Shown here: positions 1-64,000 of the stretch, one piece after another
Numbering within the stretch: the first letter of the stretch is position 1
Layout: the number at the start of each line of letters is the position of its first letter
NCBI GenBank assembly: GCA_016795155.1
Contig: JAEUIE010000005.1
Span: 62,001 to 126,000 of the forward strand
Length of the DNA: 64,000 bases
Direction: 5' to 3'
Origin: Planctomycetia bacterium
GTDB lineage: Bacteria > Planctomycetota > Planctomycetia > Gemmatales > HRBIN36
Notes under the pieces: generated by a model
Seen by the model: only the letters and a program-made list of their open reading frames with translations
Databases searched by the model: none
Told to the model about the DNA's origin: nothing
Position numbers and translations under genes: made by a program

Positions 1-306
1 TTGGAGCAGTTCGATCTGCTCAATGCATTTGGCATCATTACGACCAGCGAAGATGTGCCCGCTAGTAAGCCTGCGCCAGATGGAATCATTCAAACCATGA
101 AGCAAATGAATGCTCAGCCATCGCAAACGATCATGGTGGGAGATCATCCTGCAGATATCCAGGCAGCCCACTGTGCCGGCGTAACGAGCATTGCCGCACT
201 GTGGGGAGCATTTGATAAAAGCGCTACGCTTGCAGCCAGGCCGGATCACGCCTTGGAAACGCCAAACGACTTGCGTTTGTTTCTGCAACAGTGGAAGATG
301 GGCTGA
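1..306 (+). CDS. HAD-family phosphatase, C-terminal part (5' end outside window)
   Basis: This is the last 101 codons of a haloacid dehalogenase superfamily hydrolase of the phosphoglycolate phosphatase type. Motif III is visible as SKPAPDGI near residue 23, supplying the conserved lysine. Motif IV is visible as VGDHPADIQAA near residue 46, where the acidic residues would bind Mg2+. The N-terminal DxDxT nucleophile motif and the cap domain lie upstream of the window, so the codon at position 1 is not a real start. Substrate cannot be assigned from this fragment. The gene stops 17 bases before the ceramidase-like gene, which suggests co-transcription. Confidence 0.8.
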   Translation: MEQFDLLNAFGIITTSEDVPASKPAPDGIIQTMKQMNAQPSQTIMVGDHPADIQAAHCAGVTSIAALWGAFDKSATLAARPDHALETPNDLRLFLQQWKMG

Positions 307-323
307 ATCATCAGGAGAGAATC

Positions 324-1616
324 ATGCCTGATACGTTCATGGCAGTGTTTAAGGTCGATGTCACCTGTCCGCTGGAACATCCGTTATGTGGTGGCTGGAT
401 CAAACCAGCCAGCAAAATTGGCACACCGCTTTACTGCATCGGTTGTGTGCTGCAAGGCCCCGAAGCGCCGGTGGTATTGGCCTGTCTCGATTGGACAGGA
501 GTATTGAACCAGGCACATGTCGATTTTACGAAGGTAATTGCCAAGGCTGCTCACACCACTCCGGAGCGGGTTGCATTGCACTGTGTCCATCAGCACAATG
601 CTCCATTTGTCGATACCGTGGCCCAGCAATGGGTCGCTGAGCAGAAAAACCTGCCAGCGAGTGTCGATGTCAAATGGTTCGAACAGATTCAGCAAAAGGT
701 TGCCAAGACAATCGAAGAAAGTTTGACCAGACTGCAGAAGGTGACTCACATTCAGCATGGCAGCGCCAAAGTGACAAAAGTAGCGAGCAACCGTCGGCTC
801 ATTGGACCGGATGGAAAGATCAGTGGCTGGCGTGCGAGTTCCTGCAAGGATGAAAAGTTACGCGATGCACCGGAGGGAGAGATTGACCCCTGGCTGCGAA
901 CTGTCAGCTTCTGGAACGAAGATTCCAAGCTGATTTCGATTCATTATTATGCCGTCCATCCGATGAGCTACTATGGCGATGGCGTGGTGAATGCAGACTT
1001 TGTCGGGCTGGCACGGGAAAAATGTGCTGAAGATGAAGGGGTGCCACACCTCTATTTCACGGGTTGTTCAGGAAATATTGCAGCTGGCAAGTACAACGAT
1101 GGCCAGCCTGAGCGACGAGCAGAACTGGCAGAGCGCATACACAAAACCATGGTCGAATCAGATCATGAGCTGAATCGTGAAGTGTTGACTCACTGGGAAT
1201 GGCGAAGCAAACCGGTTCATTTGCCGCCTCGTGCTGACTTGAACGAAGCGGACATTCGCAAGGTGATCGAGAATGCTAAGGAATCAAACGCCAACCGTAT
1301 CCGTGCTGCGATGCAGTTGTCCTATCTGAAACAACACCAGGCACGGGTTCCGATTTTTCTGAACGGAATGCTGATCAATCGGCACATTCGGTTGATTCAT
1401 CTGCCTGGCGAGTGCTTTATCGAGTACCAGATTTATGCAAGGTATCAACTCGCGGAAGCGATCATCTGCTGTGCAGCCTACGGTGATGGTGGGCCTTGGT
1501 ATATTCCCACTGCAGCAGCATATCCACAGGGTGGATATGAAGTGACTGCAAGCTGGGTATCGCCTGAAAGTGAAGTGATACTGCAGGAAGGGATTAAGCA
1601 TTTTTTGAGGAGGTGA
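324..1616 (+). CDS. Neutral/alkaline ceramidase-like protein
   Basis: The 430-residue product resembles the N-terminal catalytic domain of neutral (non-lysosomal) ceramidases. It shows the His-containing segment HCVHQHNAP (near residue 87) and a later YFTGCSGNIAAGKYN segment, both like the metal-binding and nucleophile regions of that family. Planctomycetes carry many such short proteins lacking the C-terminal ceramidase domain, and their substrates are mostly unknown. No signal peptide is evident, so it is probably cytoplasmic. The ATG at 324 was chosen because it follows AGGAGAG at good spacing; an upstream in-frame ATG at 291 lies inside the preceding gene. It may share an operon with the HAD phosphatase. 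Confidence 0.6.
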   Translation: MPDTFMAVFKVDVTCPLEHPLCGGWIKPASKIGTPLYCIGCVLQGPEAPVVLACLDWTGVLNQAHVDFTKVIAKAAHTTPERVALHCVHQHNAPFVDTVAQQWVAEQKNLPASVDVKWFEQIQQKVAKTIEESLTRLQKVTHIQHGSAKVTKVASNRRLIGPDGKISGWRASSCKDEKLRDAPEGEIDPWLRTVSFWNEDSKLISIHYYAVHPMSYYGDGVVNADFVGLAREKCAEDEGVPHLYFTGCSGNIAAGKYNDGQPERRAELAERIHKTMVESDHELNREVLTHWEWRSKPVHLPPRADLNEADIRKVIENAKESNANRIRAAMQLSYLKQHQARVPIFLNGMLINRHIRLIHLPGECFIEYQIYARYQLAEAIICCAAYGDGGPWYIPTAAAYPQGGYEVTASWVSPESEVILQEGIKHFLRR

Positions 1617-1693
1617 TGTTTCTTCAATCGAAGATAGCTATCTACCTGTCACTGTTTCACGATTACGTGAAGCAGTTACACGGCACATAGCTG

Positions 1694-2062
1694 ATGGATA
1701 GCAATGCCACCCAGCCTATGGGCGGTGGCCAGTTGCCGCACGTCCACAGCCGGGAGGAAGAAGGCTTCTACGTTCTCGAAGACGAGATCACCGTCAACGG
1801 CGAGCGAGTCGTCGCCACTGCGAGGACGTTCGCCAGCATGCCGGTCGGGACGCTGCACAGCTTCAGTAACGAGAGCGACAGCCCGGCCAAGATCCTGATT
1901 TCGGTTGTCCCTGCCGGCCTGAAACACATTTTCTTCGAGGTCGGGGTACCGCTGGCCGAGGGAGCGACGACTGCCTTACCGTCAACGCATGATGATATCG
2001 AGCAGTTGCGGGCGGTTGCCCCGAGCTACGGGGGCCAGATCAGAGTGCCGGGACACACCTGA
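1694..2062 (+). CDS. Cupin-domain protein, apparently N-terminally truncated
   Basis: The 122-residue product is a single cupin fold. The first cupin motif is visible as GGGQLPHVHSREEEGFYVLE (residues 10-29), supplying the metal-binding histidines and glutamate. The second motif is around MPVGTLHSF. Comparable proteins have roughly 40-50 further residues before the GGG, and here the match starts almost at the first codon with no Shine-Dalgarno sequence in front. This suggests that the 5' end was lost in a rearrangement and the gene may be decaying. The DNA is visibly richer in G+C than the ceramidase-like gene. Its C-terminal part resembles the cupin half of the chimeric gene at 2592. Confidence 0.5.
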   Translation: MDSNATQPMGGGQLPHVHSREEEGFYVLEDEITVNGERVVATARTFASMPVGTLHSFSNESDSPAKILISVVPAGLKHIFFEVGVPLAEGATTALPSTHDDIEQLRAVAPSYGGQIRVPGHT

Positions 2063-2084
2063 GCCGGAACGCCCTCTACGGCCT

Positions 2085-2465
2085 TTAATGAGGAACGGCA
2101 TTTTTCTGTCGGGCGTGGATCGCCCGCAACTCCCGCTGGTGCCGAACCGCCCAGTCCGCCAGTGCCCCGATGGGCTGGAGAATACTCTTGCCCACCGCCG
2201 TCAGCCGGTATTCTGTCTTCGGCGGCACGACGGCGTACACCTTCCGACTCACCAGCCCGCCCCGTTCGAGGTTGCGGAGCGTCTGGGTCAGCATCTTCTT
2301 GCTCACGCCGGGGATCTGCCGCTGGAGGTCACTATACCGCTTCACCCCATCCCCGATGACGAACAGTACGCTCGAAGTCCAGCGGTCGCCCACCAGATCG
2401 AACATCATCCACAGCGGACAATCTTCATCGAGAACACAGAGTGGGGTGTGCTCTTCATCGGGCAT
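2085..2465 (-). CDS. HxlR-family transcriptional regulator
   Basis: This 126-residue protein is a winged helix-turn-helix regulator of the HxlR family (which includes YodB and HypR). Features are an N-terminal cysteine cluster (C10, C16), the helix-turn-helix segment KRYSDLQRQIPGVSKKMLTQ, and the wing SRKVYAVVPPKTEYRLT. Several HxlR members sense electrophiles or disulfide stress through an N-terminal cysteine; whether C10 or C16 does so here is inference. It is transcribed divergently from the isochorismatase-cupin gene. A perfect inverted repeat between the two genes (2491-2506) is the likely operator. It is part of the G+C-rich patch. Confidence 0.88.
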   Translation of the reverse strand: MPDEEHTPLCVLDEDCPLWMMFDLVGDRWTSSVLFVIGDGVKRYSDLQRQIPGVSKKMLTQTLRNLERGGLVSRKVYAVVPPKTEYRLTAVGKSILQPIGALADWAVRHQRELRAIHARQKNAVPH

Positions 2466-2490
2466 CGCTCAGTCTCCAAATGATATCTAG

Positions 2491-2523
2491 GGCACCAAAA
2501 GGTGCCTACTTGATCAATATAAT
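2491..2523 (+). promoter_or_regulatory. Probable HxlR operator overlapping a promoter
   Basis: GGCACC-AAAA-GGTGCC is a perfect 6+6 inverted repeat at 2491-2506. A consensus TATAAT -10 box follows at 2518-2523, so the palindrome covers the position of the -35 box of that promoter. This arrangement fits repression of the rightward chimeric gene, and of the divergent regulator gene itself, by the adjacent HxlR protein. The palindrome and -10 are read directly; the regulation is inferred. Confidence 0.55.
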
Positions 2524-2591
2524 CCTACGGCTAGGATGTGCTTAGTGGAAGGGCCATCGCCCGTCGTCCGACAGAAATCCGGGGAAAGGTA

Positions 2592-3494
2592 ATGTCAACT
2601 GAAGCGTTCACCGCAGAAAACTCGGCCTTGCTGCTGATCGACCACCAGACCGGCACGATGAAGCTCATCAAGAACCTGCCGCTGGAGGTGGCGAAGCGGA
2701 ACACCTTAGCCCTTGCGAAGACGGCCAAGATACTCAAGATTCCGGTCGTGCTTACGAGTTCACAGGAGGAGAACTTGCAAGGCCCGCTCCTGCCGGAACT
2801 AGCGGACTTGCTGCCCGAAGCGTTCGCCTCACGGGTCCGGCGGGCCGGGATCGTCAACGCATGGGCCGACCCGAACTTCAAGGCGGCGGTCGAGCGGACG
2901 GGCCGCAAGCACCTCATCATGGCCGGGGTGACGACCGACGTGTGCCTGCTGGCTGGGGCCGGGATGCTGACCGGGGCGACCGTCGCCCCGTCGCCGGTCG
3001 GTGCCGACGAGCCGAAGCCGAAAACCTCGAAGCCGAAGGTCGTAGCGGACGGCGAAGGCGAAAAGGTGTGGGCGTTGGGGGTCAAGGTGACGGTCAAGGT
3101 AAAAGCCGAGGACACCGGCGGGGCGTACTCGGTCTTCGAGGACGTGATTCCGCCCGGTGGCGGCCCGCCGCCGCACACTCATTCCAAGGAAGACGAGACG
3201 ATCTACGTCGTGGAGGGCGAACTGGTGGCTTTCCTCGACGGCAAGAAGTACGAAGTAAAGGCCGGGGCGTGGGTTCACATGCCTCGGGGAGTTGAGCACT
3301 ACTTCAAGAACGTCAGCGACAAGCCGACGAGAATGATCCTGACCTACACGCCTGGTGGCTTCGAGAAGTGGTTTCTGGAGGTGGGGACGCCGGTGAAGGA
3401 TGGCGACTCGGGACCGCCGCTTTCCACCGCGGAGGACATCAAGAAGGCGGTTAATTCGGCAGCAAAGTACGGCGTCGAGTTCCGCAAGAAATAA
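2592..3494 (+). CDS. Chimeric isochorismatase-like (YcaC-type) / cupin protein
   Basis: The 300-residue product starts at the ATG after GGGGAAAGG. Residues 1 to about 120 match YcaC-like cysteine hydrolases, with LLLIDHQTG supplying the catalytic aspartate and AGVTTDVCL the catalytic cysteine. The family normally continues about 80-90 residues past this cysteine, but here it stops within a few residues. What follows, LLAGAGMLTGATVAPSPVGA then DEPKPK, looks like the hydrophobic core and cleavage region of a Sec signal peptide, followed by a complete exported-type cupin (motif GGGPPPHTHSKEDETIYVVE). The gene therefore looks like a deletion fusion between a cytoplasmic hydrolase and a secreted cupin. 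Whether the hydrolase half still folds is doubtful. Confidence 0.72.
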   Translation: MSTEAFTAENSALLLIDHQTGTMKLIKNLPLEVAKRNTLALAKTAKILKIPVVLTSSQEENLQGPLLPELADLLPEAFASRVRRAGIVNAWADPNFKAAVERTGRKHLIMAGVTTDVCLLAGAGMLTGATVAPSPVGADEPKPKTSKPKVVADGEGEKVWALGVKVTVKVKAEDTGGAYSVFEDVIPPGGGPPPHTHSKEDETIYVVEGELVAFLDGKKYEVKAGAWVHMPRGVEHYFKNVSDKPTRMILTYTPGGFEKWFLEVGTPVKDGDSGPPLSTAEDIKKAVNSAAKYGVEFRKK

Positions 3495-3999
3495 ACGTTT
3501 TGTGAGGGTTGAGTGGTACTGCTTTAGGTACTATGTCCGGTCCGAACAGTACTACACAAGCAGTGCCATGGCGCAAAGTTGTTGGATAGGCAGTGCCACC
3601 CGGACAGTTTCGCATCAAAACGAAGATAGCCGACCACGCACATGGTCGGCTATCTCGGGGAACAAGGAGGCAGTCTTGGGGGAGAGACTGCTGACAGGAC
3701 TAATGAAGCGTTAGAGGGGGAGCTAACCTTCGTTCCTGCCTTGGGTGCCACTTGCTTTCGGGTTGTGCATCGTGTTGCAATGTTCTCATCGGCACTTGAT
3801 TCCTGTCGCAGTGTAACAACTCATCAAATATTTGAATGTGTACCGTCAATGGGCTGTCTCATCGGCATGGTCGATACGGTTGGTCTACCCGGATAACTTG
3901 AACATGGCTTTTTGATGCTTTTCCTGTGTTTCGTTGCTAGATTAGAGGAATAGTGGATGGAGTGACGTAACAAACGTTCTTTTGCCAACAGGCAGCGAC
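3495..3999. other. Intergenic region with one strong hairpin, no supported gene
   Basis: About 500 bases separate the chimeric cupin gene from the sigma factor gene. The only clear structure is a perfect 12-bp inverted repeat at 3625-3654. Short open frames here (for example 3642-3896 on the plus strand) have no ribosome-binding site and no recognisable composition, so I do not call them genes. Confidence 0.5.
3625..3654. terminator. Perfect 12-bp hairpin, terminator-like but without a T tract
   Basis: GATAGCCGACCA and its exact reverse complement are separated by a 6-base loop. There is no run of T on either side, so an intrinsic terminator is uncertain; a repeat-element remnant is the alternative. 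Confidence 0.4.
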
Positions 4000-4641
4000 A
4001 TGGCTTCAGAGAGCGATAAAATCCTGGTGCAGGACATCCGAAAAGGCGATGCGGAAGCCTGGCAACGACTGATTGATCGATACGAAGGTCGATTGCTGGC
4101 ATTTGCCAGGCGCAGACTCAGTGATCGTTCGCAGGCTGAGGATATAGTTCAGGAAACGTTTGTGGGATTCTTGAACAGTTTGCCCAATTTTGATGAACAA
4201 CGCGATTTGCAGACTTATCTCTTTACGATTGCTGCGCACAAATTAACAGATTACCTGCGAAAGCTGGGCAGGCATCCGCTGCAACATATCCCGGATGGGC
4301 AGGAATTCTTTGAAGGAAAGACCGATCATCGTCCTCGTGTTTCCAGCATGGCACGTAGCAGGGAGCGAGTGGCTCTTGAGGAGATTGCGTTAACCGAAGC
4401 ATTGAATGAAATGCTTCTCGATTGGCGCAAGCAGGGAGATTTCTTGAGGATAAAAGTGCTGGAACTGCTTTTTGTTGCAGGCTGGAGCAATAAAGACGTT
4501 GCAGAATTCCTGGACATCAAAGACCAGCAGGTTGCCAACATTCGCTTCGCTGCAGTGAGAAAAATTACCGAAAAGATTCAAGAAGCCGGTCTGCCCATCG
4601 AAGTGTTCCCCGGATTGAAGCAAGAGCAGGAACAGGTGTAA
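4000..4641 (+). CDS. ECF-type RNA polymerase sigma factor
   Basis: This 213-residue sigma-70-type factor has region 2 (RYEGRLLAFARRRLSDRSQAED, with FVGFLNS and LFTIAAHKLTDYLR for -10 recognition and DNA melting) and a C-terminal region 4 helix-turn-helix (SNKDVAEFLDIKDQQVANIR). Between them lies a long linker rather than region 3, as in ECF factors. The insertion between regions 2 and 4 is longer than in most ECF sigmas. The ATG at 4000 is preferred over an in-frame TTG at 3982, though both have weak ribosome-binding sites. Only two bases separate its stop from the next gene, which is probably its regulator. Confidence 0.88.
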   Translation: MASESDKILVQDIRKGDAEAWQRLIDRYEGRLLAFARRRLSDRSQAEDIVQETFVGFLNSLPNFDEQRDLQTYLFTIAAHKLTDYLRKLGRHPLQHIPDGQEFFEGKTDHRPRVSSMARSRERVALEEIALTEALNEMLLDWRKQGDFLRIKVLELLFVAGWSNKDVAEFLDIKDQQVANIRFAAVRKITEKIQEAGLPIEVFPGLKQEQEQV

Positions 4642-4643
4642 TC

Positions 4644-5069
4644 ATGGCAAACCAATCAGTGCAGAAAATAACTCTGGAAGATTTGCATGGTTTCCTTGAT
4701 GAAGCATTGTCCGAGGAAATGTCATCCAAAGTGGAAAAGGCCCTTCGCGAATCGATGCCGTTACGCAATGCGCTCATGCGTTTGATGGAAGACCGTGAAC
4801 GGGGTGAACACAGCCTGGGCGCCATCTGGCGACGACAGAGGCTTACCTGTCCGACACGGGAAGACTTGGGCAATCTGGTGATGGGTATTCTGGACAGCGA
4901 TTACACCGACTACATCCACTTTCACATCAAAAGCATTGGCTGTGGATATTGCCAATCCAATCTTGCTGATCTGCAGGAACTGAGCAAGGAATCCAAAACG
5001 CACGTGAAACTGCGCAGGCAGAAGATGTTTGCATCGAGTGCTGGTTTGCTGCCTGGCAAAAAGCGATAG
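4644..5069 (+). CDS. Small protein following the ECF sigma gene, possible anti-sigma factor
   Basis: I do not recognise a named family. The 141-residue protein begins with a helical stretch (LEDLHGFLDEALSEEMSSKVEKAL) and has a C-terminal pair of cysteines in a CGYCQ context near residue 99, with histidines just before (YIHFHIKS). No membrane segment is present. Starting two bases after the sigma gene in the same orientation, it is most simply explained as a cytoplasmic, perhaps zinc- or redox-sensing, regulator of that sigma factor. That role is inferred from position. A strong terminator follows. Confidence 0.65.
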   Translation: MANQSVQKITLEDLHGFLDEALSEEMSSKVEKALRESMPLRNALMRLMEDRERGEHSLGAIWRRQRLTCPTREDLGNLVMGILDSDYTDYIHFHIKSIGCGYCQSNLADLQELSKESKTHVKLRRQKMFASSAGLLPGKKR

Positions 5070-5084
5070 ATCGTGCGCAAGAAT

Positions 5085-5113
5085 AAACCCTCGTCACCCT
5101 GACGAGGGTTTTG
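5085..5113 (+). terminator. Intrinsic terminator of the sigma/regulator operon
   Basis: A perfect 12-bp stem (5085-5096 with 5100-5111) carries a 3-base loop and ends in TTTT. It lies 15 bases after the stop of the preceding gene and just before the convergent rplU gene. Confidence 0.85.
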
Positions 5114-5129
5114 TTGATGCAGGGTTTTT

Positions 5130-5441
5130 CTATTCAACAATCTGATTGATTTTCACAGCAGTATAGTGCTGACGATGGCCTTTGTTGCGGCGATAGCGTT
5201 TGCGGCGTTTGAACTTGACCACGCGAAGTTTCTCAGAAGTATGGTCGATGATTTCCCCAACGATCTTGGCGCCGGTCACATAAGGACGGCCAATCTTGGT
5301 GCCTGCATTGCTTTGTACCAGCAGGACATGGTCAAAAATCACTTCTTGTCCCGGTTCAGCACCATCGCGGAAATCGACTTGAACCATTTCGCCTTCGCTG
5401 ACCCGGTATTGGTGAGAACCGTTCTCAAACACAGCGTACAT
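5130..5441 (-). CDS. rplU: 50S ribosomal protein L21
   Basis: The 103-residue protein is of normal L21 length. It begins MYAVFENGSHQYRVSEGE and has the basic C-terminal segment KFKRRKRYRRNKGHRQHYT that binds 23S rRNA. L21 is part of the large ribosomal subunit. In most bacteria rplU is followed directly by rpmA (L27). Here the downstream side ends at a convergent operon terminator, so rpmA must lie elsewhere. Confidence 0.96.
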   Translation of the reverse strand: MYAVFENGSHQYRVSEGEMVQVDFRDGAEPGQEVIFDHVLLVQSNAGTKIGRPYVTGAKIVGEIIDHTSEKLRVVKFKRRKRYRRNKGHRQHYTAVKINQIVE

Positions 5442-5546
5442 TGCAGAATCTCAAAGGTAAAAACAGGCAAAAACCAGAAAGAATAATTTACTATTAAGCT
5501 TGAGATTGGCTAGGGGAAGCATGGATTAGTCTGCCAAAAGCCTCAC

Positions 5547-6395
5547 CTACAGGCTGTTTTTGATGCATTTCAGCAGCAAAGTTGCCACATCTATGCCTGT
5601 GGCCTGTGTAAAGCCTTTCCATCCTGGAACGCCGTTGATTTCGAGCAGATAACTCGAATGAGTGCATTGGAAATGCAGAATATCCACTCCCGCAATAATG
5701 GTTCCGACACACGAAGTGGCTTGCAGTGCAAGAGATTCATCTTCCGGGGATAAAGTTACAACATCTGGTTTGGCTCCGCGTGCTAGGTTAGTCCGCCAAT
5801 CATATGCATGGCTTCGCCTGATAGCACCTAGAATCTGTCCATCGAGTACCAGAACACGCAGATCGTAGCCGCCATGCTCTATGTACTGTTGGAGGTACAT
5901 GACAGCACCCATTTGATGAAGCATGGAGAAAGCCCGCCAGGCTGCATCTTCATCAGTGACTCGAAAGATGCCTTTGCCCTCGGAGCCGAACAGGGGCTTG
6001 ATGACAATATCTTTTCCTAACTCCTGAAATGCCTTCATGGCTGAATCGATGGTTTGACAGCAGATGGTCTTCGGCACTGGCAGCCCAGCAGACTGCAGTC
6101 GGGCCGTGGTTGCGTATTTATCGATGCAGGCTTCAAACGAGGCAGGGGAGTTGATGATTCGCTGGCCAGATCGTTTAGCGTGGTAAAGCAGTGACAGGCG
6201 AAACAGCGTCTGTTCAAAACTGCCAGCAGGGAAACTGCGGATGAGCAAAGCATCATAGCTGTGCAAGTTATCATTCGAACCAAGCTGGCTGATATCAAGC
6301 CAGGTTGCCTTGATGTCGAGTTCAGCTGCAGCACGTAATAAATCCTGCACATGCCAGCCGGGTTGTCCAGATAAAATGCCAATGCGCATGGGCAA
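5547..6395 (-). CDS. RimK-like ATP-grasp ligase
   Basis: This is a 282-residue ATP-grasp enzyme of the RimK/MptN/LysX type, which couples ATP hydrolysis to amide-bond formation, typically adding glutamate. The ATP-grasp core is visible as DIVIKPLFGSEGKGI (phosphate-binding lysine and glycine loop), YLQQYIEHGGYDLRVLVLDG, and the C-terminal YLLEINGVPGW supplying the Mg2+-binding Glu and Asn. Planctomycetes often have a RimK-like enzyme linked to tetrahydromethanopterin-type C1 metabolism, but nothing nearby supports that substrate. The TTG at 6395 has AGGA at ideal spacing; an in-frame ATG lies two codons later. It starts 8 bases after the FAD oxidase stop, so the two are likely co-transcribed. 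Confidence 0.8.
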   Translation of the reverse strand: MPMRIGILSGQPGWHVQDLLRAAAELDIKATWLDISQLGSNDNLHSYDALLIRSFPAGSFEQTLFRLSLLYHAKRSGQRIINSPASFEACIDKYATTARLQSAGLPVPKTICCQTIDSAMKAFQELGKDIVIKPLFGSEGKGIFRVTDEDAAWRAFSMLHQMGAVMYLQQYIEHGGYDLRVLVLDGQILGAIRRSHAYDWRTNLARGAKPDVVTLSPEDESLALQATSCVGTIIAGVDILHFQCTHSSYLLEINGVPGWKGFTQATGIDVATLLLKCIKNSL

Positions 6396-6403
6396 CGTGA
6401 TTC

Positions 6404-7648
6404 CTACAGGAAACGGCGAACAGAATAGGGGGCTGGATCGACATGTGGCTGTTCCTGGAGGATCATCTCCGTGACCAGTTTGCCTGTACCTGTAGCCAGG
6501 CTGAGGCCGAGCATGCTGTGGCCTGTTGCTAGGATGACATTCTGAAAGGCAGGCAGCGGACCGATGATGGGCACGCTATCGTATGTCATTGGTCTCCAGC
6601 CCCACCATTGTTCCAGAACGGTTTCACCCGTGGGGTTCTGCAGGTAATGACTGGCACCTTGTCGTAACAGTTCCACTCGGCGTGGATTCATGCTGGCATC
6701 ATAGCCTGCAAATTCCATGATGGAGCCTAGACGTAAGCCATCACTGAAGGGTGTTACTGCTACGCGATGTTCTTCAAAGATCAATGGAATTTCCGGGCAG
6801 ATGGCAGGGCGAGACATGGTCAAGGAATATCCTTTACCCGGCTGAATGGGAACTTTGCACTGGAGCATTTCATTAAGCATTGGTGTCCAGGCCCCGGTAG
6901 CGACTACAACATGTGTTCCCTCAAGTTCACCATGATCTGTCTTGACCCCACGGACGGTGTTCCCCTCAGAGAGCAAGCCGGTCAACTTGCGGTGTTCAAG
7001 AACGTCCACCTTATTTTGCAGCAGCCAATGCTTCCAGGCTTGCATGAGCTTGTCTGGCCTGAGGTGTGCATCATTTTCGTAATGCCAGCCGCCGGCTAAG
7101 CCTGGCTTCAGCGCAGGTTCCAGTCGCTGAACTTCATCGCCATCGTAGCGCTTTGCTGAAACATGGAATTCTTTGCTCAGCAGATCATTGATTTCCTCGT
7201 AGTGTTCATGTGCTTTTTTGGTCTGAAATGCAAAAAGAATGCCTTTGGTCTGCCAGTTGGCGTCAAATGTTTCCTGTGCAAATAGGTCGGCATAGAGTTT
7301 TCTGGACGATTGCAGCAATGCGTGGATGGCTGTTGCAGACTTCATCATCTGCTTGGCATTGCACCGTCTGGCAAACTGTAGCAGCCAGCCCCAAAGGGCA
7401 AAGTTGACAGCTGGGCGAACGCTGAATGGCGAATCCGGGGCGAGCATGGCTTTCATAGTCGATTTGACTGCCCCCGGTACTGCCAGCGGCAAAACATGGC
7501 TGGGGCAGACGTAGCCGCAATTGCCGTGTGAGGCGCCGCAAGCAAAGGTGCCCTGGTCGATCAGGGTGACTTTACAGCCTGCTTTGGTCAAAAAATAGGC
7601 AGTGGTTGCCCCTATGACACCACTACCAATAATGAGAATATGCATCAT
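6404..7648 (-). CDS. DadA-like FAD-dependent D-amino-acid dehydrogenase/oxidase
   Basis: The 414-residue product begins with a Rossmann FAD-binding fold (IIGSGVIGATTAYFLTKAGC, residues 4-23) and ends with a second dinucleotide-associated segment (ILATGHSMLGLSLATGTGKL), as in DadA and related enzymes that deaminate D-amino acids or D-hydroxyproline. Length matches the family (about 410-430). The central WWGWRPMTYDSVPIIGP motif is typical. The substrate is not predictable. Two adjacent ATGs (7648, 7645) precede the FAD motif; upstream in-frame codons have no family similarity. It is the first gene of a two-gene leftward operon with the ATP-grasp ligase. Confidence 0.82.
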   Translation of the reverse strand: MMHILIIGSGVIGATTAYFLTKAGCKVTLIDQGTFACGASHGNCGYVCPSHVLPLAVPGAVKSTMKAMLAPDSPFSVRPAVNFALWGWLLQFARRCNAKQMMKSATAIHALLQSSRKLYADLFAQETFDANWQTKGILFAFQTKKAHEHYEEINDLLSKEFHVSAKRYDGDEVQRLEPALKPGLAGGWHYENDAHLRPDKLMQAWKHWLLQNKVDVLEHRKLTGLLSEGNTVRGVKTDHGELEGTHVVVATGAWTPMLNEMLQCKVPIQPGKGYSLTMSRPAICPEIPLIFEEHRVAVTPFSDGLRLGSIMEFAGYDASMNPRRVELLRQGASHYLQNPTGETVLEQWWGWRPMTYDSVPIIGPLPAFQNVILATGHSMLGLSLATGTGKLVTEMILQEQPHVDPAPYSVRRFL

Positions 7649-7827
7649 AGTATTGTATGTAATGAGCTGAAAATTCAGGGGATTTGTCTCACGCAAGAAA
7701 TATCGCCAAATTGCTTGACGAAGTCACTAATGCCCCTAAATTGATAGTCGAAACAAAACTCTGAACGAGATATTCTCGCAGGGCGAGTGGAACTCACTCG
7801 CCCTCTGATTTTCGATGGATTTTGCAC

Positions 7828-8268
7828 ATGAAATGCTATCTGGCCAAGCCAGCCGACTTGAACAAGAAATGGCATCACATCAATGCCGAGAACCAGGTTG
7901 TTGGTCGCCTGGCAGTTAAAATTGCCCGCATACTTTGTGGCAAGCACCGTCCAGAATACACGCCGCATGTCGATACAGGCGATTTTGTCGTGGTGACGAA
8001 CTGCGAAAAAGTCGTGCTGACTGGCAATAAGTTGGATCAGAAGGTCTACCAGCACTTCACCGGCTATCCCGGTGGTCGCAAGGTACGACCTGTACGCGAA
8101 ATCCTTGAGAAGAAGCCAGAACTGGTGCTTCGCGAAGCAGTGAGACGCATGCTTCCCAAGACCAATCTGGCTAGAAACATGCTAACCAAACTGAAAATAT
8201 ACTCAGGTCCCAAGCATCCGCATCAGGCGCAGGAACCTGTTGATCTTAAACCCGAAGCAACCTGGTAA
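7828..8268 (+). CDS. rplM: 50S ribosomal protein L13
   Basis: The 146-residue protein has normal length for L13. It shows the family signature DTGDFVVVTNCEKVVLTGNK and the C-terminal GPKHPHQAQEP segment. L13 is an early assembly protein of the large subunit. It is followed 30 bases later by rpsI, the universal rplM-rpsI pair. The ATG at 7828 gives the natural N-terminus; a TTG two codons upstream is possible. Confidence 0.96.
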   Translation: MKCYLAKPADLNKKWHHINAENQVVGRLAVKIARILCGKHRPEYTPHVDTGDFVVVTNCEKVVLTGNKLDQKVYQHFTGYPGGRKVRPVREILEKKPELVLREAVRRMLPKTNLARNMLTKLKIYSGPKHPHQAQEPVDLKPEATW

Positions 8269-8298
8269 CTCCAGGAATTTTGAAGGATCTGGATTAGT

Positions 8299-8763
8299 AT
8301 GGCGACGATTCCCAATAACTTCGTCTGGTCGACAGGTCGACGCAAAACATCGGTAGCCCGTGTCCGCATCACCGATGGTAAAGGCAAATTCACGGTCAAT
8401 GATCGTGCTATCGATGATTTCTTCCGTATTCCCAAAGACCGCAGCCGTGCTGAACTGCCACTGCGTGTTGCTGAAATGTTTAAAAAGCTCGACGTTCACT
8501 GCAATGTACACGGTGGTGGAACTACCGGACAGGCAGGAGCGATTGCACAGGGTCTGGCTCGTGCCATTACCAAGATGAAGAAACCAACCGAAGGTGATGC
8601 TGAGGCAACACCTCCGGCTGAAGGTGAAGCATCACCTGAAAAATTGCCAGTGAGCCGAAGGCTCCGCAAAGCTGGCCTCTTGACCCGCGATGCCCGTATG
8701 AAGGAACGTAAGAAGTATGGCCGCAAGGGTGCTCGCCGCAGCTTCCAGTTCTCCAAGCGATAA
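8299..8763 (+). CDS. rpsI: 30S ribosomal protein S9 with an acidic insertion
   Basis: At 154 residues this S9 is longer than the usual 130 or so. The core is intact: GRRKTSVARVRI near the start, GGGTTGQAGAIAQGLARA in the middle, and the invariant SFQFSKR C-terminus that reaches the P-site tRNA. The extra length is one acidic/Pro/Ala-rich stretch of about 20 residues (roughly residues 94-115, for example EGDAEATPPAEGEASPE) inserted before RRLRKAGLLTRDAR. Such an insert would lie on the solvent side. It forms an operon with rplM and is followed by a strong terminator. Confidence 0.96.
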   Translation: MATIPNNFVWSTGRRKTSVARVRITDGKGKFTVNDRAIDDFFRIPKDRSRAELPLRVAEMFKKLDVHCNVHGGGTTGQAGAIAQGLARAITKMKKPTEGDAEATPPAEGEASPEKLPVSRRLRKAGLLTRDARMKERKKYGRKGARRSFQFSKR

Positions 8764-8789
8764 GCCACCACCATTGGATTTGCACCTTA

Positions 8790-8823
8790 CAGCCACGAGT
8801 AACACTCGTGGCTGTTGCTTTTC
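8790..8823 (+). terminator. Intrinsic terminator of rplM-rpsI
   Basis: An 11-bp perfect stem (8790-8800 with 8804-8814) with loop AAC is followed by a T-rich tail. It lies 27 bases after the rpsI stop codon. Confidence 0.82.
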
Positions 8824-8901
8824 GACTCACATTAACCGACTCCTGAATAATCAGCTGTATTCCATAGTCTGACAGAAGAAGTTCAAGAAGTGTAACGAAA
8901 C

Positions 8902-10437
8902 ATGTCATTGCCGAAAGTAGCTATCGTTGGTCGCCCGAATGTGGGCAAATCCTCGCTGTTTAACTGGCTTGCGGGCATCAGAATCAGCATCGTGGAGCCT
9001 ACGCCCGGCGTTACCCGCGACCGCTTGTGTACGCCCATTGAACTCGATGAGAACTGTTGGGTGGAACTGATCGATACAGGTGGCATGGGGGTAATAGATC
9101 GTGATAACCTGACCGAAGATGTCGAAAAGCAGATTGCAGTAGCCATCCGGGAAGCTGCCATCATCTTGTTTGTGACAGATGCAAGGGATGGCATCATGCC
9201 GCTGGATGAACTGGTTGCCAAGAAACTGCGGCTTGTGAATAAGCCGGTATTGATGGTTGTCAACAAATGCGATGTGGACAAGTACGAAAGCAACGCACAG
9301 GAATTCAGAAGTTTTGGTTACGAACCATTCATCATGGTCAGTGCACACCAGGGCAGGGGAAGGTCAGACCTGCTTGAAGCCATCAAGGAAGCGTTGCCCA
9401 AAGATTGGGATGACCTGGCGGCGCCTACTGAAGCAGAACTGAAAATAGCTATCGTTGGTCGCAGGAATGTTGGCAAAAGCACGTTTATCAATGCGCTGGC
9501 CAATGAAGAGCGGGTTATTGTCAGTGAAGTCGCTGGTACCACACGCGACAGTATTGATGTCCGTTTTGAACGTGATGGCAAATCGTTTGTCGCCATTGAT
9601 ACCGCGGGCGTTCGCCGGAAATCAAGCGTGGCAGACAGCATTGAATTCTACAGCCTGGCACGCGCGGAGCGGTCCATTCGCCGTGCTGATGTGGTACTCT
9701 TGTTCTTCGATGCTGAAAACACTACCAGCGTGGTAGACAAGCAACTGGTGGCTTACATTGCTGAGAATCACAAGCCTGCCATCTTTGTGGTTAACAAATG
9801 GGACCTTCTCAAGAAGCAGGGTAAGCTCACAGGTGAGTGGGGAGAATATCTGCGTAAGACATTCCCGGCACTGGAACATGTGCCGATTGCTTTTACCACA
9901 GCGATGCACCAGAAGAATGTGCAGATGGTGCTGAACCTGGCCCAATCATTATTCAAGCAGGCACAAACACGTGTCAGCACAGCGAAACTAAATGACGTGT
10001 TGCGACGGGCCATCGAACGCAGACCACCCTCCATGCGGCACGGCAAGATTCCAAAATTGTATTACGCGACGCAGACAGATATCTGTCCGCCAACGATAAT
10101 TTTGTTCACCAATGTACATGATGTGTTTGCTGAGCCTTATCAGCGGTATCTACTCAAATGCATGCGTGATGAATTGCCGTTCACCGAGGTTCCCATCCGA
10201 TTTATGTGGCGAGTGAAAGGCGATAATGCACTCCCCGATGTCAGTGAGGACCTTCCCGCCAAGCCTCGCCGAATTCACAGTCCTCCACAAAAGAAGGTTA
10301 AAGCCCCCAATAAGGTGCGTTCATTGAAGAAACTGGAAACCGAGGAGGAAATGAAGAAAAAGGCGGTTAGGCGATCCAGTAAGCCTGCTAAATGGAAACA
10401 GGAAGAAAAGCGAGAAGACATTTGGCGTGATATTTAA
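8902..10437 (+). CDS. der: Ribosome biogenesis GTPase Der (EngA)
   Basis: The 511-residue protein has the two tandem GTPase domains unique to Der. The first P-loop is GRPNVGKSS (residues 10-18) with DTGGMG as G3 and NKCD as G4; the second is GRRNVGKST (near residue 186) with DTAGVRRKS and NKWD. A KH-like domain follows. Der acts in maturation of the 50S subunit. The C-terminal tail of about 50 residues is very rich in lysine and arginine and makes the protein longer than the usual 440-490. The gene stands alone between the S9 terminator and the thioredoxin-like lipoprotein. Confidence 0.95.
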   Translation: MSLPKVAIVGRPNVGKSSLFNWLAGIRISIVEPTPGVTRDRLCTPIELDENCWVELIDTGGMGVIDRDNLTEDVEKQIAVAIREAAIILFVTDARDGIMPLDELVAKKLRLVNKPVLMVVNKCDVDKYESNAQEFRSFGYEPFIMVSAHQGRGRSDLLEAIKEALPKDWDDLAAPTEAELKIAIVGRRNVGKSTFINALANEERVIVSEVAGTTRDSIDVRFERDGKSFVAIDTAGVRRKSSVADSIEFYSLARAERSIRRADVVLLFFDAENTTSVVDKQLVAYIAENHKPAIFVVNKWDLLKKQGKLTGEWGEYLRKTFPALEHVPIAFTTAMHQKNVQMVLNLAQSLFKQAQTRVSTAKLNDVLRRAIERRPPSMRHGKIPKLYYATQTDICPPTIILFTNVHDVFAEPYQRYLLKCMRDELPFTEVPIRFMWRVKGDNALPDVSEDLPAKPRRIHSPPQKKVKAPNKVRSLKKLETEEEMKKKAVRRSSKPAKWKQEEKREDIWRDI

Positions 10438-10641
10438 CGATTGCAGACAGCCAGCAACTTCCCTCTTGCACTTTGTCTCTATTTTCGCTATTTCCCTCAA
10501 ACTCGCTGAGAATATGCGCTGACCTTGCAGGCAACAGCATGGTTGGCTCGGTTAGCCTTTGCTGTTGCAGGCACTGCAGAGTTGACCTTCTTACGCTCGG
10601 CGAGAATACTTCAGGTGGTAGTTAGTAATTTCGAGGTTCTC

Positions 10642-11847
10642 GTGCGTACCTGGTGGCTTTACATAACATTGGCTGGTGCAACTACCATCATGGGATGTGG
10701 GCTTTTTCCCAAGAACGACTCTGCATCATCGCAGGGAATGTCTGGCACCAGGCCGCCACCACCCAGTGACAACAGTAATGTAACAAGCCGGCAGGCAGTG
10801 ATTGCGGGGCAAGTCGTTGACACGTTCAACCAACGGCGGGGTGGCATCAATCTGACTTTACAACCGGTGGATGGTGGCGAATCGATCAATGCCATCTCCA
10901 ACGATCAAGGCTATTTCACAGTCAGCAGCCTGGTATCAGGCAAGCGGTATCGCATCCAGGCGAAATCTCAGAATGGTGGTGTTGTCAGCACCGGTAGTAC
11001 TGAAGCTACTGCTCCCAATGTTGTGGTTTTGGTGAAGCTGAACGATTCGAGAACTGAGACTGATGCTAAAGCAACCGGCATGAGTGGTTCTGTTGGAGGT
11101 AAGCACAGCAGCATTGCTGGTGCAGATGATAATCAAAACTGGTCGAGGGGGAACCCAGCTGCAACGGGGCAGGGAGATCGACTTGGTGCAGCGCCTGAAT
11201 TGAAACAGCCTCCGAAGAACACTCCTTCTTCAACGCTGAGTCCACGCTTGGGTAATCCTGTTACGACTGAACCAACCAGTCCTGCATCGTCAACTCCTGT
11301 CAAACAGGAATACATTACGCAGGAATCAAAAGTAACTCCGCCGATCATGAACATTCGCGGGCCGGGCAACAGCATACCTGGTGAGCCGAGAAGCAAATCA
11401 GAATTTGGAAGCGTGAACTACTTTGACTTCCCGTTCTACGATCTGGATGGCAAACCAACAGCGCTTTCTCGGTACCGAGGCAGTTTGACCCTGGTCGAAT
11501 TGTGGAATACCGATTGCATTCCCTGTATTGATGCCATGCCGGAATTGATGAAAATTCAACGAGCTTATAGTAGCAAAGGCTTGGTGGTGGTGGGTATTGC
11601 TGTCGATGAAAAAGGTAAAATGGAAGATGCTGCAGCAAAAATTCGATGGCGCACAGGTCAAAAGGGAGTCGATTATCCCTTGTTGATGGAACAGCCTGGA
11701 CAGCCTGCCATGCAGGTTTTCAAATGCGAGCAATATCCCACGCTGATATTGTTTGACGAAAACGGTCGCGAATTGTGGAGGCGGGCAGGTTTCAATCCTG
11801 ACACCAAGCTTGCATTAGAGCAGGAATTAAAAAGGCATCTCCGCTAA
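10642..11847 (+). CDS. Thioredoxin-like (TlpA-type) lipoprotein with carboxypeptidase-regulatory domain
   Basis: A GTG at 10642 follows TCGAGG at good spacing and gives a 401-residue lipoprotein with lipobox TTIMGC (acylated C19). Residues about 65-125 form a carboxypeptidase-regulatory-like beta sandwich (AGQVVDTFNQRRGGINLTLQ). A Ser/Thr/Pro-rich linker follows. The C-terminal TlpA/AhpC-type thioredoxin fold carries the active site as CIPC (residues 292-295) in a WNTDCIPCIDAMPEL context, with a cis-proline region YPTLILFD. The protein probably acts as an envelope-anchored thiol-disulfide reductase. It is the ordinary Cys counterpart of the UGPC selenoprotein at 29329. Confidence 0.82.
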   Translation: MRTWWLYITLAGATTIMGCGLFPKNDSASSQGMSGTRPPPPSDNSNVTSRQAVIAGQVVDTFNQRRGGINLTLQPVDGGESINAISNDQGYFTVSSLVSGKRYRIQAKSQNGGVVSTGSTEATAPNVVVLVKLNDSRTETDAKATGMSGSVGGKHSSIAGADDNQNWSRGNPAATGQGDRLGAAPELKQPPKNTPSSTLSPRLGNPVTTEPTSPASSTPVKQEYITQESKVTPPIMNIRGPGNSIPGEPRSKSEFGSVNYFDFPFYDLDGKPTALSRYRGSLTLVELWNTDCIPCIDAMPELMKIQRAYSSKGLVVVGIAVDEKGKMEDAAAKIRWRTGQKGVDYPLLMEQPGQPAMQVFKCEQYPTLILFDENGRELWRRAGFNPDTKLALEQELKRHLR

Positions 11848-11919
11848 CGGTAAATTGCTTTCACACTTCAGCATTCTTGAATAGAGTAAAGCTGTTGCTT
11901 TATCTGCTGGAGTCTAGTT

Positions 11920-13293
11920 ATGAATCGTCGTGATTTCCTGGCTGCTACCTCTGCATCTCTACTTGGCGCGAAAATAGCTAGTGCGGCTCCTGTCGAAAAT
12001 GAACGGGAAAAGCTGTTGTATGTGGTTGCTCTATATGCTGGAACTAAAATCAATGCCCCCGATTACCTGGCAACCATAGACGCCGACCCCGCTTCTCCCA
12101 CTTATGCAAAGATCATTCATCGTTTGCCGATGCCCAACGTGGGAGATGAACTGCATCATTTTGGATGGTCAGCCTGCGGATCGTGCGATGATCCTGCAGC
12201 GCGTCACAAGTACATGATTGTTCCAGGTTTCCAATCAAGCCGGATTCATGTTCTGGATATGGCCAACCCCCGCGAGCCAAAAATACATAAAGTGATTGAG
12301 CCGGAAGAGGTAAAGAAGAAAGCAAACCTCTCGGCACCACATACGATTCATTGCCTGGCTGATGGTCACATCATGATTTCCATGCTGGGCGATGCCGATG
12401 GAAATGGGCCTGGCGGCTTCCTGTTGATGAGCAAGAATTTCGAAGTGCTGGGCCGCTGGGAAACTGACAGCACCGGCATGAAATACAACTATGACTTCTG
12501 GTATCAGCCTCGACATAATGTCATGGTCAGCAGTGAATGGTCGGCACCCAATACCTTTAAGCCGGGTTTCAAGTTGGAGGATGTTCCTGCAGGAAAGTAT
12601 GGCCAGCAGATTCACTTCTGGGATTGGAAGGCCAGGAAGATCATTCAGACGATCAATCTGGGTAATGAAGGATTGATTCCACTCGAAGTGAGATTCCATC
12701 ATAATCCAGATAGCGCACAAGGGTACGTCGGTGCAGCATTATCCAGCACCATGTGGCACTGGAACAAAACCGCTGAGGGCAAATGGAAGGCGGACAAGGT
12801 GATTGTCGTGGAACCAGCCAAGGATGTGCCTGGCTGGAGCTTCCCTGTGCCAGGCCTGATTACCGATTTGCTGATCTCGCTGGATGATCGCTTCCTCTAT
12901 TTTTCCAATTGGTTGCACGGCGATATACGACAGTATGATATTTCCGATCCCGCCAAGCCTAAACTCGTCGGTCAGGTCTGGCTGGGTGGTGTGATTGGGA
13001 AAACGCCTGCGATTCCAGGCATTGGTGGTGGCCCGCAGATGATTCAGCTCAGCAAGGATGGCAAGAGATTGTATGTCACCAATTCACTGTTCAGCTCCTG
13101 GGATAACATGTTTTATCCCAAGATGGCAAGCGAAGGCTCTTGGCTCATCCAAGTCGACTGCAACACTGAGGCTGGCGGCTTAAAAGTGAATGAAAAGTTC
13201 GTGATTGATTTTGGCAAAGAGCCACAAGGTCCTGCACGGGCTCATGAAATGCGTTATCCGGGTGGTGATTGTACTTCTGACATCTCTGCTTAA
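11920..13293 (+). CDS. Selenium-binding protein 56 / methanethiol oxidase family, exported
   Basis: This 457-residue protein is closely similar along its whole length to SBP56/SELENBP1. Hallmarks include VIHRLPMPN-like (IIHRLPMPNVGDELHH), YDFWYQPRHNVM, FLYFSNWLHGD, and the C-terminal HEMRYPGGDC. Characterised members oxidise methanethiol to formaldehyde, H2S and H2O2 using metal-bound histidines. The N-terminus MNRRDFLAATSASLLGAKIA is a twin-arginine-like signal, so export to the periplasm is likely. The CxxC of the family is kept (C86-G-S-C89), but the position I recall as the proposed selenium-binding Cys57 of human SELENBP1 is Ala63 here. No in-frame UGA is present, so it is not itself a selenoprotein. 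Confidence 0.93.
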   Translation: MNRRDFLAATSASLLGAKIASAAPVENEREKLLYVVALYAGTKINAPDYLATIDADPASPTYAKIIHRLPMPNVGDELHHFGWSACGSCDDPAARHKYMIVPGFQSSRIHVLDMANPREPKIHKVIEPEEVKKKANLSAPHTIHCLADGHIMISMLGDADGNGPGGFLLMSKNFEVLGRWETDSTGMKYNYDFWYQPRHNVMVSSEWSAPNTFKPGFKLEDVPAGKYGQQIHFWDWKARKIIQTINLGNEGLIPLEVRFHHNPDSAQGYVGAALSSTMWHWNKTAEGKWKADKVIVVEPAKDVPGWSFPVPGLITDLLISLDDRFLYFSNWLHGDIRQYDISDPAKPKLVGQVWLGGVIGKTPAIPGIGGGPQMIQLSKDGKRLYVTNSLFSSWDNMFYPKMASEGSWLIQVDCNTEAGGLKVNEKFVIDFGKEPQGPARAHEMRYPGGDCTSDISA

Positions 13294-13310
13294 TACTACA
13301 AACATCAACA

Positions 13311-13345
13311 AACCCCTGATCGCCTCATGGACATCAGGGGTTTTT
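13311..13345 (+). terminator. Terminator after the SBP56 gene
   Basis: A 10-bp perfect stem (13311-13320 with 13333-13342) has a 12-base loop and ends in TTTTT. It can also serve the convergent miaB gene, whose stop is at 13350. Confidence 0.75.
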
Positions 13346-13349
13346 CTAT

Positions 13350-14831
13350 TTATGCCAACGACAATTCAATGCGACGGGTAGGTGTAGATATAAGTGAGAC
13401 AGGCGGAATAGTATCGCCTGTTACTGTAACCTGCTCAGCAGTCATAACAGAACCGAACAATGTCCAGGGCGTGGCTTCGTCAACTTGCACTGAAACAGTC
13501 TGCCCAATCAGCCGAGGGTGTCCATCAAACACCACGATATGATCGGTCATGGTTCGACCAGTCAATTGGGTCATCTCGGAATATGCAGCTTGTCCCTGCT
13601 CCTTGAGTGCAGCCTTGCTAGGGCCTTCAACCAGGACTTGCACTTTGGTTCCTAATTGTCGCTGATGATCAGCAGCGCTGATTTCAGCCTGGACAGCTAA
13701 CAACTCATTATTGCGACGCTTTTTGATCTCTTCTGGAATATCGTCTTCAAACAGTTCATCAGCCTTAGTGCCTCGACGCGGGCTGTATTTGAAGATGTAG
13801 CTGTTCTTGAATTTAGCAAATCGGATCAATTCGCCACACGTTAGAAACTGCTCTTCAGTCTCGCCACAGAAGCCGACAATAAAGTCGCTGCTGATGGCGA
13901 CATCGGGGATGGCTTCCCGGCAGCGAAGTACCATGTCCTTGTAAAATTCAACGGAATACAGTCTTTTCATTTTCTTCAGCATGATATTGTCGCCATGCTG
14001 TGCCGGTACATGCAGATACTTGCAGGCTTTGGGTAGATCACGAACCGCCTGGATGAGGTCATCGGTCATGTCTTTGGGGAAGCTGGTGACAAACTTGATA
14101 CGCTCGATGCCTGCGATTTCCTGAATCTGGTACATGAGGTCAGAAAGTCTGACTTTTCTGCCGTCACCGTGAGTATATCGGTAGCTGTTGACCGTTTGAC
14201 CCAGGAGAGTCACTTCTTTGCAACCTTCGCTGGCCAGTTGTCTAACTTCAGCCAGGATGTGGTCAGGGTGTCGTCCCTGTTCAGGACCACGGACGCTAGG
14301 CACTATGCAATACGTGCAGAACTTGTCACATCCCAACTGTATACGGACATATGCCTGAAATGGCGTCGGCCGCATGGTGGGATCGCGATTGGGATCATAG
14401 CTTTCAAAGCTTTGAGTAACTTCGAGTTTGCCTGCAGCAGTCCTGCCTAAGGAAAAGGCATATTGCTTTTTGCGTGTTTTGTGCACTTCTTGAATCAATT
14501 CAGGAACACGCGCCAACTGTCCTGGGCCACACACGATATCAACATACGGTGCCCGTTTCGTGACAATGGCCTGATCTTTCTGGGCCATGCACCCCAAAAC
14601 GCCAATGATTTTTTCCGGATGAGCTTCCTTGTGACCTTTGAGCGTACCGAGGGCAGAATAGATCTTCTCTTCCGCGTGTTCACGGACTGAGCAGGTATTA
14701 AACAGAATGACATCAGCAGAACGTGGATCGGAAGTGAGTTCATACCCTTGTCGTCGCAGGCTGCCCACGACAAGCTCACTGTCCAGCACATTCATCTGAC
14801 AGCCAACGGTATCGATAAAGAGTTTCGGCAT
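13350..14831 (-). CDS. miaB: tRNA-2-methylthio-N6-dimethylallyladenosine synthase MiaB
   Basis: The 493-residue radical-SAM methylthiotransferase has the N-terminal UPF0004 domain with three iron-sulfur cysteines (C11, C47, C81), a radical-SAM cluster motif C168-x3-C172-x2-C175 (CDKFCTYC), and a C-terminal TRAM domain. MiaB adds the 2-methylthio group to i6A37 of tRNAs reading codons that start with U. The N-terminus MPKLFIDTVGCQMN and the TFGCQMN-like motif favour MiaB over MtaB or RimO. In this organism the tRNA for selenocysteine (anticodon UCA) would be among candidate substrates, which is only inference. Confidence 0.92.
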   Translation of the reverse strand: MPKLFIDTVGCQMNVLDSELVVGSLRRQGYELTSDPRSADVILFNTCSVREHAEEKIYSALGTLKGHKEAHPEKIIGVLGCMAQKDQAIVTKRAPYVDIVCGPGQLARVPELIQEVHKTRKKQYAFSLGRTAAGKLEVTQSFESYDPNRDPTMRPTPFQAYVRIQLGCDKFCTYCIVPSVRGPEQGRHPDHILAEVRQLASEGCKEVTLLGQTVNSYRYTHGDGRKVRLSDLMYQIQEIAGIERIKFVTSFPKDMTDDLIQAVRDLPKACKYLHVPAQHGDNIMLKKMKRLYSVEFYKDMVLRCREAIPDVAISSDFIVGFCGETEEQFLTCGELIRFAKFKNSYIFKYSPRRGTKADELFEDDIPEEIKKRRNNELLAVQAEISAADHQRQLGTKVQVLVEGPSKAALKEQGQAAYSEMTQLTGRTMTDHIVVFDGHPRLIGQTVSVQVDEATPWTLFGSVMTAEQVTVTGDTIPPVSLISTPTRRIELSLA

Positions 14832-14890
14832 AAGGTGTATTGTATGATGGATTAGTTCATTTCCGGCAGATCAGTATCAGCGAAAAGGAC

Positions 14891-15625
14891 CTATTTTTTC
14901 TGATCTACAGTCTTTTCCATAATGATGATGTGTTGTCGGGGTAGAATACGCAGTGTCCCTTTATGTTTCAAAGGGAAAGGCTCCATTTCGATTAATACCT
15001 GCCGTTCGGTCATCTTGTGCAGCGGCTTGATAGGCACCCAGGCATCTTCGCCACGATATTCGACAAAGACAATTTTGCCACCGGGCTTTAATGCTTTGAC
15101 CATAGCCTCAATCATCTCATATGGATAATTGAACTCATGATAGACATCGACCATGAGAATCAGGTCAATTGCAGCAGCGGGGAGTTTCGGATCTTTTTCT
15201 GTGCCTAACACCGTTTCAACGTTCGTGATCTTGAGTTGCTTAGCTCGTTTATCAAGAACTTCACACATTTCGGGCTGGATATCGACAGCATAAACTTTGC
15301 CTGTATTTCCAACCTGTTTGGACAATCGAAAAGTGAAATAACCTGAACCGGCACCGAGATCGCAGACTACCATGCCCGGTTTGAGGTTTAGCGCTTTCAT
15401 CAATTTAGTAGGTGCTTCTTCCTGCTCGCGTTCAGGCCGTTCCAACCAACCGATACCGAGATGTCCCATTACCTGGGCAATCTCCCGGTTCATGTAGAAT
15501 TTGCCGATGCCATCAGGGTCATGGTTTTGCTTGAATTCGTATCGTGGTTTTTCGGTTTTAGCTGTTCCTTGAGGCTGCTCGGCAGTAGCACAGCAGAAAA
15601 GAATGAAGGAAATAAGGATGCTCAT
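14891..15625 (-). CDS. Exported class I SAM-dependent methyltransferase
   Basis: The 244-residue protein has a clear class I methyltransferase fold. The SAM-binding glycine loop is VVCDLGAGSGYFTFRLSKQ (near residue 95), and acidic motif II is GKVYAVDIQPEM. The N-terminus MSILISFILFCCATAEQPQG is a short hydrophobic leader resembling a signal peptide. Export is odd because SAM is cytoplasmic; similar leader-bearing methyltransferases occur in planctomycetes and their substrate is unknown. The leader might instead be a membrane anchor. The gene stands upstream of miaB in the same direction with a 60-base gap. Confidence 0.72.
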   Translation of the reverse strand: MSILISFILFCCATAEQPQGTAKTEKPRYEFKQNHDPDGIGKFYMNREIAQVMGHLGIGWLERPEREQEEAPTKLMKALNLKPGMVVCDLGAGSGYFTFRLSKQVGNTGKVYAVDIQPEMCEVLDKRAKQLKITNVETVLGTEKDPKLPAAAIDLILMVDVYHEFNYPYEMIEAMVKALKPGGKIVFVEYRGEDAWVPIKPLHKMTERQVLIEMEPFPLKHKGTLRILPRQHIIIMEKTVDQKK

Positions 15626-15759
15626 GCTGTGTCCTTATAAAGGTATCAGTCGCCCTGAAACAGGGAATTTCTATCTTTTAGCATATAAAACGACACATTT
15701 CACGGTCATTCGAGGTATCGAATGTGTTAACTAAACATTCGTTTTGTGAAGGAGTTTCC

Positions 15760-17370
15760 ATGCACTGGTTGAACCCTCGAAGCTGGGGATACACCCTGGC
15801 AATATGCTTGTTGATGGTCAGTTTGCAGCCTGCTCATGCTCAGTTGGTTTCCGTTTCCGTTGCAGGGGTAGACACCCTGATGGATACCGTGAAATACGGG
15901 CTGAAAATGGCAGGCAAGGAAGACATGGCTCAGCAGATCGATAGTCTGCTTGATGCATTTCTGCAAAACGAAGGCTTTAAGGGACTGAACACTAAACGAG
16001 GCATGGGGCTTTACCTGAACAAGTTCCCATCTAATCCTACACAGCCTTCTTTTGTTGCTTATGTTCCCATCAGCAATGTTGATGAGTTTCTAGCGCTCTT
16101 GGGGAAATTGAATGTTACACCCAGCAAGGAAGAAAATGGCGTCCGCAGCATTCAATTGCCAACCGGCCAAAGCCTCTATCTGAAATTCAAGAGTGATTAT
16201 GCATTTATCAGCCTGGATGAGGATGAACTGAAAAATACATCTGAGCCAGCTCGATTAACCAGTTCCGTGCCTGCCAATGCCTTGATTCATGTACACGTGA
16301 AGTTGAATGAAATACCACAGGAACTGAAAGACAAATTCCTCATTGAGGTAGCCAAGGGAATCGAAAAGGAAAAAAACAAAAAAGCAGGTGAAAGCGATGT
16401 TGAGTATCAGGCACGTCTCGTCGCGATGAATATGCCAAAGCAAGCCATTGAGCAACTGGTCAATGGCGCGGAAACATTTTCATTTTCAGCATCTCTCGAT
16501 ACCACCAAGCATGTCTTCATGATCGATTCGATTCTGAAAGCCAAAGATGGTTCTCCCCTGCATCAGGAAATGCAGGCGATGAACCAATCCAAGAGCAGAT
16601 TCACCAGCCTGCTGGCATCAGCTCCTGTTTCGTTCGTCTACCATGGCGTGTTGAATGAAACGGTACGCAAGGACTTCGACAAATTGCTCGATAACCTGGT
16701 AACCAAAGCCATCCAGGAAGAAAAAAGTGTAGTGAAAAAAGCTATTGCTGAAAAAGTGTACCAGGTCATTGAACCAACATTGAAATCAAAGAACTACGAG
16801 TTTGCATTCAGTATGAAAAGCCATGGCGAATCAGAACCCATGACCGGGCTGGCTGCACTACGAGTCAAAAACGGCAAGCAGATTGAGGAATTGATCAAGG
16901 GATTGATTGTGGAAATGAAAGAAAAGGAAAAGCAAGCCATCAAGCTGGATGTTGAAAAAGTAGATGGCGTCAATCTGCATGTGGTAACAATCCCGACTGA
17001 TGATAAAGGTGCCAAGGAGATGACAGAGGTATTCGGTGAAGGAAAGCTGACCCTGGCATTCCATGATGAAGCAATACTCCTGGGTATTGGCAAGCAGAGC
17101 ACCGAAGAAGTTAAGCGATTGCTTGGTTCATTCAACCAGGCTGGTGCAACTAATCCTGCTTCCATGGAATTCAACCTGCATGCCAGGGCCTTCGCACGGT
17201 TCATCAAGGAAATGCCAGTACGCAAGGCATTTGAATCAGCGTTCACCACGCCGGATAGTGATCTGATCAAGTCATCGATTTCTGGTGGTGATCAATTACG
17301 TTTTCAATTGCAGGTCAGCACTCACTTCATTAAGCTGGCAGAAGCAATGAACAAAGGACGTGACGAGTAA
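15760..17370 (+). CDS. Exported protein of unknown function, planctomycete type
   Basis: I do not recognise a named domain. The ATG at 15760 follows AAGGAGTTTCC and yields 536 residues with a typical signal peptide (YTLAICLLMVSLQPAHAQ). The mature part is charged and contains repeated blocks that look like two or more copies of a beta-alpha module: FVAYVPISNVDEFLALLGKL, TGLAALRVKNGKQIEELIKG, and NLHVVTIPTDD. The layout resembles DUF3352-like exported proteins of planctomycetes, but that is only an impression. No enzyme motif or heme motif is visible. It is a single-gene unit ending at a hairpin shared with the next, convergent gene. Confidence 0.7.
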   Translation: MHWLNPRSWGYTLAICLLMVSLQPAHAQLVSVSVAGVDTLMDTVKYGLKMAGKEDMAQQIDSLLDAFLQNEGFKGLNTKRGMGLYLNKFPSNPTQPSFVAYVPISNVDEFLALLGKLNVTPSKEENGVRSIQLPTGQSLYLKFKSDYAFISLDEDELKNTSEPARLTSSVPANALIHVHVKLNEIPQELKDKFLIEVAKGIEKEKNKKAGESDVEYQARLVAMNMPKQAIEQLVNGAETFSFSASLDTTKHVFMIDSILKAKDGSPLHQEMQAMNQSKSRFTSLLASAPVSFVYHGVLNETVRKDFDKLLDNLVTKAIQEEKSVVKKAIAEKVYQVIEPTLKSKNYEFAFSMKSHGESEPMTGLAALRVKNGKQIEELIKGLIVEMKEKEKQAIKLDVEKVDGVNLHVVTIPTDDKGAKEMTEVFGEGKLTLAFHDEAILLGIGKQSTEEVKRLLGSFNQAGATNPASMEFNLHARAFARFIKEMPVRKAFESAFTTPDSDLIKSSISGGDQLRFQLQVSTHFIKLAEAMNKGRDE

Positions 17371-17391
17371 CAGGTGAAGCAAAATGGCAGG

Positions 17392-17411
17392 CTCCTGGTT
17401 AACTCCAGGAG
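17392..17411. terminator. Terminator between convergent genes
   Basis: A 7-bp stem CTCCTGG/CCAGGAG with loop TTAACT lies between the two convergent stop codons and is followed by a T-rich stretch on the plus strand. Confidence 0.6.
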
Positions 17412-17421
17412 TCTGTTTCGT

Positions 17422-18519
17422 TTAAGCAGCCAGTTTATCTGAACTCGTTGATTGCTTTTCGAACAACAAGCCTTCGTAGGGTGGTAAATCGGTGGCGCCC
17501 AGGAATTGGCTGTTGCCTTCCCAGTCGTGTGCGGAGATATTTGCCAGGATTGAATGAGCTACAGTTACTGCAGCCAGGCCATCTTCACCGGTAACTTTAG
17601 GCTCCTCGCCAGTGCGTACACAATGGATGAAATCAGACAATTCTGCGGTTAATTGATCCAGTTTGGATTCATCCGTAACGTATGTTTGCAGGTAGTCGCT
17701 GAACATCGTTTCCTTGAATCGCTGCATGCTTTGTGGATCAAGATTGCGAACATCTGGCACGCCATGGCGGAAAGACATGGTAGGTTGAACCAGAGTGCAG
17801 TTCTTTTTGCCGAAATCAATTCCTGCAAACCCTTCCGATCCGAAAAGCATCATGGAGCGGACTGCGTGAGTATGCACACGGCTGGCGGTGAGAGTTGCTA
17901 CTGTACCGTTAGCAAAATGAATCCGAGCATTGGCAATGTCCTCATGCTGACCCACGACACTGACACCAATGGCATCAACAGATACGACAGGAGATCGCAC
18001 TAACGAAAGAACCAAATCGAGATCGTGGATCATCAGATCCATGACGACACCCACATCCAGGCCTCGGCCTGAAAATGGGGCCAGCCGGTGGGCTTCGATA
18101 TATTTGGGTCGCAGGCATGATTGTTCAACAGTGGTAAACCCAGGATTGAACCGTTCAATATGTCCCACTTGAAGCAAGGTATTGGCTCGCTTAGCGGCAT
18201 TGACGATCAGCTTGGCTTCCGGAATCGTGCCAGCCAGCGGTTTCTCCACCATGCAGGGAATGCCTGCAGCGAGTAGTTCAACTGCGGTACTGCAATGGAA
18301 GCGTGTTGGCGTGACTATGGAAACTGCATCAACCTGGCCTTTAAGCTCTTTGACACTGGTAAACACTTTGCACTGGTATTTTTCAGCGATGCTGGCGGCT
18401 TGTGTTACATTAGGCTCAACAATACCAACAAGGGTAACATTCGACATGCCAGCCAGGATACGAGCATGGTGCTGACCAAGGCTTCCCACTCCTGCTACCG
18501 CCACTCGAATTGGTTTCAT
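17422..18519 (-). CDS. Gfo/Idh/MocA-family NAD(P)-dependent dehydrogenase, lipid A neighbourhood
   Basis: The 365-residue protein starts at the ATG with AAGGATT upstream. It has the N-terminal Rossmann fold (RVAVAGVGSLGQHHARIL) and the family catalytic motif CMVEKPLAG with the conserved lysine. The substrate is probably a sugar nucleotide. It lies directly downstream of lpxC. A Gfo/Idh enzyme next to lpx genes is reminiscent of GnnA, which oxidises UDP-GlcNAc at C3 to allow a 2,3-diamino lipid A, or of WlbA. No GnnB aminotransferase is visible in this window, so the specific role is inference. Confidence 0.78.
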   Translation of the reverse strand: MKPIRVAVAGVGSLGQHHARILAGMSNVTLVGIVEPNVTQAASIAEKYQCKVFTSVKELKGQVDAVSIVTPTRFHCSTAVELLAAGIPCMVEKPLAGTIPEAKLIVNAAKRANTLLQVGHIERFNPGFTTVEQSCLRPKYIEAHRLAPFSGRGLDVGVVMDLMIHDLDLVLSLVRSPVVSVDAIGVSVVGQHEDIANARIHFANGTVATLTASRVHTHAVRSMMLFGSEGFAGIDFGKKNCTLVQPTMSFRHGVPDVRNLDPQSMQRFKETMFSDYLQTYVTDESKLDQLTAELSDFIHCVRTGEEPKVTGEDGLAAVTVAHSILANISAHDWEGNSQFLGATDLPPYEGLLFEKQSTSSDKLAA

Positions 18520-18575
18520 GGTGCAATCCTTTGTCAACGCTTCCATGGTTGACTGTTGGGACGTAGACGATCTCT

Positions 18576-19490
18576 TCATGCAACCCGCAGCAGTGGCCGC
18601 ATGGAAACCGTCGGTGTTGCCTGTGGCATGGCCAGTTCCTGGGTCAGTCGGCGTACCATCACAGCATTGAGTGCATGGCCAGATTTGTAACCGACAATGT
18701 GCCCTTCCAGATCACCGGCGAAGAGGGCCATGTCGCCGAGAATATCTAATGCCTTATGTCGGGCTGGTTCATTGGCATATCGAACGATGTTGCCACCAAT
18801 GGGGCCACGTTCGCCATAAACCAGCAGATCGGCAGCAGTGGTGTTCACACCGATGCCCAGTTGCTGCATAGTGGAGGCTTCTGCGGTCGTCAGGAACGTT
18901 CGGCACATGGCCAGTTCATTAACAAATCGATCAGATGTAATTCGTTGGGTATGTCGATGACAGCCGATAGGGCTTTGATGGCCGTAATCGAGTATGTAGC
19001 TGATAGTCAGCCCAGGTTCGTTACTGGGGTGAAGCGTCAGTGTAGCACGACCATCAGTAACCGTAATAGGTTCGGATACACCGTAGATGGGTTGCCTCTC
19101 ACGCTGGATGTGAATTCCACCTTCTTCTGTGAGTGCTTCAACAAAACAGAGAGATGATCCATCCAGTCCCGGAGGTTCAGCAGCAGTTAATTCAACAATA
19201 CAGTTATCTATCTTCAGACCAGACAGGGCAGCCATCACATGTTCAATGAGTTCAACCTGGGCAGGAGCATGGCCGATAATAGTACGACGGTTTGCACCAG
19301 TGACATACTCGATCTTGGCTGGCACAATGGGTGCGTCGCGAAGATCAATGCGCTGAAAAAGAATGCCAGTACCAGGTCGGCCAGGTCGAAACCGGACGCG
19401 AGACCATTGCCCGGTGATATAGCCAAAACCTTCAACAACAACAGGTTGTTCAATCGTTCGCTGCCAACGCCAGCCTACCTGATGCAACAT
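18576..19490 (-). CDS. lpxC: UDP-3-O-acyl-N-acetylglucosamine deacetylase LpxC
   Basis: The 304-residue zinc deacetylase catalyses the committed step of lipid A synthesis. The first zinc histidine is in LIEHVMAAL (H84), the second zinc-binding pair is in RHKALDILGDMALF (H and D), and the catalytic histidine is in YKSGHALN. The active-site segment GLDGSSLCFVEAL is also conserved. The ATG at 19490 was chosen for its GGGGAG ribosome-binding site; upstream in-frame codons are not family-like. LpxC next to an OmpH-like chaperone and a sugar-nucleotide dehydrogenase indicates that this organism makes an LPS-type outer membrane. Confidence 0.93.
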   Translation of the reverse strand: MLHQVGWRWQRTIEQPVVVEGFGYITGQWSRVRFRPGRPGTGILFQRIDLRDAPIVPAKIEYVTGANRRTIIGHAPAQVELIEHVMAALSGLKIDNCIVELTAAEPPGLDGSSLCFVEALTEEGGIHIQRERQPIYGVSEPITVTDGRATLTLHPSNEPGLTISYILDYGHQSPIGCHRHTQRITSDRFVNELAMCRTFLTTAEASTMQQLGIGVNTTAADLLVYGERGPIGGNIVRYANEPARHKALDILGDMALFAGDLEGHIVGYKSGHALNAVMVRRLTQELAMPQATPTVSMRPLLRVA

Positions 19491-19512
19491 GCCTGTAACT
19501 CCCCTAGGCAAA

Positions 19513-19542
19513 CACCCGTCCGGCAACGTGGCCAGACGGGTG
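19513..19542 (-). terminator. Hairpin between ompH-like gene and lpxC
   Basis: An 8-bp perfect stem CACCCGTC/GACGGGTG encloses a 14-base loop that itself can fold. It may attenuate transcription from the ompH-like gene into lpxC. There is only a short T-rich tail in the leftward direction. Confidence 0.4.
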
Positions 19543-19583
19543 CCTTCTCTTCGGCAGTGATCGGCCAAAAGTACCTTCCGACT

Positions 19584-20270
19584 TTACTTCTGAGCACCAC
19601 CAGCAGCGGGAGTTACACCACCGGCTGGTACTGTGCCACCCGTCTGGGTGACAGGAGCAGGGTACTTTTGCGAAAGATAATTCACGACACGATAGGTGAT
19701 GTCGTAACGATCACGATCGTAATACATCGGGAAAATGGGGTTGGCTGCCATGCGACGTACGATATTCGCAGGCTTGTTGTACTCTTCCTTGTTCCAATCT
19801 TCAGTGTAGCGCCACACAATGTCAAAGCCGTGTGCTTTGGCTACTTCCTGTACTGCACCATAAAACTCGATATAAATCTTGGCTACTTCTTCATCGAAGT
19901 ATTTGCCAAGAGTCTTCTTGGCATCGGCAGCGATGGTATCCACTTCCATCTTGATTCCGCGCAACTCCAGTTCGATAGCGTCTTTACGCTTCTGATCGGT
20001 GCTGGCGGTGTATTCTTTCTGCAGGGCGTCAGCACGTTCCTGCTTCTTTTTCACCAAACCCATGAATTCTTCGTCTTTTTTCTTCAGCTCATCCTGAAGT
20101 GCCTTGTATCGTGGATAAAGCTTCAATGTTTCCTGCATATTAACGAAACCGACACGCACTGGTGTAACGGGAGCAGGTTGTGCAGTATTGTTTTGTGCCA
20201 GGGTATAGGCAGGTGTCAAGCCGAGCAGTGCCAGGCCACAGGCCAAGACAAACATACGTCTCACGTTCAA
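19584..20270 (-). CDS. OmpH/Skp-like periplasmic chaperone
   Basis: The 228-residue protein has a signal peptide (LACGLALLGLTPAYTLAQ) followed by an OmpH domain: a short beta segment VRVGFVNMQETLKLYP, then a long charged coiled coil (about residues 55-120), and the returning beta strand HGFDIVWRYTED. Skp chaperones hold unfolded outer-membrane proteins during transit. The C-terminal extension is longer than in E. coli Skp and ends in a Gly/Ala/Pro/Thr-rich tail. It is the first gene of the group with lpxC, as in many Gram-negative bacteria where skp lies near lpx genes. Confidence 0.85.
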   Translation of the reverse strand: MNVRRMFVLACGLALLGLTPAYTLAQNNTAQPAPVTPVRVGFVNMQETLKLYPRYKALQDELKKKDEEFMGLVKKKQERADALQKEYTASTDQKRKDAIELELRGIKMEVDTIAADAKKTLGKYFDEEVAKIYIEFYGAVQEVAKAHGFDIVWRYTEDWNKEEYNKPANIVRRMAANPIFPMYYDRDRYDITYRVVNYLSQKYPAPVTQTGGTVPAGGVTPAAGGAQK

Positions 20271-20609
20271 TCCTCCCTGAATCCCACTGGCCAGTCACAT
20301 CAGGAAAAAACCTGACGATGAAGGAAAATACAGGATCCTCATGATCCAGCACTACCCCCGACACCGACCCGCGGTGCATTGTTTCGGCTGGTAGCTATAC
20401 CCCAGTTGGCAAAAGGGGTCAAGTCGAGTCGTACAGGCTGGAAAATCAAGGCCAATTGAATAGTTTTCTCATATTTCATGAGAATCAAAGCACTTTGAAT
20501 CTATTGACGTTTTAACTGGTCAACTTCACAATGCTTAAGAACAACATTTCTATCAAACCTTCGACTATGAAGCAGCGTAGAAAACAAAGGACAGGAAGGC
20601 ATTGAACTC
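20271..20609. other. Divergent intergenic region
   Basis: About 340 bases lie between the divergent ompH-like and sigma factor genes. It must hold both promoters. I see no gene, RNA or strong repeat in it; the stretch from about 20450 to 20600 is A+T-rich as expected for promoters. Confidence 0.4.
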
Positions 20610-21230
20610 GTGAAGCATTCCCGTCCTATTCTGGATACTTCACCCGACGATAGCGATGAGGCTCTGTTAGCTCGTTTCTGTCAGGGTGAGACTTCTGCAT
20701 ACGGAGAACTGCTCAAACGATTTCAGCGGGAAATCTATGCTTACCTGCGACGCTACCTGGGGCAGGATGCACTGGCTGAGGATGTATTTCAAAATACCTT
20801 CATTCAGGTGTATCAGAAAGCCAGGCAGTTTGAGGCAGGTCGCAAAGTAAGACCTTGGCTCTATGCCATTGCAACGCACCAAGCTATTGACATGCTTCGC
20901 CGAATCAATCGGCGATCGGCTCTCAGTCTGGAGCAGATGGCATCTAGTTCGGAAGGTGATAATCAGACTTGGGCGGATACTCTGGTATCTGCTGAAACTG
21001 ACCCCTACGCTGGATTGGAATTAGCCGAGCAAAGGATGCGAGTAACGCAGGCGCTTGAGCAGTTGCCGGAACATTTGAAGCTTACCGTAATCCTGGCTTA
21101 TTACCAGGGGCTGAAGTACCGGGTTATTGCAGACATCATGAAGATTCCCGTGGGCACCGTGAAATCGCGATTGCATGCCGCCATGAGCAAACTTCATGAT
21201 GCTCTATTGGTAGTGGAATCACCTGCTTGA
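20610..21230 (+). CDS. ECF-type RNA polymerase sigma factor (second)
   Basis: The 206-residue factor starts with GTG after AGGAAGG. Region 2 includes RYLGQDALAEDVFQNTFIQVYQKA and RPWLYAIATHQAIDMLRR; region 4 is YYQGLKYRVIADIMKIPVGTVKSRLHAAMSKL. Both are textbook ECF segments. The next gene begins 23 bases after its stop and encodes a membrane protein with an anti-sigma-like N-terminus. The sigma factor itself has no obvious extra domain. Confidence 0.92.
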   Translation: MKHSRPILDTSPDDSDEALLARFCQGETSAYGELLKRFQREIYAYLRRYLGQDALAEDVFQNTFIQVYQKARQFEAGRKVRPWLYAIATHQAIDMLRRINRRSALSLEQMASSSEGDNQTWADTLVSAETDPYAGLELAEQRMRVTQALEQLPEHLKLTVILAYYQGLKYRVIADIMKIPVGTVKSRLHAAMSKLHDALLVVESPA

Positions 21231-21253
21231 TCCATTCGAGGCTTTCCAACACT

Positions 21254-22294
21254 ATGAAACCTGACTTGACTGGGTATGTCTTGAAAACGCTGGACGCACC
21301 GGAATTGCGTGAAGTGGAAGAATATCTCGAATCCCATCCTGCAGCACGCCAGGAACTCATGCGTTTAAAACCATTACTGGCAGCAATGGATACCCTGGAA
21401 GTACCTGAGCCGCCCGCTGACCTGATGTACCGCACACTACGTGCAGTGGCCAGTGAAAGCACACAGAACACCGCTCCGAATGAGGCTTCTACGAAAACGA
21501 TTACTCTTGGATCAGCCAGACTGCCTAAGCTGGAACCCTGGAAGGTTACAGAATACGAACATAGTGCATCTCACTGGCGCAAGGCCGATGCATGGGCGCT
21601 GATTGCAGTAGTGATGCTGATCTGCTTGGCGATCCCACCGGTCATCCAATACGTTCGCGACCGGGCCATGCAGATTGAATGCAGTGATAATCTTCGGCAG
21701 ATATATGCTTCCTTCAGAGGTTATGCGGAAAATAAAGGTTCAATTCCCTCTCTAAAGATTTCGGGGCCAACTTCGCATGCTGGTGCCTTTGCATCGATCT
21801 TGCGCGAGGCCGGGATGTGGGGGGAAGGCTTGAGACTGGATTGCACTTCGAAGCAAGCCGTGCTACCACAAACGCTGGTTGAACTGCAAGAGCATGGTGA
21901 TGATGAGTTGGCATACTGGAAGAAAGTAGGGGGTACCTATGCTTTCCACATGGGTTACCTTCAGAACCAGGCAGGGCAATTGCAAATTCAACCAGTTCGA
22001 TTGGGGGATGGAGACAATATCCCCATTCTAGCAGATCGTGCGCCTCGTTGTGGAGAGTGCAGCAGTTGGACCATTGCCAACAGCCCCAACCATGGAAATC
22101 GGGGGCAGAACGTGCTGACACTGGGCGGACAAGTAGTATTCCAAAAGACTCGAAATGCCCTCAATGGTGAAGACAACGATATTTATCGTAATAAGAGGAA
22201 TCAGGAGAATGCAGGGTTGGATGCCAAGGATTACGTTCTCGGGCCTTCGGAAGCCAGACCTTATCTGCCAGTTACTCCTGTTAACGGCGATTGA
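21254..22294 (+). CDS. Probable membrane anti-sigma factor fused to a pseudopilin-like domain
   Basis: The 346-residue protein has three parts. The N-terminal 80 residues look like an anti-sigma domain (LTGYVLKTLDAPELREVEEYLESHPAAR, a CHCC-like zinc finger fold without the zinc ligands). A single membrane helix follows (ALIAVVMLICLAIPPVIQYV, about residues 113-132). The C-terminal part resembles the DUF1559-type pseudopilins of planctomycetes: CSDNLRQIYASFRGYAENKG after the helix and NHGNRGQNVLTLGGQVVF near the end. It probably holds the preceding sigma factor at the membrane until an external signal reaches the C-terminal domain. The fold calls are by motif, the function by position. Confidence 0.7.
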   Translation: MKPDLTGYVLKTLDAPELREVEEYLESHPAARQELMRLKPLLAAMDTLEVPEPPADLMYRTLRAVASESTQNTAPNEASTKTITLGSARLPKLEPWKVTEYEHSASHWRKADAWALIAVVMLICLAIPPVIQYVRDRAMQIECSDNLRQIYASFRGYAENKGSIPSLKISGPTSHAGAFASILREAGMWGEGLRLDCTSKQAVLPQTLVELQEHGDDELAYWKKVGGTYAFHMGYLQNQAGQLQIQPVRLGDGDNIPILADRAPRCGECSSWTIANSPNHGNRGQNVLTLGGQVVFQKTRNALNGEDNDIYRNKRNQENAGLDAKDYVLGPSEARPYLPVTPVNGD

Positions 22295-22301
22295 TTAATT
22301 C

Positions 22302-22904
22302 ATGACACAACTGGTCATAGGTACTCGAAACAAGAAAAAGATTCTTGAAATAAAGCCACTGCTTGCTGATCTGCCATTGGAGTTAGTTCCAGTTGCTGAT
22401 CTCAACAATGTGCCGGAAATTGCTGAGGAAGGTAGAACCTTTCTTGCGAATGCGTCCTTGAAGGCGAGAGGAGTCGCAACTGCCGCCCATGCATGGACAT
22501 TAGCCGAAGACAGTGGCCTGGTAGTACCTGCTCTGAACAATGAACCTGGTGTCGATTCAGCCATCTATGCAGGTGTTCATGGGGACGATGCCGCTAACAA
22601 TGCCAAGCTGCTCAGCAAAATTGCTGCCATCCCAGAGTCTGAACGACAGGCCTATTACATTTGTGTAGCGGTTTTGTGTGATCCACAAGGCGAAATCAGG
22701 GCAGTAACAGAAGCGAGATGCCACGGTGTTATTGTTGAATCTGCATCAGGAAGTCAGGGATTTGGCTATGATCCATTATTTTTGATTCCTGAGTATCACA
22801 AGACATTTGGTGAACTTGCTCCCATTGTGAAGTCTGCATTAAGTCATCGTGCCAAAGCCATGAACAGTATGAGATCTGCAATCATTCAGCACCTTTGCCG
22901 TTAG
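22302..22904 (+). CDS. rdgB: RdgB/HAM1-family dITP/XTP pyrophosphatase
   Basis: The 200-residue enzyme hydrolyses non-canonical purine nucleoside triphosphates (ITP, dITP, XTP). Signatures are the start IGTRNKKKILEIKPLL (nucleotide-binding basic residues), LAEDSGLVVPALNNEPGV (the Asp that binds Mg2+), and GSQGFGYDPLFLIPEYHKTFGELA. The C-terminal SHRAKAM is also conserved. It starts 7 bases after the anti-sigma gene and so may be the third gene of that transcript. Confidence 0.94.
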   Translation: MTQLVIGTRNKKKILEIKPLLADLPLELVPVADLNNVPEIAEEGRTFLANASLKARGVATAAHAWTLAEDSGLVVPALNNEPGVDSAIYAGVHGDDAANNAKLLSKIAAIPESERQAYYICVAVLCDPQGEIRAVTEARCHGVIVESASGSQGFGYDPLFLIPEYHKTFGELAPIVKSALSHRAKAMNSMRSAIIQHLCR

Positions 22905-23304
22905 TATCTGGGAATAACCAGCAGTGATACCTCCAGAAGGCGTAAATGCGGATCGAGTGATGCCAGCTTCAACATCATAATCTGACGGTATCAAGATGAG
23001 GAATGTCATTCTTAAAGTTGACGATACGATTCTACACGGTTCAGAAAAGTATTCAGCATAAACTGCCAGTCGCAAAGTTGGCGACATGGTGCAGAAAATT
23101 CTGAAATGCAATGAAAAAGAGATGCAGGTATCGCTGAAAACAAGTATGAAGAAGAATAATCGCTGGCAAATTAAACGATCGGCTGAACATTCAACCCGTT
23201 TGTTTACACGACCTGTTCGAGTATTTTTAGTTGGCAGACAATCAAGCAGTAAAACCGATGTAGCTTGCTACATCGGTTTGTTTTTAAGCAGAGTTGATAT
23301 CAAA
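22905..23304. other. Intergenic region containing only the rho terminator
   Basis: About 400 bases between the convergent rdgB and rho genes. The only clear structure is the hairpin at 23252-23279. An open frame at 23086-23364 on the plus strand crosses that terminator and overlaps the rho 3' end, so I do not accept it. Confidence 0.45.
23252..23286. terminator. Bidirectional terminator beyond rho
   Basis: A near-perfect 13-bp stem (23252-23264 with 23267-23279) folds into a long hairpin. It is flanked by TGTTTTT on the right and by AAAA on the left, so it can terminate in both directions. It lies 25 bases past the rho stop codon. Confidence 0.8.
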
Positions 23305-24828
23305 CTAACGCACGGACTTGCCCATTTTTTCAAGGAACTCGGCGTTAGTTTTGGTTTTCTGTAGTTTATCGACCAGCATCATCATGGCATCAACCGATTT
23401 CATGCTGGCAACGGTTCGTCTGAGCATGGTTACCTGCTTGTACATTTCAGCAGGAAGAATTCGTTCTTCCTTGCGTGTACCAGAGGCGGCAATGTCGAAA
23501 GCAGGGAAGATGCGTCGCTCGGCCAACTTGCGGTCGAGAACCACTTCCATGTTGCCTGTGCCTTTGAACTCCTGGAAGATCACATCATCCTGTTTGGAGC
23601 CTGTTTCAATCAAGGCAGTTCCCATGATAGTCAGTGAGCCACCTTCTTCAAAAGCCCTGGCAGAACCAAACAGGCGTTTGGGTATTTCCAGAGCTTTGAT
23701 GTCAACGCCGCCGGTCATCGTGCGGCCTGAATTACTTTCCTTGTTGTAGGCACGAGCCAGTCGAGTCAGGCTGTCGAGCAGAACGAAAACGTCCTTGCCT
23801 TGTGTCGCCAGGAATTTGGCTCGGTTGAGGGCAGTTTCAGCCATCCGAATGTGCTGAATAGTTTCCCGGTCAGAACTGCTGGCACAGACTTCGCCACGAA
23901 TCGAGCGACTCATATCGGTCACTTCTTCAGGGCGTTCGTCTACCAGAACCACCATGATGTGCATTTCAGGGAAGTTGGTGGCAACTGCCTGGGCAATATG
24001 CTGCAACAGAATGGTTTTGCCCGAGCGTGGCGGGGCTACAATCAAACCACGCTGGCCTTTGCCAATCGGGGCGAGCATATCCAGTATGCGCGTCGTAATA
24101 GGTTCGGTATTGGTTTCCAGTCGAATCCACTGTTCAGGATCGATAGGTGTCAGCGTTTCAAAGTCCCGATGTTGAATGGGAGCAGCCGGCTGGCCTTCAA
24201 TCTTTTCTATGCTTCGAAGACGTGGGCCCATGGAGCCTGGTGGACCGGGTTCCAGCGTGCCTTCGATCAGCACACCGGCAGGTAGATGGAATCGCTCAAC
24301 CAGATGATTGCCCACATAGGGGTCTCCCATTTGAGCCATCATGTGGCGCTTGAGTTGGCGGAGAAAGCCGTAACCCTTGGGGTGCAGTTCCAGGATGCCG
24401 GTAAAAGTTGTTAGCGGAACAACGGATGGTGTAGCAGGAGCAAGTAGCTGCTCTTCTCCGGGGACGTCTACTCCTGGCATAGGTGGAGCGGCAAGGTCTG
24501 CAGCAGAGCGGGGGATGTTGCCCGGGTTCTGATGATAGCGGCGCTGATTGTGTCCCTGGTGGCCGTATCGACCGTTGCCACCCTGGCCCTGGCCGTAGCC
24601 GCCCTGTTGCTGGTAGCGACCACCGCCGCCCTGGCGACGTTGTCCCTGACCGTAGCCCTGGCCACCCTGACCACCTTGGCCACGACCGTGTCCATACCCT
24701 TGACCACCTTGTCCTCGGCGTCCGTAATGACCACCGCCACCGCCGCCTTGGCGTGGGGGGTAACCATCAGACCTTTCGGTATGGTGTGCTGGCCTCATGT
24801 GTTCCGTCCGGTAATGTAGTGAGTTCAT
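23305..24828 (-). CDS. rho: Transcription termination factor Rho with Gly/Gln/Arg/Tyr-rich N-terminus
   Basis: The core is typical Rho: an RNA-binding cold-shock-like domain (GILELHPKGYGFLR), the Walker A P-loop VAPPRSGKT (near residue 266), Walker B DVFVLLDSLTRLARAYN, the Q-loop/R-loop region (GGSLTIMGTALIETGSKQDD) and the C-terminal hexamer interface. It is an RNA-DNA helicase that releases stalled transcripts. Unusually, about residues 25-100 are a low-complexity stretch dominated by G, Q, R and Y with tandem GQGGQGYG units. The ATG at 24828 has GGGGA close upstream; another ATG at 24798 is possible. Either start overlaps the 3' end of thyX. Confidence 0.94.
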   Translation of the reverse strand: MNSLHYRTEHMRPAHHTERSDGYPPRQGGGGGGHYGRRGQGGQGYGHGRGQGGQGGQGYGQGQRRQGGGGRYQQQGGYGQGQGGNGRYGHQGHNQRRYHQNPGNIPRSAADLAAPPMPGVDVPGEEQLLAPATPSVVPLTTFTGILELHPKGYGFLRQLKRHMMAQMGDPYVGNHLVERFHLPAGVLIEGTLEPGPPGSMGPRLRSIEKIEGQPAAPIQHRDFETLTPIDPEQWIRLETNTEPITTRILDMLAPIGKGQRGLIVAPPRSGKTILLQHIAQAVATNFPEMHIMVVLVDERPEEVTDMSRSIRGEVCASSSDRETIQHIRMAETALNRAKFLATQGKDVFVLLDSLTRLARAYNKESNSGRTMTGGVDIKALEIPKRLFGSARAFEEGGSLTIMGTALIETGSKQDDVIFQEFKGTGNMEVVLDRKLAERRIFPAFDIAASGTRKEERILPAEMYKQVTMLRRTVASMKSVDAMMMLVDKLQKTKTNAEFLEKMGKSVR

Positions 24829-25480
24829 AATCCCCAAACAAATTTGGTGCTTCGCGCTGCATGACTTTCAGAACTGCAATGGCGAGCTTGCGTATCTCGA
24901 CATCAGCATGCCTGCTCCCGCGCATTTCGATGAAATGCCGTAAGGCTCGGGTGTTGGCAGTCACGAAGATCTTGGTTTCGGTTGCATTCGGTAGCACAGA
25001 TCGTGCCGCCTGTCGTGCTAATTTGCGACGAAGTGTTTTATCAGGTTCGCTGGCAAATCGTGCTGTCAGCTTCTCAGCCAGTTCCACATACGCTGCATGT
25101 GTTGTTTTAATCGTCTTAACCCAGAGTTCATGCAACTCCGGATCGTTGGCAATACAGTCGGGTTCAACGTATTCTGCGATGGATTCATCGACATAGCGCT
25201 GGCTCAATTGTGAATAAGCCCAGCCTGCACGGTGGCGGATCAGTTCATGCGTAACCGCACGATTAATGCCTGTGAAGATAAAATTCCATGTACCATGCTC
25301 CAGGACAGAACCATGCCCCACCTCAAGGATGTGTTTCAAGTATGCCTGGTTTCCACCTGGTCGTGGCTTGGCAAAGCTCATGTAGCAGACACGGCCAGCA
25401 ACTTCGCAGAGTTTTTCACCAGCGATGCTGGAATCAGTGCTCCAGGTATTCACCTCATGGTCTGCCAGGAATCGTTCCAT
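24767..25480 (-). CDS. thyX: Flavin-dependent thymidylate synthase ThyX
   Basis: The 237-residue enzyme makes dTMP from dUMP using FAD and methylene-tetrahydrofolate. The ThyX motif is present as ELIRHRAGWAYSQLSQRY; it has one residue more between RHR and the serine than the commonest RHRx7S form, a spacing I have seen in other ThyX subgroups. The FAD/dUMP-contacting NTRALRHFIEMRGSRHA segment is also typical. No thyA is visible in this window. Its last codons overlap the start of rho in another frame, so the two are almost certainly co-transcribed. Confidence 0.93.
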   Translation of the reverse strand: MERFLADHEVNTWSTDSSIAGEKLCEVAGRVCYMSFAKPRPGGNQAYLKHILEVGHGSVLEHGTWNFIFTGINRAVTHELIRHRAGWAYSQLSQRYVDESIAEYVEPDCIANDPELHELWVKTIKTTHAAYVELAEKLTARFASEPDKTLRRKLARQAARSVLPNATETKIFVTANTRALRHFIEMRGSRHADVEIRKLAIAVLKVMQREAPNLFGDYELTTLPDGTHEASTPYRKV

Positions 25481-26107
25481 CTCATCCGACGAAATCGATT
25501 GCCTGCCAACGAGGTATACGACTGGATCACGAATTATGCGAAAAGAATCAGTACTCAGATAACACCTGCATCAAATACATTGCAACCTTTTGCACATAAA
25601 GTAATCAATCAGGTTGCAACAAAAAACTAAGACTTGCGATTAATACAATCGCAGGATAAGAATCTGCTGTTTGAGCAAGATTCAATCGATTCAAATCAAC
25701 TCATCGTTCTCTTTCAAGCAATACGCAACTGCATACCGCTAACGGTTAATTCAGTCGCAGAATGTAGAGCAAAGGGACTCAAGAACCATTGTTTCCAGTT
25801 AGTCGCAAGGGTTGGTACTCCTTGCATGTGGAAATGATGCTGCAGTTACTGTAAGCAGGCTTACTGTCAACATCCTTTACCCGTGTGACAAACAAATACC
25901 CTTTTCAATTCATTTGTCGTTTCAGCTTGGTAAGTGTGGCTAGTTCGACAAATCTAAGGGGCAGGCAACTACACGGGAACTGGTCATGAAAGCAATATTC
26001 ATATGACCTATGTGAACAGTAAGGTTCAAAGCCTGTTCCGTCAAGAGATGTTCCTGGAAGTTTGGTGAAAATCATCTGAATTATTTCGATACTTCTTCCA
26101 GGTTCGA
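25481..26107. other. Intergenic region, nothing recognised
   Basis: About 630 bases between thyX (leftward) and the end of the sulfite oxidase-like gene. It is A+T-rich. I find no supported gene, tRNA, strong hairpin or repeat. The start of the thyX-rho transcript must lie at its left end. Confidence 0.45.
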
Positions 26108-27334
26108 TCAAACTACCTTGATTTTACAGGTTTCAATCACGTTCCTTAAATAGCCTGCACGGTTCCAACCTGCTGTCATCGGTTGCGTTTCACCAGCCTG
26201 ACTCGTGGCTTTGACCATAAAGGTATGATCGCCGGTATTGGAAGCTTGCCAATCGAGGCTCCAACGACGGAAGGAGTAGCTACCCAGATCAGGCCCTAAA
26301 GTTGCTGATTTCCATGATTTGCCACCGTCATCAGAGACATCGACTTGTTTGATTCCAGACCCACCGTCAAACGCAATGCCTTCCAACTTGACTGACTGCC
26401 CTTTCTTAATTTCATTGAGATTGGCAGGCATGACAAAAAATGAACGAACCACCATTTTGTGAATGGGTATGGTTTCCTTGGCCAGGTCACCCGGTTTATC
26501 AACCAGGCCAGCCTTGGGGATGCGATAAGCCTTCTGCATCCAGTACCCATCATAAGGCTTATAAAGGACTTTGATTTCTCCCAGGCATTTCACCCAGTAT
26601 GTCGCAAACCAGCCTGGAACAATTAGGCGTAGTGGGAAGCCATTCAATGCAGGCAAGGGGCTGTTATTCATGTCATAGGCAAGAATCACGTGATCTTTGT
26701 TAGCTTCGGTAAGAGGAATCGATTTGATGTAATCGGGTACGGTTTCCGGTCCACCTTTGTCCAATCCTGCGAAAGATACCTCAACTGCATTCGCTTTGAT
26801 TCCCGCCAATTTGAGTACTTCCGACAGCTTAGCTCCAGTCCATTTGGCGTTTCCCATGGCACCATTAATCCACTGGGCGCCAGGAATGCGTGGTTCAAAT
26901 AACCCGCGGGAATTGCCAGAACACTGATTCACCGCGACAACACTGTGAGATGGCAGTTTGCGAATTTCTGCCAGAGATAACTCAAGTGGCTTATCGACAT
27001 GTCCATTTACTTTCAATTTCCATGACTGTTCGTTGATCGTTGGAATAGTCTGCAGATGCCAACGAACATAGAACGCATTGTTCGGTGTGATATCGTGCTT
27101 GAAGTATTCCCAAGGAGTTTCCAGGCAAGGCGGCCTGTCGTTAATGGCCCGCATGGGTACTTTGCCTGGGAATTGCAGCATTTGATCGTAAGGTGCATCT
27201 ACTCTGGTCCGGGTGTTGCTGGGTGAGACAGCAGCCTGCTTTTGAGCACAGCCAGCCAGGAATGCAATTCCACCCATGGATGAAGTAACGAGCCAATCGC
27301 GTCGGGTAACAGATTGCGGAGAGGAGGGTTCCAT
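26108..27334 (-). CDS. Exported sulfite oxidase-family molybdopterin enzyme
   Basis: The 408-residue protein matches the sulfite oxidase/SorA family. It has the molybdopterin domain, with the Mo-ligating cysteine in VVAVNQCSGNSRG (C138), the substrate region WINGAMGNAKWTGAKL, GFPLRLIVPGWFATYWVKCLGEI, and a C-terminal dimerisation domain (GIKQVDVSDDGGKSW). The N-terminus SVTRRDWLVTSSMGGIAFLAGC carries a twin-arginine motif and a lipobox-like cysteine, as expected for a cofactor-loaded Tat substrate. It probably oxidises sulfite in the periplasm and passes electrons to a cytochrome c. A plausible partner is the membrane cytochrome at 35370, but they are not adjacent. Confidence 0.88.
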   Translation of the reverse strand: MEPSSPQSVTRRDWLVTSSMGGIAFLAGCAQKQAAVSPSNTRTRVDAPYDQMLQFPGKVPMRAINDRPPCLETPWEYFKHDITPNNAFYVRWHLQTIPTINEQSWKLKVNGHVDKPLELSLAEIRKLPSHSVVAVNQCSGNSRGLFEPRIPGAQWINGAMGNAKWTGAKLSEVLKLAGIKANAVEVSFAGLDKGGPETVPDYIKSIPLTEANKDHVILAYDMNNSPLPALNGFPLRLIVPGWFATYWVKCLGEIKVLYKPYDGYWMQKAYRIPKAGLVDKPGDLAKETIPIHKMVVRSFFVMPANLNEIKKGQSVKLEGIAFDGGSGIKQVDVSDDGGKSWKSATLGPDLGSYSFRRWSLDWQASNTGDHTFMVKATSQAGETQPMTAGWNRAGYLRNVIETCKIKVV

Positions 27335-27452
27335 GCTGATGCAGGCTCCAGATCTTCGGAGTGTTCTTACCAGTATGTTGTCTCATCTCTGCAAGAAATT
27401 TCAACACCGCATTTCAACAAAATGCATTTGAACCTTGCTGCGCAAAACAAAA

Positions 27453-27474
27453 TGCCGAGGTAAGAACCTCGGCA
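27453..27474 (-). terminator. Terminator of the ICMT-like gene
   Basis: A perfect 9-bp stem TGCCGAGGT/ACCTCGGCA with loop AAGA is followed, in the leftward direction, by a T-rich run (ATTTTGTTTTG). It lies 28 bases past the ICMT-like stop codon. Confidence 0.85.
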
Positions 27475-27501
27475 GTAATCCAGTACGAGGTCAGTGCCTG
27501 C

Positions 27502-28095
27502 TTAATAGACGAATGGAAGCAGCGAGTAAGTCTTCTTCAGATAAACACGATATGGTTCGCCCAGTGCACGTTTCAAAACGCGTTCTTCGTGTCGGATGCG
27601 ACGAAGCATGATGTACGTGCTTGGAACCATGATGATCATCAGGCTGATAAGATTCTGGTAAGCGAGTGCCAGTGCGAGAAATTCCAGAAGAAGGCCAGTG
27701 TATGATGGGTGCCGGAGCAGCATGTAAGGGCCTGTATTGATCACTTTATGGTTGGAATGAACTGCAACATTGACAGTGAAAAAGCGGCCCAGGCAATGAA
27801 TGGCCCACCAGCGCAAACTGATGCCTGCAATCAACACTCCAAATACAGCTATCACACCATTGCGGCTGAGTGGAAATGCCAGAGTTTCCATCTGTTCACG
27901 CAGGAATGGAAAAGGGCTGGCGACGAACAGGCTAAGAAGAATCGTGATCCAGATGGATGACAGCGTAGACCGGTCAGCTCGTTTGACAGTATTCATCTGT
28001 GTGAATTTCGTGATCAACAACGAGCCTTCGCGCAGAAGCACAAAAAAGCCGACGATGCAAGGCAGAACTGCGGGATGACTAGTGTCGATATTCAT
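27502..28095 (-). CDS. Isoprenylcysteine carboxyl methyltransferase (ICMT)-like membrane protein
   Basis: The 197-residue integral membrane protein has about five hydrophobic segments. The family signature is VINTGPYMLLRHPSYTGLLLEF (about residues 117-138), followed by the C-terminal EERVLKRALGEPYRVYLKKT, as in ICMT/PEMT-type methyltransferases that use SAM. In bacteria the true substrate is unknown, since prenylated proteins are not usual; lipid or small thiol methylation is possible. The gene is monocistronic, with its own terminator, and is divergent from the selenocysteine cluster. Confidence 0.8.
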   Translation of the reverse strand: MNIDTSHPAVLPCIVGFFVLLREGSLLITKFTQMNTVKRADRSTLSSIWITILLSLFVASPFPFLREQMETLAFPLSRNGVIAVFGVLIAGISLRWWAIHCLGRFFTVNVAVHSNHKVINTGPYMLLRHPSYTGLLLEFLALALAYQNLISLMIIMVPSTYIMLRRIRHEERVLKRALGEPYRVYLKKTYSLLPFVY

Positions 28096-28414
28096 GGGTG
28101 CTTCCCTGCAATGATGTGAACCGGAAACTCAACATTCGAAGGGAAGGCCAAGAATGGTTCATTAACGGTTATCGGTTCACATCACAGAATTGATAACTCA
28201 AAGCAGAAAACTCGAGATACGATGGAAAACCTGTTTGCCTTGCTATCCGTTTCATCGTTAAGAATGATTTAATCAGTCGTTGTTGAATGGTTTTGAAGCA
28301 TCACCCTTGTGAGAGCGGATGAAATCCAATAACGATCATGGACTGAATTGCAACAATCGCCTACAATCGAAAAAGTCCGTAAATAAGCCAGTTATTATGT
28401 ATTTTTGGAAGCAG
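28096..28414. other. Upstream region of the selenocysteine tRNA gene
   Basis: About 320 bases between the divergent ICMT-like gene and the tRNA. It is A+T-rich and must contain promoters for both. I see no further RNA gene or clear consensus promoter boxes. Confidence 0.4.
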
Positions 28415-28512
28415 GGGAGCGTGTGTGCCGCTGGTGCGGGCCCTGGTCTTCAAAACCAGAGGGTGTCTTGAAGAAAGTCATCGGTGGGTTCGATTCCCAT
28501 ACGCTCCCGCCA
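28415..28512 (+). tRNA. selC: Selenocysteine tRNA, anticodon UCA
   Basis: A 98-nt tRNA with every hallmark of tRNA-Sec. The acceptor stem is 8 bp (28415-28422 with 28501-28508), followed by discriminator G and an encoded CCA (28510-28512). The anticodon stem CTGGT/ACCAG encloses CTTCAAA, giving anticodon TCA at 28450-28452, which reads UGA. The T stem is 5 bp with loop TTCGATT, so acceptor plus T arm total 13 bp (8+5, bacterial type). The variable arm (28460-28483) is very long and folds on itself. The D loop is only 4 nt (TGGT). It lies 112 bases upstream of the first selenoprotein gene. Confidence 0.97.
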
Positions 28513-28624
28513 GAAATCACTTGACCCGCTTAAAGATGTGGTTATCTGTCGATATAACTAACTGAAAGAAGGCCGGAAAGCCTTGAATTTCTTAGTCTCT
28601 ATCTCTCGTACGAGGAGTACCAGA

Positions 28625-29191
28625 ATGAAGCGAGCATTTGGTGCCTCGCTGATAACCTTGGCAGTGTATGCCACGATAGTTATCGCAGGCGATGTGAAGT
28701 CAGGCCCTCAGCCAGGCAAGGGGGTATCTTCGTTCTTCCCACTGAATATTTCCAACGTTGATACGCCTGCCAAGAATGGCAAGGAAAGCTGTTTTGTCTG
28801 ACAGCTGGGTGGCAAACCCGTCGCACTCGTCTTCGCACGCGAGACGAACGATGCCGTGGCCGGTCTGGCCCGGAAGTTGGATGCGGAAGTTGCAAAAGCA
28901 GGTAAAGGTAAGTTGAATGCCGTGGTAATCTTCACTTCAGATGAAGATGACATGAAAGATAAGATCGAGAAGTTCAAGACGGACAACAAACTGAAGAATA
29001 TCCATCTGGGGTTGGATGGCAGTAAGGGACCTGAAGGCTATAACCTTTCCAAAGATGCTTCAGTAACAGCCCTGCTTTATGTAAAGCGAAAAGTCCAGAA
29101 GAATCATGCCTTTGAGAAGTTCGCCACATCCGACATTGACGCGGTTGTGAAAGATTTCAGCAATCTGAACGCTGCACCTGAAAAGAAATAA
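28625..29191 (+). CDS. Exported selenoprotein with CxxU redox motif (UGA at 28799-28801 read as Sec)
   Basis: The frame starts at ATG 28625 after GAGGAG and runs 188 residues to TAA if the single in-frame UGA (codon 59) is read as selenocysteine. The N-terminus MKRAFGASLITLAVYATIVIA is a signal peptide. The UGA lies in C56-F-V-U59, a thioredoxin-type CxxC with the second Cys replaced by Sec. The protein continues without break as QLGGKPVALVFARET and LARKLDAEVAKAGK, then a thioredoxin-like alpha/beta pattern. It resembles a family of planctomycete exported thioredoxin-fold proteins that normally have CxxC before this conserved VFARE segment (from memory). Base and codon use do not change across the UGA. 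Function is probably periplasmic thiol redox; the partner is unknown. Confidence 0.88.
28827..28847 (+). promoter_or_regulatory. Candidate bacterial SECIS hairpin of the CxxU selenoprotein
   Basis: TCGTCT (28827-28832) pairs with AGACGA (28842-28847), and a T-G wobble can extend the stem, leaving a 7-base loop that begins CG. The loop starts about 32 nt after the UGA, inside the 16-37 nt range recalled for bacterial SECIS elements, with a G among the first two loop bases. The stem is weaker than in the next gene. A second structure, AGCTGT/ACAGCT (28787-28792 with 28801-28806), surrounds the UGA itself. Confidence 0.45.
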
Positions 29192-29220
29192 CCTTTCTTT
29201 TCCTTAATAGCCCCATTGCA

Positions 29221-29253
29221 CACCACTGAGAAATCTCAGTGGTGTCAGTGTTT
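29221..29253 (+). terminator. Terminator between the two selenoprotein genes
   Basis: CACCACTGAGA and its exact reverse complement (29221-29231 with 29234-29244) form an 11-bp stem followed by a T-rich tail. It suggests the two selenoprotein genes have separate transcripts, or that read-through is attenuated. Confidence 0.7.
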
Positions 29254-29328
29254 GATGATTGTATATCCATGATTGCCTGTTAAGATGTAGCCATCCGGTT
29301 CCCCAATTCTTCGGGAGGAGAGCAACAG

Positions 29329-30480
29329 ATGAGAAACAACCTGCCAGGAACAGCCTTGGTGTTGTTCTTGGGCTGGGCAACTGCAATCGCCTGGGCGGAT
29401 GATCCGCCCCAAAAGGATCCGCCCGCTCAAGACAGCAAGGCTGCTCAATCCCCAGCTGCGGCATTTACTGCAGCCAAAAAAGCTCATGAAGAAGCCAGCA
29501 AAGCCATGGATAAGGTAGTTACTGAGCTGCAGAAAAAAAAAGAACGCCTGTCATTACAGAACAAAGAGCTGAATGACGTGTACCAGGCCCGTAACAAGGC
29601 ATCACAGGAATTACTCAAATCAGCTGAGGTACTGGCCAAGGCAGAACCAACCACACCATTGGGATTTGAAGCAATCCTGGCCATTATTAACAATGGCCCA
29701 CCCATGTTAAAACCTGACATTATTAAAGTGCTGGTAGAACACCATGCCACGAATCCCAAGATTGGCGATATCGTTATTCGATTGAGCAGAGCACCAGCGT
29801 CAAAAGATATGGAGGCATTGCTGAATGCCATCATAGAAAAAAATCCCAACCGCGACGCCAAAGGCAATGCAACCTTTACGCTAGCCAGCATGAAGATGCG
29901 CAACAATCCGCAGGAAGCGGAAAAGCTGTTCGAAAAAGTCGTGAGTGATTACAAGGATGTGAAATACTTTCGGGGTACTCTTGGCGAGCGAGCCGAGGCA
30001 AATCTCTTCGAAGTGCGTCATCTGCAGATAGGTAAGGAAGTTCCTGAAATTGAAGGCGTAGACACCGACGGTAACAAGTTCAAACTGAGCGATTACCGTG
30101 GCAAGGTGGTCATGCTCGATTTCTGGGGGCATTGGTGAGGCCCTTGCGTAGCCATGTTCCCACACGAGCGGTCGCTCGTGAAGCGGATGGAAGGCAAGCC
30201 TTTTGCCTTGATTGGAGTGAACAGCGATACTGACAAGGAATTCCTCAAAAAGGAAAACGAACGGCAGCAGATTACCTGGCGTTCTTTCTGGTGTGGGGAA
30301 AAAGGAACCAGTGGTGAAATTCCCAGCAAGTGGAATGTTACCGGCTGGCCTACCTTGTACTACATCGATCACAAGGGAATCATCAGGCAGAAGAATCTGC
30401 GTAGCGAAAAGCAGATTGATGAATTCCTCGATAAGCTGGTAGCCGAGGCCGAGAAAGATGCCAAAGGCGAAAGCAAGTGA
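29329..30480 (+). CDS. Exported TlpA-like thioredoxin selenoprotein with UGPC active site (UGA at 30136-30138 read as Sec)
   Basis: With the UGA at codon 270 read as selenocysteine, the product has 383 residues. It starts at ATG 29329 after GGGAGGAGAGC and has a signal peptide (residues 1-23, ending AIAWA). Residues about 45-105 are a charged helical, coiled-coil-like region. From about residue 238 there is a TlpA/AhpC-type thioredoxin fold: VPEIEGVDTDGNKFKLSDY, then LDFWGHW-U270-G-P-C273-VAMFPHE, GVNSDTDKEF, and the cis-proline segment WPTLYYID. The motif is the thioredoxin CGPC with the nucleophilic first Cys replaced by Sec. Downstream of the UGA a perfect SECIS-like hairpin follows. It probably reduces disulfides or peroxides outside the cytoplasm. 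Confidence 0.93.
30163..30180 (+). promoter_or_regulatory. Bacterial SECIS element with GGUC tetraloop
   Basis: CACGAGC-GGTC-GCTCGTG forms a perfect 7-bp G+C-rich stem (30163-30169 with 30174-30180) with tetraloop GGUC. The loop begins 31 nt after the UGA. In E. coli fdhF the SelB-binding apical loop also contains GGUC, with the G and U as key contacts. Distance, stem and loop all fit a bSECIS. Confidence 0.85.
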
Positions 30481-30507
30481 TCGAAAGCGGTAGATAAGCA
30501 ATCATTG

Positions 30508-30540
30508 CAGGTTACCGGTTATCTCCGGTAACCTGTTTGT
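30508..30540 (+). terminator. Terminator after the UGPC selenoprotein gene
   Basis: An 11-bp perfect stem CAGGTTACCGG/CCGGTAACCTG (30508-30518 with 30525-30535) with loop TTATCT is followed by TTTGTGTT, 27 bases past the stop codon. Confidence 0.85.
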
Positions 30541-30568
30541 GTTGGTAGTCAGATGAAGGAATGTTGCC

Positions 30569-32188
30569 ATGAAGATTGTGCCTTCTGTATTGGCTATCTG
30601 CCTGATTGTCCTGATCAGTTGGACAATTGCTGAATCACCGGATCAATTACCACTCGAGGTGGTAACGCCAACTCCCATCGCAGCTGAAGGCATTGGAAAA
30701 GGCAAATTGATCATTCAGGGTGGAGGTTCTACTCCCCAAGCACTGACAGATTTGTTTCTGAAGTGGTCAGGTGGAGAGAATACCAAGCTGGTCATTATCC
30801 CCACCGCCAGTGCAGTCGCCGAGAAGCCGACAGGATGGATGGAGCGATGGAAGGATCTGAACATCAACGATATTACCATGCTGCACACTCGCAATCGCAG
30901 CCGGGCCAACGAAGTAGCGTTTGTCGAGCCGCTGCGCCGAGCAACTGCAGTCTGGATCAGTGGTGGCGACCAGCGCCGCTTGTCGGAAACCTACTCCGGA
31001 ACACTGGTAGAGAAGGAACTGAAGGCATTGTTAAACCGGGGTGGGGTGATTTGGGGAACGTCCGCCGGTGCAGTCATCATGAGCAAACTGATGATTGCAG
31101 GGGGCACCGCACAGCAAGCAGAATTGGCCAGTGGCATGGATTTGCTGCCAGGTGTGGTCATCGACCAGCATTTCATAGCGAGAAAACGTGAGCCACGATT
31201 ATTGGGTGTGTTGAAGAGGTATCCTTCGCATGTGGGAATCGGGATTGATGAAGCAACTGCTCTGGTAGTGCAGGGGAGAGCGCTGAGTGTGCTGGGCAAT
31301 TCAACCGCCACTTTTTTGGTTTCTGGGAATACGGAACGCCCGTTGAAACGAACTGTTCTGAAGAATCAGGATGTCAGTGATTTAACCACATGGCGGCGAA
31401 TCGTATTCCAGCGTCAGGAACCAGCCAGGATTCATCCTGTCGTGAAGAAGCCAGACGTACCATCTGGTTCATTGGTGATAGTTGGTGGAGGCGGCATGCC
31501 CGTCGATATCGTGGAACGATTCATCCAGCTTGCTGGGGGTAAGGATAAGACTTTTGTCGTGTTACCTATATCCATGCCTGATCCCATTCCGGCTGGTTCG
31601 GGACAGTTTCTGAAACGGGCTGGAGTTAAGGATGTGCACATTCTGCCGGGACGCAGCAGGGATGCTGTCAATGATCCCAAAGCACTGGCTTTACTCGATG
31701 AAGCCCATGCAGTCTGGTTCGATGGAGGCAGGCAGTGGCGTTTTGTGGATGCCTATGAAGGTACACCATTCCTGGACAAACTTCATGGCGTACTGAAACG
31801 GGGTGGCGTGATTGGTGGCAGTTCTGCTGGTGCTACCATTCAAGGCGAATATCTTTGCCGAGGCAATCCACTCGGGCCACAGGACATGATGTGCGAGGGA
31901 TATGAAAAGGGGTTCGCATTTCTTCCGGGAGTTGGCATCGATCAACATTTCACGCAACGCAACCGCTTCAAAGATATGTTTCAATTCAAGAAGACTTATC
32001 CGCAATACTTGGGCATCGGTATTGATGAAGGGACAGCACTCGTTGTTCAAGGCCACAAGGCAGAGATTATCGGTCGAAATCGAGTCTGCTTCTATCCGCA
32101 TATACCTCAAGACGATAAGGACTTCATTTCAGTACGTTCCGGAGAATCGTTTGACTTGCAATCCGGGCAGAAGATAACGCAACCATAA
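30569..32188 (+). CDS. Exported tandem cyanophycinase-like (peptidase S51) protein
   Basis: The 539-residue protein carries a signal peptide (VLAICLIVLISWTIAES) and two complete copies of the S51 fold. The first domain (about residues 45-265) has the nucleophile elbow GTSAGA near S164; the second (about 295-525) has GSSAGA near S418. Each also has the family segments GGGST/GGGGM near its start, WISGGDQ/WFDGGRQ, and LPGVVIDQHF/LPGVGIDQHF. S51 serine peptidases include cyanophycinase, which cleaves cyanophycin to beta-Asp-Arg. No cyanophycin synthetase is visible here, and an exported double-domain form may act on another isoaspartyl-type substrate. Confidence 0.85.
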   Translation: MKIVPSVLAICLIVLISWTIAESPDQLPLEVVTPTPIAAEGIGKGKLIIQGGGSTPQALTDLFLKWSGGENTKLVIIPTASAVAEKPTGWMERWKDLNINDITMLHTRNRSRANEVAFVEPLRRATAVWISGGDQRRLSETYSGTLVEKELKALLNRGGVIWGTSAGAVIMSKLMIAGGTAQQAELASGMDLLPGVVIDQHFIARKREPRLLGVLKRYPSHVGIGIDEATALVVQGRALSVLGNSTATFLVSGNTERPLKRTVLKNQDVSDLTTWRRIVFQRQEPARIHPVVKKPDVPSGSLVIVGGGGMPVDIVERFIQLAGGKDKTFVVLPISMPDPIPAGSGQFLKRAGVKDVHILPGRSRDAVNDPKALALLDEAHAVWFDGGRQWRFVDAYEGTPFLDKLHGVLKRGGVIGGSSAGATIQGEYLCRGNPLGPQDMMCEGYEKGFAFLPGVGIDQHFTQRNRFKDMFQFKKTYPQYLGIGIDEGTALVVQGHKAEIIGRNRVCFYPHIPQDDKDFISVRSGESFDLQSGQKITQP

Positions 32189-32196
32189 TGAAAAAA

Positions 32197-32224
32197 CCTC
32201 AACAGGTTTTAACGCCTGTTGAGG
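32197..32224. terminator. Bidirectional terminator between convergent genes
   Basis: A perfect 10-bp stem CCTCAACAGG/CCTGTTGAGG with an 8-base loop is preceded by AAAAAA, so it can terminate leftward transcription well and rightward transcription possibly. Confidence 0.7.
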
Positions 32225-32247
32225 CTGGGCGATTCCGGAAATGCAGA

Positions 32248-33309
32248 TTACTTACCGGTGGGAGCGTTGATGGCTTCGCTGGGTCCCGTCGGGGTAATGA
32301 CAATCTGTGCTCTCTGTCGCAATTGAGGTACCATCACTAACTTCAGTCGCTCGCCATACACTTCCTTGACCTGTTCCTTCTGATCAGCAAATTTCACATC
32401 CTGCCCGGCTTTGCGTTCAACGCACAGAATGACGTGGTAGCCAAACTGTGTTTCAATTACTTCACTGATGGTGCCCGGTTCCAGTGAAAAAGCGGTGGCG
32501 GAAAAACCTTCGACCATCACGCCGATGCGAGGGAAGAAGCCCAGATCGCCGCCATTCTTCTTGGATGGGCATTCGGAAACTCTGGTGGCCACTTCAGCAA
32601 AAGCATTTTCCGTAGCGTCAATTGTCGCTTTCGATTTAGTGACAGTATCAGCATTAGAATCGATCTTGGCTGCCAATTCATTGGCCCGTTTTACGATTTC
32701 AGCTTTGTATTCTTTCAGCTTGGCTGCAGCAGCCTGCTTTTCGGTTGCAGGTGCATCAGCTTTTACTGCCAACAGAATATGTCGGCCATGCACTTCGGTG
32801 CCATCGAACATCACTTTGTTGCCATTGAAGAATTGTTCCAGCTTAGCATCGTCAGCCTGTGCTTTGACAAAGTTCTCCCAGCGAAGGTCTGCGGTAAGCA
32901 TGGTGCGAAGCTCAACTTCTGTGACCCCCAGCTTTTCCAGAAGCTGCTTCAAGTCCATCTGCCCTTCTTTTTTGGCTTCTTCCTGCATTTTCTGGAAACG
33001 AGCTTCGATTTCAGTGGGGCTTGCTTCCACTTTGGTGGCACGCAAATATTGATCAATCAACGTCATATCGATGAGATTGTTCAATATCGAAGCACGCAGC
33101 TTGGATGCATCCTGCGGGGCAGCGAATTTGAGTTCTCGCTGAAGTGCTGCCTCGGTAATGATCTCGCCATTGACGGTTGCTGCTGTACCTGTGGTCGATG
33201 CCTGGATGATGGGTGGCGGATTGCTGCCAGTATCCTGTGCCAGCAGCCAGGTCGGAACCCAGCCGACAATGCCTAGTGTCATAATGGTGAATGTACGTAA
33301 CCCGAACAT
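32248..33309 (-). CDS. Exported PpiC/SurA-type peptidyl-prolyl isomerase
   Basis: The 353-residue protein starts at the ATG after AAGGAGG and has a signal peptide (TIMTLGIVGWVPTWLLAQ). The N-terminal part is a SurA-like chaperone region (AALQRELKFAAPQDASKLRASILNNLID). A parvulin domain follows in the C-terminal half: VHGRHILLAVKADA, then a long helical insert, and CPSKKNGGDLGFFPRIGVMVEGFSATAF, ending IETQFGYHVILC. It probably helps folding of envelope proteins. The insert of about 60 residues inside the parvulin domain, between HILLAV and the GGDLG segment, is longer than usual. Confidence 0.87.
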   Translation of the reverse strand: MFGLRTFTIMTLGIVGWVPTWLLAQDTGSNPPPIIQASTTGTAATVNGEIITEAALQRELKFAAPQDASKLRASILNNLIDMTLIDQYLRATKVEASPTEIEARFQKMQEEAKKEGQMDLKQLLEKLGVTEVELRTMLTADLRWENFVKAQADDAKLEQFFNGNKVMFDGTEVHGRHILLAVKADAPATEKQAAAAKLKEYKAEIVKRANELAAKIDSNADTVTKSKATIDATENAFAEVATRVSECPSKKNGGDLGFFPRIGVMVEGFSATAFSLEPGTISEVIETQFGYHVILCVERKAGQDVKFADQKEQVKEVYGERLKLVMVPQLRQRAQIVITPTGPSEAINAPTGK

Positions 33310-33418
33310 GATTCTGCCTCCTTGCGAACGCTCGAATCTATAGCAGATATGCAATGTTAGGGAAAGCCGAAGTGATTCCGGTAATCTAGCGGACTTCCAA
33401 TTTATGAGAACAATTCCA

Positions 33419-34612
33419 CTATTGTTTGAGGACAGCTTCCAGAACTTCATCTCGATCTGCGAAATATCCTTTGACGGTCGGTGTTATCAAGCGATCTGGA
33501 TTGAGCGTATGTGCATTCTCGTTGGTCATTTTGAAGTACTTAGTTGAATACTGAACGATGCATTGAGAATGGGGCAGGATAAAGCTCTTCACTTCTCCAA
33601 AGTGGTTGGGAGAGCCACCGGTAGGTTGTCCAGCCAAGGTGGCTTTGGTGCGAGAATGAAAATGATAGGCATTCATCAATGCAGAAGAGAAAGTAGCAGG
33701 CCCAATCAAAACGAAGAGGGATTCCTTGTTATTAATGGGAAGTTTAGCCAGGCTGTTAATGAGCGGTTCCAGCAACGAGGAACTGCCACCACCATTGCGT
33801 CGTAAATCAATGATGACCCGGTCTGGTTTCTTGTCATTGATCTGCGTGAGAATATCCTGTGTCCATTTCTTGATGGGGTAGTTAGGGAATTCGGCACATC
33901 GGTCATACCAGATGTAAAGATTGTTATCGAGCCAGGTGAAACCATGTTGTGGACGACGTTCCTTCAAGTGGTCAGGCCAGGTTTGCGGTTTGATAGCGTA
34001 TACCCATTTCGCAGGGCCTTTCGTAATCGGTGCAAGAGTAACTGTTTCTTCCTGATTGTCAGTTGTCAACAGCGTGAAATTAGCTGCTTCAGGTTTTTCC
34101 ACCAGTCCTGAAAAGTGAAGCGGTTCTGTCATCTGCAAAAGTCGTTTCAACTGATTCTCTGTCTGCGAGGGGTTCTCGCTGGCGATGAGTGTGCTGAGTT
34201 TACTGCAGGCATCCTCAACAGGTGTATTGCCTATTCTGAGTAATTTTGACTGCAGAATGCGGGTATAGGCTTGATCCACCGCAAATACATACCAACCATC
34301 GGTGAGGTAAATAAAAGCAATAGGGTACTGGGTAAAAGGGATCTTACGCGAAGGATTTACTCGCGAATGGCTGTCGCCAATCTGGCTCATGATCTGCCAG
34401 AGTTTCATGACAATCTGCTGATCGGTCAGCCTGGCTGGGTCAATGTCCTGCACTGCACGATCAAACTCTGCTTCTGTCATTTTGGTGAAAGGCTTGATAT
34501 GCTTGCTCTTCAACTGGCTGCTGAAGGTGGCTAAATCTTCCTTCCAGTGTGCTGCCCGGTCGGGTTGTTGCTGGGTAAATGTCAGAAAAATGGTAAGCAG
34601 ATACAGGAACAT
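33419..34612 (-). CDS. Exported S41-family (C-terminal processing) peptidase-like protein
   Basis: The 397-residue protein has a short hydrophobic leader (MFLYLLTIFLTFTQQ). The C-terminal half matches the S41/TSP fold: VIIDLRRNGGGSSSLLEPLI for the strand and oxyanion region, then IGPATFSSALMNAYHF with the candidate catalytic serine, and GQPTGGSPNHFGE. The usual PDZ domain is not obvious. The family cuts proteins at unstructured C-termini; whether this one is active depends on the catalytic Lys, which I cannot assign with certainty. It starts about 110 bases upstream of the PpiC gene and may be co-transcribed. Confidence 0.75.
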   Translation of the reverse strand: MFLYLLTIFLTFTQQQPDRAAHWKEDLATFSSQLKSKHIKPFTKMTEAEFDRAVQDIDPARLTDQQIVMKLWQIMSQIGDSHSRVNPSRKIPFTQYPIAFIYLTDGWYVFAVDQAYTRILQSKLLRIGNTPVEDACSKLSTLIASENPSQTENQLKRLLQMTEPLHFSGLVEKPEAANFTLLTTDNQEETVTLAPITKGPAKWVYAIKPQTWPDHLKERRPQHGFTWLDNNLYIWYDRCAEFPNYPIKKWTQDILTQINDKKPDRVIIDLRRNGGGSSSLLEPLINSLAKLPINNKESLFVLIGPATFSSALMNAYHFHSRTKATLAGQPTGGSPNHFGEVKSFILPHSQCIVQYSTKYFKMTNENAHTLNPDRLITPTVKGYFADRDEVLEAVLKQ

Positions 34613-34854
34613 GTTTGTACTCTCATGATGATTTTTCAGTTATCGTTTGATACCCTCTCCATGTCAATGACCGATTCATAGAATGCTTGCACACTGGTGG
34701 CTACTGTCTGTTCAAGCAGGAAGTCATGCGAGTTGGGTGCCACGGTTTGCATGAACTTACGCTAACCGTGCCAGCTCACCGCATAGTTATTTTTGCTGAC
34801 TTACTCAGGCTGCTCAACAAATCTCATTCTCCTTTCTCTCTATGGAGTCATGTC

Positions 34855-35283
34855 ATGATGCGATTGCTGTGTACCGGTTTGATGGTATTGTTCTGTTGCT
34901 GTCTGGTTTCTGCAGATGACAAGAAACCTCTCGATGCCAAGCAATTGGAAGGTAAATGGACCTTTGTTTCAGGCATGAAGAACGGCGCTGAAGCTGGCGA
35001 CGATATGAAGAAGGCCGAGTTTGAAATTGTCAAGGACGTCATGACCCTGAACAACATGGGACAGACTTTCAAATTCAAGTTTACCGTTGATGGCAAGACC
35101 AGCCCGGCTTCGATTGATCTGGAAATGACCGAAAGCCCCTTTGGAGCTGGTATGAAAGCCAAGGGTATCGTCAGCTTGGAAGGCGATGAATTCAAACTCT
35201 GCTACCACCCGATGGGCGACGATCGTCCCAAGAAATTCGATGGCAAGGAAGCATTCCTGTTTGTGCTCAAGAAAAAGAAGTAA
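34855..35283 (+). CDS. Small exported TIGR03067-type protein
   Basis: The ATG at 34855 follows GGAG and gives 142 residues with a signal peptide (LLCTGLMVLFCCCLVSA). The mature part, DDKKPLDAKQLEGKWTFVSG and then alternating strands ending FDGKEAFLFVLKKKK, is typical of the TIGR03067 lipocalin-like domain that is greatly expanded in planctomycetes. Its function is unknown. The gene is followed by a 15-bp hairpin and then a membrane cytochrome gene. Confidence 0.78.
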   Translation: MMRLLCTGLMVLFCCCLVSADDKKPLDAKQLEGKWTFVSGMKNGAEAGDDMKKAEFEIVKDVMTLNNMGQTFKFKFTVDGKTSPASIDLEMTESPFGAGMKAKGIVSLEGDEFKLCYHPMGDDRPKKFDGKEAFLFVLKKKK

Positions 35284-35294
35284 TTCGAAACCTT

Positions 35295-35328
35295 ATACGA
35301 TGGATAGTCTGTTGACTATCCATCGTAT
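35295..35328 (+). terminator. 15-bp hairpin after the TIGR03067-type gene
   Basis: ATACGATGGATAGTC and its exact complement (35295-35309 with 35314-35328) enclose loop TGTT. It is the longest perfect stem among the terminator-like hairpins here, though it lacks a strong T tract. Confidence 0.65.
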
Positions 35329-35369
35329 GTATTGGAATGGTATCGCTTAATTTACAGTGGGAGCTGGGC

Positions 35370-35738
35370 ATGAAAACAACTGGTTCAATCGTGGCTGGCG
35401 TGGTGATCTCACTGGCGATAGCATTCGGATTTGGCATGTGGATGAACAGTCTGATACCACCAGGTGAACCGCGTGCGCAGGCAGTTGAACCCTTTAATGA
35501 TCCCAATGACCTCACGCCCCGTGAGCCAGTATTGCCAGTGAAGGCATATCGTGATGAGTTTGTATTCAACTGTAATGCTTGTCACTCGCCTCGCTTGACG
35601 ATGACGCAGCCCGATTTGCCTGAATCGAAATGGAAAGAAGTAGTCAAGAAAATGGTGACAGTCTATGGCGCCAAAATCGATGAACCCTTGCAGGATCAGA
35701 TCGTTAAATATCTGGTTGCAGTGAAAGGCGTTAAGTAA
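35370..35738 (+). CDS. Membrane-anchored monoheme cytochrome c
   Basis: The 122-residue protein has one N-terminal membrane helix (SIVAGVVISLAIAFGFGMWM) and a single c-type heme site CNACH (about residues 69-73). The region after the heme, WKEVVKKMVTVYGAKIDEPLQDQIVKYLVAVKG, closely resembles small cytochromes paired with sulfite dehydrogenases (SorB type), including the methionine that could be the sixth ligand. It may therefore accept electrons from the sulfite oxidase-like enzyme at 26108, although the two genes are 8 kb apart. The ATG at 35370 gives the natural short N-terminus before the helix. Confidence 0.8.
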   Translation: MKTTGSIVAGVVISLAIAFGFGMWMNSLIPPGEPRAQAVEPFNDPNDLTPREPVLPVKAYRDEFVFNCNACHSPRLTMTQPDLPESKWKEVVKKMVTVYGAKIDEPLQDQIVKYLVAVKGVK

Positions 35739-35983
35739 GAGTTCTCACAAAGTACCCGCACTTTGTAATTCAAGCGGATCGGATACCATGGTTTGGGTGT
35801 CTAGAAGATTGATGAGCATTTCGTGCCACGAGTTATGCCCTCAACTCATCGAAATTCGACGTGCAAATACTCTCCTCCATTGCAATGTATAGGTTTGGTC
35901 AATTCACAGTTTTTGTGAAATTTTCCTCTCGACACATCTTTTTTTGCTGTTGAAATAGTTGAACGTTTCAAAGGACTGTTTCC

Positions 35984-38653
35984 ATGAACGATCAGCCCCA
36001 CCCGAATGCCGAGCTGCCACGCACAGAAGCTTTCGTATCGGCATTTGAATCGGCGGGGACCATTGTTGCGGGAAAATACAAGCTGCTCGAACAGGTAGGT
36101 GAAGGCGGCATGGGCAGCGTCTGGATGGCTGAGCAGCGTGAACCTGTCAAGCGGCTTGTTGCGATCAAGCTCATCAAGTCCGGCATGGATACGCGATCCG
36201 TACTGGCCCGTTTCGAAGCTGAGCGACAGGCGCTGGCGGTCATGGATCATCCCAACGTCGCCCGCATTCTCGACGGCGGGACAACGGAACAAGGCCGACC
36301 GTTCTTCGTCATGGAACTCGTCAAGGGGCTTCCCCTCACCGAGTATTGCGACAGCCGGCGACTGAGCGTGCCCGAACGGCTGAAACTCTTTGCCGACATT
36401 TGCCAGGCCGTGCAACACGCCCATCAAAAGGGGATCATTCACCGCGACCTGAAGCCGGGAAACATCCTTGTTACCGAACATGATGGGAAGCCTGTGCCCA
36501 AGGTCATCGACTTTGGCCTGGCGAAAGCGCTGCACGGCGCCGCGGCGTTGACAGACATGACGCTGCACACCGCTTTCGGCACGATGGTCGGCACGCCTCT
36601 CTACATGGCTCCAGAACAGGTCGGCATCAACGCTCTCGACGTCGATACCCGCACCGACATCTATTCGCTCGGCGTGATTCTGTATGAACTGCTGACGGGC
36701 ACCACGCCTCTGGAACGTCGGCAACTGAAACAAGCTGCCTGGGACGAGATGAAGCGGCTCATTCGCGAATCAGATGCCCCCAGGCCCAGCCAGCGGCTCA
36801 GTTCATCCGATGCTTTGCCAAGCGTTGCCGCCAACCGTGGCACGGAACCAAAACGCCTGACCGGTCAGGTTCGCGGCGAACTTGATTGGATCGTGCTGAA
36901 GTCGCTGGAGAAGGATCGCAACCGCCGGTATGAAACCGCGAACGGTTTCGCCATGGATGTGCAGCGGCATCTGGCGGGAGAACCGGTACTGGCCGTTCCG
37001 CCCAGCACGGGCTATCGGCTGAAGAAGTTCCTTCGTCGTTATCGCTGGCCGGTGCTTGCTGCCGGTGCGCTGGCTGTCACGTTGCTTGCCGGTATCGCAG
37101 GAACGACGATTGGCCTGCTGGAGGCGAAGAAGCAGGAAGAACTTGCGAAAGCGGAAACTAAGGCGAAGGATGAAGCACTCAAGTCTGAAAATGCTGCGAA
37201 AAACCAGGCGGAAGCCCGACGAATCGAAGCGGAAACGAATCTTGACTATGCCATGAAGGGCAACGAAATCCTCGGTTCGGTGTTCGCCCATCTCAATCCG
37301 GAAGTGAACTACGAAACGGTTGCCGAGTTGAGAATTGCCTTGAAAACGTACTTGCTGGATGCCGCGAAGAAACTGGACGAATCCGGCATCAATGATCCTC
37401 TCGCGCTGGCTGAGATGCAAAACACGCTCGGTGTGTCGTTTCTGGGATTGGGTGAGGCGGAAATAGCTATCTCGTTATTTCGACGATCAATGGAAGTGCG
37501 AAAGGCGAATCTCGGCCCTGATCATCCCATTACCCTCACCACCATGAACAATCTGGCACAAGGATATCGGGATGTCGGAAAACTTGATCTCGCACTGCCA
37601 ACCTGCGAAGAAATACTGAGGTTAAGAAAAGTGAAACTCGGTCCCGATCACCCCGATACCTTCCATACTATGCTCTTTATGGCAGTAGTTTACGGAGCAG
37701 CAGGAAAACATGATCTAGCACTGCCGCTCTACGAGGAAACACTAAAGCTACATAAAGCGAAACATGGGCCAGATCACCCCGCTACCTTCAATATCATGAG
37801 CTATCTGGCAGGGGGTTACCAAGCAGCTGGAAAACTTGATCTCGCTCTACCAATCTTTGAGGAAATACTGAAGCTAAGAAAAGCGAATCTTGGGAATGAT
37901 CATATCGACATCGCTCACGGCATGAACAATCTAGCAGGGGTATATCGAGCAGTCGGAAAACTTGATCTCGCTCTGCCTCTCTACGAAGATTCACTGAAGC
38001 TAATGAAAGCGAAACTCGGTCCGACTCATCACTATACCCTCACCACTATGAACAATCTTGCAGCGGGCTATTTGACTGCCGGAAAAAATGATCTTGCTCA
38101 ACCACTCTACGAAGAAACGCTAAAGTTAAGGAAAACGAAACTTGGTGATGATCACCTTGACACTCTGTGGGCTACACTTCATCTTGCAGAATGCTACGAG
38201 ACAGTCGGAAAGATGACTGACGCGGTGGTGTTGTTTGAGAACACGATGAAATCAGGTATGTCGAAACATGGCGCAGAGCATGTCATAACCTCTTCATCGC
38301 GGAGCAAACTTGCATGGACAACACGCAAGTCTGACTGCCCACCGCCGACACCTCAGACCATTCTTCTTTGCGAGCAAAACCGTGACGCTATCGGAAAGAA
38401 GCTCGGTCTGGAGCACTCACTTTATCTTGCTACATTGCATGACTTGGCCTTTGTATACGAAGCAGCCAAGCGTTATGACGATGCCTTGCCGCTTTGGGAG
38501 CACATGCTGAAAGTTCATTTGAAATCGAAGGACGCCAAGCTCACCGATGCCATTTACACTCTGCAATATCTGACGGCTGCCTGCGAAAAGGCTGGTAAGA
38601 AGGAGATTGCTGCTAAGTGGCAAGCAGAATTCGATGCGATAAAGAAACAATAA
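35984..38653 (+). CDS. Ser/Thr protein kinase fused to kinesin-light-chain-type TPR repeats
   Basis: The 889-residue protein has a complete Hanks-type kinase: glycine loop [10 protein letters not shown], catalytic lysine K62 in [12 protein letters not shown] with D155, DFG at 176-178 and an APE-like APEQ. A single membrane helix follows at about residues 350-375, then a coiled coil rich in Ala, Lys and Glu. The rest (from about residue 460) is a series of 42-residue TPRs of the kinesin-light-chain type ([24 protein letters not shown]), several nearly identical at DNA level. It is probably a membrane kinase with an extracytoplasmic protein-binding domain. The kinase half looks more G+C-rich than the repeat half. 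Confidence 0.92.
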
Positions 38654-38741
38654 TCGTGTTCTGAACCACCGTTCGAGTACTGCGAATTCACTGAAGTAAA
38701 GCCCGGTGATGCCAAGAATACCGATGGCGTATGAGTAATCA

Positions 38742-39428
38742 TCATTCCATCGTTTTCAGTTCATCATCCGTTAATTCACGAATGAAATTGCAGCCTAGGT
38801 TAAAGTCGCCTTCGGGATTCAAGTGTCGATAGACAATGCATGCCAGGATATCGAAGAGCTTCTTTCCGTTATCTCCCACCAACTGCAGATCGAGCAGGGT
38901 GCCTGGTTTCAGTGATTCCTTCGCACGCAGACCAATACCCATGGGTGAAACATTGATCACCTCGCCAGCAAGGAGTGGCGCATTGGCAGTATTCAAATCG
39001 CGGTAATGCACCTGGGCTTTGATAGGAATTCGCGGATGCTGTCGTTGATCTGACTTCACGGGAGCCATGGAGAGCCGGCGGCGTACGCCCAGTTCCACCA
39101 GATCATCTTCATCCAGCTCGGTACAAAACTGGCAGCCTGTTGTCCAAAGCCCATCTTTCTGCTGTTGAGCATGCATGACACATGCCAGCACAGTAGTTAC
39201 CGGCCCCAGTTCGGCATTGGGAAGATCAATGCGAATCGTATTACCTTCCTGATAACGATGGCGGAGGTTGAACCGCATGCCCAGTTCCGAAACTTCCACA
39301 ATTTGAGCAGTGAACCGTGCAGTTTCACCCTCGGTAGCTTCAACCAGGGCTGTTAACTGAGTTTGAAGTCGGGGCTGTTTGCGACGTTCCTGTGAAGGGG
39401 GAACCGGCGATGAACTCGAATGGGCCAT
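38742..39428 (-). CDS. Double PilZ-domain protein
   Basis: The 228-residue cytoplasmic protein contains two PilZ-like domains. The first (about residues 15-115) starts ERRKQPRLQTQLTALVEA and has the variant motif EVSELGMRF. The second (about 125-225) starts QRQHPRIPIKAQVHY and has the more standard NVSPMGIGL. PilZ domains bind c-di-GMP through the RxxxR and D/NxSxxG motifs; the second domain keeps more of these. A diguanylate cyclase gene lies at 51048. The protein may control motility, attachment or polysaccharide synthesis. Confidence 0.85.
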   Translation of the reverse strand: MAHSSSSPVPPSQERRKQPRLQTQLTALVEATEGETARFTAQIVEVSELGMRFNLRHRYQEGNTIRIDLPNAELGPVTTVLACVMHAQQQKDGLWTTGCQFCTELDEDDLVELGVRRRLSMAPVKSDQRQHPRIPIKAQVHYRDLNTANAPLLAGEVINVSPMGIGLRAKESLKPGTLLDLQLVGDNGKKLFDILACIVYRHLNPEGDFNLGCNFIRELTDDELKTME

Positions 39429-39526
39429 GAACGGAAACCTGTTGCTGAATCAAAATAACATTACACTGTAGCATAATTTCCATGCCATCTGCTGAAATTT
39501 CAATGCAAATCAAAGGCGTAAAATCA

Positions 39527-41020
39527 TCATTTTAACCCATATAAAGGCGAAAACCTGCTGCGGAGGTAGTTAATTAATGCATGGTGTGATAATGGCTTGC
39601 CTGTGATGTTCAGGCACAGTTCACTGGCAGAGTAGCGTTGGCCATGTCGATGAATCTTTTCCACCAGCCAGTTTTTCATTGGCCTAAACTGATTTTTTTC
39701 AATCTGTTGATACAGTTCAGGCATGTCTTTCTCGGCCTGCACCAGGAACTGGGCTGCATATAAATTGCCCAGTGTGTAAGTAGGGAAATAGCCAATCAAG
39801 CCTGCGCTCCAATGGACATCCTGCAGGCAGCCCATGCTGTCGCTCGGAACAGTCAATCCGAACATCGTCTTGAAGCGATCATTCCAAGTGGCAGGCAAAT
39901 CCTGCACTTTCAAGTCGCCGGTCAGCAGCGCCTGTTCCAGTTCAAACCGCAAGATGATGTGCAGATTATAGGTCGCCTCATCCGCTTCAATGCGGATGAA
40001 GGAAGGGCGGACATCATTGATGGCGGCATAGAACTGTTCCAGCGTGACATCTTTCAGGGTGGATTGGAAAGTGTTCTGGACTTTGCTCCAGTTGGCATTC
40101 CAGAAAGGCAGACTGCGGCCTACAAAATTCTCCCACCAGCGCGATTGGCTTTCATGAATACCCAGCGAGCAGGCGGTGCCCAGCGCTGTGCCGAAGTGCT
40201 CCGCAGGCAGATTCTGTTCGTAAATGCCATGCCCGGTTTCGTGCAAGGTGCCGAAGAATGCTTCGTTGAAAGCATGTTCATTGAAGCGAGTGGTAATGCG
40301 AACGTCCCCTGGTCCAATACCGGAACAGAATGGATGTACAGTCACATCGAGGCGACCGGCCTGGCGATCAAAGCCTAATTGTTCAGCAATCTGTTCAGAC
40401 AATTCCCGCTGTTTCTCGACAGGGTAACTCCGTTCCAGGATTTCGGACGGTGCCTGAATGCCACTGCTGGCGATGGCAGCAATGAGTGGAACGAGTTGTT
40501 CCTGAAGTTGCTGAAAGAGTTGCTTTAGATCACTGGTGCGTGCGCCAGGTTCGAACTCATCGACCAGAGCATCATAAGGGTGATCTGCATAGCCAACTGT
40601 CTGGGCTTCTTCCCTTTTAAGATGGATAATGGTTTCCAGATATGGCTTGAAGCTGGCAAAATCATTCTGATGTTTTGCCGGTTCCCAGGCATTCTGGCCG
40701 GCTGAAGTTGCTTTCGCGAGTGCTACCACCAGGTCGGTAGGCATTTTGATGGCACGATCATACAGTCGGCGAATGCCTTTGACGTTGGCACGTTCTGCGT
40801 CGTTCAGGTTCTCAGCTTCTGCCTGCTCAAGTAAATCACCAGTCTGCTTGTTGATCAATTGCTCGTGACACAGCTTGGCAATGAGTGCCAGTTGATCGCC
40901 CCGAAACGCTTGCCCTTTAGGTGGAAGGTAAGTACGCTCATCCCAACCCAGTAAACTGCCTGCTGATGCCAGGGTGGCTCGTTCACGTTCTCGCTGACAG
41001 AGCTTTTGATATGCAGTCAT
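39527..41020 (-). CDS. M32-family metallocarboxypeptidase (Taq type)
   Basis: The 497-residue protein is a carboxypeptidase Taq homologue. The zinc motif HETGH (residues 260-264) lies in FGTLHETGHGIYEQ, with the downstream glutamate ligand in LGIHESQSRWWENF. The N-terminus LASAGSLLGWDERTYLPPKG is also a family hallmark. It removes C-terminal residues from peptides in the cytoplasm. Length (about 500) is normal. The ATG at 41020 was chosen; an upstream in-frame TTG at 41074 is possible but adds non-homologous residues. Confidence 0.93.
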   Translation of the reverse strand: MTAYQKLCQRERERATLASAGSLLGWDERTYLPPKGQAFRGDQLALIAKLCHEQLINKQTGDLLEQAEAENLNDAERANVKGIRRLYDRAIKMPTDLVVALAKATSAGQNAWEPAKHQNDFASFKPYLETIIHLKREEAQTVGYADHPYDALVDEFEPGARTSDLKQLFQQLQEQLVPLIAAIASSGIQAPSEILERSYPVEKQRELSEQIAEQLGFDRQAGRLDVTVHPFCSGIGPGDVRITTRFNEHAFNEAFFGTLHETGHGIYEQNLPAEHFGTALGTACSLGIHESQSRWWENFVGRSLPFWNANWSKVQNTFQSTLKDVTLEQFYAAINDVRPSFIRIEADEATYNLHIILRFELEQALLTGDLKVQDLPATWNDRFKTMFGLTVPSDSMGCLQDVHWSAGLIGYFPTYTLGNLYAAQFLVQAEKDMPELYQQIEKNQFRPMKNWLVEKIHRHGQRYSASELCLNITGKPLSHHALINYLRSRFSPLYGLK

Positions 41021-41382
41021 ATTCAACTCGCTAGATGAATTCAGTTCCGGGTGGAATGGTTCTGTTTCGATCAATCGACTGGATCGCTTTGTCTACTCTT
41101 TTTAGTACTGCAAATGGGTGATATTGCCATAAGTCGTTTATTTTTAATAACATCGGCCACCTGCAGCGCCCCGTGCGCGCGGTGTGTACAGTAGTGAACA
41201 AATTCGTTGTTCTTCAACCCTATACTCCACTTCAAAGATAATCAATTGGTATGTTCAAATGCAATGATCAATAATTTTTGAGACTATCTGAGACAGTTAT
41301 CAGCAACCAAGCCCGTTGACATTTCCTTCGGTATTCGCTTCTTCATTGTGTAAACTACGACTGAACTTGTGGAGCTTGAGGC
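41021..41382. other. Intergenic region between divergent genes
   Basis: About 360 bases between the divergent M32 peptidase and sulfatase genes. It must carry both promoters. Apart from a short G+C-rich stretch near 41170 in an A+T-rich background I see no feature. Confidence 0.4.
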
Positions 41383-43227
41383 ATGGTGATTCGCTGTTTG
41401 GTTGTGCTGTTGTTGATATTGGTGCCTGACGTCTTGTTGGCACAGACCAAGTCAGTGAACATCGTCTTCATACTGGCAGATGACCTGGGTATCAACGATT
41501 TACATTGCTATGGCCGAAAGGAACACGCTACGCCGAACCTGGATAAGCTGGCTGCAGAGGGTATGCGATTCACCAGTGCTTATGCGGCACAGTCGGTCTG
41601 TTCGCCTACGCGGGCCGCGATCCTGACTGGCTACACACCGGCTAGATTGAACATTACTACCTTCCTTCCCGGTCGAGGCGACGCTTCATCGCAGATGTTA
41701 CTCCATCCCGTTATCAACCAGCAAATTCCCAATTCATACAAAACGCTGGCAAACACCCTGAAAGGCATCGGTTACACTTCCGCCTGCATCGGCAAATGGC
41801 ACCTTGTCCGCAATCCTGTTGAACAAGGCTTCGACGTCTACTATCCCGGCCAGGCGACGACAACGCCATCGAATAACGAGGGTGGCAAAGGTGAGTTTGA
41901 TTTAACACAAGCTGCTGAGCACTTTCTCGAACAGCATCAGGCGAAACCTTTTTTTCTTTACATGTGCCACAACAATCCTCACATACCGTTGGGAGCGCAG
42001 CCTGATCGGGTCAAGAAGTTTGCAGATACATTCAATCCGACGTATGCAGCCATGATTGAAACACTGGATGAAAGCATTGGTCGCATCATGGAGAAGCTGG
42101 ATGCACTGGGACTCAGCAAGAACACCATCGTTATCTTTACTTCCGATAATGGCGGCTTGCATGTACTGGAAGGTGGGCAGACGCCAACGCACAACACGCC
42201 GTTCCGGGCTGGCAAAGGATTTCTCTATGAAGGGGGCATTCGCGTGCCTTTGATTGTTCGCTGGCCTGGGATGGTGAAGGCAGGCAGTGTCAGCGATGTG
42301 CCGGTGATCAGCACTGATTGGACTCCGACGCTGATGGAGATAGTTGGCGAACCTGATGTAAAAAGAGTTCTTGATGGCATCAACTTATATGAACTGCTCA
42401 CCCAGAACAAAGCACCGGCAGCCCGTCCACTCTATTGGCATCAGCCTCACTACATGAATCAAGGCAGCCGACCTTGTGGAGCGATTCGCGAAGGCAATTG
42501 GAAACTGATCGAGCACTACGAGAATGGTCAACTGGAGCTCTTCAATCTGGAAATGGACATTGGTGAGACAACCGATGTGAGCGACAAGGAGCCAGGCCGG
42601 GTTGCAGAGATGCGAGGCAAACTTGAGAAGTGGCGGCGCGAGGTGGGAGCACAGCCGAATCTACCCAATCCCGACTTCAACCACTCTGCCTGGAGGCAAC
42701 TCTATGAAGTGACTGATGTCAGCTTGTTGAAACCAGCAGCCAAATCGGGCGAGACCAGCAGGCAACTCGAAAGCTGGCGGCAGGCCTTGAACGCTGCTCT
42801 GAAAAAAGATGCGATCAAGGGAGCTGGCGTCGTCATGCTTCACCCGAAAGATGCGATCATTCATGGCGAGAAACTGCGACATGAGCCGGAGCCTCACAAG
42901 GACACGATTGGTTACTGGGCGAATATGAACGATTGGGTGGAATGGAAGACTAGTATTGGTAAACCTGGCGTATTCGCTGTTGAACTGTTGCAGGCAGCAG
43001 GCAAGGGCAGTGGCGGAGCAATGATCGAAGTTCAAATAAACGGCCATACGCTGACACACACCGTGAAAGAGACGGGACATTTTCAGCGGTTTGTACCCAT
43101 CACGATAGGCACAGTAAAGCTGGATGCTGGAAGTCACGTTCTGACGATACGAGCGAAGACCAAGCCCGGCTTCGGCGTAATGGACTTGCGGCGAGTAACG
43201 CTCAAGGGCATGAAAGAGAAGCAATAG
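41383..43227 (+). CDS. Exported formylglycine-dependent sulfatase
   Basis: The 614-residue arylsulfatase-family enzyme has a signal peptide (LVVLLLILVPDVLLAQ), the metal-binding DD (residues 33-34) and the sulfatase signature CSPTR with C73, the residue that is converted to formylglycine. The region LGINDLHCYG and FTSDNGG are also typical. The C-terminal 140 residues (from about 480) form an extra beta-sandwich, probably carbohydrate-binding. Planctomycetes use many such enzymes to desulfate polysaccharides. The gene is followed 170 bases later by the giant PVC-type protein. Confidence 0.92.
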   Translation: MVIRCLVVLLLILVPDVLLAQTKSVNIVFILADDLGINDLHCYGRKEHATPNLDKLAAEGMRFTSAYAAQSVCSPTRAAILTGYTPARLNITTFLPGRGDASSQMLLHPVINQQIPNSYKTLANTLKGIGYTSACIGKWHLVRNPVEQGFDVYYPGQATTTPSNNEGGKGEFDLTQAAEHFLEQHQAKPFFLYMCHNNPHIPLGAQPDRVKKFADTFNPTYAAMIETLDESIGRIMEKLDALGLSKNTIVIFTSDNGGLHVLEGGQTPTHNTPFRAGKGFLYEGGIRVPLIVRWPGMVKAGSVSDVPVISTDWTPTLMEIVGEPDVKRVLDGINLYELLTQNKAPAARPLYWHQPHYMNQGSRPCGAIREGNWKLIEHYENGQLELFNLEMDIGETTDVSDKEPGRVAEMRGKLEKWRREVGAQPNLPNPDFNHSAWRQLYEVTDVSLLKPAAKSGETSRQLESWRQALNAALKKDAIKGAGVVMLHPKDAIIHGEKLRHEPEPHKDTIGYWANMNDWVEWKTSIGKPGVFAVELLQAAGKGSGGAMIEVQINGHTLTHTVKETGHFQRFVPITIGTVKLDAGSHVLTIRAKTKPGFGVMDLRRVTLKGMKEKQ

Positions 43228-43400
43228 CCTTTCTTGTGCATAGCGTTGTTTACCCAGATGAGAACACTTGCAATTTGTGGGCATGGGGCAGAGCTATACA
43301 CAAAACCCAGCCCATTAGCCAAAAACAATGCAAGCAAACCACCCCATTGCATCCCCGCGCCTATCGTTTACACTAATCCCATCTTACACCACCAACCAGA

Positions 43401-46400
43401 ATGATCATGACCAAACTCATCTCGCTTGCTGCACTACTTTTGCTCGCCACCGCCAGCTATGCCCAGAACCTCAAGCTCCTCTACCTGGGTGATAACGGGC
43501 ATCATCAGCCTCGAGTGCGGTTTCACCAGTTGGCACCGGTGATGAAGGCGCGGGGCATTGAACTGGTCTACACAGATCAGATGAAAGACCTGAACCCAGC
43601 GACACTCAAGGAGTATGCCGGGCTGGTGGTCTATGCGAACATTGATGCGATCAGCAAGGAACAGGCGGAGGCTTTGCTGTCGTATGTTGCTGAGGGTAAG
43701 GGTTTCATTCCACTTCACTGTGCCAGCTACTGCTTCCGCAACAACGATGAGATTGTCAAACTGATCGGTGCTCAGTTCAAGTCACATGGCACTGGCACAT
43801 TCCGTACTGTTCAGGCCAAGGTTGATCATCCTATCCTCCAAGGTTTCACTTCGTTTGAGAGTTGGGATGAGACGTATGTGCATAGCAAGCATAACGAGGC
43901 CAACCGCACGGTGCTGGAGTATCGACCCCTCACCCCTAACCCCTCTCCCCGGGGGGGAGAGGGGAACCAGATGGAACCTTGGACGTGGGTGCGGACGCAT
44001 GGCAAGGGTCGTGTTTTCTACACAGCATGGGGGCATGATGAACGCACCTGGGGCCATCCTGGGTTTCACAACCTTGTCGAACGAGGCATCCGCTGGGCTT
44101 GTGGCAGCAATGACCTTTCCAATGTCATCAGCTATGCTGATGCTCCGAAGATGACAGCCAAGCGAACCGATGTTGCTCCCTTTGAATATGTCCCGGCCAA
44201 GGTGCCTTTCTATCCGCCGAGCAAGACGTGGGGCGTGACGACCGAGCCGTTGCCGAAGATGCAGAAGCCGCTGTCACCCGAAGAATCGCTTAAGCATTAC
44301 GTTCATCCCGTTGGCTTCGAGATGAAGCTCTTCGCCAGTGAGCCGCTGATTCAGGGCAAGCCGATCTGCATGAATTGGGACGAGCAAGGTCGGCTCTGGC
44401 TTGCCGAGACCATTGATTACCCCAATGAGAAGAAACCCGAAGGGCAGGGTCGCGACCGCCTTGTTATTTTTGAAGATACCGATGGCGATGGCGTTGCGGA
44501 CAAACGCACGGTCTTTGTTGAAGGCCTCAGCATTCCCACCAGCATTGCTTTCGCACACGGGGGTGTCATCGTGCATCAGGCTCCGCACACGCTCTTCTTC
44601 AAGAACAACAACGACAAAGCGGGACCGAAGCAGATTCTCTTCACCGGCTGGGGCGTGCAGGATACGCACGCCGGGCCAAGCAATTTGCAGTATGGCCTGG
44701 ATGGCTGGTTCTACGGCTCTGTTGGCTACAGCGGCTTTCGCGGCGAAGTGAACGGGGAACAACTCCGCTTCGGCCAGGGCTATTATCGCTTCAAACTCGA
44801 TCCGGTTCCCCTCTCCGGAGGGACAGGGGCTAGGGGTGATGGGGAAGCTATGGTGAAATGCACCAAACTCGAATTCCTCGCCAGCACCAACAACAACACC
44901 TGGGGCCTGGGTTTCAGCGAGGAAGGGATCCTCTTTGGCTCTACCGCTAACGGCAACCCCAGCGTCTGCATGCCCATCCCCAATCGCTATTACGAGAAGG
45001 TCAAGGGCTGGTCAGCGAGCGTGTTGCCTTCAATTTCGGGCGATGCAGCCATGCACCCGATCACCGATCAAGTTCGACAGGTCGATTACCACGGCAGGTT
45101 TACCGCAGCAGCAGGGCATGCTTTGTACACGGCCCGGTTTTACCCGAAAGAATACTGGAACCGCACCGCGTTTGTGTGCGAACCGACCGGGCACCTGGTG
45201 GCGTGTTTTGAACTGACGCCCGATGGGGCCAGCTTCCGCAGCCGCAATGCCTGGAACCTGGTGGCCAGCGACGACGAGTGGGCTTCGCCAATTATGGCCG
45301 AGGTTGGCCCCGATAGCTGTGTGTGGATTCTCGACTGGTACAACTACATCGTCCAGCACAACCCAACTCCCGCCGGCTTCAAGACAGGCAAAGGGGCTGC
45401 GTATGAAACGGAACTCCGCGACAAGAAGCATGGCCGAGTTTACCGATTAGTTCCCAAGGACAAGCCGCTACCTGCGAAAGTAAATTTGAAGGGAGCGAAG
45501 CCGGAGATGTTGGTGGAGACGTTGAAGAATGAGAATTTCTTTTGGAGACGGCAGGCTCAGCGCTTGTTGGTGGAAAACGACACTTTACAAAACCGAGAAG
45601 CTGTTCTTAAATTAAGCCATCAGAAGGATCTTGACTCCATTGCAGCAAGGCATGTATTCGCGGTCATGGGTATCCTAATTAAAGGGCCTGCAGAACATCC
45701 CAGCATTAAAGGCAATGATGCGATGAATGCTGTTGCCAATATTCTTGGTTTTATCGACAAGTGCGAACGCCCTGATTTCTTCAAGGGAATAGCTGGACTT
45801 CAAGCCATCCAATACATGCAAAGGTTTGAACTGATTCAACAACCTGTCGTTCGAGATGCCATAACTATCTTGGCTGCTCAGGAAAGCAATTCGTTTTTGT
45901 CGTTACTTTGTGTCGATTCCGACCAACCATCCCCTGCATCTTCAAAAATAATATCAATCGTTGCTACCCACTACGCACGTTCTAGCGAATTCTCCAAACT
46001 AAAAGATATCATTAAATTCCTCCATTCGGCTGACCGATCTGTCTCCATCCCGATTATTCAAGCCTGGGCTGCCAACTGGCCCAACAAGCCTTTACAGCTT
46101 GACGAAGAAGGCAAGCAATATCTCACCACCCTCATCACCAAAGCCCCCAATGAAGTCCGCAGCCAGGTCATCAAACTCGGCATGATCTGGGATGCTGAAG
46201 TTACTGAGAAGTATGCACAGCAGATGAAGGGGGAGTTGTTTGAACAATTGGCGGATGCCAAAGTAACTGACGAGAATCGGCTGACCATCGCTCGCGATTT
46301 GATTGCGCTCATGCCCAGCGATGACAGTGTGGTGGAGAAGATTGTCGCAAGCATCACGCCACGCATGTCCAGTCAGACAGCTGTCACTATGATCAAGTCG

Positions 46401-47690
46401 CTGGAAAACAGTCTGTCGGCAAAGCTGAGTACCATTCTTCTAGGCCGGATGAAAGAGTTTACGCCCACCACACGAACGGAAGCGATCAGGCTGCTGCTTG
46501 GCCGTGCAGCATTTACGAAAGCCCTGCTGGCAGCTATCGAGAAGAATGACATACCACTGACAGAACTGAGCCTGGATCAGCGGCAATCGCTGCTGTTGCA
46601 CCCCGATGAGGCTATTGCCAGCCAGGCCAAGGCACTTCTCGCCCGTGGTGGCGGCTTGCCCAGTGCTGATCGACAGAAAGTCATTGATAGCTGGCTGCCT
46701 CTGACCAAGAAGATTGGCGATGCCCCCAAGGGCAAGCTCATCTTCACCCAGCATTGTGCCAAATGCCATCAGTATGCCGGGGAAGGCAAGCACATAGGCC
46801 CCGATCTCACCGGCATGGCTGTCCATCCCAAAGAAGAACTCGTGATCCACATTCTCGATCCGCATCGATCGGTCGAAGGCAACTATCGCAGCTACACGGT
46901 AGTGCTGAACGATGGCAAGGTGCTCAATGGCATGATGGCTGCGGAGAGCAAGACCAGCGTTGAGATTATCGATACCGAAGGCAAGACCACTGCCATCCAG
47001 CGGGATGATATTGATCAACTGGTTGTCACCAACAAGTCGCTGATGCCTGAAGGCTTCGAAAAGCAGATGAACGAAGCTGAGTTCACGAACCTGATGGAGT
47101 TCCTGACCCAGAAGGGCAAGTACGTTCCGCTGCCTCTCGACAAGGTAGCGACTATCACCACGGCCAAGGGAATGTTCTTTGGCGACGAAGGTACCTTTGA
47201 ACGGCTGATTTTCCCGGATTGGAAGCCCAAGACCTTTAACAGTGTGCCGTTCCTGTTGATTGATCCGCAGGAAGGGAAGATCAACAACGCCGTGCTGCTC
47301 TACGGCCCGCAGGGGCAGAAGGCGCCGAAGATGCCCCGGACGGTTTCCATCCCGTGTGCTGCCCCGGTGAAAACATTGCACTTCCTCAGTGGTATCAGCG
47401 GTTGGGGCTACCCTGCCACCAATCGGCAAAGCACTTCGATGATAGTTCGTCTGAAGTATGCCGACGGACAGACTGAAGATCATCCGCTTCGGAATGGTGT
47501 TCACTTTGCCGACTATGCCGGCAAGACCGATGTGCCTGAATCGAAGTTTGCTTTTGATCTTCAGGGACGACAGTTGCGCTATCTGTCGGTGTCGCCGAAA
47601 CGCAGCGAGCCACTGGCGAGCGTGGAATTGGTGAAAGGCAACGACCCGACAGCGCCAGTGGTGATGGCGATTACGGCGGAGCTGAGATAA
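43401..47690 (+). CDS. ThuA / PVC-type dehydrogenase / HEAT / cytochrome c fusion, exported
   Basis: This 1429-residue protein has a signal peptide (LISLAALLLLATASYAQ). Residues about 20-235 form a ThuA/trehalose-utilisation-like domain (LYLGDNGHHQPRVRF, FIPLHCASYC). Then follows the PVC-type membrane-bound dehydrogenase propeller (about 290-680: GRLWLAETIDYPNEKK, FEDTDGDGVAD, FAHGGVIVHQAP), HEAT-like helices, and a c-type heme site CAKCHQ near residue 1118 with LTGM as a possible sixth-ligand segment. A C-terminal carbohydrate-binding-like domain ends the protein. It probably oxidises a sugar or alcohol and passes electrons to the heme. Two G+C-rich palindromic repeats have inserted in frame, at about residues 176-188 and 470-482. 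Confidence 0.9.
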   Translation: MIMTKLISLAALLLLATASYAQNLKLLYLGDNGHHQPRVRFHQLAPVMKARGIELVYTDQMKDLNPATLKEYAGLVVYANIDAISKEQAEALLSYVAEGKGFIPLHCASYCFRNNDEIVKLIGAQFKSHGTGTFRTVQAKVDHPILQGFTSFESWDETYVHSKHNEANRTVLEYRPLTPNPSPRGGEGNQMEPWTWVRTHGKGRVFYTAWGHDERTWGHPGFHNLVERGIRWACGSNDLSNVISYADAPKMTAKRTDVAPFEYVPAKVPFYPPSKTWGVTTEPLPKMQKPLSPEESLKHYVHPVGFEMKLFASEPLIQGKPICMNWDEQGRLWLAETIDYPNEKKPEGQGRDRLVIFEDTDGDGVADKRTVFVEGLSIPTSIAFAHGGVIVHQAPHTLFFKNNNDKAGPKQILFTGWGVQDTHAGPSNLQYGLDGWFYGSVGYSGFRGEVNGEQLRFGQGYYRFKLDPVPLSGGTGARGDGEAMVKCTKLEFLASTNNNTWGLGFSEEGILFGSTANGNPSVCMPIPNRYYEKVKGWSASVLPSISGDAAMHPITDQVRQVDYHGRFTAAAGHALYTARFYPKEYWNRTAFVCEPTGHLVACFELTPDGASFRSRNAWNLVASDDEWASPIMAEVGPDSCVWILDWYNYIVQHNPTPAGFKTGKGAAYETELRDKKHGRVYRLVPKDKPLPAKVNLKGAKPEMLVETLKNENFFWRRQAQRLLVENDTLQNREAVLKLSHQKDLDSIAARHVFAVMGILIKGPAEHPSIKGNDAMNAVANILGFIDKCERPDFFKGIAGLQAIQYMQRFELIQQPVVRDAITILAAQESNSFLSLLCVDSDQPSPASSKIISIVATHYARSSEFSKLKDIIKFLHSADRSVSIPIIQAWAANWPNKPLQLDEEGKQYLTTLITKAPNEVRSQVIKLGMIWDAEVTEKYAQQMKGELFEQLADAKVTDENRLTIARDLIALMPSDDSVVEKIVASITPRMSSQTAVTMIKSLENSLSAKLSTILLGRMKEFTPTTRTEAIRLLLGRAAFTKALLAAIEKNDIPLTELSLDQRQSLLLHPDEAIASQAKALLARGGGLPSADRQKVIDSWLPLTKKIGDAPKGKLIFTQHCAKCHQYAGEGKHIGPDLTGMAVHPKEELVIHILDPHRSVEGNYRSYTVVLNDGKVLNGMMAAESKTSVEIIDTEGKTTAIQRDDIDQLVVTNKSLMPEGFEKQMNEAEFTNLMEFLTQKGKYVPLPLDKVATITTAKGMFFGDEGTFERLIFPDWKPKTFNSVPFLLIDPQEGKINNAVLLYGPQGQKAPKMPRTVSIPCAAPVKTLHFLSGISGWGYPATNRQSTSMIVRLKYADGQTEDHPLRNGVHFADYAGKTDVPESKFAFDLQGRQLRYLSVSPKRSEPLASVELVKGNDPTAPVVMAITAELR
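43926..43964 (+). repeat. Palindromic repeat inserted in frame (plus orientation)
   Basis: The sequence CCCCTCACCCCTAACCCC, then CTCTCCCC and GGGGGGGAGAGGGG, is a known kind of dispersed palindromic element. It encodes LTPNPSPRGGEG inside the ThuA domain, a peptide seen repeatedly in unrelated proteins of several phyla. Confidence 0.8.
44808..44844 (-). repeat. Second copy of the palindromic repeat in the same gene (opposite orientation)
   Basis: Read on the minus strand this runs CCCCATCACCCCTAGCCCC, then a CCCTCCGGAGAGGGG palindrome, the same design as the copy at 43926 but inverted. In the protein it encodes PLSGGTGARGDGEA between FKLDPV and MVKCTKLEFL. Confidence 0.75.
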
Positions 47691-47694
47691 GTCT

Positions 47695-47765
47695 GTGGGA
47701 CACGATTATATCGTGTCATGACTATCGGTTGTCGTAAGCACTGTCACGATACAATTGTGACCCAC
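47695..47765 (+). repeat. 71-nt palindromic REP-like repeat, copy 1
   Basis: It begins GTGGGACACGATTATATCGT and ends in the near complement TGTCACGATACAATTGTGACCCAC region. The outer 24-nt arms pair with each other and each arm can also fold on itself. It starts 5 bases after the stop of the PVC-type gene. Confidence 0.85.
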
Positions 47766-47771
47766 GAAAGA

Positions 47772-47842
47772 GTGAGACATGATTATATCGTGTCATAATT
47801 ATCGGTTGTAGTTTGCATTGTCACGATACAATCGTGACCCAC
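47772..47842 (+). repeat. 71-nt palindromic REP-like repeat, copy 2
   Basis: Same length and layout as copy 1, beginning GTGAGACATGATTATATCGT and ending CACGATACAATCGTGACCC-AC. It is separated from copy 1 by 6 bases. The central part is the most diverged. Confidence 0.85.
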
Positions 47843-47847
47843 GGAAG

Positions 47848-47918
47848 GTGGGATACGATTTCATCGTGTCATGGAATTTCGCTGTCGCAAGTGTTGTCAC
47901 GATACAATCGTGACCCAC
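47848..47918 (+). repeat. 71-nt palindromic REP-like repeat, copy 3
   Basis: Same length, beginning GTGGGATACGATTTCATCGT and ending in the conserved GATACAATCGTGACCCAC. Five bases separate it from copy 2, and it lies 9 bases from the stop of the transposase gene. Confidence 0.85.
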
Positions 47919-47927
47919 GGGACACTT

Positions 47928-48614
47928 TTACTTTTGGTTAAATATTGGGCATCCAAATGGAATATTGAGACGCGTTCGAATGCAGGCAGAAGAGAAAGGC
48001 CATTGGTCAGGCTGTGATGCCAAGCCTGCTTTGACAGGATTGGCTTCGATGTAGTGAATTATCCTCTCTAACTCGTCTTCATCACGTACCCAATGGTCAT
48101 AAGACTCTTTCTGCCAGAATGTGCCTTCTCTCTGAAGGAGTATGTTGCACTCACGTGCAGTGTAACGATTGATGGAGTGTTGAATGCGCTCACGGGGTGT
48201 GCGTTCGTTATCGTGAGTCAATGTAGCAATCCAATCATCACGAGGAGTAAAAAGCCAATGCATATGACTTGGCATGATTACATAAGCCAGCAAGTCGTAT
48301 CGTTCACCGGCATGGAACTGCAATGCGTTGACAATCAATTGGGCCAGGGCAGGGTTTTCGAGGTCGCGACGGGCAGGTGTAGAATCCAGCCACTGTTCCA
48401 TGTCCTTGAAATCCCACTTCCAGTGAAGGAGTTGCCAGTCCCTGGCACTTAGATGAGCAGGTTTTGCACGACGTTTTCTTTCCATTCGAGCTTGCTGAAG
48501 TGAGAGCAATCCCTGAGCAGGGATACTTCCATCCAGACAGGTTGTCAGGAAATAGGTAGCATTCGGAACGTCCCAGTGTGGCAGGTTGCGTCGTCGGATG
48601 CGTTCCTGGTTCAT
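47928..48614 (-). mobile_element. REP-associated tyrosine transposase (RAYT)
   Basis: The 228-residue protein is a Y1/HUH transposase of the RAYT type. The two metal-binding histidines are in YVIMPSHMHWLF (HMH), and the catalytic tyrosine is in FWQKESYDHWVRDEDEL. The C-terminal IIHYIEANPVKAGLASQPDQWPFSS is also diagnostic. RAYTs are domesticated single-strand transposases that bind and cut REP hairpins and are thought to mobilise them. This gene is flanked by three identical-length repeats on one side and two on the other, which are its probable substrates. Confidence 0.93.
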
Positions 48615-48644
48615 GAGGCAGTCTCGCGAGAGTTTCTATCATTC

Positions 48645-48715
48645 GTGGGAAACGATTTTCTCGTGTCATGATTATTGGTTGTAGTAAGTGCTCTCACGAT
48701 ACAATCGTGACCCAC
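48645..48715 (+). repeat. 71-nt palindromic REP-like repeat, copy 4
   Basis: Begins GTGGGAAACGATTTTCTCGT and ends CACGATACAATCGTGACCC-AC, again exactly 71 nt. It lies 30 bases upstream of the transposase start codon. Confidence 0.85.
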
Positions 48716-48721
48716 AGGAGT

Positions 48722-48792
48722 GTGGGATACGATTATATCGTGTCATGATTTTCAGTAGTTGCAAGCGCTGTCACGATACAATCGTGACCCAC
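48722..48792 (+). repeat. 71-nt palindromic REP-like repeat, copy 5
   Basis: Begins GTGGGATACGATTATATCGT and ends GATACAATCGTGACCCAC. Six bases separate it from copy 4. It stops 3 bases short of the glycosyltransferase stop codon. Confidence 0.85.
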
Positions 48793-48795
48793 GGA

Positions 48796-50079
48796 TCAAG
48801 TCCTGAATTTCGTCGAAGGTGGGCGGCGGGCGAATTGTTCTAGTTCGTCGCCTATCATGCGGAAGGTATCGATGCCGACGAAACGCTGGCTGATGGCGTG
48901 GGCATTCTTATGCAGGATGCGTTCATCGTAGATTTTGTTGAGCGCCTTCGCCAGGTTTTTGCCGGTGAGCCTGGCTCCGGGAATGGTGACACTGACACCG
49001 AGCGCCTCGCCTCGTGCAGCATTGTCGAACTGGTCGTGGGCTAGCGGAGTAATCACCTGTGGCACGCCCCAGCGCAAGCCCTGCGACATGGTGCCGATCC
49101 CACCATGATGAATCAGCGTGGCGGCATAGGGGAGTATCTGCGAGAGAGACAGAAACGGACAGTGCAGAATCGTTTCTGGTAAGGGTTGTGGAATCTGCTC
49201 TGCAAAGGGAGTCAGCAGGATCGCACGGCAGGGCAGTTGCTGACAGGCTTCCACCGCAGCCTGGAACAGTTTGGCACCCACCCGCATGGCGCTGCCGAAG
49301 GTGACGACGATGGGTGGTGGGCCGGATTGAATGAACTCCAGCACTTCCAGGGGCAGGCCATCCGGATTGGCATTATCGTAAAAGGGGAAGTCCATTAATT
49401 TGATGCTGGCTGGCCAATCGGCTGCTGGTGGCGCGAACCAGGATGGGAAGAGTCCCAGTGTCAGTTCCCGGCTGTGAATCCAGTCGCGGAAGTAGTTCTT
49501 CACTTTGGGCAGTACGAGTTCCTTGCGGTATGCACCAACGACCTTGTTCATGGTGGGGGTGATGAACATTTTGTCAGCAAGCCAGTAGAATCCACGCACC
49601 CAGGAACGGGGCCACCAGGCTGGGATCGCCATGGTGGGCAGGTGGGGAGGACGATCCACGCTGAGAATGACTGTCGGGGAAAGATGCACACTGGCCATTT
49701 TCAGGCCGTGCGTTTCCCTGGCGATGCGGGCGCCGAAGGCCAGGGTGCCTGCAACTACCACGATGTTTGGATTGCGGTTGAATTGTTCAATGATGTATTG
49801 ATGCTGCTCTTCCACCATGCGGGCCATGAGTGGATGGCCGACCACGGCATTAAAGCTCTTGACGGGATGCCAGAGATCCGGGTTCTCCATCGTGTTCAGG
49901 TATTCCTGTTTGTTCCAGAACTCATCCATGATCAGGTCAGCACTTTCGACGGCTGACCTGAAATAGCCATTGCAGAGCAGACGGACATGGTGGCCACGGT
50001 CTTTAAGATGTCTGCCCAGACCGATGAAGGGGAAGGTGTCTCCAGCGCTGCCGAAAGGTAGGAGCAGGAACTCAGCCAT
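48796..50079 (-). CDS. GT1-family (UGT/MGT-like) glycosyltransferase
   Basis: The 427-residue protein has the GT-B fold. The N-terminal segment FLLLPFGSAGDTFPFIGLGRHL and the C-terminal donor-binding motif LIHHGGIGTMSQGLRWGVPQVITPLAHDQFDN match sterol/macrolide-type UDP-sugar transferases. It probably glycosylates a lipid or small hydrophobic acceptor in the cytoplasm or at the membrane. There is no signal peptide. The acceptor cannot be told from sequence. The gene is transcribed leftward and ends 3 bases from a REP-like repeat. Confidence 0.88.
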   Translation of the reverse strand: MAEFLLLPFGSAGDTFPFIGLGRHLKDRGHHVRLLCNGYFRSAVESADLIMDEFWNKQEYLNTMENPDLWHPVKSFNAVVGHPLMARMVEEQHQYIIEQFNRNPNIVVVAGTLAFGARIARETHGLKMASVHLSPTVILSVDRPPHLPTMAIPAWWPRSWVRGFYWLADKMFITPTMNKVVGAYRKELVLPKVKNYFRDWIHSRELTLGLFPSWFAPPAADWPASIKLMDFPFYDNANPDGLPLEVLEFIQSGPPPIVVTFGSAMRVGAKLFQAAVEACQQLPCRAILLTPFAEQIPQPLPETILHCPFLSLSQILPYAATLIHHGGIGTMSQGLRWGVPQVITPLAHDQFDNAARGEALGVSVTIPGARLTGKNLAKALNKIYDERILHKNAHAISQRFVGIDTFRMIGDELEQFARRPPSTKFRT

Positions 50080-50203
50080 GGGTCAGGCCGACTGTATAGA
50101 ATGTGGATGGAGTAGCGAACATACCATACCGTATGAATGACGAGAAGAAAAATACGAAGATATGTTACGAAAGTAACAATTCATTGATGGCAAGGAAGAG
50201 TGC

Positions 50204-50965
50204 ATGCTTCCCATAGGATCGGATGATTCAGACCTGAGGCAGCCACCCTGGCTGACTTACAGCCTGATTGGGCTGAATGTCATTGTCTTTGTGCTGCTCC
50301 AGGGTATGGGGACCAATGAAGCATTTACCTATTCGTATTCGCTGGTTCCTTACGAGTTTCTGAGCGGGCATGATCTGGTGACCCAGGGAGATTACCTGTG
50401 GGATACGGTCAAACGTGAACCAGTAGCAGAAATTCCACATGGCATCATTCGGCTGCGGCCTTCGCCGGAACCAGTTTACATCACGTTGCTTACCAGTCTG
50501 TTCATGCATGGTTCATTCATGCATTTGCTGGGAAACATGCTGTTTTTATGGATATTTGGCAAGCATCTCGAAGATGCCTTGGGGAGTTTCCGATTCCTGG
50601 CGTTTTACCTGGTTGCAGGTGTTTCCGCGTCGCTGATCCACATACTTTTCAACCAGGAATTTCCTGAGTGCATCATCCCTACGCTCGGTGCATCGGGGGC
50701 GATCTCGGGAGTGCTGGCTGGTTATGTCATGTTGTTCCCGCACAAGTTGATCGCGGTGATTGTCTGGTTTTTTGCGGTGGAACTGCCTGCCTGGGTGTTT
50801 ATCGGTGTCTGGTTCGGGTTTCAAATCCTAAACGGACTGGCAAATCCAAACGGTGGTGGCGTGGCGTATGGAGCCCATATTGGTGGCTTTGTCGTAGGGC
50901 TGGCACTCATCGTGCCATTCAGCACCGGACGTGAATTGGAAGAAAGTTATTGGAGATATCATTAG
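50204..50965 (+). CDS. Rhomboid-family intramembrane serine protease
   Basis: The 253-residue membrane protein has six or so hydrophobic helices. The catalytic serine lies in TLGASGAISGVLAG (near S165) and the catalytic histidine in VAYGAHIGGFVVG (near H224). The HGSFMHLLGNMLFLWIFG segment with the family histidine and asparagine is also present. A long periplasmic-type loop (residues about 45-85) precedes the core. Rhomboids cut substrates inside the membrane; the substrate is unknown. Confidence 0.92.
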   Translation: MLPIGSDDSDLRQPPWLTYSLIGLNVIVFVLLQGMGTNEAFTYSYSLVPYEFLSGHDLVTQGDYLWDTVKREPVAEIPHGIIRLRPSPEPVYITLLTSLFMHGSFMHLLGNMLFLWIFGKHLEDALGSFRFLAFYLVAGVSASLIHILFNQEFPECIIPTLGASGAISGVLAGYVMLFPHKLIAVIVWFFAVELPAWVFIGVWFGFQILNGLANPNGGGVAYGAHIGGFVVGLALIVPFSTGRELEESYWRYH

Positions 50966-51047
50966 ATTTTTCGTGCTTCCTCTCAAAAGGACGTTATTCT
51001 AAGCTAGGTTTGATTGGTGCCTTTCCGCCACGCAACAGTTGCTGCCT

Positions 51048-52283
51048 ATGAGTTCCACATTGTATCCTGCTTTGCAATCGATCCTCGTGGCCCTACTAGC
51101 TGCATTTGGGCTGATCACGGTAGGCCGCTGGCTGAAGACCGATGAGTACAAGATGTGGACGTGGGGCTGGCTGGTCTTTGCCGGCGGCATTGCAGTGCTT
51201 TGCCTGGCCCCGGTTTTCCCTGAGATAGATGAACGTATCATCCTGATGCTGCAGACGGCATCTGTTGTAGTTTTCAGCGTCCAACTGGCACGTGGCACCT
51301 TGCTTGCCATCAAGGCAGAGGATGTCCGGTTGTATCGCATTCGCCGGGCCATTATTTCGCTGATGATTCTGCTGACCGTTTTGACGCTGCTGATGGCCAT
51401 CTGGCGCTGGCCTTTTGTGGTCAGGCATACCTTGTGGGATGAACATTATCTGTGGAACGGACACTGGATCATCAGTTTTTCGGTACTGTGCAGTTGGATG
51501 GTTTTACGCAATCAGCCCCGATGGTACCTGCGGAAGTCGAACGTTCTATTTGTCTCAGCGTTGGGCCTCTTGGCGGTGTTGGAGATATTCATCATCGGAT
51601 TGATCCTGGCATACGATGATGTGGTGCCGGCGACTGTACAGGAATTGTTGCGAATTCTAACTCTGGCAGAGCCGATTGTGCTACTGCTGGTAGCTTTGGC
51701 GATGCACACCATGATTCTGGATGGTCTCATTCACCAGTTGGAACGTACGCTGGTGCATGTGTCCAAGAATTCAGCCAGGCTGAAACAGATGGCAGAGCGC
51801 GATCCGTTGACTGCGGTGCTCAATCGCCATGCCTTCTACTCGATGGTGGGTTCCAAGCGGGATGATGACAGCAGACCTCTGGGTGGGAGCGTAGCGGTGC
51901 TGGATATTGATAATCTTAAACCACTGAACGATAAGCATGGCCATCAGGCTGGCGATGCAGCCATTCGAGCGGTCGCCAAGGCAATCCGCAGTGTAGTGCG
52001 GGCGGAGGATTTGCTGTTCCGGTGGGGTGGCGATGAATTCATGGTGATCCTGCCTCATGTCACGATAGAAGAATCCCGCTGGCGTTTTGAGAAACTCAAC
52101 ATGCTGCTGGCGAAAACGACTATTCCAGGGATTGATCATCCGATTGATATTACTCTGTCAATTGGCATCTCGCCGTTTTCATCGACCAACAGTCTGGAGA
52201 AAGCCATCGAAGAAGCTGATGAACGGATGTATGCCCGCAAGAGCGAAAGAAAACGGGAACGCGCCAAGACAGCCGCGAGTTAA
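51048..52283 (+). CDS. Membrane diguanylate cyclase (GGDEF)
   Basis: The 411-residue protein begins with a block of about seven membrane helices (to about residue 225), then a short coiled-coil linker and a GGDEF domain. The active site is FRWGGDEFMVILP (near residues 325-330), and the Mg2+-binding aspartate is in VLDIDNLKPLNDKHGHQAGD. All catalytic residues are kept, so it should make c-di-GMP in response to a signal in the membrane. No RxxD inhibitory site is obvious just before GGDEF. A TTG at 51039 is an alternative start. The PilZ protein at 38742 is a possible effector. Confidence 0.93.
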   Translation: MSSTLYPALQSILVALLAAFGLITVGRWLKTDEYKMWTWGWLVFAGGIAVLCLAPVFPEIDERIILMLQTASVVVFSVQLARGTLLAIKAEDVRLYRIRRAIISLMILLTVLTLLMAIWRWPFVVRHTLWDEHYLWNGHWIISFSVLCSWMVLRNQPRWYLRKSNVLFVSALGLLAVLEIFIIGLILAYDDVVPATVQELLRILTLAEPIVLLLVALAMHTMILDGLIHQLERTLVHVSKNSARLKQMAERDPLTAVLNRHAFYSMVGSKRDDDSRPLGGSVAVLDIDNLKPLNDKHGHQAGDAAIRAVAKAIRSVVRAEDLLFRWGGDEFMVILPHVTIEESRWRFEKLNMLLAKTTIPGIDHPIDITLSIGISPFSSTNSLEKAIEEADERMYARKSERKRERAKTAAS

Positions 52284-52939
52284 GATTGAAACTCATTTCG
52301 CGAGATAGGAACGAACTGCACCTTGTCTCCCACTGCCAATCTGAAATAGTTTTCTGCCAGATCAACCAGTTTGAGATTAGTTCTGCCGATTAGCGCCCAA
52401 CCGCCTGGTGTGGCTTGTGGATAGATGGCGGATTGTTTCCCCACTATGGCGACGCTGCCCGGTGGCACACGCAGTCGGGGTGTTTCACGGCGGCTGATGC
52501 CATGCAGCGGTTCAGGTAGCCAGCCCAAGTAGGGAAAACCCGGCGAGAAACCGATGGCATAGACCGTGAAAGTTGTCTGGCTATGCAGTTGGATGACTTC
52601 ACTAGTCGTTAGCTTCAACTTTCGGGCGACGGCTTCCAAGTCTTCGCCTAACTCGTAACAGCAGTGAATGGTATGCTGGGTGACTGCAGACTTCACTTTG
52701 CTGAACTTGAGTTGCTGCAATTGGCTGATGCAGTCCTGCATTGACCAGATGAACGGATCGAAATGAACAGCCAATTCGTGATAAGCGAGTACGACATCCT
52801 GCACGGCAGGCCAGTTTTGCTGGCGTATGGTTTGGTACAGTGCCTGGGCAGAATCGATACCGTGGCAGGTGACAAGAACTGCCTGGTCGCCCAGGTGCTG
52901 GATTTGCTCAATTCCAGTTGTTTTTCTGCCTCTAGCCAT
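52280..52939 (-). CDS. pxpB: 5-oxoprolinase subunit PxpB (KipI family)
   Basis: The 219-residue protein has the CT_C_D domain: FTVYAIGFSPGFPYLGWLPE, RRETPRLRVPPGSVAIVGKQSAIYP and TPGGWALIGRT are signatures of PxpB/KipI. With PxpA and PxpC it forms ATP-dependent 5-oxoprolinase, which returns pyroglutamate to glutamate. PxpA and PxpC genes are not adjacent here, which is unusual, so the subunit either has partners elsewhere or a KipI-like regulatory role. It is convergent with the GGDEF gene and the two overlap by 4 bases. Confidence 0.9.
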   Translation of the reverse strand: MARGRKTTGIEQIQHLGDQAVLVTCHGIDSAQALYQTIRQQNWPAVQDVVLAYHELAVHFDPFIWSMQDCISQLQQLKFSKVKSAVTQHTIHCCYELGEDLEAVARKLKLTTSEVIQLHSQTTFTVYAIGFSPGFPYLGWLPEPLHGISRRETPRLRVPPGSVAIVGKQSAIYPQATPGGWALIGRTNLKLVDLAENYFRLAVGDKVQFVPISRNEFQS

Positions 52940-53060
52940 AAGTGTGGAAGATAACAGGCTATTGAGTTGGCAACGACCCCGTGAACCTTTAATATATCCA
53001 TATGATGGCAGTCGCTATCGGTTTATGACAGTTTCAAGGTTTACGGAACCGGGTTACTAC

Positions 53061-53516
53061 ATGAGGATTGCAATCGCAGGTGATCATCGAGGCTTTGAAC
53101 TCAAAAAGCGGTTGATCGCCATGCTGGAAAAATTGGGGCATACGGTTGAACACCTCGGTTGTCATGGCCCAGAAGCTTGTGATTACCCTGATTTGGCTAT
53201 TGCCGTTGGTGAATCGGTTGGAATGGGGCAGGCAGATCGAGGTATTTTGATCTGCGGCACAGGCATCGGCATGTGCATGACCGCCAACAAAGTGGTGGGT
53301 GTCCGTGCTGCCAACTGTCACGATATCATCACCGCTGAGTTATGCCGTCGGCACAACGATGCCAATGTTTTGTGTCTTTCAGGCGATTTACTCGGTGAAG
53401 ACCTGGTGGAACGTCTGGTAAAGACCTGGTTGACGACCGATTTTGAAGGCAACTCCCGACATTCACGCCGGGTTGACAAGATCGTTCAATACGAAAACAG
53501 CCATATCTCCCGTTGA
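53061..53516 (+). CDS. rpiB: Ribose-5-phosphate isomerase B
   Basis: The 151-residue enzyme of the RpiB/LacAB family starts MRIAIAGDHRGFELKKRL. It has GCHGPEACDYPDLA and ILICGTGIGMCMTANKVVGVRAA, where the cysteine (ICGTGIG) is the catalytic base. It interconverts ribose-5-phosphate and ribulose-5-phosphate in the pentose phosphate pathway. Length is normal. It lies 45 bases before the S1 protein gene and may be co-transcribed with it. Confidence 0.93.
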   Translation: MRIAIAGDHRGFELKKRLIAMLEKLGHTVEHLGCHGPEACDYPDLAIAVGESVGMGQADRGILICGTGIGMCMTANKVVGVRAANCHDIITAELCRRHNDANVLCLSGDLLGEDLVERLVKTWLTTDFEGNSRHSRRVDKIVQYENSHISR

Positions 53517-53561
53517 GCAACTTTCGAACACACGATGCTACTGCAGTGGCAAGGATGAGTG

Positions 53562-55040
53562 ATGAGCAACTCTCAGAAGAATGTTGTTACCCCATTGAAA
53601 AAAGAACCGGTACAACTGTTTGGCACATCCATTCCCGGCAAAGTGATTGCGAAGGAAAAACCGCCAACACCTGCACCGCCGCCGGTAGCAACTCCAGTAA
53701 AGGTGGCTGAACCGGTTGCGCCACCACCAGCCATTGCGGAAACGCCGAAGCCGGTTGTGGCTGCCAAGCCTTCGGTGAGTGCCAAGCCTATCAGGGTGGT
53801 TGATAATACCATTCGCAAGTTTGCCGATCTCAACCGTCGGCAGCAGATACTCGACGATGAAGTGGAAGCTGAACTGGCTCAGGCTCTGGGCGAGATGTCA
53901 GCCGATGGCCTGTATGCTGCGGATTCTGTTTCCACACGCACTTCCGGGCCTGGTGGCAACAAGAAAGGCAAAGTGCTCAGCATTCATGGCGACGATGTTT
54001 TTGTCGACATCGGTGGTCGCAGCCAGGGTGTGGTGCCTTTTGAAAGTTTCGCCACCGAACCCAAAGTGGGCGATGAAATTGAAGTAGTGATCAAAGGCTT
54101 TGATGGTGCCAACGGTTGTATGCTGCTGGCATTGCCTGGTGCCGCGGAGCGCGTAGTCGATTGGTCCAGCGTGGCACGAGGTATGATTGTGGAAGCTCGC
54201 GTGACGGGAACCAATAAAGGTGGCCTAAGCGTTGAAGTGAATCAGATTCGAGGCTTTCTCCCGATCAGCCAGTTGGAAATGTTCCGTGTGGATGACACCA
54301 CGCCTTATGTCAATCAGCGTTTGCGTTGCATGGTCACCGAGGTAGACCCTGCCGAAAAGAACCTGGTGGTGAGCCGGAGGGCCTTGCTGGAGCAGGAACG
54401 TGCCGAGGCACAGCAAAAGCTGTGGGAAGAACTGGCCGAGGGCCAGAAACGAACCGCGATTGTTGGCAACATCAAGGAGTTCGGTGCATTTGTCGATCTG
54501 GGTGGCTGCGATGCCCTGTTGCCCACGCCGGAAATGAGCTGGCAGCGGGTGGATGATCCTGCGAAGTTTGTCACGCCCGGTCAGCGACTGGAAGTGAAAG
54601 TCATTCGGCTCGACAAGGAACGCCGCAAGGTGACGGTGAGCCTGCGGGAATGCATGAGCAGTCCATGGGATGAAATGGAGAACAACTTCCCGGTAGGTAG
54701 CATTGTGAACGGCAAAGTGGTCAAGATCATGGACTTCGGTGCTTTCGTAGAATTGGCGCCGGGCATTGAAGGACTGCTGCATATTTCCGAACTCGCCAGC
54801 AAGCGTGTTTATCGCGTGACGGATGCAGTCAAGCAGGATCAGCACGTGGAAGTGAAGGTTATCAAGTATGATCCGGCAACCAGGAGACTCAGCCTCTCTC
54901 TAAAAGCTGTGCAGAAAGAGCGTGAGGATGCCGCCCAGGCAACAGCAGAAGAGAGTGCAGCCCAGTCGGAAGCCGAAGCAGATGCAGCACCACGCAAGCC
55001 CATTCATCGCCGGACTGATCTCAAGGGCGGGCTGAAGTAA
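53562..55040 (+). CDS. rpsA: 30S ribosomal protein S1 / S1-domain RNA-binding protein
   Basis: The 492-residue protein has an N-terminal Pro/Ala/Lys/Val-rich tail of about 80 residues, then four S1 (OB-fold) domains: about residues 130-200 (KGKVLSIHGDDVFVDIGG), 210-278 (GMIVEARVTGTNKGGLSVEV), 295-365 (KRTAIVGNIKEFGAFVDLGG) and 380-455 (GSIVNGKVVKIMDFGAFVEL). S1 brings mRNA to the ribosome. E. coli S1 has six domains, but four-domain S1 is common. The acidic C-terminus and Pro-rich N-terminus are lineage-specific. The ATG at 53562 directly follows an in-frame GTG. Confidence 0.88.
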   Translation: MSNSQKNVVTPLKKEPVQLFGTSIPGKVIAKEKPPTPAPPPVATPVKVAEPVAPPPAIAETPKPVVAAKPSVSAKPIRVVDNTIRKFADLNRRQQILDDEVEAELAQALGEMSADGLYAADSVSTRTSGPGGNKKGKVLSIHGDDVFVDIGGRSQGVVPFESFATEPKVGDEIEVVIKGFDGANGCMLLALPGAAERVVDWSSVARGMIVEARVTGTNKGGLSVEVNQIRGFLPISQLEMFRVDDTTPYVNQRLRCMVTEVDPAEKNLVVSRRALLEQERAEAQQKLWEELAEGQKRTAIVGNIKEFGAFVDLGGCDALLPTPEMSWQRVDDPAKFVTPGQRLEVKVIRLDKERRKVTVSLRECMSSPWDEMENNFPVGSIVNGKVVKIMDFGAFVELAPGIEGLLHISELASKRVYRVTDAVKQDQHVEVKVIKYDPATRRLSLSLKAVQKEREDAAQATAEESAAQSEAEADAAPRKPIHRRTDLKGGLK

Positions 55041-55062
55041 CATTTTTCCGGGATGCATCACG

Positions 55063-55908
55063 ATGCAGGAATCGGTCAAGGCAGGGTATCTGATCTTCGA
55101 CATCGAGACCATTCCCGATGGACAACTAATTGCTGAAACAAAGTACCCCGATCTGAAGTTGACGGCACACGAGGCCATCGTTCGAGCCCAGGATGAGGCT
55201 CGAGCCAGTTCATCGTCCGGTTCTGATTTTCTGCCATTAACCTTCCATGTTCCGGTGGCCATTTGCGTTCTGAAAGTGGGAGTTGATTATCGACTGCAAT
55301 CGCTCGGTTGCCTGGATGAGCCTCTCTATCGTCCGGAAGTGATGGTGGCACAATTCTGGAAAGGGGCCACCCATTACAATGCAAAACTGGTCAGTTTCAA
55401 CGGCAGGCAGTTTGATATCCCCGTTCTGGAACTCGCAGCGTTTCGCTATGGCCTGCAAATTCCCTGGCACTTCAAAGGGGATAATTCAAACAGAGGCTTC
55501 AAGGATAAAGGTCCACGAAACCGCTATAGCGAACTGCATCTCGATCTGATGGAGTTTTTCTCCAATTACAATGCTTACCGCATGACAGGTGGGCTGAACC
55601 TGCTGTCTAAGCTCATTGGCATTCCCGGCAAGTTTGAAATGAATGGTTCGAGTGTTTACTCGATGATACTCACCGGCAACCATGCCGCAGTGAATGAATA
55701 CTGTTCCTTTGATGTGCTGGATACCTATTTTGTATTTCTCCGGTCAATGGTCCTGACAGGCAGTCTGACTCTGAGTGAAGAGCAGCAACTTCGCACCGAG
55801 GCACATGCCTGGTTGCACACTGAATCAGAAAAGCAGCAGCATTTGAAACGGTATCTCGAACGCTGGCCAGTGCCTGATAATCATGCAATACTAGCGACGC
55901 ATGCCTGA
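55063..55908 (+). CDS. Predicted 3'-5' exonuclease related to DNA polymerase B exonuclease domain
   Basis: The 281-residue protein is a DEDD-type nuclease. Motif I is YLIFDIETIPDG (Asp and Glu), motif II VSFNGRQFDIPVLEL (Asp), and motif III ends in NEYCSFDVLDTYFVFLR with the last Asp. The family (DNA_pol_B_exo2) is stand-alone, found widely in bacteria, and is thought to act in DNA proofreading or repair. It lies 22 bases downstream of the S1 gene. Confidence 0.9.
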   Translation: MQESVKAGYLIFDIETIPDGQLIAETKYPDLKLTAHEAIVRAQDEARASSSSGSDFLPLTFHVPVAICVLKVGVDYRLQSLGCLDEPLYRPEVMVAQFWKGATHYNAKLVSFNGRQFDIPVLELAAFRYGLQIPWHFKGDNSNRGFKDKGPRNRYSELHLDLMEFFSNYNAYRMTGGLNLLSKLIGIPGKFEMNGSSVYSMILTGNHAAVNEYCSFDVLDTYFVFLRSMVLTGSLTLSEEQQLRTEAHAWLHTESEKQQHLKRYLERWPVPDNHAILATHA

Positions 55909-55925
55909 GAGTTTGATAAATAACC

Positions 55926-56023
55926 GTGGCAGGGTTATTCGGTGCTCCGAATGACCCTGCTAGATGTGCAAAAACACCGTATTCTTGCAGGGTCATGCAT
56001 GACTACATGCATAACCCTGCCAC
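55926..56023. repeat. 98-nt twin-hairpin element
   Basis: Two strong hairpins lie head to tail. The first (55929-55960) pairs GCAGGGTTATTCGG with CCGAATGACCCTGC across a 4-base loop. The second (55987-56021) pairs GCAGGGTCATGCATG with CATGCATAACCCTGC across ACTA with one mismatch. The ends GTGGCAGGGTTAT and ATAACCCTGCCAC are exact complements of each other. The design is like a BIME (paired REPs). Confidence 0.7.
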
Positions 56024-56074
56024 AACAAACAAATTCTTTGACAGGTTCCTCAGTACATTTCCATCGAGTGATGC

Positions 56075-56617
56075 ATGTCTACTCCATCTGATCAACTGGC
56101 ACACTGGCTTGCTCAGGAGAAGGAGCAGCGCGAACGGTTACAGAATGGAGTTGGGCCGGGTGTCAATCATCGCGATCAGGTGATCGGTATGAATGGCATG
56201 CAGATCATGCAGGCAATTCTTTCCGGCAAGCTGCACTATCCGCCGATTGCCCAGACGCTTGACTTTATGCTGATGGAAGTGAGCGACGGTCATGCCGTGT
56301 TTCAGGGCACGCCTGGCGTGGCACATTTGAACCCGATGGGCACGGTGCATGGCGGCTGGTTTGCCACTCTGCTCGATTCAGCAGTAGCCTGTGCGATTCA
56401 GACGATGATTCCGGCGGGCAGAGCATACACTACTACCGAACTGAGCATGAATATCGTCCGGGCGCTGACACCCAAAGTGCAGCGAGTTCGGGCAGAAGGC
56501 AACGTTTTACACTGTGGCAGACAACTGGCAACCGCAGAGGGAAAACTCTATGGGCCGGATGGTGTGCTGTATGCACATGCGACTACGACTTGTTTTATCT
56601 TCGAAATTCCATCCTGA
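56075..56617 (+). CDS. PaaI-type hotdog thioesterase
   Basis: The 180-residue protein has the hotdog fold. The signature is GTVHGGWFATLLDSAVACAIQTM (about residues 90-112), which carries the catalytic Asp and Gly-rich turn, with LSMNIVRALTPKVQRVRAEGNVLH following. Such enzymes hydrolyse acyl- or phenylacetyl-CoA thioesters. An N-terminal helical extension of about 40 residues is longer than in most PaaI proteins. The true substrate cannot be told. Confidence 0.88.
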   Translation: MSTPSDQLAHWLAQEKEQRERLQNGVGPGVNHRDQVIGMNGMQIMQAILSGKLHYPPIAQTLDFMLMEVSDGHAVFQGTPGVAHLNPMGTVHGGWFATLLDSAVACAIQTMIPAGRAYTTTELSMNIVRALTPKVQRVRAEGNVLHCGRQLATAEGKLYGPDGVLYAHATTTCFIFEIPS

Positions 56618-56790
56618 AAATGAAATCGTTTCTCAAGCAGTTCTCATTGCTTTGAATTGTGCAGATTACCCGTTCTGACAGGGATCAGAAGTTCTTTCCG
56701 ACACCCCCTTGCGTTGCACTTGTTGTGCCGTCTATAATAGCCTCACACCGCTTGATGATCCCACCTAGAACCTACAGGAAGGAAAGTGCA

Positions 56791-57573
56791 GTGAACTATC
56801 TGCGACGTGCTATTTTAGCTTTCACCGTAATGATGACACTGGCTCTGTGCGTTGGTGTGCAGGCTGATTCCAAGCTGGATATTTCCAACTGGAAAGAGAT
56901 TCTGCCAGATGCTGTTTATACCAGGTTGGTGGAGGAATCAGGCAAAAAGCTGACCAGTTATACTGCCAGTGCTTCGCAGTTCAATCAGAATGGCAAGCGC
57001 ATCCAGGCTGAAGCGACGAACGTGATTGTTTATGCGGAGATTGCACAACGTGCGGGGCAGGCCAATGCCGGCGCACTTCGCAAAGTCGCTGAGGATTTGC
57101 TCGAAGCAGCCAAGGCCAAGAAGGGTGATGAGTGCAAGGCACTTGCAGCCAAGGTTAACGAATACAAATCGCTATCAGGCAGCAAGTCGGCTGACCTTGA
57201 TCTGGCCAAGGCGACCAGCCTGGCTGTCATTATGGATGTCTCTGTCAAGGATGTTGATCGCAACCTGACACAATACAAACGGCTGACTTCAGCTTCATTC
57301 GGTGCCAAGGGTAAGGCAGAAGAAATTGAAAACGCGATGTACAAGCTGGCAGCGCTGAGCGTCGCTACCACCGCCCATGTGCCTACGGCTGATCTGCCCA
57401 AGGGAAAGACAGCGAAAGATTGGCTCGCATCTGCTGAAGAGATGCGAAAACATGCCCTGGCTGCTGCCGGAGCCGCCAAAGGTAAAAAGCTGACTGAACT
57501 CAAGAAGGCGGTGAACGATCTCAATGCTGCCTGTGCGAAATGTCATGAAGACTTCCGCGTTGAAACGAATTAG
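56791..57573 (+). CDS. Exported cytochrome c'-like (class II) protein
   Basis: A GTG at 56791 follows GGAAGGA and gives 260 residues with a signal peptide (AILAFTVMMTLALCVGVQA). The body is almost all helical and the single heme site CAKCH lies at the very C-terminus, as in class II cytochromes c'. The protein is about twice the length of a normal cytochrome c', and its first half looks like a second four-helix unit that lacks a heme site. It may bind small ligands or shuttle electrons in the periplasm. Confidence 0.78.
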   Translation: MNYLRRAILAFTVMMTLALCVGVQADSKLDISNWKEILPDAVYTRLVEESGKKLTSYTASASQFNQNGKRIQAEATNVIVYAEIAQRAGQANAGALRKVAEDLLEAAKAKKGDECKALAAKVNEYKSLSGSKSADLDLAKATSLAVIMDVSVKDVDRNLTQYKRLTSASFGAKGKAEEIENAMYKLAALSVATTAHVPTADLPKGKTAKDWLASAEEMRKHALAAAGAAKGKKLTELKKAVNDLNAACAKCHEDFRVETN

Positions 57574-57664
57574 TTTCCGGCAGCGTGGTTTGAGGATAGA
57601 GTCTGTAGCATGCTAAAAACAGCGGGATGGACCTGCTGTTCGCCCACACTTCCGGGAGAAGGTC

Positions 57665-57922
57665 ATGATGCCCAACTCCGCGGTGACCACTGTGCCACCC
57701 GATTCACCTGATCTGGCAATCACGTCAGATCAATTGTGCCGAGCTTTGTCTCATTCAGGAGTTCCGGCCTTGCGGCTGGTAACGGTTCTGGAGCAGGAGG
57801 ATATGGTTATCCTCTCCGGCAGGTTGCCTAGTTTTTACTTGAAGCAACTGGCACAGGAAACGGTCATACCCCATCTGGGGGATCGTCACCTTGAAAACCG
57901 CATCACGGTTGTTCAGCATTAA
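57665..57922 (+). CDS. Small BON-like protein
   Basis: This 85-residue protein begins after GGGAGAAGG. It shows one alpha/beta unit, LRLVTVLEQEDMVILSGRLPSFYLKQLAQETV, similar to the BON domain pattern (a beta strand, VILSG turn, then a helix). There is no signal peptide. Its function is unknown. Its end overlaps the next small gene, so it belongs to the operon that ends with the rhodanese gene. Confidence 0.6.
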   Translation: MMPNSAVTTVPPDSPDLAITSDQLCRALSHSGVPALRLVTVLEQEDMVILSGRLPSFYLKQLAQETVIPHLGDRHLENRITVVQH

Positions 57923-58130
57923 GTCGGCTTGTCGCTGGCTGATGCTGATGGCGTTTATCCTGTCCATCTGCCTGGTGGATGTGGCAGTGCTTGGCGCTGG
58001 CATGAACATGCTGGGCTGGTCTCAGTGGGATTATGAAGCACTGAAAAGCCTGTTGTACGCAGGCGTCATCCTTTTTATTCTGTCCCTGGTTGGACAGTTC
58101 CTGTTTCGCTCTTCTTCGCATCCGGAATGA
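57891..58130 (+). CDS. Small two-helix membrane protein
   Basis: The 79-residue frame starts at TTG 57891 (with GGGGGA 7 bases upstream), overlapping the previous gene by 32 bases. It has two membrane helices (WLMLMAFILSICLVDVAVLG and SLLYAGVILFILSLVGQFLF). An ATG at 57942 inside the first helix is less likely. Its stop overlaps the next start as ATGA, the classic translational-coupling arrangement, which supports it as a real gene. I know no function for it. Confidence 0.55.
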   Translation: MKTASRLFSIKSACRWLMLMAFILSICLVDVAVLGAGMNMLGWSQWDYEALKSLLYAGVILFILSLVGQFLFRSSSHPE

Positions 58131-59005
58131 ACATCATGCCAATTTGGATTCTGCTATTGAGTTTAACCGTTTCGAACTTGGCTGAAACCGATTATCCGAA
58201 CCGCCAGTTGCTGATCGAGCCAGGACAGCTTGCCAAAGAGATTAACAACAATGGCTGGCGTATACTCGATGTTCGCAGTGCACAGGCCCATGCTGCAGGG
58301 CATGTACCGCAGGCCATGCGGGTGGATGGCAGCGAGTGGGCCAAGGCATTTCAGGATGGCAAAGATGCTTCAGGCTGGAGCAAACGACTGAGTGAACTGG
58401 GGCTGACTCGCGATAGCAAAGTGGTGGTCTATGATGATGCATCCAACAAAGATGCAGCCCGGGTCTGGTGGATTCTGAAATTCTGGGGTGTGCGAGACGT
58501 TCGATTGCTGCATGGCATGTGGAACGGTTGGAAATCCGGTGGGTACGAACAGTCGAAGCTGATCATGCATGCAATCCCCACTGATTTTGAAGTACAGCGT
58601 CAGGAAGGCAGGTTGGCGACAAAACAGCAGATACTGCAATACCTGCAGGATAAATCTGCCGGTATCATCGATGCCAGAACCGAAGCTGAATTTACTGGTA
58701 AGAACAAGCTGAACAACAAGTTTGGCGGTTGCATTCCCGGTGCGAAGCATCTCGACTGGGCTGACCTGGTAGAAAGCAAAACGCAGCGGTTCAAAAGCGC
58801 GGATGAATTGAAGTCATTGTTTGCAAGCCATCAGATTGATTTGAACAAGCCACAGGTGGCACATTGTCAGAGTGGTGGCAGGTCATCGGTCATGAACTTT
58901 GCCATGGAATTGATGGGCGCCAAGGCAGTCAGAAACTATCATGCCAGTTGGGGTGAATGGGGCAACAGCGATGATGTACCGATTGATTTGAAAGCGAATA
59001 AATAA
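58127..59005 (+). CDS. Exported tandem rhodanese (sulfurtransferase)
   Basis: The 292-residue protein has a short signal peptide (MPIWILLLSLTVSNLAE) and two rhodanese domains. The first (about residues 30-140) is inactive: RILDVRSAQAHAAGHVPQA is present but it lacks a catalytic cysteine. The second (about 165-285) has the active loop AHCQSGGRSS with the catalytic cysteine near residue 247. It resembles thiosulfate/3-mercaptopyruvate sulfurtransferases, moving sulfane sulfur to thiols or cyanide. It is coupled to the small membrane protein by an ATGA overlap. Confidence 0.88.
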   Translation: MNIMPIWILLLSLTVSNLAETDYPNRQLLIEPGQLAKEINNNGWRILDVRSAQAHAAGHVPQAMRVDGSEWAKAFQDGKDASGWSKRLSELGLTRDSKVVVYDDASNKDAARVWWILKFWGVRDVRLLHGMWNGWKSGGYEQSKLIMHAIPTDFEVQRQEGRLATKQQILQYLQDKSAGIIDARTEAEFTGKNKLNNKFGGCIPGAKHLDWADLVESKTQRFKSADELKSLFASHQIDLNKPQVAHCQSGGRSSVMNFAMELMGAKAVRNYHASWGEWGNSDDVPIDLKANK

Positions 59006-59129
59006 TTTGTTAGTGGAATGGTGAATTTCTGTGAACGATAGTGGTTGAAACAGCAGCTATCTCACCTCGACGTAATAGTCGTACTCTGGCACAATGCCGA
59101 CTTTCCTGGTCACAGGCAGTTATTGTGTC

Positions 59130-59963
59130 ATGTCAAGCAAAGCTCGCTTCTTCGAGTGGTTTATCCAGGGAACGATTCTGGTAAGTATACTGGTACACCT
59201 GGTTGATCTGCAACTGGTACGCGACCAGGACAAGGGGACTCTGGTATCAGTATTAAACATTATTGATATCGTAGTAGTCATTATTTTCTCAATCGAGTAT
59301 CTGGTACGCTGGTACTACGCACCTGATCGATGGCGTTATCCGTTTACGTTCATGGCTATGATCGACTTGCTGGTCATTCTACCATTTTACCTGAGTTTTC
59401 TACTTGATGTGCGTTCGCTACGTGTCATCCGTATGGCGCGGGCGTTGCAGTTGCTGAAGTTCTACCGTTACAGCCAGTCGATGCAGTCGTTCGTAGCCAC
59501 CATCCGCAAAGTGGGGATACAACTCGAAGTCATGGGATTTGTGCTGGCTTTTGTGGTATTAGTCAGTTCGACAGCGCTGTATGAAGCTGAGCGTGATGTT
59601 CAGCCTGACAAGATCAGGCATATGGGTGATGCACTTTGGTGGTGCGTGGTAACTCTGGCGACAGTAGGTTATGGCGACATCAGCCCGGTAACGACGCTGG
59701 GACGAACGATTGCTACTCTGACGATGATTGTTGGCCTGGGTATTTTTGGTACGTTCATCTCAATCATCGGCAGTGCCTTCATCTCCGCCATGCAGGATGA
59801 AGAACATCGATCGCTGACGTTAACCCTGCCTGTCTATCGCAGGCTGAAACAATGCATGAAGGAATGTGATGAACCAGTAGATATTGAGCACTTGAAGCAC
59901 CATGCCGAACAAGCTGTAATGGAATACATTGCTAGAAAAAGGAATGATGACCTGCGCGAATGA
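59130..59963 (+). CDS. Voltage-gated potassium channel (Kv-like)
   Basis: The 277-residue protein has six membrane segments. The S4-type voltage sensor is RSLRVIRMARALQLLKFYR with arginines spaced every third residue. The pore helix and selectivity filter are WWCVVTLATVGYGD. The fold is that of KvAP-type bacterial channels. A cytoplasmic tail of about 45 residues follows S6. An in-frame ATG at 59094 is an alternative start, but neither has a good ribosome-binding site. The stop is 2 bases from the convergent ribBA gene. Confidence 0.92.
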   Translation: MSSKARFFEWFIQGTILVSILVHLVDLQLVRDQDKGTLVSVLNIIDIVVVIIFSIEYLVRWYYAPDRWRYPFTFMAMIDLLVILPFYLSFLLDVRSLRVIRMARALQLLKFYRYSQSMQSFVATIRKVGIQLEVMGFVLAFVVLVSSTALYEAERDVQPDKIRHMGDALWWCVVTLATVGYGDISPVTTLGRTIATLTMIVGLGIFGTFISIIGSAFISAMQDEEHRSLTLTLPVYRRLKQCMKECDEPVDIEHLKHHAEQAVMEYIARKRNDDLRE

Positions 59964-59965
59964 AA

Positions 59966-61213
59966 TCAATCCGCATCGGTTAGCAAGTGTCCGAGTTTTT
60001 CTTTTTTGGTCTGAAGATATCGCTGATTGTAATCGGTGGCTGGTACTTGAATGGGAACCCGTTCGACGATCTTGAGGCCAAAGCCTTCCACGCCGACGAC
60101 TTTCTTGGGGTTATTGGTCAGCAGGCGGATATTGCGAATGCCCAGGTCTGCCAGGATTTGTGCGCCGATGCCATAGTGTCGTAAATCGGCAGCGAAGCCG
60201 AGGGCACGGTTAGCTTCAACCGTATCAAGGCCCTTTTCCTGTTGCAGGGAATAGGCCTTCAGCTTGTTAAGTAAGCCAATGCCTCGTCCTTCCTGACGCA
60301 TATAGAGCAGAACGCCTTGACCTTCGCGGGCAATCTGGGCCAGGGCATGTTTCAATTGTGGGCCACAGTCGCAAAGCTGGCTGCCGAGTATATCACCTGT
60401 CAGGCATTCGCTGTGAATGCGCACCAGCACCGGATCATCCTGCACAGGCACCTGGCCCGTGGTGGGGTCTATGACACCAAGATTTCCAGCACAGATAGCC
60501 AAGTGTGGTTCGGGATCGACAACGCTGCTGTAAGCAAACAAACGGAATGGGCCAAATTCAGTGGGCAGATCAACGGTCAGTTCCCGTTTGACCAGTTTCT
60601 CGCGAGTGCGGCGGTATTCGATCAGTGCTGCAATGGTCGTCATCTTCAGTTGATGCGTCTTGCAATATTCGATGAGGTCAGGGACGCGGGCCATGCGTCC
60701 ATCAGCAGTCAGAATTTCACAGATTACCGCAGCTTCCTGAAACCCGGCCAGGCGGGCCAGATCCGTGCTGCCTTCGGTATGTCCGGCACGCACCAGTACA
60801 CCACCTGGAGCAGCGCGTAAGCCATCAACGTGACCAGGCTTGGCCAAGTCGGCAGGCGTGGTGCGTGGGTCCATCGCTACTTGGATAGAACGAGCTCGAT
60901 CAAACGCACTGGTGCCGGTGGTAACACCAGTCTTGGCGTCAAACTTGACGGTGAATGCAGTGCCGGTGCGAGTCGTGTTGATGGTGGTTTGCGGCTCCAG
61001 CCCCAGGCGATCGCAGATGGCAGGCGACATCGACAGGCAGACAATGCCTCGTCCCTGGGTGAGCATGAAATTGATTGCCTCGGGCGTGACCTTTTCTGCG
61101 AGGAGAACGAGGTCACCTTCGTTTTCGCGGTGCTCATCATCAACGAGGACGATCATGCGACCGGCTTTAAGTTCCGCCAGGGCTTCTTCAATACTGCAAA
61201 AGGGGCTCGACAT
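59966..61213 (-). CDS. ribBA: Bifunctional RibBA (DHBP synthase / GTP cyclohydrolase II)
   Basis: The 415-residue enzyme catalyses two entry steps of riboflavin synthesis. Residues 1 to about 205 are 3,4-dihydroxy-2-butanone-4-phosphate synthase ([46 protein letters not shown]). Residues about 206-415 are GTP cyclohydrolase II, with zinc cysteines in [20 protein letters not shown] and [12 protein letters not shown] and the arginine-tyrosine region [11 protein letters not shown] looked for an FMN riboswitch upstream and did not find one. Confidence 0.95.
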
Positions 61214-61345
61214 GACAAACCTGAAAAAGAAGGGTGCCAGCTATCATTCTATGAGTGCGTCCGGCCTGTTATCAGAACGGAAATCGAAAAGTAGAGAGAC
61301 GTGCAATTTCTGTGATATTAAATACTCAACATCCGGTGATCGTGC

Positions 61346-61377
61346 CACACTTCGATGTGTACTCACGTCGAAGTGTG
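61346..61377. terminator. Hairpin between ribBA and the exported unknown gene
   Basis: A perfect 10-bp stem CACACTTCGA/TCGAAGTGTG encloses a 12-base loop. It lies between the end of the leftward unknown gene and the start of ribBA, so it could terminate the former. There is no strong T tract. Confidence 0.45.
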
Positions 61378-61494
61378 CTGCTATTGCTTGCGTGTCTCTC
61401 TGATTAAATGTGATGCCACTTTGTTCTTCGCAACCACACCCCGACTGAGTACAGTCGGAGTATGGTACTGATTCCGAGTGCAATTGCCTTTGGC

Positions 61495-63777
61495 TTATTC
61501 AACGGTTGCCAGATTGGAGAAAATCACCCGGCCGGTGTTACGTTTGAGAGGATCAACTACTTCGAGGCTGATCTTGGGATGAATTTCCGCCTGTTCCGTG
61601 GAAAGCTGATCGCCAGTAGTATCGGGGGCTTTGCCAGTCAGTTGCAGGGCAAACTTTCCGCCGCCAGCAGGCACCGTAAAGCGGAGGATGCTCTGATACA
61701 GGCTGCCTCGCTTGCTGTGTTCCACACGGTCTGCTAGAACCGGTGAACGGGCGATGACTTCATAGGCATCTGCAGGAAGCTGCTTACCCGCGCCATCTCG
61801 TTCCTTGAGTACTTTGATGCTGAAATCGGCTTGCGGTTTGCGATAAATGTCTCCACTGTCGCCGGTAGCAGCATGCACTTCAAACCAGTTCAGGGTGACT
61901 TGCACGACCGTGTTTTCGGGAAGTATGGTAACTGCAGAGGAGGCTGCACCGAAAGGTTTCCAGGCAAGCTGAGCCAGATCGTGCCGAGCAGCTGATTTCG
62001 ATGCAGTAAATTCCATGACCTGATCGCCATTGTTGTCGCGGAACAGACCAGTCCAGACCTGGCCTGGGCGGTTGAGTGTTGCCTGGTACCACTTGGCGCC
62101 ACGCAGAACATCGTGGGTCAGGAAGCGAAGCCTTGGAGCTTGGCCGGGCAGGTCAGCGTAGCCATCGGTCCATTGCATGGTAACGCAGACGGTCTTAGCG
62201 CCTTTCAGGCTGGCCATATCGTGAATGAATTGCTCGAAGCGGATGCCACGCTGGAAGTGGGCTTTGTCAAGAGCATCAAGCGCTTCCTGTCGTTTCTGAT
62301 ATTCGAGTCGCTTGGCTTTGGTGGCATCGTCCAGTGTGAAATCATTCAGTATTCGGTTGCGCATGACACGCAGTTCCAGTTTTTCATTTTCGATGCGAGT
62401 GGTTTCCTCAGCCCATTCTTCCTTGCGGTTCAAAAGGGCTGGTGTCAGCCAGGGTTTGCCTAAGACCGATTCACCCAATTGCTGAAGCTGGAACGGAGAA
62501 CCAGCATCGATTCGTACCAGAACGACTTCATCGTGAGGATTCTGCTTCAGGAATTCTTTTGCCAGGAGTGTGCTTTGGCCAGGTGCATCGCCTTCTGGCA
62601 GAGGTGCAGGCTTCAGATCTGGATTGAGTTCAGCGGTTGCGTCAATTAACCTGGTGTTTTTGGGGAATCCTTCACCGATCCATTTTTCAAACTGTCGGAA
62701 ATCATCACCAATGATCACGGCACGTTTTGCGGGTTTAGGCAGCGTGGCAGGAATGTGTGCAACTGGCAGGGTACCCAGTTCCTGGCCAATGGCTGCGAAC
62801 TCAACCGCGCCGAGTTGTGAGGCAGGGAAGGGGCGGGCGATTTGAGGCAATCGCACGGTTGAGATATTGTCCTGCTTAGCCAGTTCGGTGATGCGTGATG
62901 GAGGAGCCAGGCCGGTGACAATTGGCCCCAGGCTGCCTTCGGTGATGAACATGGTTTCAGAGCGGAGCAGTTGCAGGCGGAAGTCGTTGTCCAGTTGTGG
63001 GCTACGCAGCACCAGTTCCAGATGCATGAACTTGTCCAGGTCGCCATCTGGAACCTTGGTCAGGTAACCTTTCAAGTCAGGGCTGATCTTGTCGAGATAT
63101 TCTTTGCCAGCAGGTGCTGCGGTCGGTTGTGCAATATCGGGTACAGGGGGTGATGTTTCTGCAATGACAATAGCCAATCGTACAAGTGGTGTCTTGCCAG
63201 CGACTGCACTGGCAGCTTTCAGGGAAGTAGGTAGAGTCACTTCCAAGTTGGAGTTAAGCAGGGCATCGAGGGCAGCAACGGGAAGTCGGCCGAGCATCCT
63301 GGTATGCTGTTGATGGTCAGCGCCTTCGTTTTCGATGAAGCCGAGCGGCTTAAGTTGCTCGCGGGCAAGCTGGTAGAGTTCTCGCTGTCTGTCGGATCCG
63401 GTGATATTCAGAATCAGGCGAACCAGGACTGTCTGCTGTGCATCGGCAGGAAGTTGATATCCTTCTGGAAGCAGAACAGCTACTCGCAGAAACCGTTCGA
63501 GTCGCAGAGTGGAGATGCCTGATGCAGGGATAGTGCCTGAGAGCATTTCACCAAAGAGTTCTGCACGGGGTAATCCGGGAGCAGCTTTGAACCCTGCTTG
63601 TTCAAGTCTTGCCAGCATCTGCTTGTAGTAGGCATAACGCTGCTGAAGTTCGGCATCGATTTTGTAACGGAGGCGAACGAGGTACTTTGTGGTGGATCCA
63701 GCAGTTTCGGGAGGCTGGGCGCTCAGGGTAATCCCAGTCATGCACAACAGACTGACGCAGAATAACAACCAGCGCAT
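61495..63777 (-). CDS. Large exported protein of unknown function
   Basis: I do not recognise a named domain. The 760-residue protein has a signal peptide (LLFCVSLLCMTGITLSAQ). The N-terminal part has an alternating pattern like small ferredoxin-like folds (TKYLVRLRYKIDAELQQRYAYY, TVLVRLILNITGSDRQRELY). A middle region around KRAVIIGDDFRQFEKWIGEG looks like a Rossmann-type alpha/beta domain with no catalytic serine visible. The C-terminal third (from about 530) is beta-rich (TVVQVTLNWFEVHAATGDSG). It might be a degenerate peptidase-like scaffold, but that is a guess. It is monocistronic. Confidence 0.7.
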   Translation of the reverse strand: MRWLLFCVSLLCMTGITLSAQPPETAGSTTKYLVRLRYKIDAELQQRYAYYKQMLARLEQAGFKAAPGLPRAELFGEMLSGTIPASGISTLRLERFLRVAVLLPEGYQLPADAQQTVLVRLILNITGSDRQRELYQLAREQLKPLGFIENEGADHQQHTRMLGRLPVAALDALLNSNLEVTLPTSLKAASAVAGKTPLVRLAIVIAETSPPVPDIAQPTAAPAGKEYLDKISPDLKGYLTKVPDGDLDKFMHLELVLRSPQLDNDFRLQLLRSETMFITEGSLGPIVTGLAPPSRITELAKQDNISTVRLPQIARPFPASQLGAVEFAAIGQELGTLPVAHIPATLPKPAKRAVIIGDDFRQFEKWIGEGFPKNTRLIDATAELNPDLKPAPLPEGDAPGQSTLLAKEFLKQNPHDEVVLVRIDAGSPFQLQQLGESVLGKPWLTPALLNRKEEWAEETTRIENEKLELRVMRNRILNDFTLDDATKAKRLEYQKRQEALDALDKAHFQRGIRFEQFIHDMASLKGAKTVCVTMQWTDGYADLPGQAPRLRFLTHDVLRGAKWYQATLNRPGQVWTGLFRDNNGDQVMEFTASKSAARHDLAQLAWKPFGAASSAVTILPENTVVQVTLNWFEVHAATGDSGDIYRKPQADFSIKVLKERDGAGKQLPADAYEVIARSPVLADRVEHSKRGSLYQSILRFTVPAGGGKFALQLTGKAPDTTGDQLSTEQAEIHPKISLEVVDPLKRNTGRVIFSNLATVE

Positions 63778-64000
63778 AGCGTGCGTACCCCTCTATGAGA
63801 CTGCGGCAGAGACCCTTCCCCTATTGTTCCATGCAGAACGGGAATATGAAAGATAAGGTAAGAGAGATAATCCACGCGAGTGCAACATCAGACGGTAGGG
63901 TCGATCTCTCTAAGCCTGACTTGCATAATCGTTAAGGTCGTTATAGCTATCAGAGTCTTCCTGGTGTGAACCTGACACATCTTATTCAGCTTGTATTCCC

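Follow-up and report, generated by a model that had tools for sequence, protein, structure and literature searches.

Selenocysteine (Sec) is inserted at UGA in this Gemmatales planctomycete, and the genes P0001 and P0002 are both genuine selenoproteins with predicted Sec incorporation: this best explanation, taken together with the roles and the separate transcription proposed below, is given a probability of roughly 0.9. The two genes lie close to a tRNA-Sec gene in a window, that is, the whole analysed stretch of DNA, of 64,000 nucleotides. A more specific proposal is rated jointly at a little better than even odds. Here, P0001 is the founding member of a new family of planctomycete selenoproteins, in which CxxU has moved from the canonical thioredoxin site to a new place on the fold, giving exported redox proteins a new active-site geometry; in the P0002 family, the SECIS RNA is so fixed in sequence that it dictates the peptide HERSLV, and a single hairpin serves either one UGA (UxxC) or two (UxxU).

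The tRNA-Sec gene (selC) occupies positions 28415–28512 of the + strand, is 98 nt long, carries the anticodon UCA (TCA in the DNA), and has its CCA encoded. The initial annotation had recognized it as tRNA-Sec, and ARAGORN and Rfam agree: the covariance model RF01852 matches with 70.7 bits (E 1.9e-12) at a cut-off of 47. It is the single tRNA-Sec above the family cut-off in the host genome (G000; 5.28 Mb, 97% complete). The protein part of the machinery scores over the curated cut-offs throughout: selB at C59:93113-94993 with 401.9 bits; selA directly after it at C59:95183-96541 with 564.3 bits; and selD on contig C12 with 365.5 bits. The latter features an internal TGA, SelD being a selenoprotein too (YASCAGUAGK; L232, G000:C12). 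The genome hence holds the complete Sec-decoding trait of selA, selB, selD, and tRNA-Sec. The initial annotation had suggested a search for the three genes and would have given up its reading had none been in the genome; since all three are present, this objection falls. At least eight selenoproteins are encoded, scattered over six contigs, and comprise the P0001 and P0002 types, a redoxin with the motif AFGUINC (L231; G000:C55:49000-51200), and SelD.

P0001 (28625–29191, + strand) encodes 188 residues and is predicted to be an exported CxxU redoxin-fold selenoprotein. Its reading frame contains a sole in-frame TGA at 28799–28801, which by alignment with homologues is the Sec codon of C56-F-V-U59 (CFV-U-Q), and stops at a TAA. 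P0002 (29329–30480, + strand) encodes an exported ResA/TlpA-like selenoprotein of 383 residues as judged by Pfam, alignment with ResA, and homologues. It features one in-frame TGA at 30136–30138, the Sec codon of U270-G-P-C (WGHW-U-GPC), and terminates at an ordinary TGA stop at 30478–30480. The translations thus bear out the earlier description of two genes each interrupted by one in-frame UGA. In both genes, the UGA falls on a Cys column, and Cys homologues at this column, which the initial annotation had proposed to look for, are found in both families. Both proteins carry a basic, hydrophobic N-terminal leader with a plausible signal-peptidase site as judged by eye, as do the homologues of P0001. 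This is consistent with the earlier claim of two exported thioredoxin-fold proteins, where export would rest on the leaders and the fold of P0001 is a predicted one.

Comparison with paralogues reveals mainly synonymous differences in the codons 3' of the UGA, with dN of ∼0.3 to 0.5 and dS of ∼2 or saturated. As judged from these codons, the frame downstream of both UGAs is under purifying selection. In a codon-usage scan of the 190 candidate TGAs in the window, those of P0001 and P0002 ranked fourth and second, respectively; the same scan brought up no convincing further Sec gene in the window. That the UGAs are ordinary stops—marking pseudogenes, sequencing errors, or truncated proteins—would agree with frames that mechanically end there, but is very improbable given that many independent genomes have this UGA at the equivalent codon, that dN/dS is low downstream of it, and that a hairpin is kept beyond the needs of the protein. 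A genome-wide reassignment of UGA, for example to Trp or Gly, would also have UGA read through in frame and is rated lower still, to the point of being barely credible: P0002 itself uses UGA as its normal stop, so that UGA is not reassigned throughout; the equivalent residue in relatives is Cys; and the tRNA is a tRNA-Sec accompanied by the full selABD set. Sec incorporation at both UGAs is hence the preferred reading.

P0002 consists of an N-terminal helical region and an AhpC-TSA/redoxin domain (Pfam PF00578, E 2.8e-16). With this domain, a UxxC motif, and a cis-Pro, it has the features of ResA/TlpA-like proteins, although its scores stay below the NCBIfam cut-offs for ResA (NF002854; 69.9 of 170 bits) and WAxxUGC_long (NF041054; 37.6 of 300 bits). 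In the alignment with ResA, the UGA falls on the first Cys of CxPC, i.e., the nucleophilic position, and it also aligns with a Cys in relatives from G005 and G006. These two genomes have no tRNA-Sec and exclusively Cys forms. Three more UGA copies of P0002 are present in the host genome, two on contig C22 and one on C62. P0002 would act as an extracytoplasmic thiol-disulfide oxidoreductase with Sec as the attacking residue of the CxxC site. Another redoxin with the motif YUTSC (L040 and L041, in G004 and G003) has a 7-bp hairpin of its own (GCATCTG-GTA-CAGATGC) downstream of the UGA and is a probable selenoprotein.

The bSECIS of P0002 (CACGAGC-GGUC-GCUCGUG; 30163–30180, + strand) has its loop 31 nt downstream of the UGA, with a folding energy of −11.6 kcal/mol. 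Published bSECIS criteria demand a G within the first two nucleotides of the loop, a distance of 16 to 37 nt from UGA to loop, and a folding energy of at most −7.5 kcal/mol (PMC13188914); loop sequence, spacing, and stability of the P0002 hairpin all lie within these bounds. Just 0.3% of 2000 synonymous recodings equal its stability. The form CACGAGC-GGUC-GCUYGUG is common to all WUxxC P0002-type Sec genes read. In the synonymous-recoding test, 13 of 14 scored Sec sites have p ≤ 0.05, and the Cys members have a median p of 0.53. The 17-mer CACGAGCGGTCGCTYGT occurs 45 times as an exact match in 20 of the 102 genomes of the order; the reversed control does not occur. At all 31 distinct sites checked, an in-frame UGA at the redox site lies exactly 27 nt upstream of this 17-mer. 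The peptide HERSLV is invariant at these SECIS sites, whereas the positions separating U from C/U are variable; the peptide thus seems to be dictated by the RNA. The near-invariant bSECIS downstream of the UGA would recruit SelB with Sec-tRNA-Sec.

The same SECIS accompanies double-Sec UxxU variants of the P0002 family, namely UGFU, ULTU, ULHU, ULNU, ULSU, URIU, and UPSU (loci L163, L172, L181, L184–L186, L188, L189, L192, L193, L199, and L200). In these members, the UGAs are nine bases apart and the second one lies 22 nt before the loop, within the accepted range; one hairpin may hence serve two UGAs. P0001 features a candidate bSECIS with a 7-bp stem and the loop CGCACGC (28827–28847, + strand), located 32 nt after the UGA. 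It folds with −7.4 kcal/mol, at the limit of the published model, and by itself is not significant against synonymous recoding (p = 0.125). In Sec relatives, 5.9 of the 7 pairs are kept in register, compared with 2.2 to 4.3 in slid registers and 4.2 in Cys forms. The assignment of this hairpin as a bSECIS is of moderate strength.

Each of the 102 genomes of the order has a homologue of P0001, with both Sec (CxxU) and Cys (CxxC) forms represented. Phylum-wide, homologues occur in 26 of 246 sampled genomes, and several distant families there include UGA forms. The column holding the UGA is invariant in the family alignment in that it carries either UGA or, in Cys-type members, Cys (CIVCQ, CFICE, and CYVCE). 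Both forms also occur among the paralogues in the host genome, with TGA on contig C19 and TGT, giving a CxxC form, on contig C44. Searches of P0001 against Pfam, NCBIfam, and PDB sequences gave no match, and a PDB sequence search with the family profile gave chance matches only. One of ten members matches the SelL-related family NF040769 weakly (E 0.047), and profile–profile comparison of the P0001 and P0002 families reveals no relation. By comparison with these sequence collections, the P0001 family is apparently an undescribed selenoprotein family. The initial annotation had described both proteins as new looking, which holds for P0001; P0002, as a ResA/TlpA-like UxxC protein, represents a known type, and TlpA-type selenoproteins with UxxC, UxxU, and UGC are already catalogued (PMC13188914).

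Two AlphaFold models of P0001, computed with different lead sequences, feature a redoxin topology with mean pLDDT values of 73.5 and 77.7 and ∼90 in the core; the structure model was built on four sequences. Foldseek matches of the models are ResA, TlpA, DsbE, Sco, and peroxiredoxins, with E values of 3.4e-6 to ResA and 5.2e-6 to the DsbE-like structure 3gl3. P0001 is hence predicted to be a redoxin-fold protein and, on the basis of the model, a member of the thioredoxin/redoxin superfamily. The CxxU (residues 56–59) precedes the first core strand (66–71), and ARETND stands where the canonical CxxC would be. None of the ten aligned family members has the cis-Pro. Lacking both a CxxC at the N-terminal end of the first core helix and the opposite cis-Pro, P0001 is predicted to have a thioredoxin fold but not the active site that normally goes with it, and its redox pair lies elsewhere. 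The thioredoxin active site that had been proposed for both UGAs stands for P0002 (WUGPC) and has to be dropped for P0001, where CxxU comes before the first core strand. A Cys-type relative of P0001 (L054 in G002) bears extra cysteines (CCDC) exactly at the would-be canonical thioredoxin site.

In the proposed mechanism, the CxxU/CxxC pair of the P0001 family would sit in a loop ahead of the core sheet, away from the canonical site, and probably cycle via a selenenylsulfide, donating electrons to other exported thiol proteins or accepting them from these. The missing canonical redoxin site and cis-Pro, together with the Sco-type copper proteins among the fold matches, would also suit a protein made with Sec in which CxxU/CxxC serves as a metal ligand or in a structural role instead of in a redox enzyme. 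This is unlikely, since Sec at CxxU is usually redox active (general knowledge; PMC13188914) and the invariant columns of the family alignment hold no conserved set of His/Met ligands. A redox role of the displaced CxxU is hence preferred.

Across the order, tRNA-Sec was detected in 81 of 102 genomes; the other 21 show none. Its presence does not strictly predict UGA forms, since some drafts have these with no tRNA-Sec detected. UGA forms of P0001 are present in at least nine such drafts (G008, G046, G069, G074, G083–G085, G088, and G089), and in four the P0002 SECIS is present with tRNA-Sec not detected. Assembly gaps or a strict search filter are the likely reason.

The tRNA-Sec, P0001, and P0002 genes point in the same direction and lie within 2.1 kb. 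For this arrangement, the initial annotation had suggested a dedicated periplasmic selenium redox module. That the three genes form such a module, being co-regulated and acting together, is improbable. Among the matches listed, no other genome of the 81 has a P0001 or P0002 relative within 30 kb of tRNA-Sec, and a direct search of 31 tRNA-Sec flanks found either gene only here (0 of 30 others). Relatives hence give no sign of a conserved selenium gene cluster, and several genomes have P0001 relatives without a close P0002 match among the matches listed; these lists may lack weaker relatives close to a tRNA-Sec, which does not bear on the flank search. In addition, a perfect 12-bp inverted repeat (29220–29245, + strand; −24.5 kcal/mol, z −5.65; no T-run) lies between P0001 and P0002 and is a probable transcription end or separator. 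A terminator-like hairpin follows P0002 at 30508–30535 (+ strand). The selA–selB pair is clustered elsewhere, on contig C59, and not by tRNA-Sec; unlinked Sec genes have already been reported in planctomycetes (PMC4807772). Given the lack of linkage elsewhere and the separating hairpins, the co-location seems to be due to chance or of very recent origin. Separate transcription of the three genes is most likely, and they would form no dedicated functional unit; P0001 and P0002 would be two of at least eight selenoprotein genes, placed beside tRNA-Sec by local gene order only. The neighborhood also holds a molybdopterin sulfite-oxidase-like gene with a leader (PF00174; 26108–27334), upstream of tRNA-Sec on the − strand, and a gene for a protein whose single chain contains two stretches of the peptidase S51 (cyanophycinase-like) type (30569–32188, + strand).

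These results suggest an apparently undescribed family of selenoproteins that spans the order and has its CxxU relocated; selenoproteins of this phylum have received little study. The P0002 SECIS represents a natural experiment, with dozens of relatives sharing one near-identical hairpin. With Cys relatives lacking this hairpin and some relatives apparently using it for two UGAs, it can be tested directly which sequence features a non-Escherichia coli SelB requires.

Compared with known systems, the locus resembles the selenoprotein operons grd, prd, SAO, and Tso (PMC13188914) in having more than one selenoprotein gene adjoining but differs in that linkage is not conserved, a separator lies between the genes, and the linkage to the tRNA was seen in this genome only. 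P0002 shares with ResA/TlpA/DsbE-like oxidoreductases the AhpC-TSA/redoxin domain, the UxxC at the CxPC position, the cis-Pro (WPT), and the leader, and is set apart by its long N-terminal helical region and the near-invariant SECIS fixing HERSLV. P0001 has in common with SelL-related proteins (NF040769) and peroxiredoxin-like folds the redoxin fold and a PVxLVFAR-type core strand, but not a redox pair at the canonical position. Brachyspira Sec.1 (PF13192; PMC5330540) likewise combines a thioredoxin-like fold with Sec in an N-terminal extension and a missing canonical CxxC. P0001 belongs to another family, being without a PF13192 match and featuring CxxU and a redoxin-type fold; Sec.1 is hence a precedent of the same logic in a different family.
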